In this document: piece by piece, positions 1-64,000 of the stretch | How positions within the stretch are numbered: the first letter of the stretch is position 1 | Layout: every line of letters begins with the position of its first letter | From: Stentor roeselii | Taxonomy: Eukaryota > Ciliophora > Heterotrichea > Heterotrichida > Stentoridae | Direction: 5' to 3' | DNA length: 64,000 nt | NCBI GenBank assembly: GCA_006503475.1 | Contig: RSEH01000243.1 | Location: 1 to 64,000, forward strand | The notes under the pieces: model-generated | What the model was told of the DNA's origin: nothing | Databases searched by the model: none | What the model saw: the letters and a program-made list of their open reading frames with translations, nothing else | Translations under genes and position numbers: made by a program

Positions 1-1217
1 GAATTCGACACAACCAAATCTTCAACTTCAACAGTTTCTCCAAGAGCTGAATAAAAAGCCCCTAAGTTCCTCGAAAGGTAGTAAAACCCGTTATTATCAA
101 GTTGTCTAACGACAACCTTCCTCTTCACATTAACCAAAACCAATTTTTTCGCATCACAAAAAAAACAATTTTCTTCATCCTTAAAAAAAACAAAGTCTAT
201 CAAAATATCATTTTTTATAACAGTATCAAGAAGCATTCCATTTTTAAAATTAAAAACCTGAACATCATTTCTAAAAATCACGACTTCTAAGCAGTTCGGG
301 TGTAGGACAAAGTCAATTTTTCCCATCTCAAAAAACATAAAAATTTTTTGACGATTTAAAAAATTCCAAACATTTATTCGATTATTCATAAATTTAGCAA
401 ACAAGTACTTTCCATTATTCGATACTTTAAAATAATCAACAGGATTCTGACAGTCAGTCTTTATCTTAAACTCTTTAACATAATTCAAGAAGTTAAAAAT
501 AACGAGATTAAATTTCGAGTTCTGGAAAACGATCATCTTGAACTTCGAGTTCAAAGCAACGACTCTACTTCGATTTCCAGTAATTTTCATCAAAAACCTT
601 TTGGAAGGCAGTTCAAACAAAAAAATCTTTGAATTATCAGAAATGACTAAAAAGTTTCCGTCTTCCAAATAAGCCGCAGAGTTAGAATTCAGTTTTGAGT
701 CCATTCGAACTGAAAACTCTTCTAAGTACCTGTGAGTTTTAAAGTCTTTTGTCATTAAGCAGAGATCAGGCCTTGATAGGCCTGAGGATAAATAATCCTC
801 AAAAGGAATGCTCTTGAAAAAACTGAAAAATATTAAAAATAACTCAAGTTCTAAAAAGTTTTTAAAGTTTAGAGCCTTGCTTATTGAAATTTCTTCGAAA
901 TTCAAGAGTTTTCTTTCAAGCTTTTGTATATACTTTGAATAATCTGGATTTAAATCAGATGGTTTTTGGTGAAGGAATAAAAAGATCTTCAATTTTCTTG
1001 TCAGGTATTCAATCAAGTCAAGACCTGGATGCGTTTCTGAAGGAAAGAAGTGGAAATTAGAAGGAAAGAAGTTGAAATTAGAAGGAAAGAAAAAGTAGTT
1101 GAAATCGCAGTATTGAAAGTGAGGCTTTAAGTACTTTTTCTTTTCGAAGAGAAAACAATCCATGCATTGAACTTGATTGTCCCAGGATTTGGTGAGATTA
1201 CTTAGGATGGCTTTCAT
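1..1217 (-). CDS. Beta-propeller (WD-like) protein, N-terminal part, cut by the window edge
   Basis: Reading the minus strand from the ATG at 1217 gives 405 uninterrupted codons that run off the left edge, so the gene continues outside the window. The start fits because the paralogue at 8170 begins at the same place with nearly the same first residues (MKAILSNLTKSWD here, MKTVLKNFTKTWD there). The middle has propeller-like strands such as NGKYLFAKFMNNRINVWNF and GKIDFVLHP, typical of degenerate WD repeats. No catalytic motif, signal peptide or membrane segment is visible. The tandem copy at 5136-8170 is broken, whereas this one is fully open over the part seen, so it is probably the functional member. 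The function is unknown; a scaffold role would be an inference from the propeller fold only. Confidence 0.8.
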   Translation of the reverse strand, partial: MKAILSNLTKSWDNQVQCMDCFLFEKKKYLKPHFQYCDFNYFFFPSNFNFFPSNFHFFPSETHPGLDLIEYLTRKLKIFLFLHQKPSDLNPDYSKYIQKLERKLLNFEEISISKALNFKNFLELELFLIFFSFFKSIPFEDYLSSGLSRPDLCLMTKDFKTHRYLEEFSVRMDSKLNSNSAAYLEDGNFLVISDNSKIFLFELPSKRFLMKITGNRSRVVALNSKFKMIVFQNSKFNLVIFNFLNYVKEFKIKTDCQNPVDYFKVSNNGKYLFAKFMNNRINVWNFLNRQKIFMFFEMGKIDFVLHPNCLEVVIFRNDVQVFNFKNGMLLDTVIKNDILIDFVFFKDEENCFFCDAKKLVLVNVKRKVVVRQLDNNGFYYLSRNLGAFYSALGETVEVEDLVVSN

Positions 1218-4200
1218 TTTTATTATTGGCTGGAGATTGATTATGAAAATCAATTTGAAATTTTATCAGAGTAGCTCGTATTAGAACAAATTTTAACGAT
1301 GGGTCTTAAGATCGATTATAAATTGGAATGAAAAGTGGAATCTCTGAATATTGTTTAACTTGTTTTCAAATATTCACCAAAGATTGACTTTAAGTGACTT
1401 TAAAGGTAAAACGATCATAGTGATCATTATTTATTCTAAATATATACAATTTCGATAATTTTAAGTAATCAAATATTCAATTATCTTTATATTTACAATT
1501 TTTCACTTTTAAGAGATGTAGGGTGATACTCTCCTGATCCTCTCTAGGTTTTAACCAAATAAAAAAATTATATGAAGGAATAATCGATAAATTTACTTAT
1601 TTCTATATCAAAATCATATTTTATAGAATTTCGCGATATAGGATATTTTGGAAAATGAAAAGCATCATTAATAACTACATCACATTCATACGTATCTTGA
1701 TTTTAAATATTTCACTTCTATAATCTCAGGATTATCTATGTAACTCTTCAAGTATTCTATAATTTTATAGTTCTAATATGAAAGAATTAAATTAAACTAT
1801 GAAAGATTTTCTGTTTTTTTTTTAGGATGGATATTTTGAATGATTTCTAAATAATATCTAAGATTTAAAAGAACTCTTTAAAATGATACCCTGGCAATTT
1901 CTGATTCACTTATGTATTTCTAGTACTTAAACAGAATCCAATATCAAGGTAGTTTCATGTCAAAATAAATAGATTTAAAGAATGCAAGAAAGTCTTTAAA
2001 GTTTAATTTACAATCAATAAAAGTAATCCTTATATACTTTAAAACGTCAATCAACAAAAAATATAACATCAGAAGCATATTGATTGATTTGGGTTTGGTA
2101 TTAGTTTTTATAATGGTTCATATCTGACACCTTACACTAAAAAATTGTGAAATCTGATATTTTTGCTGATATTATAACGAAAATCTAAAGAATTTTAGGA
2201 AATCAGGTTAAATCTTCATTTTAAATGCGTAGATAGTCTAGTGTCGATAAATTCTGAATCACAAATTCATCGAGTTTGAGAAATTTTCATCATATTTTGA
2301 GACAATTTACACTCCACCGAATTTATTCACTCATAATATTAGTTGATATTAGAATTTAATCTTCGAGTTTGTAAAGTTTAGAGTTGATTATTGCGAGGTT
2401 TATGGGATTATTATGAACTCCAATCAATAATATATTCAAAGTTTTTGCATTTTAAAAAATCTACTTAAGAATCTTAAAGAACAATCTGTTTAACCTATTT
2501 GATAATATCACTTTTAAAAATTACTTAAAACTAAGATGCTATGGTAAAGTTTCGCAAGGTATTTCATTGTTTCATTCATGCTAGTTTAATCTCAGATGTT
2601 TCCAAAATTTTAGGGATTCTTGTAGATAATCAAATGCATAAAGTCTCTTAGTAGGTATTTAAACTTAACTATAATCTTTTACTTGAGAGATGATTAATTT
2701 GAGAATATCACTTGGAATTTAAATTGAATGAGACGATCAATCAGCAAGGATTAATCTAAATAAAAGTAGTTTTTGGATTTTTAAATAGAAGTAGCCTATT
2801 TTAAAAGATAAACCTTGAAAGTAACTTCTTGTAATTAGGACTACTCTGAAATCATATACTTATAAGACATTATTACATTTGATAGGTTTATAAGCTAATC
2901 ATGGTTTCTTTAAGCGTCAGTAATCAGTGCAAAACAAAAAAATATACTAATGATTTTTTATTATTACAAATCAAAATCAAAGTCTAACCTGCAGAGTGAT
3001 AGGATTTAGATCTTGACGAAAGAAATGATGAGAATCGAATTTGGGAAATAATTGGTAATGTGAACTAGTTTTCTTTAATTATTATCATATGGAAATTATG
3101 ACACTCTTTGTCTATGCTAATAAAATAGTAAATATTTATCAACAATTTACTGATTTTTTCAATGAAATTTATTGGTTTGAAGATTCAGACTTTCTTTTTA
3201 TTGACATAAATCGGATATACTCTTAGCTTGAATATAAATTACCTATTCTGTTACAGATAACTTAAAGGAAAAACAAAATTTGAGTTATAGAAAGCTGAAA
3301 ATTATAATAATTCGAAACAATCAAGGGTAAGTCAACTGTTTGAATACTCAATTATAAAATATGCTAATTTTAATACGATTAGTATTAAAGCTTTAAAAGA
3401 TGTTGGCAACTAGATGTTGAATTATTAATTCGTATATGCTCGGTTTGAAAATAATTCATTTGTAGCAAGTTTCAACAATGGAAGTTGTTTATATCACATC
3501 ATAGACGAAGATTAATCACCTAATTCATTTCCTTACTCAAATTTCTGCATAATATCAAATAAAAATTCTCTTAACTGTGAAAATTTTATATTCTTTTAAG
3601 TACCTCACTTGCTGTACTAAAACTCAAAAGTTAAAGAATTTGCTTTATTTCTTTAAAATGTTCTAATTTCTCAATGAAAATTTTCTAAATGAGCAAAAAC
3701 TATCTAGTGTTTCGTTTACAGTGATTTCAAATCACACATAGAATTGATTATTTTTAAGGACTCATGGACCAGATATATTGAATAGAAAATGCCCACAATA
3801 AATGTATCAAGTCTTGTAATTCAAGAAAAATTTACATCGAGCTTATGGGCCCTTAAATATTTTTGCTCAGCATATTTCAGAGAAATAATTAAGGGACTCA
3901 AAGCTACTATCTAAAAATTTCACACTATTAATTTAAGAAAGAATTATAATTCTAGTTGTTTTTAGGATAAAATATCTGAGATGAATAATCTAATAATATG
4001 TTCCGAATTATCATATTAAGTTTTCTTATTCCTTACAATATAATAGATGAAGTAGGAATCTATTTATTATTATAATAATTTTCTCATGACATTATAAGAT
4101 AGATTTTGAAATGATGAATACTTATTTGGATCATCAGCTGCTAAATTGACACTTAATAAATTCTATTTTCATCATTAAAGTCCTCTTATTACATAAATCT

Positions 4201-5135
4201 TTAAAATGTGATTCTTTATCCTTATGTGCCTAATCTCACTTAAATCCTGAGGACTAAAAGATCAATAAATATTGTTTCGGTCTAATTTAATACCATCTGA
4301 ATTATTTTAGTTCTATCTTAAAACTTCTTAGCTTTATATGTTGCAATAGACTCATAAATTAAAAAAATAGTCTTGATTTTAAGTAAATAATTTTTTTCAG
4401 CGTCTAAATTTGATTATATAAGTTCTATATGCTAGGTCCTTACCAAAAAAAATGACTAATTTTCATTCAATAAAGGTAAATTTCGCTTTATATACAGAGT
4501 TTAGAATCAATCAGCAAAGAGTTGGCGTTGATCACTTGATTAAAATTATTCTTTTTGTGTCTACCATTTATAGTTTCTCATCTCTTTAAAAGCTTTTGAT
4601 GCCTTATGGACTAGAGGATAAATTTATAGATAATCCTCAATACCTGGCCTTTTCCCTTTTTTTCCAAAAATTATAAAAATTTTTGTTTTCGCAGGAATTT
4701 TTCTATATTTTCTGCTGAAATCTTTGAGTTCAAGCTCGATATTCATCTGTTCAGGTGATTTTTAAACTCTTGTTGAAACTTTACCCAAAAATAATGATTT
4801 ATGTTTAAATAAGGTCAAATTTCAATACATTACATAGTGAAAATAGTTTAGGTAGGGAATACTTGTATCCCTATGAACTGAGAATTATAGAAAATTGATA
4901 TAGTCAATAGTCCTATAAATTTCAAGATTTAAACCTTTTGAAACTCTTCTAGTCTATGAATCCTTCACTAAAGATCTAAGAATAGTCATAATCATAGCAA
5001 AGCCTTCAACTAAACCTCTAACTCATAATTATTTAAAAATACTCTGAAAAACTTCGAGATTCAGCTTGATATAGATTACCAATCAATAATCCAAAAAATC
5101 ATTCAAATCAAGCGTCCATTAATCTCGCTAACTAA
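1218..5135. other. Long AT-rich stretch without recognisable genes
   Basis: About 3.9 kb between the two beta-propeller copies. All frames are closed at short intervals on both strands, and I see no RNA gene, long repeat or coding-like composition. The first 20-30 bp upstream of the start at 1217 resemble the bases upstream of the start at 8170, so the duplication reaches slightly into the 5' flank. Its length contrasts with the gaps of tens of bases in the right half of the window. Confidence 0.6.
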
Positions 5136-8100
5136 TTAACGATAAATGTAAGCCACTTTATTCTCCTGGTCATATATCCAAAACTTATTGAATTTCTCAA
5201 GCACTCCTCCAATCCTCAAATTTTTCTTACCCTTCATGACATCTTTAGGATCTAAAATGCGAGACCTATACAATTTCAAGTTTCCATTACCTTCCTGATA
5301 TAAAATGCCTTCAAGTTAACTTAAAACTTTGATATCTTGAGATTCTTTCATAATATTTAAATTTTCACTGACCCTGTACAAACAAAAGCAGTTTTTTTCT
5401 ATAGACTAAAAAATCCCCAGAGCCAGAAGAAACAACTTAAGGTTTCTAATATTTTCATTTTTCATTGAAAATTGAGTCACTTTCGAAAAGTCTTTCAAAG
5501 CATAGAGTATCAAAACCTTAAGACCTTGACTAACCAAAACAACAATTCGCTCATTTAACAGAAAACATTCATTTTCTTTGAAGATTTTCAATATGAAGGT
5601 ACAAGTTTTCTTAATTTCTGAGTCAAATAAAGTCACTCGATGATTGTCAAGGACTGCAAAACTTTAAAGGTTTTCAGAAATTTTTAATAAACTTGAATCA
5701 GGTTTTGGAAAAATTTTAAAATCAATACTTTCTACAGCTTTTACTATGAAAAGTTGTGATTTTTTTTAGAGGTAGAAAAAGTGGGAATTGTTATTGTTGA
5801 GGGTAATTTCGTAATCGCTGATATTCGCTTCTATGGTATCTCGATGAAATCTTAGACGATGACAAGAGACTTTTTCTGGATGAAGTAAGAAGAGGAACTC
5901 ATTTTAGATGAAGGGACTTGAAATTAAACTTTCAGTGATTTGTTGTTTAATGTTTTTGACTGAAGGTCTATGAGAAAAACAGTAAAAGTATTGAGACTTG
6001 CTTCGATTATTTGATTTTTTTTTTCACTGATCACGATGAGTAGGTCCAAGGAAGATTTCAGGCAAATATTCTCGATTTTTACAAGACAAGAAAAACTTAG
6101 ATTTGGAAGAAACTGTCTCAGGCTTAACACTACCACTTCAGTTTCATTGCAAAAAGCAAGCCATTCAGATGAGTCTTCAATGAACAGCTGCAATAAAAAA
6201 CTAACGGCTTGATTTTTGTCTTAAAAACAAAACAATTTAATTTCGTTGAAAAAATCTTCAACTTTTTGCTGAAGACTAGACAAACATGATCAACTCCCAC
6301 AAAAAGCAAACCTTTGAAAGTAGCCTCTTCATCGTTTATTGGAATTACTGAACTAATCTCATTTCTAGAAAATCTAGAAACTTTCACCTCATTCTTCGCA
6401 AAAATCCCCATCAACTCACATGTATCATTAAAAATCGGAGGAACTTTCGATGAAAAAATTCCATTCAAAGAAGAAAATCGAATCACTTTGAATTTTTTTT
6501 CGATTTCATTTGGAAAAACCACAAACTTCTTATTTTTCGTTAAAGTGAAAATTTCTAGGTCTAAATTTTCCTTGACTGCGAAATCTGAGTAGATTTTCAT
6601 GATCCTGTCTGAAACCTGGGACTTTAAATTGTAAAAGTAATGAAACTGGGTGTCTTGCAACATCAGATATTCACAGCTGAGGAACTAACAGGAGAACTTT
6701 CCACTAAAGTTTAAAATTTCCACATTTTTCTCTGTTTCCTGACAATCCCAGACGTAAACAAAGAACCTCTTCTCGTTCGAGTATGCAATAAACAGCTTAT
6801 CATTGTTAAAAACAGCTTTTTCGATAAACCCATCTTCACAGATAAACTTCAGCTCTTCCAGAAGGAACTTCAAGGAAAAATCTTTCCTTTTTCAATTCGC
6901 ATCTTTGAATTTTCGACTGAAAACATTAGGATGCGCGAATGAAGCAAAGCTGAAAAGGTCATCTTTTACTATTTCATTGAAAGACTTCAAATTAGAACAG
7001 ATAAAATTTTCTAGATCAAGGCTTTCTCCGAGAACTCAGTGAAAAAATTGCAACTCTCTTGAAATGTATTGAAATTCGTAGTTTTCAAAGTTTTTTGATG
7101 ATTTCTTTTGTTTTAGGATTGATTAGAGTTAGTTTATTTATGTCGGAATAGAATAGTTTTTCAGGGCTTTTGAAAAAATTAAGTCTATTGGTTTGTTGCT
7201 TTATGATTGTGTCGAGATTTATGCCTGTTTTAAAGTCATATAAAATATCATCTGCGCTGAATAAAACAATTTCTAAGCCACTTGGATGAAGAACAAAGTC
7301 GATTTTTCCCAATCCATAAAATAAGAAAAGTTTTGTTTTACTCAAGAGATTCCAAATAGTTATCTTCTCGGTTACCAGCCTTGCGAATAAGTGCTTTCCA
7401 TTGCTTGAGACTTTAAAGTAATCAGCTGGCGCCTGGTTGCTAGTTTTAAGTTTGAACTCCTTGACAAAGTTGAAGTAATTAAACACAACCAAGTCGAATT
7501 TTGAGTTCTGGTTAACAATCATACTGAATTTAGAGATCAAGGCAACAACTCCAGAACGATTTCCTGTTATTTTCTTCAAACTTCTTGGAAGGTAACTCAA
7601 ACAAGAAAATTTTTGAATTATCTGACAATGCTCGTATATTTCCTTCTTGATTGTATGTTGAAGAATTTGGATTTAGTTTAGAGTCCATCCTGACTGAGAA
7701 CTTTTCGAAGTACCTTTGAATCTTCTCATTTTTTGCATCAAACAAAGTTCCGGTGTAGACACTCTCAAAATCAAAAAATCCTTAAAATGATTATATTTGA
7801 AATAACTGAAAAAGATCAAAAAAGTCTCGAGTTCTAAAAAATCTTTACATTTGAGATTTTTTTCAATAAAATCTGTTCAAAATTCAAGAATTTCCTTTTA
7901 AGTTTGTCAATAAATTTTCTTCGGTGACACAGACTTGAAAAGGCGGAAGAAATAAGAAAATTTTAATTTCCTTTGTAGATGGCTGATGAACTGAAGACCT
8001 CCAGGTGATTCTAAAGGATGGAAGAGGAATTTTGAATAAAAAAACATAAAATCAAAGATGCAGTATTGAAAGTGGGGTCGTAGGTATTTTTTCTTCTTGA

Positions 8101-8170
8101 AACTCAAATAATCTGAGCACTGGGCCCGGATATCCCATGTTTTGGTGAAATTCTTTAGAACAGTTTTCAT
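5136..8170 (-). pseudogene. Frameshifted tandem copy of the beta-propeller gene
   Basis: This is a second copy of the gene at 1-1217, in the same orientation, about 3 kb long and therefore longer than the part of copy 1 that is visible. Open pieces follow one another in changing frames: 8170-7907, 7745-7530, 7600-7085, then about 7080-6900, 6873-6685, 6663-6130, 6193-5924, 5636-5406 and a C-terminal piece ending at TAA 5136-5138 (ending IYDQENKVAYIYR). One break is clear near 7570-7580, where this copy lacks two T residues relative to copy 1 and changes frame after FELPSK. Another lies near 7905, after KKIY. Because introns here are 15 nt, a multiple of three, splicing cannot explain the frame changes. 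It is an old but still alignable host pseudogene. Confidence 0.8.
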
Positions 8171-8820
8171 TTATTAATGATTGGTTGGAATTCATGGTGA
8201 TTTGTATAAGTATGGCATTTTCAATTAGGCCAAATTATAAGTTTGGGATTAGAAATTTTAGAGATTAAGTAGAGATAATAGTTTCAGCTATAATAACTTG
8301 TGTTCGCTTTAAGCCATCTCTAAGAGAAAAGCATATAATTGTTATCAAAATATAATTTTTCATACTAAAAATCAGATACTTTTTGCAAATCCATCTGGAG
8401 AGTTTTATCGATTACATAAGTAGCCATAATCTAAAAATTTGACTGTTGAATAAAATATAGGCTGAATTCCCAATTCTTAAGAAAGATTACATTATTCAAC
8501 ATTAGTAAAAACATACCAATTCACTAATCTTAAATATTTCCAAATCATTTGAAAAGGGCTGACCAAATTTATTAATTGATAAAATTAAATTCAATCTTAT
8601 CATACATAAGTTTATATTCTTTATATTTCAATATATTCTAATAACCTTAGAAGATTTATGATTTTCTAAGAAAAAGAAATATCATCAAGTTTGAAATCGT
8701 TATTCATTCAATTTAGTCAATTTATCAAATAACTTAGTTAAAGATCTAATAATCACGGCTAAATAAATAATTATCTAATATTTTAATCAATACAGTTATT
8801 AAATGGTAAAACTTGACCAA
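8171..8820. other. AT-rich gap
   Basis: No open reading frame of note and no structured repeat. It separates the start of the beta-propeller pseudogene from a plus-strand surface-protein pseudogene. Confidence 0.5.
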
Positions 8821-10027
8821 AAGTTTATTGTTCAATTTCAAGTTGGTAAATAAAATCATTAAAATGATATCACAGTTGAACTTTCTGACAACGCAAATGC
8901 ATTCATGGTTGATGACTCACAGTAAAAATCAGTAGTTCATATACTGTACAGGCAGAATTTGCTTTATCTGTACCAAAAGACTCAGTTTCTTCATCAGGAT
9001 TCGAAGTTTATATAAACTAAAAAAACTGAGCTGTTGTGACATGGTTCTTATTTCCAAAGATATTTGCAATGATGATCTTGAAGAATATATTAAAGATTAC
9101 GAAGATTCGATGCCATCTATGAAGAATATGATGACTATGAAGAGATTTCAATTGAATTGATTCTTTTGGCGAGATCAGTTTACTTTGTTGGACAGACTCT
9201 TGTTAGTGATAATGCTGATGGAGTACTTCTCCAGGACTTCTCTGTCTTCTTGCACCTAGCAGTGTATACACTTTCGGCGCCTTCGTTGATAACCACTGGG
9301 ACGTTAATGAACTTCCTCCTTTCGATTCAGTTGACGTGACCACTGATGATGCTCTTTCTGTTGCATTATTGATGTTACTGGAGATCTTGTTGAAGCTGAT
9401 ATTGTTAGACTACTCATTCTAAGTTTAGATATTGCACAAGAACAGATTTTTTACCCTGAATCTGATAGGAGAAGACTTAGCACAGCTACTGTTACTTTGA
9501 TTAGTGGAGTCTCTGATACATCATCTGCCAGTTCGAAGGTCAAAAGTCTTGGTACTGCTAAGCTTGCTGCTCAAATCGGAGAGGATTCAGTTTCTGATCC
9601 AGTTGATATCTATGCTGCTAGTAGTTCTGAGTGGGATGGTGAACCTGTTTGGGATGAAGTTGATGACGGCATTGTTAATTTTAACTACACCACAATTGTT
9701 TCTGGATATCTCTACTGTGTTACAGAAATCAACAGCACTTACACATCAGAATACTCAGAGAGAAATATTAGATTCGGACTAGATAGAAATGGAGATGCAG
9801 ACGAAAATAAAGTAAAGGAGAGAGTCTCAGTCGATAACTATGAACATACTTTCTACTATAATGTAACTGGATATGGAGTTTATGACATTGCTTGAATTGT
9901 CTGTGACGATTATCCCATTACACCGAAATGCTCATCAGTTCAAAACTACACCCTTGACTATTCTGATTTGAGCATTAGTGGAGCAGTTGCTTTGGTGATG
10001 GCTGTTGCAGCTTACCTCTTAATTTAG
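8821..10027 (+). pseudogene. Broken surface/secreted protein gene with C-terminal hydrophobic tail
   Basis: Coding-like sequence continues over about 1.2 kb, but the frame changes several times. The best preserved piece is about 9450-9893. It is rich in Ser, Thr, Asp and Glu and carries Asn-X-Ser/Thr sites such as NYTT, NSTYT and NVTG. An in-frame TGA at 9893-9895 follows YGVYDIA, yet the frame then continues as IVCDDYPITPKCSSVQNYT and ends in a hydrophobic tail (SISGAVALVMAVAAYLLI) with no basic residues after it, before TAG at 10025-10027. A hydrophobic extreme C-terminus like this resembles a GPI-attachment signal. The likely ancestor was a secreted, lipid-anchored surface protein. I do not recognise the family. 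Upstream of 9150 the remains are heavily interrupted. Confidence 0.6.
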
Positions 10028-10737
10028 ATAACTTAGTATTAAGAAAGGCTTTGATGCATTCATTTATAGCATTCAGTTTCAATTAAAAATATTTTATTTA
10101 ATGATTTCTTCTTATTGTATTTTTAATGAAAGTAATTTTATGTTTTATTATTTCTGGCTTTACTTTATATATTTATGCATATTTTAATCATTATTGGGGT
10201 TGAGGTTTGAATAAGAATTAGGTTTCCTGACTTTTCTCTGGTTTATTGAGATTCTAAGGATTATCTTGAATGGATATTAAAAAGATTTGATTCAATGAAA
10301 CTAAGAAGGATATAATGACTCTTCTAAAATATATGCTTAGAATCATAATTGGTTAAATTATTGACACCGATACAAATGATCTTGATTAATTGAAACTGTG
10401 ATTTAAAAAAGTTAAAAAACTTTTATATATTTGCTCTCTTCATTTAAAAAAATATCATTTGAACTATTAAAATTGAATCATTTTGCCCGATACGAATTAA
10501 ATTTTCTCTTCTTCCAATAAAAATTTTAATAGTATATCGCTTTAGAAACTCACAAATCGAGTAAAAATTTTTTTTAAGCCTTAATTTGAGTTATTTATTG
10601 AAAATTTTAGATAATTATAATATTCTTGTGTAAAGAAATGGCATTAGAACTTAAATATCCTATAATTTATAGGAATCAATGACTGGCCATGAAATTTCAA
10701 TTTTAATAAGACATTATCTAGCTAATTATTATCAAAT
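10028..10737. other. AT-rich gap
   Basis: About 700 bp of very AT-rich DNA with no supported gene or repeat. Confidence 0.5.
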
Positions 10738-10950
10738 TCATTTCTTGTTACGAAAGGCACATCCACTGAATGTAACATGAGTAGAGATTATATCACTTGA
10801 TGTTATAGCCTGACTCCTTCTCTTTAGTCCAACATGAGCAGAACCAATAGTTTCATTTTTCTTTACAAAAATTTCTTTAAACTCATCCTTATTCATTTTT
10901 CCATCAGAAGTAATAAAAAACTCACAAGTGATACAATTCCAAAGATACAT
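10738..10950 (-). CDS. Possible small protein or gene fragment, 70 residues
   Basis: A 70-codon frame with a true ATG at 10950. Part of it looks protein-like (ITSDGKMNKDEFKEIFVKKN) and base composition is a little less AT-rich than the surroundings. I recognise no domain and no relative in the window. It may be a remnant of a larger gene, since the area around it is a graveyard of broken genes. Confidence 0.25.
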   Translation of the reverse strand: MYLWNCITCEFFITSDGKMNKDEFKEIFVKKNETIGSAHVGLKRRSQAITSSDIISTHVTFSGCAFRNKK

Positions 10951-11415
10951 CCTAATATTAGGTAAACATTTTCATAATAAAAAGTATATTATTGATAAAT
11001 TAAAAGTGGAAATTTATTAAAATTGTAAATTACTGAGGAAAAAGCATAAGAAATGGTGTCAAAATTCGAGAAATAATTTTGAGTGTTTTATTTAATTTGT
11101 AAGAAATAAATTTAGAAAAACTTTATATGAAGTTATTTAAAAGAGAATAAAACCAGGCAGTGCGATTTAGAATGATTCATGGAAAGCATATGGAAAATTG
11201 AAGGATATTCTTTCTGATATGCTATCAGTTGAGCACAAAAAGATAAATCATTCAAAACTATATAAATCCTTCATAATAAAGCACATACTAAAAATTTAAA
11301 GGGATTTGGTTAATCTTTAAATGAAAATGTGGAGGGACACGATATGAGACTCAATTTAAGTTAATTTTGGTCAATTTATGCATAAAAGACTTCACGGATA
11401 ACAAACTTTGAAAAT

Positions 11416-12423
11416 TTATAGATCATCAAAGTGATTATCATTAATAAGCCAAGTATCATCTTTGTATTGTTTTACAGTGTCCAAGTTGAGAAAACTATGT
11501 CTTTTACCAAAAAAACATATTTCAAACATGTCTCCTGCTTCAGCAAAGATGCTTTCTCCAATTGTTGTCGTAATGTTTTGGCACTCCATTGATTCTCTCC
11601 AGTTTTTACAAGGAATTCTCCTAAATAAATTACAGAGTTCATGTAAAAGTACATAAAATGTTCCCCCTTTATCCAATTCCGACCTCCCGGTATCAAACTC
11701 AATAAGATGAATCTTCCTGTTGTGAGTTGTAAAGCCATCTACATTGTACCTGGTAAAAGAGGTTCCATCAACTATAACAATATTGCTTAGAACCTTTTCA
11801 ATGATCTTCTCAAAAGGTTCTGAATTGTCCTTTGATCTTAGATTTTCAAAATACTCGATGAACATTGAATGCCGAAATAAAAATTCTCTGAATTCTGCAA
11901 GGTAAGGGATAAAGCTGTAAGTTGAAGATATGCCTGTGTAATATACAGATATTTCTGATGAAATTGTTTCAAAAAACCTGAATTGTGAAAATTGTAAAAG
12001 AGCTGAGATGTTGAAAGATAATAGTTCTTGAGAGTAGATAACTCTTTTCAGTATTTTTTCAAAACTTGCTTTACCACTGGAAGCGAACTCTTGTAAAATC
12101 CTACGAAAATTCATCTGTTGAGAGATGAAATTTTCCAAGAAGTTTAAAATAAATGCTGCAAAGGCTTCATCTATATCGATAGGCTCTTCTAAACTTTTGT
12201 TCCAAAAAGTTTCACTTAAACATTCTAATTCTGGCTTTAAAGCTTTGAAAACAATTGCAAGATTGATAACAATAAGAGATTCAAGCTCACTGAGATCCAT
12301 GGTAAGGAAGCCTACCCTAATTTTGTTCAATATTTCTTCATCAATCATTTTAGCAGCATTCATTACCTTTGAAAATGTGCTTGGTAAGCTAGAAGAATAT
12401 AAAAAATTCTCCGGCGTAATCAT
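11416..12423 (-). CDS. HELxN-motif protein, shorter paralogue (335 aa)
   Basis: The first ATG in frame is at 12423 (MITPENFLYSS), giving 335 residues; the open frame extends upstream only through non-ATG codons. The N-terminal two thirds are helical with no recognised domain. The C-terminal third matches the gene at 25038-26816 in motif order: a glycine then a hydrophobic run ending in LLHELCN (His261, Glu262, Asn265), an Arg and Cys shortly after (RRIPCKNWRE), then a Glu-Ala-Gly segment followed by FE and FG (EAGDMFEICFFG). HExxH-like spacing plus a downstream Glu-Gly-Phe-Glu motif recalls zinc metallopeptidase-like proteins. The second metal-binding His is replaced by Asn in both paralogues, so catalysis is doubtful. 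The protease gene at 13115-14443 lies about 690 bp away on the same strand. Function unknown. Confidence 0.7.
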   Translation of the reverse strand: MITPENFLYSSSLPSTFSKVMNAAKMIDEEILNKIRVGFLTMDLSELESLIVINLAIVFKALKPELECLSETFWNKSLEEPIDIDEAFAAFILNFLENFISQQMNFRRILQEFASSGKASFEKILKRVIYSQELLSFNISALLQFSQFRFFETISSEISVYYTGISSTYSFIPYLAEFREFLFRHSMFIEYFENLRSKDNSEPFEKIIEKVLSNIVIVDGTSFTRYNVDGFTTHNRKIHLIEFDTGRSELDKGGTFYVLLHELCNLFRRIPCKNWRESMECQNITTTIGESIFAEAGDMFEICFFGKRHSFLNLDTVKQYKDDTWLINDNHFDDL

Positions 12424-13114
12424 TTTTATATTTAGAATCACTGAGGTATAGAATTAATTCAACAATAGACAAAAATTTGTAGACATTTTTAAGAGTATAA
12501 ATAATTAAAGATATTATTTAAAATTCCCATTTGTATTGATGGTTATATATTTCTTTACTTCTTTAATGATATCTGGGTTCATTATATTTAAATGACTATA
12601 AAATAAGCTGAATATTACAAATTTTTTGTGAGATGATAATTTTCAAATTGCATGGTTGTCTTTTTGAAAGGCTTGACTAATAATGAACCTTCTTAATTTC
12701 TATTAATGTATAGTAGGGTCCCAAATCCGCTAGTGACAAGTTGTCGAAACTCACTTATTTTTCATGAATTTACTCGATTAAACAATTTTTGAATTTAATA
12801 TTTTTTAGTTTGTCTCAATTCATAATCATAAAATAAGACAAAATGTATTGAACTCGTTCTTGAATTAATAAATAATCTCCAAATTTTCTAATATTTGTTA
12901 AATTCCATATAAGTATTATTAGGTACAAAAATCGAATCTATATCTGGAATATTTATTTTTTGATTAGAGTATTGTAAGATGATGACATTATCAGAATCTA
13001 TATCTGGAATATTTATTTTTTGATTAGAGTATCGTAAGATGATGACATTATCAAGCATATAATTGGTTAAATATTTAGAATTTATGATGGAAACTTATTC
13101 TTAATCTGTTAATT
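12424..13114. other. AT-rich intergenic region with a 60-bp tandem duplication
   Basis: This separates two minus-strand genes, the HELxN protein and the trypsin-like protease, so it should contain the 3' end of the protease transcript and the promoter of the HELxN gene. Apart from the tandem repeat at 12934-13053 I see nothing specific. Confidence 0.4.
12934..13053. repeat. Two tandem 60-bp units differing at one base
   Basis: The units are 12934-12993 and 12994-13053. Each begins GAATCTATATCTGG and ends GATGACATTATCA. The only difference I see is T versus C in the segment AT(T/C)GTAAGATG. The near identity implies a recent duplication in non-coding DNA just past the 3' end of the protease gene. 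Confidence 0.9.
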
Positions 13115-14443
13115 CTATTTAGCTAAGTTAAGATGGTTCAATAAAAACGCCTCTAAATGTACTTCAGACTCAAAGTTAGCTGTTAATGTCTCAAGCAGTG
13201 GCTTTATATCTCTAATATGATCAAATACATCGCATTCAGCAGATATCCCTGAATTATAAAAAAATATGTCTTTTTCTTTATATTTTCCAACTGTATTCAG
13301 TAGCAAACTCTGAACTGAGTTTGCAAGGTTTTTCACTAAATTATCAACAGATTTTTTCAAATTTCCTCTTTGAATAATAATATTCTTTATTTTTGGATAT
13401 TTTTTATCAATCGATTCTTTTATTTCTTCAGGACAAACAAGATAAAAAACCTCCAAAACAAGAATTTTAAACCCTGAATAATCCTCTATGAAATAATAAC
13501 AATTTTCATCTTCAAATGGTAATCCCAAGAAAATTTGATATGCTTTTTCATATTCTTTATTCATCAGATTTCTCACCATTTGAATCAGCTCAGCTTGGCC
13601 ACTTAATGGAGGCCCTTCACAGTAAATCCCCAAAACTTTAGACCCAAAGGAAGACCCTGTCATGATTGGAGAACCTGACATTCCTGATGTTGAAGAAAGT
13701 TCAAGCTCTGCTAATCCTGTTTCTGATAATCTTAGCAGGCCTTCCGAAATAACTTGAGTTTTGAAATTATGGAATCCTTCTTTTATTTTTGATTCGAAGT
13801 CTATGATATTCATGTTGTCCAGTGGCATATAATTTATATCACGATTTCCTGTGGGATACCCTGAAATAAGAACGTTTTTCAATTCATAATCTCGAACTTC
13901 TCCTTTATCAACAATTGGTAGCACTGGAAAGTCTAAGCATACATCAAAGTTAGGTACCTTTGGGTTATAAAACTGAAAAAACTGGAATATCGCTAATACA
14001 GCGACGTCATTGGGTAAGCAGTATGGTTTGAAGTGGTTTGATATTTGTACTGAACTAAGTTTTGATTGGAATTCAAGTATTGGGCTACATGAAAAACTCT
14101 TCAAAATATTATCTGAATCATCATCACAAGAGTAAATGTCAGGATCAAAAGTGACAAACATATTTTGGTTTTTCTCTTTTGTTACTAAATTATAGGCGAC
14201 ATGGAAATTGGTTAGCCCGAATGCTATCACTCTTTTATTTCCTACGCGAATTATACCTCTAGGTTTACAAAATACGAAGCAGGTCCCAAATGGAAAGACT
14301 TTTCCGATTGACCATTTTAAAAGGTCGTCTTCAGATTTCAAGAGTTTTGAAACCTTATTAGGATCGAAATTTTCAGCTAAAAATTGCTGTCTCAATATGA
14401 TATCAAAGTAGTGAAAATGCATACGATCATAGAAATCATCCAT
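13115..14443 (-). CDS. Trypsin-like (S1/DegP-type fold) serine protease, 442 aa
   Basis: ATG at 14443. The three active-site landmarks are in the right order and spacing: His81 in GLTNFHVA, Asp146 in PNDVAVL and Ser256 in GMSGSPIM, preceded by the usual opening strand FPFGTCFVF. The segment GSKVLGIYCEG fits the strand that follows the nucleophile. The last 150-180 residues have no clear domain and are partly helical. There is no signal peptide and no membrane segment, so it is predicted to be intracellular. Proteases of this 'trypsin-like peptidase' group cleave peptide bonds by a Ser-His-Asp relay. The triad is complete, so the protein is probably active. The substrate is unknown. It sits next to the HELxN gene, but the gap of nearly 700 bp gives no evidence of co-expression. 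Confidence 0.8.
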   Translation of the reverse strand: MDDFYDRMHFHYFDIILRQQFLAENFDPNKVSKLLKSEDDLLKWSIGKVFPFGTCFVFCKPRGIIRVGNKRVIAFGLTNFHVAYNLVTKEKNQNMFVTFDPDIYSCDDDSDNILKSFSCSPILEFQSKLSSVQISNHFKPYCLPNDVAVLAIFQFFQFYNPKVPNFDVCLDFPVLPIVDKGEVRDYELKNVLISGYPTGNRDINYMPLDNMNIIDFESKIKEGFHNFKTQVISEGLLRLSETGLAELELSSTSGMSGSPIMTGSSFGSKVLGIYCEGPPLSGQAELIQMVRNLMNKEYEKAYQIFLGLPFEDENCYYFIEDYSGFKILVLEVFYLVCPEEIKESIDKKYPKIKNIIIQRGNLKKSVDNLVKNLANSVQSLLLNTVGKYKEKDIFFYNSGISAECDVFDHIRDIKPLLETLTANFESEVHLEAFLLNHLNLAK

Positions 14444-14589
14444 ATTATAAAGAATTTAATTTACTAAAGAAATGTCTATATTTAAGTATAGTTTTGCCTT
14501 TTAACTAAATTAAATCACTAATGAAATTATACAAGATTAAATAAACTAAACACATAGAAACATAATCAGAAGTATACTTTTCACTTTAA
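14444..14589. promoter_or_regulatory. 5' flank of the protease gene
   Basis: Short AT-rich stretch directly upstream of the protease ATG at 14443. It must hold at least part of its promoter, but no motif can be singled out. Confidence 0.3.
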
Positions 14590-16120
14590 AATTCCTTTAA
14601 AATATTCCACTAAGTTAAAACAGCTGAAAGGCTTCCTTTGATTTCAGAAAAAAATAACTCAAGAAACCTGGAACAATTCGCATTAATCTTCAACCAAATT
14701 AAAAACTTCCTAAAAATTCGTGAAATTTGATCAACGTGACCACTTTCAGATGATCTAGAAGAGCAGTAACCAACACAATTTCCGACATCTCGACAAAAAA
14801 CTGCGAAGACCACATTGCAGAGTCCTTGCATCTTAAATAATAACCAGTCGCTACAAATTGTTTAATTTTTTCGCAGAAAAAGTGTCCCTGGCTGAAGAAG
14901 ACGAAGCAAGTTCAATCTGGAGCCAGATTTTTTCCAGATAGAAAAAATTTCAACAAGTAAGATTGATCGGCTTAGAACTGGCTTAGCAACTTTTAAAGAC
15001 AGAGGAAGGATTCAAAACAAGTAAAAAAAAATTGTTTTTCAAGCTGCTGAAGAACTTTAAAGAACTACTATTATCTTTACTCAAGAACGTGAAATGTGTA
15101 AAGGTGAACTTGAAAGGATTCATAACAAAGCTCAAGGAATTATCAGTCAACTTCAAAAGGAAAACAAGAAGTATTTGGAAAAATCATAAAATTTCTGAAA
15201 AATCGTTTCCTGCCCCTCCGATTGCTTTGAAAAAAGATCAGCGAAGTAAATCATTATAATTTTATGAGAAGCTTCACTAAGTCGATTGTTTTTCCTACCG
15301 TCAAGGATCTCATGTTCAAAAGATGAAGGACTCTATTGAAGAACTTACATTTCTAAGTCGAAATTTGATGTCAAGTGTAATGAGTACAAAATGAAGATAG
15401 AAACCCTTCAATAATACCTTCTCTCCTACATTATCACCAAATACTATCTGAAATCTCTTGCAAATGGCTGGGTATCAATAATCGAGCGTGCAATATCCAA
15501 GTTTACCTCAGACAAGGATATTAAACTCTTCGGTAAAATCCTGCGAAACGATGTAAACAAGGACTTCTGCATAACTTTGCTTAAGTGCAAGAAGCGTCAC
15601 TAGAAGTTTTAAAACCACATTTTAAGTCGACTTTCGATTCAACAGCGAAAAGAACCTGAAATCATTAATAACACAAAAAATCATCAGAAATAGAAGAAGA
15701 GTGCCTGATAATGAAAACTGTACATGAAGAGCAAGACCAAGAATAAATTATTTGAGGAGCGGCTCACAGATCTGGAATAACTCACTGTCAGTCCGGCCTT
15801 CAGAAAAAACCAAAAAAATTAGTTTTAATCAACTGATGCAGACACTTCTTAAGTTTCGGATAAGCAGTCATAAAGATTACCTGAGACCCTTAATTTCTGT
15901 TTTAAGGGAACACGATTATAATGGAGTTCTTACCCATCAGACATTTTTTTTTAAGTTATGAGTGAATTTGGAATTGAGTTTGAAGCTACAGGTTTTTCAA
16001 GATTTTAGATACGAATTTGACTTGCAGTATCACGTTTTCAAATGTGATAAGTTTGTTTACCACTGAAATAATTGAAGGGGAAGTTATTTTGAAAAGAAAA
16101 TTACAATGAGCTAAACAAAG
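14590..16120 (+). pseudogene. Broken coiled-coil protein gene with an EF-hand-like end
   Basis: Protein-like segments appear in all three plus frames in a consistent order. They are a helical N-terminal piece near 14630-14720, a charged coiled-coil piece around 15085-15185 (ELERIHNKAQGIISQLQKEN), a piece near 15480-15600 (DKDIKLFGKILRNDVNKDF) and a C-terminal piece at about 15810-16110. The last has two EF-hand-like loops: HDYNGVLTHQTF near 15910 and, after a frame change at a run of nine T residues, DTNLTCSITFSNV near 16015. EF-hands bind calcium. With at least four frame changes and several stops this is a decayed gene. I cannot name the parent family. Confidence 0.5.
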
Positions 16121-17471
16121 AATAGAATTATAATGAAAATACCGGACCTGGTGGATTTATATATCAAACACATGGCTCAGATAGACTATTAGTTATTCTT
16201 ATTTCTCGTACATTAGATTCATTATTTTTTATTAAATGGTTTATCAATATTTTATCTTGATTGTTATAATCATTTTTGTACCAGAATATCGGTATTTTAT
16301 AAAATGGATCAATTGAACTAACTTACTACTAAAAAAGTAAAACTATTTATTGCTATAATGACTATTCTATCAGAATATCACATATTTTTTTAAAAGGATC
16401 AAATAAATCAATTAAACAGCTTATTGGTGGAAATAATATTTTAGGACCTATTATATCTTGTTCAAAAGTTAAAAGTAATATCAAATTATCCTCAATTCAA
16501 AATCAAATTCATTGAAATTTTTTGTAGAATTATAATTCTTGAAATTAGTTGAATCAATATACCACTGAAAATAAATATAATTTATTCACTCAAACTTTTT
16601 AATATACTTAATGAGAAAGTTTATAATCGGTTTAAGCCCGTCACTATGTAAATTCAATAAAATTATTCATATAAAATCAATGAATAGAAGTATAAAAATA
16701 CTAGAGATGTGAAAATTTAAAACAGGCTCAAATAATATGAAAGATTTGTATTTTAACTAATCTATTCGAGGCTTAATTAATTACAAAATAAAAATAAAAT
16801 TTTATCTTTTCAGTAAGGAGTCTAATTTTCACAGATGTACATTCAAATATACGAGTATTACCTTTGGTTTTATTTTAGTTTATACTTATTCATATAATTT
16901 TAAATGCTTTAGAAGATCTTTGATGAAATCAATAACATGAAAAATACTTAAAAATTCGGATTATCTTTGATCGTTATCATGCTCTTTTTTTAAATAAAAT
17001 AGATAAAAATGATCTGAAAATGATATATAGAATTTGTTAGGATTTGATAAAATTGGTCTTGGATTACTAATTGAATATTAAAATTAAAGAATCATCAAAC
17101 AAAATTACAAAATTCCTTTACAGAAATATATGATGATATATTATAGTTAACTGTTAATCCTAGACATAAGAGAGAAAACTTATAATTTAAAAATTTGATA
17201 GAAGATGACAAAAATAGCATACCTTAATAAACAAAGTTTAGTTCAATGAAAAATAAACTCTTATTTTAAAATAGTATTAAGATTTAAATTTAATGACATA
17301 TCGCAATTATAAACTAATTACCTGCTAGTCTGTATTAAAAGTATTATGTAGATCTATTTTTCCATTAATAGCTTATTTAATTTATATTAGATCATAATAT
17401 ATTCCTAATTTAACAGGAGAGATCTGGATAATCTTCAAGCAATAAGTCTTTTGTATTGTTTAAAAAATAAA
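16121..17471. other. AT-rich gap
   Basis: About 1.35 kb with closed frames on both strands. The right end is the 5' flank of the B-box gene. Nothing else identified. Confidence 0.5.
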
Positions 17472-18269
17472 ATGTCTATAGTTATGTCGTGCAAAGAAGT
17501 TGGCTGTCAGAATGGAATTGAAGGTTATTGTGAATCTTGCTCAGAAACTTTATATTTATGCTTGACTCATATGGCAACTCACAAAAACAATACTCATCAT
17601 ATTCCAAAGTTCTTCGATCCTGAGCATTTAAAGATACATTCCTTGAGAATTTTAAAAACAAAAATCAAAGAGTATATTTTTGAGATAGCGAATGATACCG
17701 AGAAAGTAATAACAGCATTGAAAAAGGCTACTAATACAACGATTCAAGGACTTAAGGTTTCCATGAAAAATTTGACTGTAATTTCTCTATATAAGCCTAC
17801 TTTATTATCAAAAGAGCGAATCAGATTTTTAATAGACGAAATTGGGCAGATTTCAAAAGACTTTAAATACTCTACTATTAATGAACTAAAGGAAAAGTCA
17901 GAAAAAGTGCAGGAAGAGAATGAAAATCTGAAGAAATCCTTGAAGTTAGTAAATGAACAAAAAATTGATATTCAAGATGAGAATTATGCTTTAAAGGAAT
18001 GCTTGAAATCACTCCAAGAAGAATCTGAAAAAAAAGAGTCTGAATTCCAAGTTGCTGTGAAAATTATAGGAGGAGTCACGTTAAATATTAGAGTTAAATC
18101 ATCAGATTCAATTGAAAAATTAAAAATGATGATTCACATTCAGACAGGAATTTCATTTGAAATACAGATACTTATATATGCAGGTAAACAGCTTGAAAAT
18201 TTTAGAACTCTTTCTTACTACAGTATTAATAGAGGTGCTACTCTTGATTTAGTTTTTAGTTATTTATAA
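17472..18269 (+). CDS. B-box zinc finger, coiled coil and C-terminal ubiquitin-like domain
   Basis: The first ATG in frame is 17472 (MSIVMSCKEVG), giving 265 residues. Residues 7-43 show the B-box pattern: Cys7-x4-Cys12-x7-Cys20-x2-Cys23-x6-Cys30-x2-His33-x3-His37, then His42/His43. Residues about 130-195 are a charged coiled coil (EKVQEENENLKKSLK). Residues about 196-265 read as a ubiquitin-like beta-grasp: VKIIGGVTLNIRVKSSDSIE, then a helix (KLKMMIHIQTGI), then ILIYAGKQLE and the closing pattern TLSYYSINRGATLDLVFSYL. There is no terminal Gly-Gly, so it is a built-in domain rather than a conjugated modifier. There is no RING domain. TRIM-like proteins use B-box plus coiled coil for self-assembly, so a ubiquitin-related adaptor role is a reasonable inference. 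Confidence 0.8.
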   Translation: MSIVMSCKEVGCQNGIEGYCESCSETLYLCLTHMATHKNNTHHIPKFFDPEHLKIHSLRILKTKIKEYIFEIANDTEKVITALKKATNTTIQGLKVSMKNLTVISLYKPTLLSKERIRFLIDEIGQISKDFKYSTINELKEKSEKVQEENENLKKSLKLVNEQKIDIQDENYALKECLKSLQEESEKKESEFQVAVKIIGGVTLNIRVKSSDSIEKLKMMIHIQTGISFEIQILIYAGKQLENFRTLSYYSINRGATLDLVFSYL

Positions 18270-20636
18270 GATGATATAGATGTTGAACCTCTATTAAAAC
18301 AGATTATATATATTTACATATAAAATGCTAGATTATAAGATCGATGATTGAAGTTTGAAGGGATTTGTTTTAAAAAATAGTCTTAGTTCAAGGAAAGTTA
18401 TTTTGATGATGATAAGACCTCATTCCTTCAGCATTCCTTAGACTCCTCTTCATTCTTAAGACTAAAATACGGTTACCCCAGCTGAATTTCTCAATAATGT
18501 TAATCAAGTTTTAAATATGCAAATAATTTATTCATATAGAGAATATACTTATGAAATTTACACAAAAATAAAACACAACAGAATACAAGTTAGAAGTTAA
18601 TGAGCAAACTGTGTAGATATACAATATAATTTTTAAATATTTTACATATAAAAAATAATCAAAGTATCCTAATGATTCATTTTATAAAACTTTTTAAATT
18701 AGCTTGAGTCTTTTGGTGATTGAAGAGCAAGCTAGGCTCTTTCCAATTTAATAAAAGCTTAAGTTAAAATTGATTTTTGCTTTTCAATAGCTAAAACAAG
18801 CAATATATCGAATTTCACTACATATACAAATAAAGCCTTACCTTCTGATTTGGTTAAGTTTCTTGAAAATTTTGGAACTTTCGCTTATTAGTTTTCTCCT
18901 TCATTTCATATATAGGAAAATCATCAAGAATAAGAAAAAAATCTTGGTTTACAAAGTAGCATGTTGAGTCCTTCAACTTAATCAAAAATCTTTCTACTCA
19001 TGAAGTCCTCTTGGAATTTTCTATTTAAAGGTCGAATTGATAGTCATTCCAAGAAATCCTACTCAACATTAATTTTCAGTAAGGACTGCATAATCTTCTA
19101 TGTTGAAGATTTTATTAACTATTAAAAAATGCGATCTAGATTATAAACAGTGTCTTTATTCATTTAATGAAAATTTGATGGAGTTGATTATGGGAATAGT
19201 TTCTGGAAATTTGAAAAATTGATTATGTTGAATCTAACTTTGAGAGATTGATCGATTAAATTATAATAATTGTGGAAATAAAAATTTGAAATTTACGTTA
19301 AAATCGAATTTTTTCCATAAATCTCTTTGGAATATGTTAATTGTGATTTATAGATTTAATAATTCTATGGTCATTTTCGATAGAGTCCTGCAATAGGTGC
19401 GATACATAGATTTTCAGCTAATCAGATTCGTAATTATGATCCTGATTCAAACTAATTATTATTATTATTATCCCACCACTTGCATCTGATAATTTTTTTA
19501 CCATATAAATTCTATTATTCAGCCTTTTATTTTTTTTTGGTATTATTTATAGCAGGAATTTGAGACTACTATGAATCAAGATCATGCAATCGTCTTAGTC
19601 ATTGAATTAAAAAAATGATTGACTATTACATCTTAGCATGAGTTAAAAGACAGAATTACTTGTAACTCTTGCAGCATCATTTTATTATAATTAAGTCTGA
19701 TTAGCATATTTCTGAATAATGAATAAATGTTAAAACTTCGCTCTTCTATTTAAATGGAACTATTTTTCGTTGTTCTGTAAATTTGATACCTTCAACAATA
19801 TAGTTACTTCCAAATCCATTATTTTAATTATGTTGAGTTTATCAAAGTTTGAATCATTTATTCACACCTCAATACCTTATATTCTAATGATTCTTAATCT
19901 AAAAAATAATTAAAGAACAAACTTTAAATGAGCCTATAGCAACTACCCTCATTCTAATAAACTTTTACAATAAAAAAATTTAATGGCGCTGCTAATTCTT
20001 GCTGATTTCAGTACTTAAAATTTTCTAAGGATTCACAGTAATTTGTTGAAAAAAAGTTGCAGTTTGTTAAAATTTTAGAGTTTATAAAGAGTTATTGTTT
20101 GTTACTAGTTGTTGATGAATGTTTCCTAGTTTTTATATTAAGGAGATATATAATATATTTTTAATTCAGTTGTTTTAACAAATTGAAAGAAATGTTGTTT
20201 CTAGGGTTAACTCAAAATTTATAATTCGATTAACTCACCTTTATATTTACCTCACTGACTTCTTGAAATTATTCTAGATTAATTATCTCAGAAATTTATC
20301 TGATTAGTGCCACAGTTACTGATTGTTGAACACTAAGGATTTTATTCAGGTAAATACCTAGGGTTTATTATATGTAGTAGTATAGATAAAATTTTAAAAA
20401 AATATAAACTCATATACTTAATTAAAAGAATCTTACAAAAATATTCCTTATTGATAACCTGATTTCGTGAATCAGAAATCAAATTTTAATTGTTTGAAAA
20501 GAGCGAGGTTGCTTTAACTATGACCAAGACCATATTTAGATAGAAGATAAACTATATTAACTATTTATTCTCATGAAGTAACTTTTAACTAAGGAAACCA
20601 AATCCATATTTAAGTGATGATAAAATCACACTTTTT
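18270..20636. other. Long AT-rich stretch; possible decayed ubiquitin-like copy near 18.7-18.95 kb
   Basis: No open gene on either strand. Around 18850-18885 the DNA (CTTGAAAATTTTGGAACTTTCG) resembles the region of the preceding gene that encodes LENFRTLSYY, and a loose match extends about 100-150 bp upstream. This suggests a decayed tandem duplicate of the ubiquitin-like end. The rest holds nothing I can name. Confidence 0.3.
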
Positions 20637-22539
20637 TCACTCAAACTCTTTTTTTTTATTCATTAAGTGTTTTAATCCTTTCAAACAAACTAATTTAACT
20701 TCATCCTCTTGTCTCTTTATATTTATTATTGTCAAACCTGAATAAATATCTTTCAAAAGTATATAATCAACAGATCTGCACCAAAAAAATTGATGACTAT
20801 ACACCTTACTGATTTTTCTGATTGTCTTAAAGTTATTTAAAACATACACATCAAAAGCAGCATCCACAAAAACAAAAATATTTTCTCTAAACTTTCCAAC
20901 ACCAATTCTTTGATTATGAGTCAATAAAATCTTTGAATTTCTCAAATCTTTAACAAATGATTTATTTTCACTTGAATAACATATTACTTCCCACTTTTTT
21001 GTTGTTCTTATAAATCGAATTGGACAAACTTCAAAGAAGTACTTTTTCTTAATTTCCAAAAAAGGAGTATCAACACAATAAATAAACCCCTTCAATGTTC
21101 CGCACAAAATAAAAGAACTTGAAAACACTAAATAAACAATCCCACTTTCAAATGACCTCCAACAAATATCACAGTTCGAACAAAAACTGTGCAAATAAAC
21201 TGTTTCATGTCCATACACAATCAACTTCAATTTTATTGAAACTGATAAAACTCCGCAATTAAATTTTCTCTGAGAGGTTGTTTTGATTACTCTTTGAAAT
21301 TAAAAATCGAAATATTCAATCTCTTTTGTATTTCCACTTGAATAAAGTTTATTGTTCAGCAGTTTTACACACAAAACACTTTGTTTAAAATGATTAAGCA
21401 CTTATAGAAGTAAAAATGATGATTAACTCCATACTTTTATATTTGATCATCAGATCCTGAAACAAATTTTGCAGTTCTTAAGCAGTAGTCTAATGAATTT
21501 ATTGAATATGAATGGGCTTTGAAAGATTTGAAGAGTTGAAATTGTTTTAAAACTTGAATTAATCCATCTTTATGACCAGTTAATAATATTTCAGTTTCTT
21601 CTATAAGACTGCTGCACCGCAATTGTTGTTTATATTGTTTTTGGATTAAAGGATTTTTTTGAGGTATTTTGAATTTTTGAATGATTCCTTCATAAGTTGA
21701 GCATACCAAAAACAATCATTTTGGATAAATCTTACAAAAATAACAATAAGATTTGTAAAAACTTCAAACACAAGAATTTTGTTTTTAAGGCTCCATATTC
21801 CTATGTGTCCTTTGTCTGATCCACTAACAAAATATTGAGAGTTTTCCGAAAACTTCAAACAAAAGATGCTTCCATGAAAGGTTCGAAAAAGTGCTTTGAG
21901 TTTTTTTGTTTTAATGTTGAATAAACATATTTTTGAATCATCAGACCCAGTTATGCAATTCTTGAATTTGATATCGATTGTATTGATTGCTGATGCATGG
22001 TAAGAAAAAGATGCGATTTTAGAAAGACTCTCAAGGTTGAAAAAACGAACAGTTCCGTCTCCGCCACCGCATACAAGAATTTTTAAGTTTTCTTGTATTG
22101 AAATTGAGTTTATTTGAGAGATATGCGATTTTAAAAATAGATTGAAACTTTTATGAATACTTTGTTTGAGGTATTTGAAGTTAGTTATTTGTTTTATATA
22201 TTGATTATAGAGTGATTTGATGTTTTTGTCAATTATCGAATATTTTGAGTTTTGATTGTGCGATTTTATAAGTAAGTTTATGCAAAGCTGTTTGAGAGTT
22301 AAAAGAGAATTGTTTTGAATATTTTGAGTAATGTTTTGATTGATTTGAGCTAGTTGAGTTTTTGATGACTTTATAAATTTGATTTTTTTATGAATTTGAG
22401 TGATTGGATTGAGAGATTTGTTATTTTTCACTGGTGTAAGACTATGATGTTCAGGTTTGAGTAGATGAGTCTTCAGTTCCGAAGCATTTATTGTTTCTGT
22501 TTGACAAACACATTTGTATTGCTTTTTTTCCGAAGTCAT
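20637..22539 (-). pseudogene. Frameshifted WD40-repeat protein gene
   Basis: Starts at the ATG at 22539. The N-terminal 130 residues are basic and helical and include a Cys/His cluster (CVCQTETINASELKTHLLKPEHH). WD40 repeats follow: CGGGDGTVRFFNLE, TGSDDSKICLFNIK and SGSDKGHIGIWSLK, then, after a frame change near 21715, LTGHKDGLIQVLK and SGSDDQI. Another break near 21437-21445 truncates what should read as a complete WD unit ending KVWS. Further repeats with at least one stop follow, then a last open stretch 21230-20637. About four interruptions are visible. A one-base change cannot be spliced away because introns here are 15 nt. WD40 propellers are protein-interaction scaffolds. Confidence 0.7.
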
Positions 22540-22740
22540 TATATTGATTATAATGGAATATTTTAATAAAGGTTATATAAATTGGAAAATTAAATTAGAA
22601 ATGAAGATATTGATCTTTCATTATTTTGACAAAAACAATCTCACAAAAAAGCTTATAGCTTAATTGAATAAACCATAAAATATCCACTAACTTTAACAAT
22701 TCCAACGTTGAATGTAAAGAGTTATTTCAATATTTTCCGT

Positions 22741-23930
22741 CTGAAAGATAGGAAGAAAAAACAACAAGTATCCAAGGACGAAAATCTTCTTCTTAATTCA
22801 AACCAGTCGAAAACCTAAAAAAAACTAAATAATTCTACGGACTTCGAAAAATCGGGTCTTTATTAATCATGAAATTCTTGGCAAATACCCATTTGGTGAT
22901 CATGAGTCAAGAAAAAACCAGACTCATTGACCACAACTTAAGAATAATTATCCAGCCTCATGAATTATGCTTTCCTACAGTCCAACAACTTGAATAATTT
23001 ATAAACTCTAAACGGGAAAAAATCTCATTCAATCAAATTAAAAACTTTAGGTAAAGAGTTTTTTGGGTATGTTTAAAGCTATCTTCTCAGAGAATAGTTT
23101 TTATATGTAGGATCTTTTGGTGGAGTAAGGAAATATCACCTGGACTGTAGAAATAAGGATGAAACCTGCATTCTCAGGTGCCTGTCAAAACTTCTCTATC
23201 AAAATTAATTCCACTGGAAAGAAGCCTTAGCATCGGTAGTATAGCATTTTCTATTCCAGAGATGCAGATAGAAACTAAAAGACACTTTTTAAATAAAACA
23301 AAGCAGACAATACCCCAAAGGTCATACAAAAAATTATAACTTGTAAAATGCAGACTCTCCTAAGGTGACCACAACATCTAAAATTTAAACTCAAAATAAA
23401 TCTCAATTTTCTGGGTGAGCAATTTAAAATTACTCAACAAATCCTATTAAACTAAAATAATTCAATTTGGTAAAATTTTACCTAAAATATTATCTAGTCT
23501 TCCTGAATGACAAAATGTTTATAATTGATTTGACAAGGATTTTGAAAGCAATGTATCATAATCTTCTTTTAAAGTACCCAGTCAACTCGGATAACTCAAG
23601 AAAAACAGATATGTGATACTCAAAGATCATCCATATAAATATTTGAAATGATGGTGTCTAAATCGGAAAAATCGTCTCAGCCAAGACAAAAATCACTGTA
23701 ATTGACCTCCTACTTTGAATAAATACAAAGAAATTCACCAAAATTCGCTTAATATCGATGTTCATGAAATCAAATCAGAAGAATTAACTTTGATCAATAT
23801 CTTAAGAGACGATTTTGCATCTCTGATGGGTAATAACGGAGATATTCGAGATAATATTAAGGCTTTTTATGATGAAACTTGCTTTAAGATAAGCAATTTG
23901 TTGGATAATGGAACTACTGTTTTTTGAACT
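22741..23930 (+). pseudogene. Decayed coding remnant of unknown family
   Basis: Several plus-strand pieces look coding-like but are separated by stops. Examples are 22910-22995 (beginning MSQEKTRLIDHNLRIIIQPH), 23175-23335 (SLSKLIPLERSLSIGSIAFS, then IPEMQIETK) and 23715-23927 (ELTLINILRDDFASLMGNN). The second piece has a diverged copy at about 32910-33080. I cannot name the ancestor. Treating the three pieces as one gene is a guess based on order and strand. Confidence 0.3.
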
Positions 23931-25037
23931 TTATTACAACTATGGAATGTGAGATAATTTTTAACTGCAAAGAAATCTAAATCATTGGCAAAGACAATTA
24001 CAAATCATAATTAGAATAGTTTAAAGGATTAAAATATGCTTTACTAGTTTAAAATATGATTTAATAATGACTAGGTTTAAATTGACTTACTGATGATCCT
24101 TCAACTGAAGCTTGAGAAGATGCATGATATGTCAGCCATCTATCAATGTTTTAAATGGGCATCCTAAGTTTGAAGAATATCTTTTTTATAGTTAGGATCA
24201 TTTAAAATTTATTCATTGATATGGGCATTTATTTGAATATAACTGTTTGCTAGATATGAAGTTTATAAGACGATGTGCATCTATTTTTACATTTCGGCCT
24301 AATGTCCTTAAGAAGTTGCATATATTTTAGAGCCTTTATTTCTAATTCTGCATTATAATCTTTGCAAATTCTAAAGTTTATGATTTTATTATTGTAATTG
24401 GCTCAAGTTAAGGAGACTTAATCAGAAGAATCACTATGCTTACAGTATCAGAGAAATCTTAATTTTTTGTGTATTCTATTTTATGATTACAAATATATTT
24501 ACTATTGTCAAGGAAATATCTAGAATGTGATTTTAAATACTGAAATATATTTATTATCAGAAAATTAATGGATTTCATATCACTGAGTAGAGCATGATTT
24601 CAACTACCTTAAGCTTAATAAAAAGTTTATTAACCATTTTCAATATTCTAGTTAAATTATCAGGATAATCAAAACCTTGCAATTTTCAATAAGGTTTTAT
24701 CATATCTTCAAACATCTATAAAATAAAAACTTTTACTATAACTGAATTTTATAACTAAATCTCTTATAATGATAATCTTGATTTATCATAAAAAAAAGAA
24801 ACCCTAATATTGAAGTTTTTAAAGATATATAATGTAATTTATTTTATAAGAAAATCTTTAGTACTAGTTTATGAAATAAATTTTAATATTTTAAGATCTT
24901 CATCTATTCAATCAGAATAATTGTTCTCATAAATTAAAAGGAAATTATAAAGATTTGGTTCGATAAAAATTCAATTATAGTATTTTTCTAACCGAAAGAC
25001 ATATATAATTATTGAATATTCTAAACTTATTATTGTT
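23931..25037. other. AT-rich gap
   Basis: About 1.1 kb downstream of the long HELxN gene. No frame, repeat or RNA gene supported. Confidence 0.5.
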
Positions 25038-26816
25038 TTAATACTTCAATTGGCATGGTAACCAACGAGGAGAAATTAAACCATACAAACTTCCACAATT
25101 ACCAAAAAAAATTATATCTTGTGATCTGGAGAGGGGCAATAATGGTTCGTTATCATTTTGTTTTACGGTAAAATATTCATTCCTAAATTCTTTAATGTCA
25201 TATGGATACACTCCTCTCAATAAAAAAATTGCTTGAGTGTAGTAAATATGTATCAATTGCTCTCCGAATACAAGAGTTTCAAAAGATATGCCACCTTCAT
25301 TCGGTTCGCTCTTATCAAGATCTGAAATAATTCTTCGATTTGTTTGTTCTACACAATCAAAACAAGTCCTTTGTAAGTAATTAGCAAGTTCATGTAAATA
25401 TAAAACAAAGTTACCTCCAAGTTTATGATCATCTTTAAAGTTTCCTGATTCAAAAAATTTCAATGTTATCTGCTGAGTTTTCAATGTAATTCCTGTTATT
25501 TTATCTGGAAAACTCATAAAATAAATGTTGGGAGTGACTTTCCAAAGTATTTGCTCAAGAGAAAATTCCGTCTTATTAAATCTTTCTAAAATTTCTCTGA
25601 TTGGGCTCTTAAGTGCGAGTGAAATAAATTTATTGCAGACCTCAACTTTTATTTTCTCAAACTTCAAATTTTTATACATATCTCTTAAGAAAAACTTGTA
25701 ATAAGAAGATTGATAGCAAGGATCACTGGCTCCTAACATAATTTCACAAATGGTTTGACTAATATTGGAAGGCAAGCCTCTTAAAAACCTAAAAGCTTTT
25801 AGTAAGTTCAAGCCTTTTATTCGAAATTCTAGAAATGTGAATAACTCATTCAAACATCTTGATAAGGAAATGAACATGGAATTTAGAGTATATAGGAATA
25901 TTTTTTCGAATTCAACATAATTTGACTCAGAAGAATTTATATTTACATTGAGAAAACTTTTTTCATTATCTAAAAAATCGATTTTTGAGTTTTCTAAAAT
26001 TTGATTGATTTCATTGGTACCCAAATTTATAAAAGTATTTGAAAAATTTAAAGGTAAACTTTCAAAGTTATCAAGGTTTTTTATGAGTTTTATTATTTTT
26101 TTATCGAGAGTCTCACAAATAATCTCAACCCTTGAACGTTTGATTCGTTGTTCATAACGTTGGTTGTTAAGGAAAATTAAATTACTTTTTTCTTGAGTGT
26201 TTAGAGATGAGTTATTGATAAGGTCTGCTATTGTTTTATTCAATCTTTTCGCATAAGACATCTTCAAATCAAAACATTGATCATAAGCTTTATTTATAAC
26301 AATTTTTATATTTCTATCTTCTGAACTATTAAAAATAATTAATTCTCTCTTAATTGAACTCATATTTCCTAATAAATGTGATAATTCTTGAAAAAAATCA
26401 GAGTCAAAAATAATTTCAAATATCTCTGAAAGTTTCGCTCCTCTTTTAATAATGTTTAAAAAATTAAGAAATTTATCTGTTTCAAGGTCGAACCGAAAAA
26501 GTTTATTCTTTAAGTTTTTCTTTATTAACTTCAGTTCTTTAATGATCAAGTTTTCATTTATATATATTTTCAAGTAATTCAAGCATTCAAGTTTGATTTG
26601 AATTGTTAAAGGTTTGAATTCTGATGAAAAATTTTTTAAGATCAATTCTGATGCAAGATAAGATTTAAGAGGATGATTGAGACTTTCGATTGACCCTAAA
26701 GCAATTTCATCTTCAAAGGTTAATAATGTCTCGGCATCAAAAGATTCGAAATCTTTGAGTTCTCTGTAAAAATTGTTTCTTAGAGTTTCTAGACGATTAT
26801 ATAGATCATTTTCCAT
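25038..26816 (-). CDS. HELxN-motif protein, longer paralogue (592 aa)
   Basis: ATG at 26816 (MENDLYNRLETL). The first 400 residues are almost entirely helical with no recognised domain. The last 170 carry the same motif chain as the 335-residue protein at 11416-12423: GGNFVLYLHELANYLQR (His475, Glu476, Asn479), a Cys soon after, then EGGISFETLVFGEQLI. The shared order G-F-hydrophobic-LHELxN, then E-x-G-x-x-FE-x-x-x-FG, shows common descent although overall identity is low. The pattern resembles metallopeptidase-like families in which HExxH is followed by a Glu/Gly motif. Both copies have Asn in place of the second His. There is no signal peptide or membrane segment, so it should be soluble. 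Exact function unknown. Confidence 0.75.
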   Translation of the reverse strand: MENDLYNRLETLRNNFYRELKDFESFDAETLLTFEDEIALGSIESLNHPLKSYLASELILKNFSSEFKPLTIQIKLECLNYLKIYINENLIIKELKLIKKNLKNKLFRFDLETDKFLNFLNIIKRGAKLSEIFEIIFDSDFFQELSHLLGNMSSIKRELIIFNSSEDRNIKIVINKAYDQCFDLKMSYAKRLNKTIADLINNSSLNTQEKSNLIFLNNQRYEQRIKRSRVEIICETLDKKIIKLIKNLDNFESLPLNFSNTFINLGTNEINQILENSKIDFLDNEKSFLNVNINSSESNYVEFEKIFLYTLNSMFISLSRCLNELFTFLEFRIKGLNLLKAFRFLRGLPSNISQTICEIMLGASDPCYQSSYYKFFLRDMYKNLKFEKIKVEVCNKFISLALKSPIREILERFNKTEFSLEQILWKVTPNIYFMSFPDKITGITLKTQQITLKFFESGNFKDDHKLGGNFVLYLHELANYLQRTCFDCVEQTNRRIISDLDKSEPNEGGISFETLVFGEQLIHIYYTQAIFLLRGVYPYDIKEFRNEYFTVKQNDNEPLLPLSRSQDIIFFGNCGSLYGLISPRWLPCQLKY

Positions 26817-27634
26817 ATTTATAACCTAACCAAATTCAGATATTTATAAGATAAGCAAGTATTGTTTGGTTTCTCTTCAGATTTCTCATCATATAATTGA
26901 TTTTTTGCAATAAGTTCCTATCGGGATTGGAAAATTATTCAAATATATTAAATAAAATAATCTATATCTTATGAATATATTTCAATCAAGCTTGTAATAA
27001 TTACTCATAGAAATCAATTCAATTTTTCACTTGAAACAATTAAAACAAGATATTTAGAAAGAAATAACATATTTTAGTATTAAATCTTTACAGAAAACTG
27101 TTAAAGCTCACTTAATACGAGATTGAAACAATCTGGTGCTATCTTACATAAATTTTCTTCAGCTAATGAAGGTTTGAAATAATATTCAAATACTGAGAAT
27201 TTTTAAATTACTAAATATTTCGAAAATTGTTCATTTTCTCACAGCTTGCCCGAATCGCCAGTTAATCCTTATTGAGTTTCTAGTTCAGAAGTTTAGATTA
27301 TGATAATTAGAAATTTCATTTGATCATAAAAAATTTAAAAACTAAAATTTGTTTTCAAATACTAAACCAAGCTGAAAATTTCTAACTTTCCAAAGTTAAA
27401 TACACATTATCTCCAAACTAATAATTTTCTAGACTTTATTAATCCTAAATAATTTCCCCATCCTAATTTGACTCTAGTTTCATCTACCAAGAAAAAAAAA
27501 ATCTTTAAAACCCAATCCAGAAACACTAAAATCTCTTTCTTATCAACTAAAATCTCCAGATACCCATCTTTAGGCATCTTCTCATCATAATCCCTAGTTA
27601 ATCAACCCACCAATGGCCTTAATCTCGAATATAA
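26817..27634. other. Divergent intergenic region
   Basis: About 820 bp between the divergent HELxN and WD40-channel genes, so it must contain both promoters. It becomes A/C-rich over the last 200 bp before the channel start. No specific motif is supported. Confidence 0.5.
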
Positions 27635-30600
27635 ATGCTTGAAAGTCCAGATCTCTCTGAAGGTTTTATGACAGCTTCTTTCAAACCAGAATTCAGCAAC
27701 ACCCTAAGCATGCCTACACCCCCCCAGATCACTTCAACAAAATCACTAGACGACTACATTTTATATGAAATGAATGAAAAGTTGAATGAGGCAAATCAAG
27801 TTTCAGACATCGGCTTTCATAAAGACTTCGTTCGTGCGATTTCCATTTGCGCTGACGGAAGATTTGCAGCGAGTGGCTCTCTTGACAAAAAAGTCACAAT
27901 CTGGGACTTAATCGAAGTAAACAAGCGATTCCAAGAATACGAGCATCTCGACGCAGTAAACTCGTTACAATTTAGCCCAGACTGTAAATGTCTAGTTTCA
28001 GGATCAGCAGATACAACAGTTAAAGTCTGGAGTTTGACTCGTCGTCGAGAATATGCAACTTTTCGAGGACATTCGAAACAAGTAACATCAGTTGTATTCC
28101 TTCCAAGCGGGAAAACAGTTGTAAGCTGCTCAACTGACGGGTCTTTAATCTTCTGGAACCTTGCAAGTCGCACCCAAGAAAACATTTTAAAAGTGCAGGA
28201 AGGAGAATTGAACTCTTTATCTATTTCAAAAGACGGTCTTTATTTAGCCTCGATAAATGATAATAAAATTATCAGGCTTTGGAATGTGAATAGCTTAAAA
28301 GAAGAGATCACTTTGAAACAAAATGAACATAGAGCCATTTGTCTCGCTTTTTCACCTCAAGGAGATTTTTTAGCATCAGGGTCATCAGACTGCAAAGTTA
28401 ATTTTTGGAATCTTCAGTTGAAAAATGTTGAGTTCTTCCTTCAAGGTCATGTGAAAGCTGTCCTTGACCTCGCTTTTGACTCGACTGGGAAACTCTTAGC
28501 TTCTGGTTCTTCTGACAAAAGTATAAAATTCTGGGATATTGAAAATAGAAGAGAAAAATTTTCACTTTTAGGACATTTTTCATGTGTTCGGTCGATTTCT
28601 TTCTTAAGAGAATCAAACTTTTTGATATCTGGGTCTGATGATAAGTCAGTGAAACTTTGGAATCTTACTGGAAAACGTGAACAAATCATCTTTAGTGGAC
28701 ATTCAGACACGGTTAATTCACTTTCTTTATCAAAAGATTTGAAAATTATTGCATCTGGTTCTTTTGATAAAACAATAAAAATCTGGAATTTTGAATCGAA
28801 AACTGAAGAATTTACATTTAAAGAACATACGGAGAGTGTTTATTGTGTTTGTTTTAACTCGGATGGAAGATATCTTGCTAGTTGTGGAGATGATAAAGTA
28901 GTCAGAATTTTGGATATTGAGAGAAAATCACAAGAGTTTTTACTTGAAGGACATAAAAATAGCATTAATTGTGTTGTTTTTTCTAATGATGATCAAATTC
29001 TAGCAAGTGGAGATGATGATTATTTAATCAAGGTTTGGAGCTTTATGAAGAGAAAAGAAAAATTCACACTTGTTGGCCATGAGGGTCATGTTATTTCTGT
29101 GAAGTTTAATAAAAACTCTTCTTTATTGTTTAGTGCATCAAATGATCATACTTTGAGAATCTGGGGAATTGCTGATAGGAAAAATTTATTTGTACTTAAA
29201 GGACATCATAATTGGGTTAGATCTTTTGATCTTTCAAGCGATGAAAAGCTATTAGCTAGTGGTTCTTTTGATAAGACTATCAAAATCTGGAATCTTCAAG
29301 ATAAGTTGATTTTAAATACTTTAGTCGGTCATACTGAAAATGTCAGTAGTGTATGCTTCAGTCCATGCCAGAAATTTATTCTTAGTGGTTCATATGACTG
29401 TACAATGAAGGTTTGGAATTTAGAGCAAAAAAGAGAAGAATTCACAGTAAGAATACATTTGGACATAATAAGATCAGTATCCTGGACATCAGATGGAAAG
29501 TACATCTTAGGAGCCTCAGCAGACAACACATTTCGAGCCTGGGGATTAGAAGAAATAAGAAAAGAAGTAACTCTTTCAGGACACACTAGTTACTCCTGTT
29601 CATTAAATTTCTCATCCGATGCAAAATTCTTAGCGAGTTCAGGTTCAGACTCGAAAGTAATTGTCTGGAATTTAAAGACCAAAATAAAAGAACATGAATT
29701 TCCAGGATCTTCAAAAAATTACAGTTCTTTAGCATTTTCTCCTACTTCAAAATTTTTATCTTGCAGTTCAGAAGACTTTTGCATAGTCATTTGGGATCTG
29801 GAAACTGGAAAAGAAGAAGGAAAACTTGCAGGTCATACAGATTATGTCACTTGTATTCTTTATTCTTCTGATGGATCTTTATTATATAGTAGCTCGTTTG
29901 ATACTTCGATAAGATGCTGGAGAGTTAATGAAAAAGTCATAATTTTTTCATTTCATTGTAATTCGAATCCAATTTTAACTATTTCTCTTTCATATAACAA
30001 CAAGTTTTTGATTTCTGGAGGATATGATAAAAGTTTAAAGTTATGGAATATTGAAAAGCAAAGAGAGGATTATTCTTTTTTTGGACATTCAGGTATTGTT
30101 TATTCTACTTGTTTTTCACCTGATAGTGCACTGCTTGTAAGTGGATCGAAAGATAAAACTCTTAATCTGTGGAATGTTAAAAATAGAAGGCTTGAGTTTA
30201 CTTTTGTAGAGAAGTCAGAGTTTTATTGTGTTAGGTTCTCATGTGATAGTTCATTTATTGTAGCTGGTTGCGAGGGTGGGAATATAAATATCTATAATGT
30301 CAAGGAGAAGAGGCTAGAGTTTTCTATCTATAGAAATTTGAAAAGTGTTTATCCGGTATGCTTTTCCCCTTGTGGAAATGTTATAGCCGCAGGGTACTAT
30401 GATAACTTTATAAGAATCTTCGACATTGGAGAAAAGTTATATTTAAATACCGGATTTTCAGAGCTTTCAATAATGCTTGAAGACTGCTTTGAATCCTTAT
30501 CCTCAAACAAAAAATATTTACTACAAAAGACTCACTCAGGCTTCAAAATATTATCAAGCCCATCAATGACGCAAGTAACTCAACTCAAAATACTTTCATA

Positions 30601-32515
30601 CGAAAATTTTCTTCTATTTCTAGAAATAGAAGGAAGAAAAGTCCAGTTCAACCTTCCTCACCCCATCCAACTTTCAAAACGTGTGAAAGATTTACTCAGC
30701 TTCCAGAAGAAATTTAATTGTTTAGTAGAAATTCGAACTGAATGCTTTGATACTTATAGCAATTCTTACTCTCCTAATTCCACTTTTGATTCATTTTACT
30801 GTAATCCCCTTTACTTGCTTGGGGTAATCAACTGGTTGAACAAAGGAGATTTGAGTCAATTATCAAAACATTATCTTAAGTTCAGGTTGTTTTGTTTTAA
30901 TTACAGCGTCTTGCATTTCGCTGCATTTAAAGGAGAACATTTGGCTATAGAGAAAATTACTGAAGCTTCTGAGAGTACTTGCTTTAGAAGTGATGCTTTT
31001 GGAAAATCTCCGCTTTACTATGCAATTAAAAATAATCACCAGAAATGTATTCAAAGCTGTTTAAATTATTTGATAAATTATCAACCTTCTAGAAATGAAG
31101 ATTTGATTACTAGTCTGTTGGCAACTAGGCATGACTTTGAATTGATTCTTCAAAATTCTTCTTTGGAACTTCCGAATTTCTTGAATAAGCTTCTGCTTGA
31201 ATGTGAGTATATGAGTTTGCCAGGTGTTGATGAATTACCAATAATAGAGCTAAGAGATTACTTATTTCCTCAAGCAGAAGACTTTACCTTCGGTTCTTCA
31301 CAACAGAGTACTCCTGTGATAATAAAATACTCAGCATTTGAACTCCCACTGCAACCTTATTCTCATGATAACCTTAAAGCTCTCAAAATAATAAGAAACT
31401 GTTCAAACACTCGAATTTACGACAATCTCATCGTCAAATATTTTATTGAATACAACTGGGAATCGATTTACTCTTGGGCCTTTATGTATTCTATTTTGAT
31501 CCTTCTTCAATTAATTTTCTTCTTATTTGCGGTATCAAAGGGAAGAACAGACTTTGTATCAATTCTTATGTTTTCGTTTATTTACCTTTTGATCTTCTCA
31601 TGGGAAGTACTGCAGATGGTTTGTACAGGCTCAGAGTACTTCTCTGATTATTGGAACTGGGTTGATTTATTAAAACTTTTGCTGGCTATTTACTGGGTAC
31701 TTGCAGGGTATCTAGAAATTGATTCTCCTTATGAATCTTTTTTCTTAGCGCTTCTCTTATTAATTAGAGGCTTAACTTTTTTCAGAATGTTTCAAGGGAC
31801 ACGTTATTATATTCACTTAATCCTAGCATCTCTAGAGAGCATAAAATACTTCATCGCTGTTTTCTTCTACTCAACATTCTTTTTTTCTGCTTTATTTTTC
31901 GTGATTGAGCCAGGTGATGGAACAATATCATGGCTGATTGAGCTTTGTAAGCGTTCTTGGCAGATCAATATAACCGGAGATACAGAAATAGACAAGAACA
32001 ATATCCTAATATACATAACAATATTCGTAGCGACCATTGTTAATGTCATCCTTATGCTTAACATGTTAATTTCTATACTCGGAGACAGCTACGACTTATT
32101 CATGGTTGAAAGAAACATCATCGACTGTAGAGAAAAAATCGACGTCGTTCTTGAATTTCAAACTGCCTTGTTTTGGAAAAAAGCTTTAAACCAAAATAAA
32201 TTTTTACATGTTCTTGCTTCACCTTTTGAAGATCATGAAAGCACTGATGATTGGCAAGGAAGGATTATCTTTAGTGAGAAAAAACAGGAAAAAAGAATTG
32301 AAGATCTAATTGCCAGGACTGCTGAAATTGAAAAAAATATCAATGAAACTGTTGCTAAATCTCATAAGGAGATCTCTTTGAAACAAAGTAACTTAGAAAA
32401 TTTGATAGATCAAAAAATTACTGAGACTCATGAAAAGGTGAATGAAATTAATGGAAGGATGCTTGGATTTGAAAATAAAATGGATGAGATTCTTAGTTTT
32501 TTTAAGTCTAAATAA
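27635..32515 (+). CDS. WD40-ankyrin-TRP-like cation channel fusion, 1,626 aa
   Basis: ATG at 27635. Residues about 55-935 are roughly 20 WD40 repeats of about 42 residues, many nearly canonical (SGSFDKTIKIWN occurs twice). Residues about 1085-1150 resemble ankyrin repeats (SVLHFAAFKGEHLAIEKI, then GKSPLYYAIKNNHQKCI). Residues about 1275-1490 hold six hydrophobic segments with a short loop before the last (PGDGTISWLIELCKRSW), then VILMLNMLISILGDSYDLF. This is the pore and S6 layout of TRP/polycystin-type channels. The last 80 residues are a coiled coil that could drive tetramer assembly. The predicted product is a membrane cation channel carrying a very large propeller array in place of the usual N-terminus. 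The frame is intact with no in-frame stop. Propeller plus channel in one chain is unusual, and the gating ligand is unknown. Confidence 0.85.
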   Translation: MLESPDLSEGFMTASFKPEFSNTLSMPTPPQITSTKSLDDYILYEMNEKLNEANQVSDIGFHKDFVRAISICADGRFAASGSLDKKVTIWDLIEVNKRFQEYEHLDAVNSLQFSPDCKCLVSGSADTTVKVWSLTRRREYATFRGHSKQVTSVVFLPSGKTVVSCSTDGSLIFWNLASRTQENILKVQEGELNSLSISKDGLYLASINDNKIIRLWNVNSLKEEITLKQNEHRAICLAFSPQGDFLASGSSDCKVNFWNLQLKNVEFFLQGHVKAVLDLAFDSTGKLLASGSSDKSIKFWDIENRREKFSLLGHFSCVRSISFLRESNFLISGSDDKSVKLWNLTGKREQIIFSGHSDTVNSLSLSKDLKIIASGSFDKTIKIWNFESKTEEFTFKEHTESVYCVCFNSDGRYLASCGDDKVVRILDIERKSQEFLLEGHKNSINCVVFSNDDQILASGDDDYLIKVWSFMKRKEKFTLVGHEGHVISVKFNKNSSLLFSASNDHTLRIWGIADRKNLFVLKGHHNWVRSFDLSSDEKLLASGSFDKTIKIWNLQDKLILNTLVGHTENVSSVCFSPCQKFILSGSYDCTMKVWNLEQKREEFTVRIHLDIIRSVSWTSDGKYILGASADNTFRAWGLEEIRKEVTLSGHTSYSCSLNFSSDAKFLASSGSDSKVIVWNLKTKIKEHEFPGSSKNYSSLAFSPTSKFLSCSSEDFCIVIWDLETGKEEGKLAGHTDYVTCILYSSDGSLLYSSSFDTSIRCWRVNEKVIIFSFHCNSNPILTISLSYNNKFLISGGYDKSLKLWNIEKQREDYSFFGHSGIVYSTCFSPDSALLVSGSKDKTLNLWNVKNRRLEFTFVEKSEFYCVRFSCDSSFIVAGCEGGNINIYNVKEKRLEFSIYRNLKSVYPVCFSPCGNVIAAGYYDNFIRIFDIGEKLYLNTGFSELSIMLEDCFESLSSNKKYLLQKTHSGFKILSSPSMTQVTQLKILSYENFLLFLEIEGRKVQFNLPHPIQLSKRVKDLLSFQKKFNCLVEIRTECFDTYSNSYSPNSTFDSFYCNPLYLLGVINWLNKGDLSQLSKHYLKFRLFCFNYSVLHFAAFKGEHLAIEKITEASESTCFRSDAFGKSPLYYAIKNNHQKCIQSCLNYLINYQPSRNEDLITSLLATRHDFELILQNSSLELPNFLNKLLLECEYMSLPGVDELPIIELRDYLFPQAEDFTFGSSQQSTPVIIKYSAFELPLQPYSHDNLKALKIIRNCSNTRIYDNLIVKYFIEYNWESIYSWAFMYSILILLQLIFFLFAVSKGRTDFVSILMFSFIYLLIFSWEVLQMVCTGSEYFSDYWNWVDLLKLLLAIYWVLAGYLEIDSPYESFFLALLLLIRGLTFFRMFQGTRYYIHLILASLESIKYFIAVFFYSTFFFSALFFVIEPGDGTISWLIELCKRSWQINITGDTEIDKNNILIYITIFVATIVNVILMLNMLISILGDSYDLFMVERNIIDCREKIDVVLEFQTALFWKKALNQNKFLHVLASPFEDHESTDDWQGRIIFSEKKQEKRIEDLIARTAEIEKNINETVAKSHKEISLKQSNLENLIDQKITETHEKVNEINGRMLGFENKMDEILSFFKSK

Positions 32516-32909
32516 GTTTAGTTAAGGACTTGCTTGATATATTATAATGCTGCTTATAAGATTGAAATTTATATTAAAGATTATCAGTTAAAAATAATAT
32601 AAAATAATAATCAGTTACATTAACTTTAATTATTATGAATCGTTACTCCTTGATTTTGAAATTTATTTATAATTGAAATTTATGATTACCAAAATGATTA
32701 AAGAAATGATACAAATGTTGTGAAAATTTTCTAAAATATATAACCGATAATCAATTCAAGAATCTGAAATTTTAATTATATGAACCTAAGTAAATAAAAA
32801 ATCTAAAAGATTTTACCTTTTGAAATAAAGTTATTTAGTTAAACTAACCATTAAAATACTGAAGCTTAAAAAAAATGCACTATACTCTAAGAAAACTCGA
32901 ATTATATCA

Positions 32910-33080
32910 AATTTCTATCAAAACTTCTCTATCAACCTAAATCTGGGATACTCGAATGGAATATAAGCCCTTACTTCAAAAAGCATATCTATTCCGGAGA
33001 TGCAAATAAAACTAAAATAAACTTTTCCTATTTGAGAAATTTTTAATATATAAAGAGAACATATCTTTTGTATGACACTC
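32910..33080 (+). repeat. Diverged copy of the segment at about 23180-23380
   Basis: The core CAAAACTTCTCTATCAA occurs in both places, followed by an alignable stretch with ATTCC(A/G)GAGATGCA(G/A)ATA and then AAACTAAAA. Further matching is weaker. One frame reads SIPEMQI in both. It is probably a relic of the same ancestral gene or of a dispersed repeat. Confidence 0.45.
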
Positions 33081-34651
33081 AAAAGATGTCACTTATCAAA
33101 TAGTTAAAAGAGAAAAACATGTATTTTCCAGAAAAATAATTAAGCAGAAATCAATAAAGAAAAAGATTTTGAAGCACTTTATATTCAAATGAAGTACCAT
33201 TTTAAGAACACAAAAATAATAAGTAACTCAAGTATCTGTAAAATTCCTAAATCTCTGAAATTTTAATTCGAAAGTAATAAGCAACCATTTATCTCAGTAT
33301 TTTTTTTAATAATTCCAAGAGTTTCTGAAAATTCTTACCGCAGGTTCTACAGAAAACAATTTGATTACCTAAAAACTAAAAGATCATCTAAAAATACCTT
33401 AAAGCAGGATAATTTCATGAAATTTGAAATACTCAAAAGTGTTTTGAAATAAATAAACCTTGGTTAAAAGTAATTGAATTTTAAAAATAAGAAGTAGGAT
33501 GCTATAAAAGAAACTCGGCCTCATTTGGGTTCTTGAAAATCTCTTGTGTTAAACCCTTAGTCTCTTATTTCTGTAATTGACAATTGGAGATGGTTAAGAA
33601 TAAAATTGTCTTTTAGTAAACTTTCTACCAAATCAAATATTTTAATTTTATTTTATTTTTATGCTTCTTTATCTGTTTTATAAAATTTTACTGTTTCGAT
33701 AATATTTTGTAGGGAATGTATATGTTTCCATTGCAGTCTAAAATATGCCTTCTCATGGTTTTTATAGGTAATTCAAAATCTGTAAATCTTTAAATATATT
33801 TATTTAATGCTAGATACTGGTTTGGACAATTAAAACTGAATCATATGTAGAATATATCATCTCAGGTCTGCAGTAAAAAAAAATTTGATAATTTTCAATA
33901 TTTGAAGTTGAAGTATTTTTAATACAATGTGATTATTTGTAAAATTATAATAATATAATAGTAAAATATTAGTTTCTATTTAACACTTGTTTCTCTATTA
34001 AAACTAAAATTCATAAATAATATAGATATAAAATTTAATTTTATTATTAGCCTTAAAAAACTAAAGCATCTTCATTCAAAATGATCAAATATTGTTAAAA
34101 TCATTGAAGAAATAATTATTGAACTATTTTAAATTTCTAAATACATTAAGAATCCTGAAAAAACATTAAAATATATCATAAGTTTTAAATTTAGCATCTA
34201 ACTCTATAGGAATAAAGTATCATAAGTAATCTTATCATGATATATACACAACTAACTATCTCTCTAAAATAACAAGAGATCCACCTAAATAAAATAGATC
34301 CTTATCAATTACTAAATCAATCCTCTATCAAAAACTGAAACAATAAACTCTTTGATTAAGAATTTTATCGGAATATCTATATAACCTAAAAAAATCAATA
34401 TAATACTCACAAACTTTAAATTACGTAAATAAAAACTTTAATAATCCAAATTCACAGAGTATTGAAAATTAAAAATATTTTCAAAGCTATCGATTATCAG
34501 CTGATATTATCATAGCCATTCTACCATTTATATACAAAAGCTCACATTCCCAAAACTTTCATAATCCTATCTAATTTCGCTAAAAATCATAAATTCTTCC
34601 CTAAGTCTTATTTAAATCTAAAAAATTCTAACTTTTCGTCTTTGCAGCAAT

Positions 34652-34758
34652 CAAAATCTTCCATTTATTCACCAGTTATCCAGTTATATTAATCTCTCCC
34701 TCAATTCCACTTCAATCCAAAACTTCCATTTATTCACCAGGTCTCCAGGTATAATAAT
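34652..34758. repeat. Two 42-bp direct repeats upstream of the DOMON gene
   Basis: The units are 34652-34693 and 34717-34758, sharing CTTCCATTTATTCACCAG and then TCCAG, TAT and TAAT in register. They lie 120-220 bp upstream of the ATG at 34876, so they could be promoter or 5' leader elements. They could equally be a chance duplication. Confidence 0.6.
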
Positions 34759-34875
34759 TCCTCTCAACTGATCATTCAACCCAAGCCCTTCTACCCAAAG
34801 CCTTGAAAATCCCAACATCTCAAATCAATCCTTTTTCAACAATATCAAAGTGTCTTCCCTAAACATCTCAAATAA

Positions 34876-37800
34876 ATGGCTGTAGAATTTATTCTGCTCT
34901 TGATCCAGGGCGTGATATCAGCGCCAGCCTCTGTTGTGTTAGATTCAAAATTCCACCTTGGGTGGAGCTTCAGCGGATCTGATGTTTCAATGACATTCAA
35001 TGTAAGAGCTGCTTAGTGCTTCAACATTTTCAGCTGGTGTGGACTTGACTTCACCTACGGAATGGAGAAGACTGAGATGATTGTTGCGTTGTCTGATAAT
35101 AATCAAGTCACTGTCACTGATTATTACAGTAAAGAGTTCACCAAACCCACTCAGGTCCTTTCAACTTTTACAGTAACCAGTTCGGTCTCGAATAGCTCGG
35201 GAATCTTTGTCACTTTTACCAGACCTCTTAACACTGGAAATAAACTTGACCAGATTATTAGTCCAGGGCTTAAGACTCCGATTAGTTTTGCCTATTTGAC
35301 TACTGCTAATAAAGGATTTGAAAGGCATAATAATATTGGAGAAGGGTTATTGATTATGGGAGTTGACCAAGACCACTCTATCTTCATATCAGGTTCCAAC
35401 ATAGTGACTCCAATGATCCAACTCGACAACAACTTCACATTCGGCTGGGACTTCACTTCAGGAGCAATTTACTTTTACTTCAACGTAATCCCTACCTAGT
35501 GTTACAACATCCAAGGATGGTGCGGAGTGACCTTCATTCAAGGCATGCAAGATACAGAAATGATAATCGCCTACAACAACAACAGCATAGTTGAAGTGAC
35601 TGACTATTACAGTTTCGGATATCAACAACCCGAAAACTTCACCGGAATCAACCTTCAAGTGACTCAAGCTTTAGTAAACAATTCAGGAATCTTCGCCACA
35701 TTTTCACGACCTTTAACAGGAAACCTTTACACTCAGAACTTTTCAATCGGTGGAGTGACTTACTTGAGTTTCGCGTACCTGACAACAGGAGGTCAAGGGT
35801 TTATAAGACACAACCGTATCGGCAAAGGGACTTTAGTGACAGGAAGTCTTCAATCAACATCACAATTCGTATCAAATGCAGAAGACCCTCCAGTGATAAG
35901 CCTTGACAGTAACTTCACTCTTTCCTGGCAGTTTTTAAAGAACTTAATCGTTTTTACCTTCAGCGTATTTTTTAAGTAGTGTCAAAACATGCTAGGGTGG
36001 TGCGGTGTTTCTTTCGTCCATGGAATGGAAAACACAGAACTGATCGTTCTTCAGAACATAAACAGCTCCTACCTGAACCTGACAGACTACTACAGCACTG
36101 GTTATCATCGTCCAAATCAGACAACAGGTACAAGTTTCAGCATTTTATCTCAAGAAATCACTCCTGTCGGCTTCATGGCTTCTTTTTCACGACTTCTGTC
36201 TCCAGGAGGACTGGACCAGAGCCTTGCGCCTGGACAATGCCAAGATTTCAGCTATGCCTACCTCGTGCCAGGTGAAATCGGGTTCAAGCAGCATAATCAT
36301 GTTGGAATTGGAGCTCTTACCTTTGGTGTCGACAGCAACTCTGCGAAGTGGCTGCCTGACGGCAGCTGCCTGGCCACTGTGTCCTTCGACCAGAACTTCA
36401 GCATGTCTTGGGTCTTCAGTCCAAGTACTATCAACATCACTTTCAATGTACTTTTCATTTAGTGCTATAATATCTTCAGTTGGTGTGGAGTTACTTTCGT
36501 TCATGGAATGAATAACACTGAGATGATTATTTTACTTAATAATGCGGGTACTTTGAAGATCACTGACTATTACAGTACTAATTATGTACAACCTGTCAAT
36601 GTGACTGGCTCGAAATTGACTTTATTGCAGTCAAGTGTCACAGAAAATGGAATTTTTGCAACGTTTTCAAGACCTCTTAACCAGAATAATACGAAAACAA
36701 CGACTATTACACCTGGAATGAGAAGTGACTTCGGCTGGGCTTATCTTTCTACAGCTGACCAGGGACTTCAGCCTCATAATAACAAAGGAATAGGACTGAT
36801 AATATTCGGAGTTGACGCAAATTCAGCAAAGTTTATTCCTGGAGGGTCGAATACTCCTTATGTGACTCTTGATAACAACTTTAACCTTGGCTGGAGTTTC
36901 ACTGATTCGACAATTGACTTTAAATTTGATGTAAGAAAAATTTAGTGCTTTAATATCGGCAGCTGGTGTGGGATTAGCTTTATTCATGGAATGGTTGGAA
37001 CTGAGATGATTGTTGCTCTTTACAATGGAGAGGAGATCACTGTTACTGACTACTACAGCACACAAGCTGTGAGGCCTACAAACTTGACACATATGCCTTT
37101 GTTTATAACGAATAGTTCTTATTCAAGTGCAGGACTTTTTGTGGAGTTTTCAAGACCTTTAGGATCGATTTCGCCTCAGACTGTGAAGTTCTTTCCAGGG
37201 GTTTCATTTGATTTCAGTTTTGCGTATTTGACGGATGTGAACCAAGGATTTCAACATCATAATCACATCGGCACTGGATTGATCAAGTTTGGAGATACGG
37301 CAAGTAACTCTTTTTTCCAACCAAATGGAAGCCTTCCAGAAGCTGACGCTCCGTACTTCAGACTTGTTGACGGTTTCTATCTTGGTTGGCAATTCGGAGG
37401 TTCTACTATTACCTTCACGTTCAATGTAAGATTTAAATAGTGTTTCAATATCCAAGCCTGGTGCGGAATCAGCTTCGGAGGAGGCATGCATGGATTAGAA
37501 ATGATAATCGTTCAAAGTAGCGGCGACAACGTAAAGATCACCGATTACTACTCCTATTCCAACACTAAACCTTCTGAAACACTTCTATCATTAACTAAAA
37601 TATCAGGAGTTACCAACAAAACAGGAATTTTTGCCACTTTTTCAAGACCTTTAAGCACATCAGGAAAAGCATATGATCTTTCTATAAACTCGACATTAAA
37701 ACTAGGAGTCGCATATAGAAGTTCAGGAGGTTTCAGTAAACATAACAAAGTCACATCTGGCAACATTAAATTCGGTTTAACCAACAGTACTTCCAGTTAC

Positions 37801-39525
37801 GGAGACAAAGGAGACAGTGAGTCGATCGACTTAGACTACTACCGAGACCACGGAGTTTACATGAGCGTGATGTGGATCGGAGTATCACAAGCGGCAATAA
37901 TCGTAATGCGGTACTTCAAATGGTGGACTTTTTCAGGTCTTTTCCATACAATGCTCGGAACCACTGCAGTAGTGGTAACTTTAGTCTCTTCATACAAAAC
38001 CTATAAAAAAGACAAAGTCGCTTACAAAGACCTAGACGCAGAAGGAGAATATAGAGACTTCTTATATCATTCTAGAATCGCTTTCACCATGTGTGGCCTG
38101 GTCTTGACTCAGTTTTTCCTGGGAGTGTTTTTCAAGTTCATGCAGATTTTCAAGAAAAATATTAAAATCAACAACTTTTCTAGACTTGTTCATCGAGTGG
38201 TAGGCTGGACTTTACCAGTCATGGGCTTGATCAATATAAAATTCGGGTGGCATCTTCATGGGCAGTCTTGGAAGAACCGGGAGTACATTTACCCGATGTA
38301 CGGTGTTTTATGCTGCATTCTCTTTTTATTTGAAATGAACTTCCAATTTGGAGGACCCATTCGTAAGCATCTTGTTAATTTAAAAGCTGTGGCTCTTCAG
38401 TATTACCGAGGAGGAGACCCTGAACTTAACAGGACTTTAGTAACGGAAGACTCACGAGAAAGAAGAAGACATTGCGAAGTATTTGAAGAAATCATGAACA
38501 ATAGAAAAGATTGGGTCTTTTATGATGAGTTTATTTTGGATATCGCTGGGTTTAAATGGAATCATCCAGGAGGGTCTTTTGTGTTTAAGAGAATTGCAGG
38601 GCAAGATGTTGGGAAGTTCTTGAACGGCGGGTCAAACATAGATGACAACTACCGGCCTTACTTCCACTCAAACCAAGCGAGGAACATAGCAGAAAATCTG
38701 GCAATAGGTTATATTTCTTTTCCTCGTGATTTATTTTTATCAATAAACAACTACGAAACAATGTCAGACATGAAATGGAATTTAACAAATAGAACTTTTG
38801 TAGCAAAAGGCACTTATTGTTTGGAATTCAGCTCTTATAACTGGGAAATCAATGAAGAAGCCCCTGGATATGATTGGATTGGAAAACATTTCTTGGTCAC
38901 TTCAAGAGTTGGTGGAAAGATACTTAATCGATATTATTCATTCGTACTTGTTAACTTGGCCTCTTGGGCTGATGAAGTCAGAGAGGCAGGCATGCAGGCA
39001 AAAGTTTACGATGTGAAAAAGCACCCAAATAAACTCAGGCTTCACATGAAACATTATCCTGGCGGGTTAATGACTGATCATCTTTCTTCTATTCCATTAG
39101 GCACTCAAATTCAGTTTAAAGGCCCAATTGGACCTGGAATTTGCACAGATTCTTTTAAAGATAAAGAATTTCTTGTTTTTGGGGCAGGAACTGGAGTTCT
39201 TCCTTTCCTTGACCTGGTTTATGCTATTTGGAAAGGACGAGTTTCGAATAGTGTCATTCATATGTATATGTCTTTTAGAGATGATGCTTCTAGCTTTGCT
39301 GTGGACTTGGTTGAAGCAACGGCGAAACACCACCCACGAAATTTGAAGCTTTATACTCGAATTGGACAGAAAGGATTTGAGTTGCATGCAGAGTTCTGGA
39401 GGAATATGCTTCCTTTACATCTTGCTGAAAAAGCATGGATCTGTGGACCTCCTGTGTTTAACAGAAAGATTGAAAAAATCCTTATTGATGAAGGGTTCAA
39501 CCCGGGTAAGATTTTATTGCTTTAA
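34876..39525 (+). CDS. Six-DOMON, cytochrome b561, cytochrome b5 and flavin-reductase fusion (1,519 aa after splicing)
   Basis: Seven exons (34876-35001, 35017-35484, 35500-35964, 35980-36447, 36463-36930, 36946-37425, 37441-39525) joined by six 15-nt introns keep one frame. A signal peptide comes first (MAVEFILLLIQGVISAPA). Six DOMON domains follow, each with LD-x-x-F-x-LGW, an N-terminal Cys and WCG, HGM-like, TEMI, VTDYYS and FSRPL motifs. Then comes a cytochrome b561 membrane core with haem-ligand candidates in LFHTMLG, YHSRIAF, RLVHRVVGWT and GWHLHG, and a cytochrome b5 domain (NHPGG, with second His in PYFHSN). It ends in a ferredoxin-reductase-like module: RYYSF for flavin, GAGTGVLPF for the pyridine nucleotide and WICGPP near the C-terminus. 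The protein should pass electrons from NAD(P)H through FAD and b5 to b561 and across a membrane to the lumenal or extracellular DOMON haem domains. The acceptor is unknown. Confidence 0.88.
35002..35016 (+). other. 15-nt intron 1 of the DOMON gene
   Basis: GTAAGAGCTGCTTAG, phase 0, after codons for TFN and before CFNI. It carries an in-frame TAG as its last three bases, so the message must be spliced to be read through. Confidence 0.92.
35485..35499 (+). other. 15-nt intron 2 of the DOMON gene
   Basis: GTAATCCCTACCTAG, phase 0, at the same domain position as intron 1 (before CYNI). Confidence 0.92.
35965..35979 (+). other. 15-nt intron 3 of the DOMON gene
   Basis: GTATTTTTTAAGTAG, phase 0, same domain position (before CQNM). 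Confidence 0.92.
36448..36462 (+). other. 15-nt intron 4 of the DOMON gene
   Basis: GTACTTTTCATTTAG, phase 0, same domain position (before CYNI). Confidence 0.92.
36931..36945 (+). other. 15-nt intron 5 of the DOMON gene
   Basis: GTAAGAAAAATTTAG, phase 0, same domain position (before CFNI). Confidence 0.92.
37426..37440 (+). other. 15-nt intron 6 of the DOMON gene
   Basis: GTAAGATTTAAATAG, phase 0, same domain position (before CFNI). No further intron is needed in the b561-b5-reductase part. Confidence 0.92.
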
Positions 39526-39534
39526 TTTTAGGAC

Positions 39535-39800
39535 TTACTTAATTCGTAGTTAGCCAAATTTTTTAATATAACTTCAGAGGAAACCTAGAATATAGTTATA
39601 GTCATCTAAAATACATGAAATAGTTTCTGTAATTCAAATCATCATAAAATTTATCAAATTTGATTTATGGATACTCTAAATTTGATATTGTGACTTCTGT
39701 AAATAGTAATCCTATTAAATTGGCCTCTTTCCTGAAAGGTTCGAAGTAATCATAATTCTAAATTATAATATTTCTAATTTAAATTATGTACTATTGCTAT
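39535..39800 (-). pseudogene. Decayed copy of the gene at 42272-43009 (3' part)
   Basis: The plus strand here shares GTGACTTCTGT(A/C)AATAG(T/C)AATCC(T/G)ATT with the functional gene around 42540-42570. A second alignable stretch is ATGAAATAGTTTCTGTAATT versus ATCAAATAATTACTACAGTT at about 42370-42390. The copy keeps the same orientation relative to its neighbours, and no reading frame survives. It starts almost at the stop codon of the DOMON gene. Confidence 0.55.
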
Positions 39801-39929
39801 GCTGTTATTCTGCAAGGTTTATGCTAAAGGTTTCATTTAGTTTCTCCTGATGAATAAAGTCCAGATGCTTTCTGTAATAAATATGATGACCCTTCTTATA
39901 CTTATATGAGCTGAATTAGGTAATATACT

Positions 39930-40690
39930 TTTTATGCACTTGATACCCTCTATATCAAATCCTTTTTCTATATTACTTAGAAATTTGCTATTTTCAATAT
40001 CATCACAACTTCTTATGTTCAGTCAATTCCAAAGTTCTTCATATTCAGCTTACCCAAACTAATCTGGACATAAAACCCTTAAATCATATAAAAAACCATT
40101 CCAAAAATTTAATCCAGGCATACTCGGTACATAAGGTATTCATGACAATAAATTACCAGAAAAAAAACCCGATCAATAAAATTTTTTATTTTCTCATCTG
40201 ATTCATAGACTAAGACTCAAATCTCTGGTTAAACTGTTTTTGGAAATTTTCGAAGAAGACGGAGGGCAGAAATGATGGGACACCTCTTATCTTGACACAA
40301 ATAATGAAGAGTAAGTCATCTTGTTTTATTTGACATTAATCTAGGTTTAAAGCACTAGTGAGGAAAATTTTACAATTGTAAAGGAAGATGATGACAATAG
40401 TTAAGAATATTAATTGATTTCACTTTTTATACTTAGAGGCAGGTAGTAACTTTCACCTATCAGGTAATTTTTAGACCGAATACCATTTAGGACTAAGGAT
40501 AGACATTGATTGCATTAAGGAAAAGTTTTTGTATTGTAATAGCTTTGAGTTTAAACTTCTCAACAATGAATTATTTATGATTAAAGGTTGTATAGAATTG
40601 ATAAGAGTATTTGGTCTTTCCTTATTTATGTTGTGTGTAAGGAAAATGTTTTGATAAAACTTTTTATAAACAATCTCAAAAGATATTTCT
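39930..40690 (+). pseudogene. Decayed copy of the PDCD2-like gene
   Basis: Alignable landmarks occur in the same order as in the functional gene at 43015-43977. CTATATCAAATCCT matches CTATGTCAAATCCT (near 43150). CCAAAGTTCTTCATATTCAGC matches the segment around 43237-43258. TTTTCGAAGAAGAC near 40240 is identical to that near 43470, and GAGGAAAA then GAAGATGATGA matches 43590-43630. AACTTTCACCTATCAGG matches 43711 onwards. Stops and indels close all frames. It is old but unambiguous. Confidence 0.65.
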
Positions 40691-40696
40691 TAATTT

Positions 40697-41040
40697 ATGC
40701 AGTTGCTCTCATTTTAAGTAGTTGAACTTTGGAAATAGCAATACGCTTACGAGGATATTAGAAAAAGGGATTAAATATGAATCACTGTGGTACTCCTTAT
40801 ATCAAGCTAGACACTTGAGCCAAGTTATTTCTTCTGGCAATCTTCCTGCCGCTTTAGTTCTATATCTAAATTTTACAATTATAATTCCTAAATTGATAAA
40901 AACTCAGTCAGAAAATGGGAGATTTAGCATTAAGTATTATATTGAAATAAAATGTTTTTTATCAGACTTATTCATTACTAGAACGTTTCGTATATTGTGC
41001 CTAATATTCTGGATTACTTCAAAAAATAAATTGTATCCTT
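40697..41040 (+). pseudogene. Decayed 5' part of a PP2C phosphatase gene copy
   Basis: It follows the PDCD2-like relic just as the intact PP2C gene follows the intact PDCD2-like gene. Matches include TTATG then CATT and AAGT near the start, and GTGGTACTCCTTATATCAAGC near 40787 against GTGGAACTTCTTATGTTAAAC near 44098. The copy appears to stop near 41040, within the first quarter of the parent gene. Confidence 0.5.
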
Positions 41041-41049
41041 AAATTTCTA

Positions 41050-41900
41050 TTAACTAATTTTATAGAATGAAGTCTCATATCGAATCATCATTTTTCCCTC
41101 AAGAAAAAGTAAGAATCCTCTTAAAATTTCTGTGATAAAGTCACTTGCTTCTGATATTCTTACATTTGTAATGAATTTTCCTGTTCCCCTTAAATCTATT
41201 ATAATTTGGGCTATTATCTGTTTCAATTGTAATGCTAATCTAGATATTGCTTCAGTTAATTTCTGTTTAAGAGCCTGAAGTAGAAGCTCAATATTAAACC
41301 TTTTTTGTTCTAATTGATTAAATCATTAGAATAATTTGATTAAGAGTCTTACATTCCGTTGGTTGTCGAGCAAGACACTTCTGCAAGATCATTTTAGTAT
41401 TTCTTTATGGTTCCTCAATAGAAGACAATTAACTCAAAAAGATTTCTTTAGCTTTCATTTAAATTTCTTGTGCTCTCAAAGATAAGATCTGTGGAACAAG
41501 GTAGCTTGACACACAGAAGCGCTTCAAGATTCTCTTGACTGATTTCATTATTCATCTCACAATCTCTTTCTTCTAACTTAATTAACAAAAGTGCTGCATC
41601 ATATGGTAAGCAATATTCAGAGCCAGAAATAATTGAAAAGGACTTTCATTCTTTCCGTTAATAAATGATTTTAAAAAATAAAGTAGTCTTGTACGTTCGT
41701 CTTGTAAAATAGAGCCTATTCTTTGTAAAAATTGATGTTTTTAGTATATATTGTAGACGATGCAGGAAGCAGTAAGAATTTAAGCAACTTTCGTATGATA
41801 TCTTCAACAAAGATAGAATTAATCGTTAGTATAAATGCAGTTTATCATTACAGAAACAAATCAAGGAATTGAGCCTGTCTTATTTAAATTATTACCGTTA
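41050..41900 (-). pseudogene. Broken minus-strand gene of unknown family
   Basis: Minus-strand pieces look protein-like but change frame: ILQDERTRLLYFLKSFINGK near 41700, then CLPYDAALLLIKLEERDCE near 41600, then at about 41285-41050 LKQKLTEAISRLALQLKQII, followed by RISEASDFITEILRGFLLF. They are helical and coiled-coil-like. I do not recognise the family and see no other copy in the window. Confidence 0.4.
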
Positions 41901-42271
41901 ATATTTCTATTTGTTCCATAACTAGATAAAATATATTATCTAGATTATATCATATGCATGGAAAGGCTATTTCTTCATTTTATAACTTAAATGCTTCCTT
42001 TTACCTAAGAATACTGAAAGTCGGGCACCAAAGCATAATGAAAATTTAACTATCCTCAATATAAAACCCTCCCACAATTGATATAATCAACCTAAAACAA
42101 TCATCCAAAAACCTTCAAATTCTTCCCAAGCCATAAACCATTCCTTAAAATCACAGAATTAATAAGAACCACTTCTTCACCTCTTTAAAATTCATAAAAA
42201 AATCCCTTCAATCTCAATCACAAATATAAAAAACCCAAAATCTCCAAATCACCCTTCAAGATTTCAATTCT

Positions 42272-43009
42272 TTAATTAACGAACTTACCAAATTCATAAT
42301 TAACCGAGCCTTCTCTACTATGCACCTCAGAGAAACTCGGCGCTTCATCATCATCTCCCTGCAACTGCATCAAATAATTACTACAGTTCAAAGCTCCAAC
42401 ACTAATTTCATCAAGTTCTTCCGAAGTGACACTTTGATTAAAGTTGCTTTGAGAACTACTTAAATGGTTTGATTCACTAGTTTGTTTCGGTTTTTTTACT
42501 TGTTTTGACGGGCGAATCTTGGGTTCTGCCTTTGCTGTTGTGACTTCTGTCAATAGCAATCCGATTGGATTGGGCTCTGAACCTGGAAGATGAGAAGGCT
42601 CGATTGGTGAATGAGAAAAAGGCGAGAATTCTCTTTCAGTGTTTTCTTGAGAATAAGGCAAGATACTTGTGTTGATCACTGTGTTTATCTCTGAGACTCT
42701 TCCTGTGTTTTCGTAAAATGCAAAGTTGTTCAAGTCTTCGAATTCTTTGCTTAGTGATAAACCGAGGGAAAGCTTGGATGACGTGCTTTGACGGAAGGGA
42801 CTGGAATTTAGAAGGTATGATCGAAGGGTCTAGATAAAGGTTACTAGTCGGTCTTGGTTTGTCATGTAAAGGAGGTATCGTAAACGGTTTATCTCGTTTC
42901 GAAGCTGATCGGGTGACATGCTTTGAATCTCGTAGATGAATTTGCAATCTTTTAACTTTTCTGATATCAAATTGTCTAACTGAATTGAGTTTGTATAAAT
43001 TTCACTCAT
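42272..43009 (-). CDS. Unknown ciliate-type protein with one 15-nt intron (240 aa)
   Basis: ATG at 43009 (MSEIYTNSIQLDN). Without splicing the frame meets a TAG after NQDRLVTFI. Removing the 15-nt intron 42830-42844 joins NQDRL to TLRSYLLNS and continues open to TAA at 42272. The N-terminal 50 residues are helical (LRNEINRLRYLLYM). The rest is rich in Ser, Glu and Pro and looks disordered, with an acidic patch near the C-terminus (GDDDEAPSF). No domain is recognised. It is divergent from the PDCD2-like gene with 5 bp between start codons. A decayed copy of the same pair lies at 39.5-40.7 kb, so this arrangement is older than that duplication. Confidence 0.75.
42830..42844 (-). other. 15-nt intron in the 42272-43009 gene
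   Basis: On the minus strand it reads GTAACCTTTATCTAG, phase 0, with an in-frame TAG as its last codon. Its removal restores a single frame. Confidence 0.88.
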
Positions 43010-43014
43010 ATTTT
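43010..43014. promoter_or_regulatory. 5-bp gap between divergent start codons
   Basis: Only five bases (ATTTT) separate the ATG at 43009 (minus) from the ATG at 43015 (plus). Promoters and leaders must overlap the opposite coding region, or one of the genes starts at a later ATG. The plus frame is also open upstream to 42985 through non-ATG codons. Confidence 0.5.
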
Positions 43015-43977
43015 ATGGCTGTGCATTTGGGCTTTCCTCAGAAGTCTCCTCTGATGACGATAGCCCAGGTTCCATTGGGTAAAATAGGAGGTTCACCCTT
43101 ATGGCTATCAGAGCCACACGAGGTGATCTGCTGTTCATCCCCTTGCTACTTTCTATGTCAAATCCTAGCCCCAGGTGACGACGACACATCCTACTTCCGA
43201 TATCTTTACATCTTCCAATGCCTTCAATGCAAGCTGCCAAAAGTTCTTCGAGTTCAGCTTGCACGATTGAATCCTTTCATAAAAGACCCAGAAGACCTTG
43301 AAAAAACCGAAAAATTCGAAGAAATCAAATCAACTCCTCCCATTTCATCAGAAGCTTTCGAAGCATCAGATGACTGGAACACAGAAGTCGATTCAGACAA
43401 GCTTCTTAATCTCCTTTCTTCTAATCAAGAACCGAAAGATTCAAAACCTCTCATCGACCTTTCATTAGAAATTTTCGAAGAAGACAAGAAAATAACAGAA
43501 GTGATTAACGAGCTCTTTACACTTGACGTGAAAAATGAAGGACTTGTAAATGAATTTTATGAAAACATGGAAGGAGGTGTTGAAAGTGCTGGTGAGGAAA
43601 AGATTTGCAATAGTCAAGAAGATGATGATGAAGATATAGGAGAAGATGAAATGGAAAATGAAAATAAAAGTACTAGAGATGTCGCTTTTGATACTTTGAG
43701 ATGGTTTAGCAACTTTCATCTGAAAAGTCCTGTTGTTAGGTATTGTCGAGGAGGAAGACCTTTGTGGTACTCGGATAAAGAGAGACCTTTGATTGTGATA
43801 GAAAAGTGTCCTTGTGGAGTTCAGAGGACCTTTGAATGTCAAGTTCTTCCCCAGATGGCTTCGGTGATTAAAGATGAGAATGTCGAGTTTGGAAGTATTT
43901 ATGTTTACACTTGTCCTAACTCGTGTAGTGTGCAAGGGAATTGTTTTGAACAGGCTTTTTATCAACCATCTCTATAG
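43015..43977 (+). CDS. PDCD2/PDCD2L-like protein (320 aa)
   Basis: ATG at 43015 gives 320 residues. The N-terminus shows the family signature GKIGGSPLWL, followed by paired Cys motifs (CCSSPCYFLCQI, then FQCLQCK). The C-terminal domain has GRPLWYSDKERP, then KCPCGVQRTFECQVLPQM and YTCPNSC, the usual end of PDCD2 proteins. No MYND finger is present, which is closer to PDCD2L. The middle is an acidic, low-complexity linker. In animals and yeast these proteins act as dedicated chaperones for ribosomal protein uS5 and ribosome export; the same role here is inferred. The PP2C gene starts 14 bp after its stop. Confidence 0.88.
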   Translation: MAVHLGFPQKSPLMTIAQVPLGKIGGSPLWLSEPHEVICCSSPCYFLCQILAPGDDDTSYFRYLYIFQCLQCKLPKVLRVQLARLNPFIKDPEDLEKTEKFEEIKSTPPISSEAFEASDDWNTEVDSDKLLNLLSSNQEPKDSKPLIDLSLEIFEEDKKITEVINELFTLDVKNEGLVNEFYENMEGGVESAGEEKICNSQEDDDEDIGEDEMENENKSTRDVAFDTLRWFSNFHLKSPVVRYCRGGRPLWYSDKERPLIVIEKCPCGVQRTFECQVLPQMASVIKDENVEFGSIYVYTCPNSCSVQGNCFEQAFYQPSL

Positions 43978-43991
43978 TTATTTCTTAACTT

Positions 43992-45356
43992 ATGGGCAGC
44001 TGTTGTCATTCGAAGTTAGTTAAAAATATTGAAGTTGCTGAGTACCTTGCTACTGCGGATCTGAAAATTAAAGAAAGGGACAAAAAAGGAAATCATCGTG
44101 GAACTTCTTATGTTAAACTTGAACTCAACCCGCCATCCGACCAAGACTACTCAATCTTCGACATCGGTCCTTACAAATTCAGAGTATTCACCAGTATCAT
44201 TCCAGGGCAAGACCCAAGAGGCGAGTCTAAAAAGCCATGTCAAGACAACTGCGGATTTGCAATAGACTCCGGTATTTTCTTCGGTATTCTTTTCGACGGT
44301 CACGGGAAAGAAGGTCACAAAGTTTCAGAATTCTGCAAAGACTTCATGTTGAGGTTTTTCCTATCAAACCCTGAAAAATTCGAAGAAAATGCAGAAAAAG
44401 CAATAGAAGAAGTAGTCACTCTGGCAGATAAAGAACTACTATCAAGTAAAATCGACATTAAATTCTCCGGAAGTACTGCAGTGGTCATAGTCCTCAAGCC
44501 AGACTCCATCTACATCGGCAGTCTTGGCGATTCCCGAGCAGTTCTAGGAACACTTCCAAAAGACGATTCAGAATCATCAACCATGACAAGTCTCAACACT
44601 GGAAAAGCACTTGAAGCAAAAAATTTCATAAATTCAAAAAAATCCAAAACAAAAAAATCGAAGACTATTTTTTCATCTCGCACTTTAAACTCAGTCGCCT
44701 TGACAATGGACCAGAAGCCAAATCATGAAGAAGAACTGAAACGTATTCGAAAAGCTGGAGGAATTGTTGAAAGAGTCACGAATGACAAAGGTCAAGCAAT
44801 AGGCCCATATCGTATCTGGAGAAGAAGAGGTAATGGCCCAGGTCTTGCCATGTCTCGATCGATGGGCGACACAGTCGCCCATGAAATAGGAGTGATTTCT
44901 ACTCCGATTGTAAGCAGGTTTGATCTCTACCCCGGTGTTGACCAGTTCATTGTCGTCGCTTCTGACGGCATCTGGGATGCGATGGAAAATTCTGATGCAG
45001 TTCATTTTATTGACAGGTTTCGACCTGATTGCTTCTTGTCTGGAAGTGCTTATCCTGCAAGGTCAAATAATTCTTCTATCGCCAGGTTGCTTTGTGAGGA
45101 AGCCAGGGCAAGGTGGCTTCGAATCGTCGAAGAAGAAGATGTCATGATTGATGATATTTCTTGTATTGTCATCGAACTCACTTCTGTTGAACCTGGGAAT
45201 TGTCAAAGTCAATTTAAGGTAAAAGAAAGGAAACTTGAGTCAAGGATCAGCATGACTTTAGAAGATACTGTTAAAAGTGATAATTTGGACCCTGCTAGAA
45301 AAGATATGGTCAGAGGTAGCATTGTAGAGGCAAGTGAGGAGGAATTTGGAGAATGA
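43992..45356 (+). CDS. PP2C-type Ser/Thr phosphatase, probably N-myristoylated (454 aa)
   Basis: ATG at 43992. The first residues, MGSCCHSKL, fit N-myristoylation on Gly2 with palmitoylation on Cys4/Cys5, which would place it at a membrane. All PP2C metal and core motifs are present in order: DGHGKEGH, SGSTAVVIVL, GDSRAVLG, LTMDQKPNHEEELKRI, GLAMSRSMGD, ASDGIWDAM and DDISCIVIEL. These enzymes remove phosphate from Ser/Thr with two Mg/Mn ions held by the Asp residues. A basic Ser/Lys-rich insert of about 50 residues follows GDSRAVL. The gene ends in TGA, the only TGA among the intact genes here, and TAA follows four codons later. The next gene's ATG is 25 bp downstream. Confidence 0.93.
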   Translation: MGSCCHSKLVKNIEVAEYLATADLKIKERDKKGNHRGTSYVKLELNPPSDQDYSIFDIGPYKFRVFTSIIPGQDPRGESKKPCQDNCGFAIDSGIFFGILFDGHGKEGHKVSEFCKDFMLRFFLSNPEKFEENAEKAIEEVVTLADKELLSSKIDIKFSGSTAVVIVLKPDSIYIGSLGDSRAVLGTLPKDDSESSTMTSLNTGKALEAKNFINSKKSKTKKSKTIFSSRTLNSVALTMDQKPNHEEELKRIRKAGGIVERVTNDKGQAIGPYRIWRRRGNGPGLAMSRSMGDTVAHEIGVISTPIVSRFDLYPGVDQFIVVASDGIWDAMENSDAVHFIDRFRPDCFLSGSAYPARSNNSSIARLLCEEARARWLRIVEEEDVMIDDISCIVIELTSVEPGNCQSQFKVKERKLESRISMTLEDTVKSDNLDPARKDMVRGSIVEASEEEFGE

Positions 45357-45381
45357 TCATTTGGATAATATAATAGTTACT

Positions 45382-48300
45382 ATGATATGGACTTTTCTTT
45401 TTTCAGTTCTTGCTGCGGAGGTTAAACAGAACCTTGGAGATGTTTACTTGTTTAGAAATGAAAGTTTTTTAGCAGATTTGCATGATTTTTTTCAAGGCGA
45501 GTTTCTGGAATTCAAGATTGTTCTAGGTGGAGAAAATGAAAATATTATCGGGAATTACAATGTTTCTAACATTCTGAGTTATCCTTGGAAGCCAAATGAT
45601 GAGCAAGTGAAAAAGATTTCATTATTTTCTGAATTTGGCAGCAGTTATGTGATCTGCTCTAGTGGACTGGATATTTACTTTTTTGAGATCGACTTACTTT
45701 CATCAAAAGTAAACTTTAAGCATAATAAAAAAATCCACACAACTCTTATCAATGCAGAGGTGACTTCAGCACGTATTCGCTTTGGAGGAGTGTTTTTAAT
45801 AGTCACAGGTATAGAAAAAATCCAAGATCAAAGTTTTAAAAAAAACTTGCTTTTTCATAGTTATTTAGGAATTGAATTCATTTTGATACCTTCTTGGGAC
45901 TTGAACTATATCGAAGGTCTGTCTATGAATCTTCAAATTTTACCGAATATGGTCTTTTGGGGACAGGTTCAGGGAAAGACTGTTGTTTTTTTAGGGATTT
46001 TTAAAATTAACGAGCTTTCGATCTATCAACAAATTGATCATTATTACAGATATAACTCGAGTCTCAGTTTTGACTTGGAATTAACTGATGTGCTTCTTAA
46101 TGTTCAAAATTTATTATTGCTGCAAAAGGATCTTGGAGTCCTTCATTATGACTCTAATGATTTCGTTTTTTACCAAAAACGCATCATCGTGCTGAGTAGT
46201 TATGGAAACTCTTACAGGTTTAGTAAAAATAACTGGCAAACTGATTCAATTACGGATTTTGGAGTTGTTACTGATTTGGGAATCGTTTTGATTAAATTTA
46301 TTGATTTTAATATTGTAGGTTGTGCTAAATTCAACTTTGAAAGTGATATTGAAGTGATAGTTTTAGATCCTTATTTATTTTTGATGTCGAGTAGTCTTGA
46401 ATCATTAGAAATTTACAAGATTACTCAAAATGATCTTTTCATTCTTTATTCTATTCCCATGAACTGGGCTGAAGGACCTGTCACTCTTGTTAAGTCAACT
46501 GTTGGATACGTGATAATAAAAGAAACAAATTCAACTATCGACTTTTTTTACTTGAATTTCACTGAAAAATATTTAAATGTTGCTGCTGAATACAACACTT
46601 CCCTCGTCATCCAAGCAAAAGATGCAAAATCTGCAGTGAATTCCACTTTAAATATTTTTGTATTGGAAGACTTGTACAGGCCTTACCAGATTTTTAATTA
46701 TCGAAAGACTGACATCGCATCATTGAATCAAATCGTGTATCTTAATAAATTGATTCAAAAAGTTGAGTTTAAATTAAGTTCGGTATTGACTGGATGGCAG
46801 GTATCTTTCGATGTTTCTCGTTATGAAATTCAAGGTTTTGAAATTGATACTAAACTTATTCCTCCTGTGACTTTCTTAGATGGACAAACTTTAAATAAAC
46901 AATATCAGAACATTATTTATAATCAAAATCTTTATTCTATTGATGAAGATGGGGTTTACTTAAATGAAAAATTAGTATATAATAAAAAAAATCCAAAAAA
47001 TATCATTTTAGGAATTGAAAATGTGCAGGTCTTATATTCAAATTATATAGTTTTTTTTTCTCCTCAATTGGAAGTGCTGCAAAAAGTATTAATTGATGTT
47101 GATTGTGATGTAGTTTTTAAATTCATTGAAATTTACACTTTTTGTGCTGATTTAAAGAAACTTCTGATAATTCATGATTTTCAGATTGTCGGAAAATATG
47201 AACTAGAAGATATGATAAAACATGAAAAGTTAATTGATATCGGTTACTTATACTCTTTAGACACCTACGCTAATTATCTATATGTTCTTTCTGATGAATC
47301 AGTCACTTATATATTCCATACAGATTTAAGATACACTATTCAAAGCAAAATAAAACTGAAAGCAACATTCATAATCGCAACAATCCACTATCTTTACACC
47401 ATCGGAAACGAAATTCAAGTTTTCGACCTGTACTTAAAAGGACTTGTAAAAGTCATTCCTCTTCCAGACCCACCAGTTTTTGTTTGGAATTCATTTGATA
47501 CCCTTTACATCAAGACCTTTAATGACTTCTTAGTCATCAATGGACTTGCGCCTATCATTCAAAGTTTGGTTTTTATTCAAGAAAATTATTCTTGTGACCT
47601 TCATCAATCAGGGTTTAATATCATTTTTACAGTATGCAACAACATAGCGAATTTTTTCCGTGATTCTTGTCTTTCTGATTGTTACACGAAATGCGATATT
47701 ATGTATACTGTGATCAATTCAAGTGCTGTTGATGTAGGAACAACTGTAAGCGTTGTTAAAACAGAAGTCTCATCTCCTACTCTTTCCTTTGTTTTTAACA
47801 CAACTTTTGATATCTCTACTTACTCAATTTATTTGTTTTTTGATGAGAAGTCAATTGATAGAAATACTTTTAGCATTGATTACGACAAGTCTCTGACATT
47901 GCCTTTAAGTCGAAATTTTTTAGGCTTTAATCTTGACTTTAGTTTGTATATCAACAATACAATTGTAGATAAAATGTTTGACTGGGTTTCATTGAATCCT
48001 CGAGTATTGAAAAATGGAGAATTGCCTCCTTCACATCAAAATTTTATAGATCATGACGCGATCCGAGGTACTGAAAACGTCTTTTTTTTAACAAATTCTT
48101 CAATAGAGATCTATAAAATTTCTTTCAATTACGAGATAAACAACTCTTCAACCCCTCCTCCAGTCTTCGTAAAAAGTATCCCTTTATCACTGATATTAAA
48201 ACCTCAAAGTAACTGTTCTTCAATAGACTACATCTCAACATATAAAGACCAGTCTTTATTTATTTTAGTTTGTTCTCGTTTATATAACATAAGCGAATAT

Positions 48301-49551
48301 TATGATGGTAATCAAAAGAACTACTCTTTAGCAAAATCCACTTTGACTTTTCTACAAATAAATATTTATGATCTGACAATTTCAAATTTTACTAAAATCG
48401 GAACTGACCATGAGGTTCAATGGATTCATGTTGTAACCTCTTCGCCTATTTGCTTTGTTATTATTTGTCTTGATAGTCGAATTATGCAGACTATGGAGAC
48501 GATAACGAATAACAATGCATATATTTACAATGCTTCTTGGAAGGGAACGGTTAGCATACAATTATTGAATGTGGTTAATTTTTATTCTTTAAGTTTGTCG
48601 AACTTTCAAGTCACTTGTGCTGATGGTATTTATTTTTCATCTGAGGATTGTGAATCTTCGATCACTCTTTATGCTTATTTGAGTGATAAACTATTTGGAC
48701 TTAGGGTGGTTAAAATCACTAAAGATTCGGTAGAATTACTTAGCAATCTTGAGTATAGTAAAGCTGAACTTTTAACTTCTGTTGGAGTCTGTGGTAACTC
48801 GTTGTTTGTGTTAAGTGCTTACACATATATTGATCAATACTTCATAGATAAAAACTTCCTACCTAAGTTTTACATCACTTTTCAACCAAGTTATGATGGA
48901 GGATTCGTAGGAGTAAACTCAGTAATTTCATGCTCTACATACTACAAACCAAGATACCTAGCAATCTATTTATTCTCAGCTGCAAACAACTCCTACCAAA
49001 TGCGACTTGTAGACCTCCAAGTGAATCTTTACTCATCATATATAAAATTCATAGATATCCCTGCTTCCACCAACCTGAACTACAAAGGACAAAGTCTTTT
49101 CATCACTGAAAATCTTATAACAGTTCTTGGAGCATCACAAGGAATGTTTTCCACTTATTTAATATCTGACCTTCAGATGACTTTTCCAGTAATGAACTAC
49201 TCTCAGTACAAAAAAATGAAAAATCAACTGGGAAGTAACAAATTTAACTTAAAAATCATCTACTCCAACCAATACAACAAGAAAAGTTCAAGTAACTATC
49301 TGGTAACTCGATTAGGTCCTGACGATAACGATGACGATGGTGACGGTTCAAGTGCTAAACTATGGTGGTTATGGGTAGTCTTCTCTATAGTCGCCTTGAT
49401 TCTCAGCATTGTAACTTTTACCCTCTACAAAAAGTACTTCGGACGTAAAAAAAATCAACAAGAAATATCATCTAAAAGTTTAATTTCAACAGTCGAATTA
49501 AATCGAAGAGGAAGAATGTCTTTAATGACAAGTAACGAAATGATAAACTAG
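45382..49551 (+). CDS. Giant type I membrane protein with large ectodomain (1,389 aa)
   Basis: The best start is the ATG at 45382, because it opens a signal peptide (MIWTFLFSVLAAEVKQ); the open frame upstream overlaps the PP2C gene. The ectodomain of about 1,300 residues is beta-rich with many N-glycosylation sites (NES, NVS, NSS, NNS) and a Cys cluster near residue 770 (CLSDCYTKCDIM). Before the single membrane span there is an acidic linker (DDNDDDGDGSS). The span covers about residues 1326-1350 (WLWVVFSIVALILSIVTFTL), and a cytoplasmic tail of about 40 residues follows. This layout fits a cell-surface or lumenal protein, perhaps an adhesion or sorting receptor. I do not recognise the family. 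It converges on the polymerase gene with 36 bp between stops. Confidence 0.8.
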   Translation: MIWTFLFSVLAAEVKQNLGDVYLFRNESFLADLHDFFQGEFLEFKIVLGGENENIIGNYNVSNILSYPWKPNDEQVKKISLFSEFGSSYVICSSGLDIYFFEIDLLSSKVNFKHNKKIHTTLINAEVTSARIRFGGVFLIVTGIEKIQDQSFKKNLLFHSYLGIEFILIPSWDLNYIEGLSMNLQILPNMVFWGQVQGKTVVFLGIFKINELSIYQQIDHYYRYNSSLSFDLELTDVLLNVQNLLLLQKDLGVLHYDSNDFVFYQKRIIVLSSYGNSYRFSKNNWQTDSITDFGVVTDLGIVLIKFIDFNIVGCAKFNFESDIEVIVLDPYLFLMSSSLESLEIYKITQNDLFILYSIPMNWAEGPVTLVKSTVGYVIIKETNSTIDFFYLNFTEKYLNVAAEYNTSLVIQAKDAKSAVNSTLNIFVLEDLYRPYQIFNYRKTDIASLNQIVYLNKLIQKVEFKLSSVLTGWQVSFDVSRYEIQGFEIDTKLIPPVTFLDGQTLNKQYQNIIYNQNLYSIDEDGVYLNEKLVYNKKNPKNIILGIENVQVLYSNYIVFFSPQLEVLQKVLIDVDCDVVFKFIEIYTFCADLKKLLIIHDFQIVGKYELEDMIKHEKLIDIGYLYSLDTYANYLYVLSDESVTYIFHTDLRYTIQSKIKLKATFIIATIHYLYTIGNEIQVFDLYLKGLVKVIPLPDPPVFVWNSFDTLYIKTFNDFLVINGLAPIIQSLVFIQENYSCDLHQSGFNIIFTVCNNIANFFRDSCLSDCYTKCDIMYTVINSSAVDVGTTVSVVKTEVSSPTLSFVFNTTFDISTYSIYLFFDEKSIDRNTFSIDYDKSLTLPLSRNFLGFNLDFSLYINNTIVDKMFDWVSLNPRVLKNGELPPSHQNFIDHDAIRGTENVFFLTNSSIEIYKISFNYEINNSSTPPPVFVKSIPLSLILKPQSNCSSIDYISTYKDQSLFILVCSRLYNISEYYDGNQKNYSLAKSTLTFLQINIYDLTISNFTKIGTDHEVQWIHVVTSSPICFVIICLDSRIMQTMETITNNNAYIYNASWKGTVSIQLLNVVNFYSLSLSNFQVTCADGIYFSSEDCESSITLYAYLSDKLFGLRVVKITKDSVELLSNLEYSKAELLTSVGVCGNSLFVLSAYTYIDQYFIDKNFLPKFYITFQPSYDGGFVGVNSVISCSTYYKPRYLAIYLFSAANNSYQMRLVDLQVNLYSSYIKFIDIPASTNLNYKGQSLFITENLITVLGASQGMFSTYLISDLQMTFPVMNYSQYKKMKNQLGSNKFNLKIIYSNQYNKKSSSNYLVTRLGPDDNDDDGDGSSAKLWWLWVVFSIVALILSIVTFTLYKKYFGRKKNQQEISSKSLISTVELNRRGRMSLMTSNEMIN

Positions 49552-49587
49552 TTATTAAAATTATCACCCTTCATTAATAATACAACA

Positions 49588-52500
49588 TTAAAACAATTTC
49601 GTTAGAATCGGGGCAATTATTTCTTCCAAGTATCGAAACCCATGAAAACTAGCGACTTCTAAAACAAGTCCAATAAACCTCGAAAACTCTTCCTTGCTTC
49701 TAGTCGGGTGGAACTTTCCACTACAAGGACAAAGGCGATTCAAGAACCCCCCTCTATTCATCTTACACTTACCACATTTCAAATCTTGCATTTGAAATTC
49801 CCTAATTCGATTTTTCATCAAAACAACTAATTTTCTCTCAAATTCCCTTCTGTCCAATTCTCCATTACACAAAGAGCATTTCCAAATTCCATTACTAATC
49901 ATAGGGTCTTTACAAAAGTCAATATCTCTTGTATAAACACATTTCTTACAAATAATTTCAGGAATAACCAGCGCTGCACAGGGCTCGACGAAGACTGACT
50001 CTCCTGAAAAGTTGCTGAATCCTACAAGTTTAAATAAATTTTTCTGTAAAGTAAGAACTTCTGGCAGTATATCCGCTTCAAGTGCAAGAATATGAGTGAC
50101 GATCTTGATAAATTCAAGCGGAGGGTACTGTGATAAGAACTGGGCACCGACCTTTACAGGGAACTCGAGACCTTCTGACCTTTTAAGACTTTCAAGGATG
50201 TCAAACAACTGTTGAGACATTTCCTTTGAAATCGTTTCTTTCAGCCACCCGATGATAATTTGTCGGTCACTATCAGGAGCTTCTACTAAAATCGAATGAA
50301 TCCCTTTCAAGACCTGTGCAATGACAACCAGACAAATGTTTTTCAAGTCTTCAGGCAACAAGTCAAGCATTTGAAAATTTGAAGAAATTTTCAACGTCGA
50401 GTCAGGAGAAGCAGGAATTCCAGCAAAATTGTAAATGTCTTTAAAAATCAACACTCGCCAAAACCGCGCAATGTACAATGACAGGTAATTAAAAGTCGAA
50501 TTGTTAGAAATCGACCGAATGATGAACTCGCAATAATTCGACGCATCTGAAAAGTTATCCTTGCAAGTTGAAATAATAAGTTTATCTGAATGTGCATAAA
50601 TTATTTTCGCGTTAAGATTTCGCATTTCACCCAATAAATAATTAAAGCAACTCTGAGTCTGCTTGTGAATTGCCAGGTGAAGAAGAGGGTCATACATTTT
50701 AGAAGAATGAGAAGTAAGCCACCTGTAACAGTGCATGATTAGTTTATCTGCGAATTCATTGTTGTGGATTTTTACGTCTTCGATCCAGATCTCTAACATG
50801 CTTCTTACCTTGCGAAAGGCGTTGAAACAAATAGAACGTTCGTCATTTGGGTTGTTTTCGATGACTTCTCCGGAACTGAGAAGTTTGTAGCAAAGAATGG
50901 TGTTTACTTGAAGTACGCCTAAGTCGAATTCAGCGACGTAGTCTGAGTAAAAACCTGGGACTTGACATTCGATACTTGAAAACTCGTCGTTTTCGATTAT
51001 GAATTTTTCGTCAGAGCCCATGTCGGCTGTTCCTTCTTCGCTCCACCAAATCAGGTGGTTGTTGTTTTTTAAACTTCTTGCAAACATCACGTCTGCCACG
51101 AAGATTATTGAGTCTTGTGGAAGGTTGCCTATTGGAATACCTGAATAGAGAGCTAAACCGATTTGAGAACTGATGAACTCGGATGAGTCTTGGAAGGTGG
51201 ATATTATGTGATGAAGACCCAGTCTTTGCCAGTCTAATGCTGGCAGGTCATAATTATTCATCTTTAAATTGATAACAGGATAATCATTAACCAAACATCC
51301 AATATATTTCCTAATCTCCTTCAACGATTGACAAGCAGACAAATAAACAATAGCCGACTTATTCTGATCTTTCAACAACTTATCAATCAATCTCATAAGC
51401 TGATCCTCCCGTTTAGGATAAGTAGTATTAACAACCCAAGCACTATCCTGAATCATTTCCCTAAAAACCCTTTGCAAAGAAGGTTTATCACCCTGTCCAG
51501 GCATGACAACAAAAACATCAGCATTCTTCGCAGCAGGTTGAAAAACAGCCCAAACACTTCTAACTCCAGTATGCAACTGAAAAACAAAAACCTGGTTCAA
51601 ACTAGCCAAATTTCCCAAATACCGCGAGTCATGTTTAACCTCAAAATCCTCTAAATTAAAAACATGTCCCAATACATTTCCCTTTGCCTCTAAAATATGT
51701 TCCAACAGTTCAGCCCTCGGCCTGACAACTGAATGAATTTTCAACAAAGCTAAGATTTCACAAGGCACACTTGTTTCATAGATGCCTTCAATGTTCGAAT
51801 CAGCCAAAGCATTAGTAAGTAAAAATTTTTTCTCTTCATATTCGCCCTCGTTCATTGAGTACTGATATAAAAAGTTACAGGACTTATCATGAGGCAAGGT
51901 GAATTTCACTTGTTTAAACGCGGGGTTATCACGAGAAGTACGACTTGCAATAAAAATCTCTCTTTTTACTTCAAGCGCAACACAATGAAGTTCTTTAAAT
52001 TCAGTAAAAACCCACATCTTAAAAATCCCAGGTTCATTAGACTGGTAAACTCCGATGACATGCCAAGAACTATATAAAAGTCCTCTATCTTTACTTTTCA
52101 GGTACTTTGAAATAGAAGTTGCAGGCTGTTCCTTTACTTTTCCTTCTTTTATCAACTTGGCAAGTGCCAAGTTGTACTTTCGCCTCTGAATCCAGGCAGG
52201 CTTCTGGACTTTGACCCATCCTTCAAAGTCCTTCACAATAGACGGAGGGTTCTTCACTTCAATCAAAGCCGGCATCGCCGGCTTCATCGGTTCATAGTCT
52301 TCAATATCACGAATCACAGGAGGGCAATAATCAACTTTTTGAAAAATTGACCTGATACTTACTTGCTTCAAGTTACTATTAGAGTCAGTCGCTCTTTTTT
52401 TCAGCCAGTCAGGTAAAGGTATTCTAGGACAAGGATTTTGAACTTTTTGTAACGTTGCTGGAATTGTGATGATTTTTTGAATACAACTCGCGAGACGTTC

Positions 52501-55500
52501 TTTGTAGTAGTCCCAGTCGATGACTGATTGAAAACTGAATTTATCTATTTTTTTAGAGTCTGAGTCTTTAAGCCAGTTTTTTAGGTATTTATTTTTTTCA
52601 GCTTCTGGAAGAAGGAATATCACAGCAGGAATCGCTCTTTCGGTTACTGGAGAACCTATAGGCTTTTGAGAGATTAGGATTTTACAGTTGAGGCCTTTGT
52701 CTTTTATTATTTCATTTCCGAGCATTTCTCCGAGTCTTTTTGCGACTGTGATTGAAAGAGACTTTTGAGAACCGTATTCTTCTACTGCTTTGCTTAAAGT
52801 GCGATTTTCACAGAGGAGGTCGATTAACTCGTCTATGTCGATTCCTTGGCCACGGTACTCGAGGATGTCCCACCATTTATCTGCTACGGACCCTGCTGCT
52901 TTGAAACATTCATTTAAAGAGGTACCCGCGAGGAATGTGTCGAATATTTCTTCTTGGAAGACTTTTATTAGTTTTAGTTCACCTTTTCTTTTTAGTTCAA
53001 AACCTTTTAATTCTGTCATTTTGCCTGAGTGGTTGAAAACTGCGTATCTTTTTTTTAGCATTTTGTTTTCTTCGGTTGATGCTGGGATTATCATTGCTCG
53101 ATATGGACCGTCGATTTCGAAGAAAACTGACATCTCGGTTCTGATGTGGTAGTTCCCGTCAATCAGATCCTGATACTGATCATTTTTAAACTCATCATAA
53201 ATCAACAAGTTGAGCATACTACAAGGATAACTCATAAAAAGTTTCTTTCCCGAATGAGTAACAATAGTGAAATTCTCCGGAAACCCAGAAGGTAACATAC
53301 ACCAGATGCCATCAGTATCAAGTTCAAGTGGTTTTCCAATTTGTTCAACAAGTTCCCTAGACCTGGTAATAATATTAGCACCCATATGAGTGACCATTCC
53401 AGCCATTTCCATCGAGTACCACCGAGCACCTTTTCTCATGACATATCCATAGAAAGAGTTCAAAATGATTTTATGTGCAAGCTGAAGACTTTCAAACAAA
53501 GTCATCCGTTCTTCAGCCTCTTTGCATCCGAGTACATCGCCTTTCCCTGCAGCTTCTTTCATACTATTTCCAGCGACTTTGACAAGATTTTTATATTCAT
53601 ACCTCCTGTCTCTGAAGTCACGGACAGTATCGACGTAGAAGCTATTTTCTCTCATACAGACCGTATCAGATTTTAGTTCTTTTTTCGTGGTGTGCATTGT
53701 GTTATAGGCTTTTTTGCAGTAGTCCTTTACTCGTTCCTTGATCTTCAAATGCTGCTCCTCAACAGGTAACTTTAAAAAAGAGACTCCGTTGAAAATATCT
53801 TGTTCCAACTGAGACTTGATTCCTTCATATTCCCCTTTTTTTAAAGGAAACAACTCACCTCTCCATTCCCAGTTCAAAGGCCGTTTACATCTGTTATCGC
53901 CTGAGTTAAACAAGCAAGACGAGCAGTTGACTTCATTGACAATCGCAGTGGGTTGAAGGCGGTTAGACAAGATGATATTCGGGTACATTGCAGCGACATC
54001 AACATGGTAAATCAAAGGTCTTACTTCACTAGACGAGTTTTCCTTAATCTGCTCTAAGGCCTGAATGATTTTCATGCGAATTTCCGCCCGATTCGAAATT
54101 TCCATCGGGTCAGTCTTCTGTTCGACCTGTGCACAGAAGTCAATGGTAAGGTCGACCTGTTCAATAAGTCTTTGATATGTATTAGAATTTAATTTAAACT
54201 TGACAGGAATATCACTTCTATAGACCCCGACCTGAAGGCACTCGACATGTCCTCCAATGTAAGTTTCAGACTCAATCAAATTTCCATTATAAAATTTTTC
54301 CCGTTGTTCAACAGTCTTATTAGGAAAGACGATATTTCTCGAGTAAGCCTTTGCCATGAGAAGGTCTTCACAAAGTGTACCTGATCCTTTTCGCAAGATA
54401 TCATCAGGGCAAAGGGGGATGATCGTGCTGAGGGCGAAGATGAAATCGTGTATCATTTTTTTATAAAGGTAAAAAGTGGCAACTGCATCTGAGACTGAAT
54501 AAGCTGCAAGGTCGTTTGGCCTTTCTTTGGCGTAAGGCACCATGTCTTCTGGGTCAAGTTCGACTGGATCGTACCCGAGTTTCGCTTTTGTCACTTTTTT
54601 TAAACCATGAGAACCTTGCGGCAGGTACGCGTCTCGCTTTACCCAGTAAATACAGTCCATGTGAACTGAACAACGACCTTTGTACTCTTCTTGGTCCTCA
54701 TAAATTCCTATTTCTCGTTCCATGTCAATTCCACATTTCTTACTACGTGTGTGAATATAGGGCCAGTCGAAGAAGTCACCGTTAAAAGTCACGAATATCA
54801 CTGGACGAGTTTCTTTTATATGATCGAAAAAACGACGGATTGCTGCAGATTCACTTTCTTCATTGAAAACTTGGAACTTTCCCTCGTATTCTGACTTTGG
54901 AGTGTACTCGAAGTCGTCGATGTTGCCTGAGATTATCTCACGATTAGTAATCAAAAAACCCTGGCCGTCAATCATATAAGAAATCATCATAATCGGGTCT
55001 CTTTCAGCAACTGGAAACTTCAAAGGCAATTTAAAAGTTTCTAAGTCAAAAGCAAGAACCCTAAGATTCGGATTCACTAATTTTTCAGGCATGAGCTTCA
55101 AAGTAGGCTGGGTATTTCTAAAGCTAACACAATACCAAAGCCCACATCGAATATCAAGGTCGATACAAACTCGAGTATAATAAATAACATCATGTTCTCG
55201 AGTGTCTTCAATGGCTTCTAAGTAGTCTTCGTAATTTTCCTTTTTACCTGGTCGGATCTTTTGACGTATTTTGTTTCTTGTCGCTGTTAAGTCCTGCACG
55301 TTTTTAAATGAAAGTTTTATGTAGCGAGTTGTGAGACCTGATAAGTGGTTCGGTCGGCTTAGGTCGACTTTTTCAACTTCTTCGATTTTTGTGATTGAGC
55401 CGCCGAAATGCTTGGAGATTGCGTTTATTACTTCGGAACGAACATCTTCACGCGCTAATACGTAAAAGTAAGGCTCGTATTTCAAGTGACATTTGAAGAT

Positions 55501-55686
55501 CTCACCGGATTCTTCTGCGAAGTAAAGTAATACACATGCGTGGTCTTTACGATTTTCTTCTTGAGTTCGATGAGGTTTTATGTTGAAAAGATAACCTTCT
55601 CGTTGGATACCGTCGGTTACTAGTTGTCGACCCATTAAATAGTCGAAATCGTCTTGGATTGAACTTCGGGTTTTAGTTGATTCCAT
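49588..55686 (-). CDS. POLE: DNA polymerase epsilon catalytic subunit (2,032 aa)
   Basis: Family-B replicative polymerase of the leading strand; the eukaryotic subunit is usually 2,200-2,290 residues, so this is compact. Exonuclease motifs: Exo I FDLET (Asp214, Glu216), Exo II TFNGDFFDW, Exo III YSVSDA (Asp400). Polymerase motifs: A HVDVAAMYPN (Asp563), B KIILNSFYGYVMRKGARW, C ELDTDGIWC (Asp790, Asp792). Cys588, Cys591, Cys600 and probably Cys677 match the iron-sulphur CysX site of the epsilon P domain. The inactive second half is present. The C-terminus has two Cys sets, CKKC...CSLCNG and CGKCKMN...CPCSGKF, for zinc and subunit binding. Proofreading and synthesis residues are intact, so it should be functional. 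The 5' end faces the small gene at 56117. Confidence 0.96.
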   Translation of the reverse strand: MESTKTRSSIQDDFDYLMGRQLVTDGIQREGYLFNIKPHRTQEENRKDHACVLLYFAEESGEIFKCHLKYEPYFYVLAREDVRSEVINAISKHFGGSITKIEEVEKVDLSRPNHLSGLTTRYIKLSFKNVQDLTATRNKIRQKIRPGKKENYEDYLEAIEDTREHDVIYYTRVCIDLDIRCGLWYCVSFRNTQPTLKLMPEKLVNPNLRVLAFDLETFKLPLKFPVAERDPIMMISYMIDGQGFLITNREIISGNIDDFEYTPKSEYEGKFQVFNEESESAAIRRFFDHIKETRPVIFVTFNGDFFDWPYIHTRSKKCGIDMEREIGIYEDQEEYKGRCSVHMDCIYWVKRDAYLPQGSHGLKKVTKAKLGYDPVELDPEDMVPYAKERPNDLAAYSVSDAVATFYLYKKMIHDFIFALSTIIPLCPDDILRKGSGTLCEDLLMAKAYSRNIVFPNKTVEQREKFYNGNLIESETYIGGHVECLQVGVYRSDIPVKFKLNSNTYQRLIEQVDLTIDFCAQVEQKTDPMEISNRAEIRMKIIQALEQIKENSSSEVRPLIYHVDVAAMYPNIILSNRLQPTAIVNEVNCSSCLFNSGDNRCKRPLNWEWRGELFPLKKGEYEGIKSQLEQDIFNGVSFLKLPVEEQHLKIKERVKDYCKKAYNTMHTTKKELKSDTVCMRENSFYVDTVRDFRDRRYEYKNLVKVAGNSMKEAAGKGDVLGCKEAEERMTLFESLQLAHKIILNSFYGYVMRKGARWYSMEMAGMVTHMGANIITRSRELVEQIGKPLELDTDGIWCMLPSGFPENFTIVTHSGKKLFMSYPCSMLNLLIYDEFKNDQYQDLIDGNYHIRTEMSVFFEIDGPYRAMIIPASTEENKMLKKRYAVFNHSGKMTELKGFELKRKGELKLIKVFQEEIFDTFLAGTSLNECFKAAGSVADKWWDILEYRGQGIDIDELIDLLCENRTLSKAVEEYGSQKSLSITVAKRLGEMLGNEIIKDKGLNCKILISQKPIGSPVTERAIPAVIFLLPEAEKNKYLKNWLKDSDSKKIDKFSFQSVIDWDYYKERLASCIQKIITIPATLQKVQNPCPRIPLPDWLKKRATDSNSNLKQVSIRSIFQKVDYCPPVIRDIEDYEPMKPAMPALIEVKNPPSIVKDFEGWVKVQKPAWIQRRKYNLALAKLIKEGKVKEQPATSISKYLKSKDRGLLYSSWHVIGVYQSNEPGIFKMWVFTEFKELHCVALEVKREIFIASRTSRDNPAFKQVKFTLPHDKSCNFLYQYSMNEGEYEEKKFLLTNALADSNIEGIYETSVPCEILALLKIHSVVRPRAELLEHILEAKGNVLGHVFNLEDFEVKHDSRYLGNLASLNQVFVFQLHTGVRSVWAVFQPAAKNADVFVVMPGQGDKPSLQRVFREMIQDSAWVVNTTYPKREDQLMRLIDKLLKDQNKSAIVYLSACQSLKEIRKYIGCLVNDYPVINLKMNNYDLPALDWQRLGLHHIISTFQDSSEFISSQIGLALYSGIPIGNLPQDSIIFVADVMFARSLKNNNHLIWWSEEGTADMGSDEKFIIENDEFSSIECQVPGFYSDYVAEFDLGVLQVNTILCYKLLSSGEVIENNPNDERSICFNAFRKVRSMLEIWIEDVKIHNNEFADKLIMHCYRWLTSHSSKMYDPLLHLAIHKQTQSCFNYLLGEMRNLNAKIIYAHSDKLIISTCKDNFSDASNYCEFIIRSISNNSTFNYLSLYIARFWRVLIFKDIYNFAGIPASPDSTLKISSNFQMLDLLPEDLKNICLVVIAQVLKGIHSILVEAPDSDRQIIIGWLKETISKEMSQQLFDILESLKRSEGLEFPVKVGAQFLSQYPPLEFIKIVTHILALEADILPEVLTLQKNLFKLVGFSNFSGESVFVEPCAALVIPEIICKKCVYTRDIDFCKDPMISNGIWKCSLCNGELDRREFERKLVVLMKNRIREFQMQDLKCGKCKMNRGGFLNRLCPCSGKFHPTRSKEEFSRFIGLVLEVASFHGFRYLEEIIAPILTKLF

Positions 55687-56116
55687 TACCGCGAAATTTA
55701 TATGGATTTTGGGCTTTGATTGGCTTTTTGGTGATTTTTTTTGGATTATGGTGAGTTTGTTTCTGGATTGGTTGAATTATTAAATTACTTTAATAAATAG
55801 GATTTTACAATCACAATCAGAAAATAAATAGAATTATCTTTACAATCTTATTAAAATTCACAATTGATATGAATATCTTTCAATTTTACCTATAAATCAA
55901 ACCCTAACTACTCAAAAGATCAAAATTCCACTTAAAATAAATATTTTCTCAACCCTTTTCCAACTCTCAAAAAAATTAATCTCAAAATAATGGTAACTCT
56001 TCTAACTATCTAAAATATCTGCACTAAATAACCTTCAATAAACCTTCACCTAACTCAATTCCATCAAAGAACCTTCGATTCAATCTTCTGTCCATCTTAA
56101 ATCTAATAAAAAAATC
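55687..56116. promoter_or_regulatory. Shared divergent promoter region
   Basis: 430 bp between divergent POLE and a small gene, the largest gap in the right half. It is AT-rich, with the plus strand turning A/C-rich towards 56100. No motif can be named. Confidence 0.5.
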
Positions 56117-56551
56117 ATGGGTTGTGGAGCAGGAAAAAAGGTTATTCAAGAGTCTCGTCCAGTTCAAGTAATTCCCAATCAGGAACGAAGCAAATACCTA
56201 ATCAAGGTCAACATCCCGAACAAAGACCATCTTGAATTCAAATTCGACAGTGACTACGAAGAACTGCCATTAGCAACATTGATGAATTTTCTATTGTTTG
56301 ATGCTCATCAAGGCACCAGTTTCAACGCGAATTTTATTTCAAAGTATTCAAAAGAACTGAAACGCTATCAGTATTTCATTGAAAGACTTGCCGGAGTCCC
56401 TATTGAGAATGAAGATAGTCCTTACAATGCACCACAGTGGGTTGTTTATTTGAATGAAATGAAATATGAATGGGATTCGATTTGTGAAAAAGAGACTATT
56501 GTAAGGCCTATTGATAGTATTCGATTTCAATACGAACTAGTTAGTAAGTAA
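56117..56551 (+). CDS. Small probably N-myristoylated protein (144 aa)
   Basis: ATG at 56117; starts MGCGAGKKVIQ, a good fit to N-myristoylation with a palmitoylable Cys3. The body contains a beta-like segment (YLIKVNIPNKDHLEFKF) and a helical acidic end, with no recognised domain. Short MGC/MGCG proteins are common in ciliates and often attach to the cortex or cilium membranes; that location is inferred. Complete frame. Confidence 0.75.
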   Translation: MGCGAGKKVIQESRPVQVIPNQERSKYLIKVNIPNKDHLEFKFDSDYEELPLATLMNFLLFDAHQGTSFNANFISKYSKELKRYQYFIERLAGVPIENEDSPYNAPQWVVYLNEMKYEWDSICEKETIVRPIDSIRFQYELVSK

Positions 56552-56599
56552 ATTAAATTGTTGAGAAGGTGAAGAGAAGTTTTGGGATTTTCTTTGATG

Positions 56600-56720
56600 A
56601 AGTTAAATAGTTATTATTTGGTTGATTTCTTTGTTTTAGGATTGATCAAGTTATCATCTTTGATGTTTTCGAGAAGATTAAAGAAATTTAAGGGTTTATT
56701 TTCGTTAACTTGAAAGAAGT
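56600..56720 (-). pseudogene. Short fragment resembling the beta-propeller family
   Basis: The minus strand reads LNFFNLLENIKDDNLINPKTKK, to be compared with LNFFKSPEKLF and NKLTLINPKTKEI in the pseudogene at 7085-7200. At the DNA level, TTTTAGGATTGAT is shared. It is a fragment of under 120 bp between two unrelated genes, 49 kb from its relatives. Confidence 0.4.
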
Positions 56721-56893
56721 AATAAAATGACCAATGTTTAAATATTCAACTCTATCAAAATAACTTCAATATAATCACACCCGATAAAAATTATCTAATC
56801 TCATTAATCTCTTCTCTAAATTCTCGATAAACAACTATTTTACTTTTTATCTTATATTCTCATAAAAGTGCCAATTAATTAAAATTACTTCCT

Positions 56894-57967
56894 TTAATAA
56901 TTCCGAGCCGAGTACGATTTCGAGGTAGTCTCATTCCTCTTAAGCAAACGATTTAAAATCCCAATTTTCTTGGCATACCTTTTTTCACTTTCCAAAGCAG
57001 CATCATTACTTTCCTTAAGCTGACAAATATACCTAATCAAGCTGATCAAGCAAGAATCAAAAAACTGTGTAAACCCTTTGAATCCCTTTTCAACAACATT
57101 GAAAACATCAGAACCGAGACAAGTAGCAGCCTTGGCAACAAAAGCCAAATAATCCTTACAAACCTGTTGACAAACATCTTGAATTCGATTCATGCTGGGT
57201 TCATTCAAGACCTGTCCCTGCTTCTTCAAAATGCATTCAAGTTCATTAGTGAGTTCAAAAACTTTAGAATTTTCATTGAACGAGACATCAGCAGGAAAAG
57301 AAACATTACTCGTAAAAGAAACGTCTTGATCAGTATTCAAATGAAAGCTCGGAGTCGCGACGCGGGTGAATTCATTCCAGTCCTGAGTGAAGTCAAAGGT
57401 ATTCTCTTCTTCAACCATAACAGCGACGACAGTCCTGAACTTTCCATTCAAATTAATCGCGATTTCTTTGTTTCCAATTATAAGTGACCCTCGACTGTCC
57501 TCAACGACTTTAAACTCAACTTCAAAAGCATATTTTGCCTTGGGACTTGCGCAAAGGTCACAGTTTTTTCTTAATGTCGACCCTGCCCAGAGTGTCTTAC
57601 AACTGGCGCAAGTTGATTTTGCCGGTATTTCAATTATATTTGACTTTACCTTCTCTGAAGGCCGGTAAGTTACACCCACTCGAGCCCTTCTTGCTGATAG
57701 TTGACGGGGTGGAGAGGTTTCACTTGGTGACTTGGTTATGAGCTTTGATTGAATTGATGAAAGAGCGTCTAATTTCTTCTGGATCTTTAAAATCGTTTTG
57801 TCGTCTCCTGCTGGAGGAAGCTCGTGGCTTAAAAGGCGGTTTCTTACCCGGCTTACACTTGAAAACTGACGATTTCCTGAGTTTTTGCTTAGGTTCCAAC
57901 AGTCTAAAGGCTCTAAAGGCACTCGCACTGTGGAGGTCTTTTTAAGGCTTTCCTGTTTTTCTTCCAT
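56894..57967 (-). CDS. Unknown protein with a Cys4 zinc ribbon (357 aa)
   Basis: ATG at 57967. Residues 1-110 are basic, Ser-rich and probably disordered. At about residues 118-140, CASCKTLWAGSTLRKNCDLC forms a four-Cys zinc-ribbon-like knuckle. A beta-rich segment (KYAFEVEFKVVEDSRG, then LIIGNKEIAINLNGKF) follows, then a helical C-terminus. Family not recognised. Its start lies 13 bp from the stop of the transporter gene on the same strand. Confidence 0.72.
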   Translation of the reverse strand: MEEKQESLKKTSTVRVPLEPLDCWNLSKNSGNRQFSSVSRVRNRLLSHELPPAGDDKTILKIQKKLDALSSIQSKLITKSPSETSPPRQLSARRARVGVTYRPSEKVKSNIIEIPAKSTCASCKTLWAGSTLRKNCDLCASPKAKYAFEVEFKVVEDSRGSLIIGNKEIAINLNGKFRTVVAVMVEEENTFDFTQDWNEFTRVATPSFHLNTDQDVSFTSNVSFPADVSFNENSKVFELTNELECILKKQGQVLNEPSMNRIQDVCQQVCKDYLAFVAKAATCLGSDVFNVVEKGFKGFTQFFDSCLISLIRYICQLKESNDAALESEKRYAKKIGILNRLLKRNETTSKSYSARNY

Positions 57968-57980
57968 TCAGAGATTATTA

Positions 57981-58979
57981 CTAATTTTCTTTATCTGTCT
58001 TGCTTGAAAAACTTGAAATTACCTGGTCGCCGAAAAGCATAATTAGTACTCCGAATAACACTACCAATAAGAGAAGGAATGTTTTCAGCTCTGGGAATAT
58101 TTGGTGAAAGATCAGGTCTAATGTGATGAAAAGAGGACCATTCATGTTGACTAGAGTTACAACTACTCCGATTTGTCCTGTTATTACTGCTTGGTTTATC
58201 AAATATTGGCCAAGTGCTACTATTGTTGCTCCTGTTATTGCGAAGTAAAAGGTTGATGATGTTATTTCTTGTAAGGAGTCATCGAATATCAGAAGGTAAA
58301 GAAATAAGAATATTCCTAAGATGCCTTCAGTAAAAGTATTCAGTATTCCACCAGTATAGACATCAAGTCCTTTCTGCTGCATAAGTCGCCCATTAAGATT
58401 CCTAGCTGAGTATAAAACAAGAGTTAAAAATCCTAAAAGATAAGATTTCCATGTACCGCTAATAGAAGTGACACTAATGGCAGTTATGGCAGAAAGTGCG
58501 ATGACCATGCCTAAAATCTGCATAAAAGTGAATTTTTCTTTAAAAATGAAATAAGCGAAGATACTTGTGACAGGACATATGCCAATTAACATCATGAAAA
58601 TAACTCCTGCACCGGCAGGGTCGAGATCCCAGGCATACAATAAGCAGAGTTGACCCGCGAATAAATAGACTCCTCCCATTATTCCCTCGAATAATCCATT
58701 GGTAAGGCCATGCTTCTTATGATAAATGCTGTCAGGAGCGCAGTTGACTGAGTGTTTCTTGCTCTGGACCAAAAATATCATGTGGGCCAGAAGATTGAGA
58801 ATAGAAAAAAAAAGGGAACCAAGCGAACCGTAAAACTTCTTGATTAGGACTGTGCCGGTGACGTCTTTGAGCATGTAGCTACCGCCACCGAAGAACAAAG
58901 AAGAGAGTATTCCACATAACACCCAATTCATATGTGAAGATTTGTCTATTCTCGCATAATCACTTGTGCTAATTTCCAT
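57981..58979 (-). CDS. EamA/DMT-type multi-pass transporter (332 aa)
   Basis: ATG at 58979. About ten hydrophobic spans form two similar halves. Typical DMT features are an early GILSSLFFGGGSY span, the ICPVTSIFAYFIFKEKFTFMQ segment at the end of the first half, and NGPLFITLDLIF then a final span in the second half. The superfamily moves small metabolites, nucleotide-sugars or drugs; the substrate here is unknown. The length is normal for the family and all spans look intact. Confidence 0.82.
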   Translation of the reverse strand: MEISTSDYARIDKSSHMNWVLCGILSSLFFGGGSYMLKDVTGTVLIKKFYGSLGSLFFSILNLLAHMIFLVQSKKHSVNCAPDSIYHKKHGLTNGLFEGIMGGVYLFAGQLCLLYAWDLDPAGAGVIFMMLIGICPVTSIFAYFIFKEKFTFMQILGMVIALSAITAISVTSISGTWKSYLLGFLTLVLYSARNLNGRLMQQKGLDVYTGGILNTFTEGILGIFLFLYLLIFDDSLQEITSSTFYFAITGATIVALGQYLINQAVITGQIGVVVTLVNMNGPLFITLDLIFHQIFPELKTFLLLLVVLFGVLIMLFGDQVISSFSSKTDKEN

Positions 58980-59036
58980 TTATATCCAAACATTTTTGTG
59001 AAAAAAATTCTAATTCAAATTATTTCTATACTGTTA

Positions 59037-59408
59037 ATGTATATCAACTATTTATTCTGTCTTAACGACCTCTCAATAAACAGAAGCAATCGAAGAATGC
59101 GTTCAAGTCTGAACGACTACAAATCACTAAAATCACAACCCTTAAAAAGTTGCGAAACAAGAGTAAAAATGCGACCTGATTTTAAAACTGAGAACCTTTC
59201 ATTGAAACTTCCATCACTAGTCACATACAGGAAGCCCCTTACCACAAATGCAAACCATCCACTACTTCCAAGTCCTCCAACCGAAAAAACCCATTCAAAC
59301 TACTCCCTAACCAAACCATCAAATCCCCGTCGTCTCCCCAAAAACCCTTTACTCCAAACAGATTCCAACAACAAAACAGACCAGGAGCTTCAAGTAGACT
59401 TATTGTAA
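59037..59408 (+). CDS. Small basic protein of unknown function (123 aa)
   Basis: The first in-frame ATG is 59037 (MYINYLFCLNDLS); the open frame starts earlier only at GTG. A later ATG at 59098 (MRSSLNDYKSLK) is also possible. The protein is rich in Lys, Arg, Ser and Pro and looks disordered, with no domain. It fills the space between a divergent transporter and a convergent HARS gene, with 10 bp between its stop and that of HARS. Confidence 0.5.
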   Translation: MYINYLFCLNDLSINRSNRRMRSSLNDYKSLKSQPLKSCETRVKMRPDFKTENLSLKLPSLVTYRKPLTTNANHPLLPSPPTEKTHSNYSLTKPSNPRRLPKNPLLQTDSNNKTDQELQVDLL

Positions 59409-59418
59409 ATATTCTAAA

Positions 59419-61854
59419 CTAGTGACTTAAAACATAAGCAGCAACATCTGAAACTAAAATGACTTCTTCACTATGAGAGTTAAGATCTTTCACCTTGACT
59501 TTACCCTCCACAAGTTCAGAGTCTCCAACCCAAACAATCCACCTGATGCCTTCTTGACTGGCGTAGCCAGCCTGTCCTTTCGGGTCACTTTTTTCTTTAT
59601 AGCTAGTCTCAGCTTTAACACCCTGAGCCCAGAGCAAGTTACATATTTTAAACCTTTCAACAAGCAAGTTGAATCTATCAGAACTTCCAGCTTGTGCAAC
59701 AAGTACACATTTTTCTCGACTTCTAACAAGTGCCTGAATATTTCCAGTTTCAGGTAAATTTTCTATTTCTTCTTGAGGCGACTTTGAAACTTTTGCTGCT
59801 TTTGCTGCTTTGACGGCTTTGACTCGCTCTTCTATCACAGTGAAAAGTCTCTCTACGCCTAGACTGACGCCTACTGCAGGAGTTGGTTGATTGCTGTTGT
59901 TAAGTCTGCTGATTAGTTCATCGTATCTCCCCCCGCCTGCTATAGACCCGACTGAGCCGTCAACGACGACGGCTTCATAGACAAGGCCAGTGTAATAATC
60001 AAGTCCACGAGCGAGGCTCATGTCAAGGCTGAGGACCTGTTGTATTCCGAGACATTGAGTTAAAGTTGAAAGTTTCGCTAACTCCTGAAGTACCAATTTA
60101 GCAACCTTATGACTAGCAATCATTTCCATATCATTTAACTTGGCAAGGACTTCCTCTGGACTTCCATTGAGTTTCACGTATTCCCCGACCTTATCAGCAC
60201 TTTCATTAGAAATTCCTTTATCTTCAACAAGTTCATGTCTAACTTTCTCCCAAGGTTCCTTATCAAGTTTATCAATAGAAGAAGCAACAGTTCTAAACTT
60301 CTCAGCAGGAATTCCTGCAACATCAAGAATCGAGTCAAGTAATTTTCGATGATTAATTTTGATGATAAAGTTGAATTCCAAACGAGTTAAAATCTCAGCA
60401 ACGATCTTGAGGACTTCAGCATCTTGAGCCATGACAGCTCCAGTTCCAACGATATCGAAGTCACATTGATAGAACTCTCGATACCTGCCACGTTTCATTT
60501 GGGGCTGGTCCCTTCTGTAAACTTTTCCTATTTGAAAACGTTTCCAATTGGCCAGTCGGTTAATAGCGACATATCTGGCGAAAGGGACTGTAAGGTCATA
60601 GCGAAGAGATAAAAGCTCCCCGCCCTGGTCGGCAATGTTGTAGATTAATTTGCTCCCTTCTTCTCCGTACTTACCGGTGAGGGTTTCACGTAGTTCCATG
60701 ACAGGAGTGTCGAGTTCGTCAGCCATGTGCTTTTGGAAGACTTCTCGAATGACGGTGAAAACGTATTCTCGGATACTCATTTCTTCCTTTGCGTAATCTC
60801 GCATTCCTTTTGCTATCTTTGGTACTCGACGTTCTTCGTTTTTCGCTGATAGAAGATCTGTCATGAAAGTGAAAAGACCTTGGGAAATTGGTGAGTCTTT
60901 TAAGAAAGAATAAAGCGCTCGAGAACCTTTTCCTAGCTGAAGAGGACGAGGCTTGCCTGCTGTTTGGTTTATTTTTGATTCAAGGTCTGAAAGGTCCTGG
61001 ACTCGCTTTAACAGAAAGTCTTTTGTTTTTTCTAGTAACCTTAAGGACTTTTCATGTAACTTTAAAAGAACTGATAACTGAGCCTCAAACGTCTGAAGGT
61101 TTGTTTGAAGAACGATCGGCTCGTCTTCAGATAAATATCCAGAAAGTGCCCCGAGCAGAGAAGCGACTTCAAAAATCAACTTATTCAAAAAAGTGCTTGT
61201 TCTTCTTATAAGAGTTTTTTTAAGTGAAAGACTTGAACAATTCACTTCTTTTTCTAGAATTTTTTCACTTTCGTCGATTAAGTCCTTTAACGCTGCACTG
61301 GTTTGAAGGGCTTCGATGATCTCAGCTGAAGGACTATTTTTCTTCGCTAGTTTCGAATCGTGAAGAAGACTTTGAAGGTTGTTTAAAGTTGAGACCAGGC
61401 CTTGGCTTGAAAGACTGAAAAGGTCTTCGTTGATGAGTCCTGAGTCTATGTTTTGAGATTCCATCGTCAGTCCTAAAAGACCGTCGAAGATAGGAAGAAG
61501 TTCTTTCAAGGTGCTGATTGTTGGCACTAGCTCTGAGATGAACTTGTATGAGTCTTGCGTAGCTACTGGGTGGAAAACTTCTGGAAGGGAAAGAACTGGT
61601 AATGGAGTGGAGAAGAGGGACTCTAGGTCGGTGATTGATGAGGTTGAAAGTAAATTTGGGGATTTTAGGCTGTGGTTTAAAAGGATTCCGTAAAATACTC
61701 GGGATTGGTGAAGTGGGACTGGGGAGGATGAGCTTGGGCCTCCGGTAAAGGTTTTTAAAAGTTCTGGGTCGGCTCGCACTTGTGACTTTTCCATCTTTTG
61801 AAGGTCTGGAAAGGTAAGTTCTGCACCTGTTAGTGTAAGGACTTGCTTCTCCAT
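59419..61854 (-). CDS. HARS: Histidyl-tRNA synthetase with long N-terminal extension (811 aa)
   Basis: ATG at 61854. The class II synthetase core starts near residue 345 (PKIAKGMRDYAKEEM) and contains LRYDLTVPFARYVA (about 418-431), motif 2 IGKVYRRDQP...GRYREFYQCDFDI (about 442-468), the histidine loop SLARGLDYYTGL (about 613-624), GGGRYDELI (about 641-649) and motif 3 AVGVSLGVERL (about 660-670), then an anticodon-binding domain. It charges tRNA-His in the cytosol. Animal and yeast enzymes are about 500-550 residues. Here some 345 helical residues precede the core, and just before it LGKGSRALYSFLKD resembles what I recall of the long plant cytosolic HisRS. All catalytic motifs are intact. 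Confidence 0.94.
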   Translation of the reverse strand: MEKQVLTLTGAELTFPDLQKMEKSQVRADPELLKTFTGGPSSSSPVPLHQSRVFYGILLNHSLKSPNLLSTSSITDLESLFSTPLPVLSLPEVFHPVATQDSYKFISELVPTISTLKELLPIFDGLLGLTMESQNIDSGLINEDLFSLSSQGLVSTLNNLQSLLHDSKLAKKNSPSAEIIEALQTSAALKDLIDESEKILEKEVNCSSLSLKKTLIRRTSTFLNKLIFEVASLLGALSGYLSEDEPIVLQTNLQTFEAQLSVLLKLHEKSLRLLEKTKDFLLKRVQDLSDLESKINQTAGKPRPLQLGKGSRALYSFLKDSPISQGLFTFMTDLLSAKNEERRVPKIAKGMRDYAKEEMSIREYVFTVIREVFQKHMADELDTPVMELRETLTGKYGEEGSKLIYNIADQGGELLSLRYDLTVPFARYVAINRLANWKRFQIGKVYRRDQPQMKRGRYREFYQCDFDIVGTGAVMAQDAEVLKIVAEILTRLEFNFIIKINHRKLLDSILDVAGIPAEKFRTVASSIDKLDKEPWEKVRHELVEDKGISNESADKVGEYVKLNGSPEEVLAKLNDMEMIASHKVAKLVLQELAKLSTLTQCLGIQQVLSLDMSLARGLDYYTGLVYEAVVVDGSVGSIAGGGRYDELISRLNNSNQPTPAVGVSLGVERLFTVIEERVKAVKAAKAAKVSKSPQEEIENLPETGNIQALVRSREKCVLVAQAGSSDRFNLLVERFKICNLLWAQGVKAETSYKEKSDPKGQAGYASQEGIRWIVWVGDSELVEGKVKVKDLNSHSEEVILVSDVAAYVLSH

Positions 61855-61973
61855 TTATATTGGCCAGTATTATATTCTTAGTATAGAAGAATCGTGAATC
61901 TTAATAATATAAGTCTGGAAGAGTTTATCTAAAATCATCCATTAATCCAAAACCACCCAATAATTCTCCCGTC
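61855..61973. promoter_or_regulatory. Divergent promoter, HARS and 270-aa gene
   Basis: 119 bp between two divergent start codons, so both promoters lie within it. AT-rich on the HARS side and strongly A/C-rich on the plus strand towards 61974. Confidence 0.5.
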
Positions 61974-62786
61974 ATGTCGAACAAAAACATATACACCCCT
62001 TACAACTCAGACCTAGCCGACCTATTCATCAGCATAAAAAACGAAGGAAAATCCGAAGCAGACGAATACATCGAGTCGGAGAGCAACGCCTACCTTCCCC
62101 AAAAGCGTAAAAATTCCAAACAACCAAAAGACCCAAGCGGTAAATTTTACCGAACCCTTCCAGGTTTCCTAGTCCACTACCTCGAAAACCAGGGTCCAAC
62201 AAGTGAGAGTGACTTATTAGAAATCCTTGTTCAACACCTTCCATCACTACGAAACACTTGCGGGTCTCTTTACAAGAACTCTCCAGTGCGATGTCTGAAC
62301 GGAATCTGCAAAATGCCGATTTTTAACATACAAGATCGTGTTTGGTCTTTGAACTCTGAAGAAGTCGAAAAATACCGACACCACTTTTTATCTAGATCAA
62401 AAAGAACAGTGAAAATTCCTGATTCCGATAAAAAAGGCGTCAGAAAGTCAGAAAGAGTCATCAATATACTTAAAGGGTACAGCTTACAACTTGCCAAAGA
62501 CCCTAGAACTGAAACCCTCGTGAAAGACCCTCTGAAAGAAATCACTGGAAATGAAGATATCACTGAAGCCGCGAAAAAAATTGGCTTTGAACGACTTATT
62601 GGAGTTTTGCAGGCTTATGCAGTGGTTTCTAAGTTTTACATTCATAAACTCAAAAAAGAAGACGATTCTGTCCAGTTCAAGAATATTGAAAGAGATATCT
62701 TCGGCATTCAGTCAAAACTTTCGAAAATCGAGGGACATTTGGTTCGGTATAGTTCAATAGCATCTAACTCTGAAAGTAACAAGTAA
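61974..62786 (+). CDS. Unknown protein, possible winged-helix N-terminal half (270 aa)
   Basis: ATG at 61974. Residues 60-125 (FYRTLPGFLVHYLENQGPTS, helix, then NGICKMPIFNIQDRVWSLN) have the helix-helix-helix-wing rhythm and closing V-W-S-L of winged-helix folds such as HARE-HTH. This is inference from pattern only. A basic linker and a helical C-terminus follow. No signal peptide or membrane segment. It could be a DNA-binding or chromatin protein. Its stop is 18 bp from that of the next, convergent gene. Confidence 0.65.
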   Translation: MSNKNIYTPYNSDLADLFISIKNEGKSEADEYIESESNAYLPQKRKNSKQPKDPSGKFYRTLPGFLVHYLENQGPTSESDLLEILVQHLPSLRNTCGSLYKNSPVRCLNGICKMPIFNIQDRVWSLNSEEVEKYRHHFLSRSKRTVKIPDSDKKGVRKSERVINILKGYSLQLAKDPRTETLVKDPLKEITGNEDITEAAKKIGFERLIGVLQAYAVVSKFYIHKLKKEDDSVQFKNIERDIFGIQSKLSKIEGHLVRYSSIASNSESNK

Positions 62787-62804
62787 AGTTTTCTATTCTA
62801 AATT

Positions 62805-63839
62805 TTAACTATTCGAGAAGTTCATTTTTTGCACTTTTTTCAAAGTTTCTTGAACTTCATTCAATAAATTATCGTCAGTTTTTCTCAGTACTTTTCGATC
62901 AAGATTATCCAAGTTCTGGATTTTTTCGCTTGTTTCAGAAGTTCCGAACTTTCTGAGTTTGTTGACGTCTTCCTTGACTTTTTTCTTCTCGGTTTTAAGG
63001 AACTCGATACGTTCTTGACTTTCAATGATTTGCTGTTTAAGTGAGTTGTTTTTAGAGTTCGAGTTGAGTTTGTTTTGAAGGGAAGAGATGTAAACTTCCA
63101 TTTGTTGAAGTTCGTTTTCTTTCGTTTCTAAGTCTTTGATTTGAGAGGACAGGTCTTCGAGTTCTTTTTCGACTGCTTTGAGCTCTCTGGTGACTTCGAC
63201 TTCAGAAAGGGAAAGAAGTGCTTCATAAGAATGTCTGTCGTTTTGATTGGTGATATCATCGCCTTCCCAATTTTTCACCTCATCTGAAAGTTCACGGTAA
63301 ACATTTTCCGCTTCTTTAAGCTCTTCAATCAAAACACTTTTTTCTTTTTCATAATTCTGAAGTTTTTCTTCAATATTCTCCTGGTCTTTTAAAGTTTCTT
63401 CCTGGTTTTCTATAGCAGCTTCTAGTTCTGCTATTTGTTTTTCAGTATCAATGATGAGACTTTCTAGATTTTCATGTTCTTTTTTGATATCTTCTCTTTT
63501 GGTGATCATTTCTTTGATTTTCAGTGACTTTTCTTCGAGTTCTTCTTGGACTGAGGTGATTTGTTGAATGCCAGACCTCATTGAGACGACTTTGCTTTGA
63601 CTGTCATTCTGAGGAATGAAGTCCATCATGATATCTTTGAGTTCTTTTATTTCTTTTTCCAGGTCGTTATGCATTGCCCGGAGGTCTTTGAGGCTGTCTT
63701 TTTCCTCTTCAGGTCTGTCATCATGTTGACTGCGAAGCTTGTCTCTTTCCTTCTCAAGAGTCGAGTTTTCCAAGGAGATCTGTTTGATGATATCGTTCAG
63801 TTCAGTGATTGCTGCTGACTTGCCATAAGAACAACCCAT
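62805..63839 (-). CDS. Long coiled-coil protein with N-myristoylation signal (344 aa)
   Basis: ATG at 63839; starts MGCSYGKSAAIT, which fits myristoylation on Gly2 plus palmitoylation on Cys3. From residue 15 to 340 it is a nearly continuous, charged heptad coiled coil (LENSTLEKERDKLRSQ, KELEDLSSQIKDLETKE). It is likely a membrane-tethered filament or scaffold protein of the cortex; this location is inferred. No catalytic domain. Complete frame. Confidence 0.8.
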   Translation of the reverse strand: MGCSYGKSAAITELNDIIKQISLENSTLEKERDKLRSQHDDRPEEEKDSLKDLRAMHNDLEKEIKELKDIMMDFIPQNDSQSKVVSMRSGIQQITSVQEELEEKSLKIKEMITKREDIKKEHENLESLIIDTEKQIAELEAAIENQEETLKDQENIEEKLQNYEKEKSVLIEELKEAENVYRELSDEVKNWEGDDITNQNDRHSYEALLSLSEVEVTRELKAVEKELEDLSSQIKDLETKENELQQMEVYISSLQNKLNSNSKNNSLKQQIIESQERIEFLKTEKKKVKEDVNKLRKFGTSETSEKIQNLDNLDRKVLRKTDDNLLNEVQETLKKVQKMNFSNS

Positions 63840-63870
63840 TTATTAGAATAAGTAAGAAGTGAATTAAATA

Positions 63871-64000
63871 CTAAGAATTCATCCCTGTTGTCCAGTCTTC
63901 TCGGTATCGAAGAGGAAGTCCGATGAACTCTGGGAAGGATTTACTGTGCTTTGCACAGGGGGTCTTTTCTAAGGCTCTGAGATAGGATTGAAGGTCTCGC
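63871..64000 (-). CDS. C-terminal end of a gene with PX-like residues, cut by the window edge
   Basis: The minus strand is open from the right edge to a TAG at 63871-63873 and encodes 42 residues beginning RDLQSYLRALEKTP, followed by SFPEFIGLPLRYREDWTTGM. The L-x-x-YL-x-x-L...F-x-x-F pattern resembles the last helix of a PX phosphoinositide-binding domain. The call is tentative because most of the gene lies outside. Its stop is 31 bp upstream of the start of the next gene on the same strand. Confidence 0.55.
   Translation of the reverse strand, partial: RDLQSYLRALEKTPCAKHSKSFPEFIGLPLRYREDWTTGMNS

Follow-up and report, generated by a model that had tools for sequence, protein, structure and literature searches.

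Six probable same-site 15-nt introns in a predicted six-DOMON flavocytochrome gene of Stentor roeselii

The gene at 34876-39525 (plus strand) in Stentor roeselii raises the question of whether six 15-nt stretches ending with an in-frame TAG, one in each of six DOMON domains, are spliced out or read through, and, if they are introns, how they came to be repeated and what their stop codons mean. The window, which is the whole stretch of 64,000 nt that was analysed, is contig C165 of the genome that was searched (44.4 Mb in 522 contigs). It is very probable that the six stretches are ordinary heterotrich 15-nt spliceosomal introns that were copied together with the DOMON unit, that they are removed to join the exons into a membrane flavocytochrome, and that a transcript retaining one of them gives an error product.

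The gene consists of seven exons of 126, 468, 465, 468, 468, 480, and 2085 nt that encode 1519 residues once spliced. Exon 1 (34876-35001) consists of the start codon, a hydrophobic N-terminus (residues 3-21) that is likely a signal peptide, and the first strands of DOMON 1. Exon 2 (35017-35484) consists of the remainder of DOMON 1 followed by the start of DOMON 2. The same arrangement is exhibited by exon 3 (35500-35964; remainder of DOMON 2, start of DOMON 3), exon 4 (35980-36447; DOMON 3 and 4), exon 5 (36463-36930; DOMON 4 and 5), and exon 6 (36946-37425; DOMON 5 and 6). Exon 7 (37441-39525) consists of the remainder of DOMON 6, a b561-like part, a cytochrome b5 domain, an FAD/NAD reductase part, and the TAA stop. 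The introns between them, all on the plus strand, are intron 1 (35002-35016, GTAAGAGCTGCTTAG), intron 2 (35485-35499, GTAATCCCTACCTAG), intron 3 (35965-35979, GTATTTTTTAAGTAG), intron 4 (36448-36462, GTACTTTTCATTTAG), intron 5 (36931-36945, GTAAGAAAAATTTAG), and intron 6 (37426-37440, GTAAGATTTAAATAG). A direct repeat of 51 nt with a spacing of 65 nt lies immediately upstream of the gene (34648-34763).

The original prediction of six DOMON domains, each split at the same site by a 15-nt GTA...TAG intron of phase 0, agrees with what was read at all six sites, and each of the six introns ends with an in-frame TAG as had been proposed. Pfam PF03351 (DOMON) matches the spliced protein in six stretches with 235.1 bits. 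The intron-to-intron distances are 483, 480, 483, 483, and 495 nt, within the predicted 480-495, and the idea that one exon equals one circularly permuted DOMON domain holds for exons 2-6. The site had been placed between conserved FN and Cys residues, where Cys follows the intron in six of the six domains and FN precedes it in four, the other two having FS and FD. A different organisation is seen at 27635-32515 of the window, where 1626 aa with 17 WD40 stretches are encoded by one uninterrupted open frame, whereas the DOMON gene has an intron for every repeat.

The 15-nt length and the GT...AG ends are common to all six introns, and both were search terms, so the weight rests on the controls, which are other lengths in the window, 16-mers at kinase stops, and five-residue inserts in a kinase alignment. 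In the window scan, isolated in-frame stops overlapped by GTR-N6-A-N3-AG were counted for 15-mers and for control lengths. The 15-mers gave six events, which are five introns of this gene and one at 42830 on the minus strand, against 0, 0, 0, 1, and 1 events at lengths of 9, 12, 18, 21, and 24. Chance occurrence of the 15-mers was ruled out by these length controls. Intron 1 is missing from the six events because its position 10 is G instead of A, while introns 2-6 all have the branch-point A at position 10 (A10). The event on the minus strand is a candidate 15-nt GTA...TAG intron of phase 0 (42830-42844) in a neighbouring gene of the window.

We strongly infer from sequence comparison that the 15-mers are removed by splicing. 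The competing reading is that there are no introns, that TAG encodes glutamine, and that every DOMON domain carries a five-residue VxxxQ insert. The frame is then open across all six sites and Pfam still reports six DOMON domains, although with 220.3 bits compared with 235.1 bits when the 15-mers are left out. In all five single-domain pairs that were compared, one from the window gene and four from paralogs, the spliced form also had the higher DOMON score. The Pfam CDH-cyt scores lean slightly towards read-through, which scores 123.7 over the full-length protein where the spliced form scores 120.5, is favoured in two of the three domain pairs with both forms reported, and is the sole form reported for a fourth pair. 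One paralog also has CAG, a glutamine codon, at the site. However, the fungal cellobiose dehydrogenase (CDH) 4qi3 has an uninterrupted YLKC without insert where the ciliate paralogs have LK before the intron and Cys after it. In the single-DOMON paralogs of contigs C132 and C302, the junction places Cys directly after LK, or after LS in one of them. The spliced coding sequence of the window gene has 52 glutamine codons that are all CAA or CAG, 29 tryptophan codons that are all TGG, and no TGA.

The bases themselves were compared with those of a second six-domain gene on contig C210. First and second positions of the inner intron differ at 7 of 18 sites against 216 of 3040 in the exons (p=1.6e-4), and the ratio of first plus second to third position differences is also unlike between inner intron and exons (p=0.009). 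The inner intron bases thus appear to be without codon periodicity, which is against an insert that is translated.

Stop codons appear to keep their standard meaning in this genome. Internal stops are absent from 16 of 17 HSP70 matches and from 123 of the 135 kinase matches that were scored (1346 candidates), which is also against TAG as glutamine. The 135 kinase matches contain 10 TAG and 3 TAA as internal stops, and 122 kinesin matches contain 14 TAG and 13 TAA (raw counts). Together these are 24 TAG, 16 TAA, and no TGA, as intron-borne stops would be. In-frame TGA was found neither in the window gene nor among the internal stops of the scored HSP70, kinase, and kinesin matches. In every one of the 12 kinase domains with a stop, a 15-nt GTA...AG stretch with A10 lies over that stop, and 11 of the 12 stretches are five-residue inserts in columns that are filled by only 2-5 of 41 kinases. 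The intron of kinase L070 was missed by the gap-column filter of the alignment, yet it was found at the level of stop-bearing domains. No 16-mer alternative was found at the kinase stops. TAG as glutamine is scarcely credible for this gene and was rejected on the codons used, the fit to DOMON, the comparison with CDH, and the lack of codon periodicity.

With removal by splicing as the preferred reading, 35 introns were collected from 18 DOMON sites, 13 kinase sites, and 4 others. All of them are GT...AG 15-mers by search design, and 16-mers were also looked for without success; the isolated-stop method is blind to 16-nt introns, which shift the frame. A10 was no search requirement except for the intron at 42830, and this A, the branch point in Stentor, is present in 34 of the 35. 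The phases are 31 of phase 0, four of phase 1, and none of phase 2; one of the phase-1 calls, the second intron in a C132 gene, is overlapped by a 15-mer that would be of phase 2. Stop-free introns are under-counted since most introns were found through a stop they contain. Two stop-free introns, both ending with CAG, were found by homology, one in a DOMON paralog on C132 (GTACCATCTAAACAG) and one in kinase L056 (GTACTCGCTAGTCAG). Isolated stops (n=31) were overlapped by a GT...AG 15-mer in 16 cases, and the other 15 may be true gene ends or lie in other frames.

These findings are consistent with what has been reported for other heterotrichs, where introns are 15 nt with GT...AG ends in Stentor coeruleus (PMC9505925) and Blepharisma stoltei (PMC9942806), and introns of 15 and 16 nt are known. 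The annotation of S. coeruleus gives a length of 15 nt for 92.81% of its introns (PMC9505925). The branch A at position 10 is likewise shared with Stentor, except for intron 1 of the window gene. Blepharisma is reported to read UGA as tryptophan (PMC9942806), of which the window gene and the scored HSP70, kinase, and kinesin matches give no sign, so that Blepharisma is not favoured as the source. Standard stop codons, the 15-nt introns, and A10 together suggest a Stentor-like heterotrich. The constant length of 15 nt through the duplications, noted in the original prediction, is better explained as a property of introns across the genome and not of this gene. The six introns appear to be ordinary for this genome, with a repetition that would follow from domain duplication.

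The C210 gene has six introns and exon lengths identical to those of the window gene, with protein identities of 83-94% per exon. Several more stretches resembling the 51-nt repeat of the window lie on its upstream side. The exons of both genes differ at 134, 82, and 433 first, second, and third codon positions of 1520, and the two copies appear to be under purifying selection there (dN 0.069, dS 0.63, dN/dS about 0.11). Their introns exhibit 11 differences, every one within positions 7-11, which bears out the original prediction that inner bases diverged at constant length. General limits on length and on GTA, A10, and TAG would have kept the form, while positions 7-9 and 11 drifted.

The intron was also proposed to be older than the domain expansion. 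This is supported by its presence at the same site in 18 of the 18 family DOMON domains that were found (17 with TAG, one with CAG), a lower bound since further copies may exist. Besides the two six-domain genes, it is present in four C132 genes, C393, and C302, where the C132 copy at 54443 (L010) has the CAG form. Because the site is common to all 18 domains, the intron would predate the expansion and would have been copied along. Within this genome, it appears to be older than the family of DOMON-b561-b5 proteins. The ancestral gene would have had a single DOMON domain that already held one intron, located where a DOMON strand ends and before the conserved Cys, and tandem copying of the DOMON unit to six would have carried it along each time.

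The four single-DOMON paralogs on C132 (L009 and L010) lie in two adjoining pairs, and two of them have a second candidate 15-nt intron of phase 1 with a stop overlapping the branch A. Paralogs C128 and C299 exhibit no DOMON domain in the frames that were read and no match in the DOMON search. C307 encodes a distant DOMON protein without a stop at the matching site; a stop-free GT...AG 15-mer with G at position 10 is readable near it and may be an intron. A domain tree had been suggested for ordering the duplications. In this tree, DOMON 2-6 each pair with their C210 counterpart, and no order was obtained; the DOMON 1 copies are unpaired near the base, five forks are open, and C302, C393, and C307 form long branches.

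The original prediction had further proposed that a protein cut short by retention would consist of complete domains only, which could be a quality-control or isoform mechanism. Retention of introns 1-6 would give products of 46, 202, 357, 513, 669, and 829 aa, which contain 0-5 complete domains and about 25-30 residues of the next one, so the truncation is not at a domain boundary. A device special to this gene is also unsupported, as the same in-frame TAG stop of a phase-0 intron is seen in 10 of the 12 kinase domains with a stop. Such a stop is not special because any phase-0 intron ending with TAG gives one. Regulated retention that yields a ladder of secreted DOMON fragments, or acts as a quality-control switch, is highly unlikely. 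It would be compatible with a TAG that stops the frame in each retained intron, with products of 46-829 aa that all still have the N-terminus, and with an intron 1 that lacks A10, so that at least this intron may splice poorly. Against it, the fragments finish inside an incomplete domain, and the same intron form with an in-frame stop is found in kinases and in another gene of the window. It has also been reported that short 3n introns of five other ciliate genera are rich in in-frame stops, a feature read there as serving nonsense-mediated decay, with Tetrahymena (shortest class) as an exception and Ichthyophthirius exhibiting a slight enrichment only (PMC5014332). Nonsense-mediated decay would be the simpler reading of the in-frame stops than a purposeful isoform, and a product of retention would be an error that is ended by the in-frame TAG.

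Retention of the two introns that end with CAG would add five residues instead of truncating the protein. A tentative generalisation, which we hold to be possible but doubtful, is that each splice signal doubles as the stop of one phase, such that an intron that does not shift the frame would nearly always end translation if retained and a change of TAG to CAG would release it. With the same reservation, the signals would be the 3' TAG for phase 0, TAR at positions 9-11 including the branch A for phase 1, and the 5' GTAA for phase 2. The stop is the 3' TAG in 29 of 31 phase-0 introns, the other two having CAG, and TAR at positions 9-11 in four of four phase-1 introns, all of which were found via their stops; there are no phase-2 examples. 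If true, the rare TAG-to-CAG change would make retention a silent five-residue insertion.

Intron 1 (35002-35016) is the sole one of the 35 without A10, so its splicing is doubtful. The window copy could be decaying, with most transcripts stopping after 46 residues and the C210 gene being the working copy, which we regard as rather unlikely and which is compatible with our main explanation for introns 2-6. This would agree with A10 in the C210 counterpart and in the other 34 introns, and with S. coeruleus, where the branch A is reported elsewhere in just 168 of 8173 15-nt introns (PMC9505925). However, no further frame defect is present in 1519 codons, the dN/dS between the copies is low at about 0.11, the branch point might be supplied by A at position 4 or 6, and the profile score of intron 1 (9.94 bits) is the sixth lowest of the 35 and not the lowest.

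The protein itself is more unusual than its introns. Splicing would join the exons into a membrane flavocytochrome of 1519 residues, with nine hemes predicted from ligand residues (six in DOMON domains, two in b561, and one in b5) plus an FAD/NAD reductase. An alignment of 12 DOMON domains, six from the window gene and six from single-DOMON paralogs, exhibits invariant Trp, two Cys, Met, Asp, Pro, Arg, and His. The candidate axial ligands Met41 and His129 are invariant in all 12. A single-domain sequence search of PDB gave one weak, irrelevant match, and a profile search with DOMON found CDH, where Met41 and His129 align with chain positions 65 and 163 of 1d7b, which we take to be the heme ligand residues of CDH. 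The Cys pair is as in 4qi3. CDH has a single cytochrome domain fused to a different flavoenzyme and is a secreted protein. The b heme of the CDH-type domain is reported to have methionine-histidine ligation, with the pair conserved in animal CYBDOMs (PMC10691727), and the same pair has been proposed for Arabidopsis HYP1 (PMC10784544).

The b561-like transmembrane helices (37816-38349) contain four conserved His, at exon 7 residues 137, 169, 210, and 251, where His210 is present in nine of ten rows and the other three are invariant. Pfam Cytochrom_B561 (PF03188) matches seven of ten paralog rows and not the window copy, and a structure model of exon 7 shows the helices at low confidence (mean pLDDT 62.8). 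The b561-like assignment of the window copy rests on its paralogs. The cytochrome b5 domain (38497-38715) is matched by Pfam Cyt-b5 in ten of ten rows with His375 (HPGG) and His409 (exon 7 numbering) both invariant. The reductase part (38734-39522) has RYYS, GTG, and CGP motifs. FAD_binding_6 matches ten of ten rows, NAD_binding_1 only two of ten (the window copy not among them), and a ten-row profile matches the NADH-cytochrome b5 reductase 2eix (E 1.7e-16). The ligand residues and the order of the domains suggest an electron path that leads from NAD(P)H through FAD, cytochrome b5, and two b561 hemes to six DOMON hemes outside.

The CYBDOMs Arabidopsis HYP1 (PMC10784544) and insect CG8399 (PMC10691727) are similar in their secreted-side Met/His DOMON joined to a b561 membrane part, to which the b561-like helices of the window protein would correspond. 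CYBDOMs have one DOMON domain and seldom two (two in 19 of 888 insect CYBDOM matches; PMC10691727), whereas the window protein has six and adds a C-terminal cytochrome b5 and FAD/NAD reductase. A literature search for DOMON and ciliate gave no title on ciliate DOMON proteins among ten of its 48 matches. Such a protein would carry electrons across the cell membrane by a heme relay of uncommon length.

When a domain that contains an intron is duplicated in tandem, every module retains one intron with site and phase unchanged, and exon lengths are divisible by three. The copied intron here differs from the usual case in being merely 15 nt. Most intron-bearing genes of S. coeruleus are reported to have one intron (PMC9505925), unlike the window gene with six by domain copying. 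Copying one intron-holding domain would be enough to make a gene intron-rich even where the genome is of an intron-poor type, and six sister introns on one transcript, one of them without the branch-point A, would allow splicing to be compared directly.
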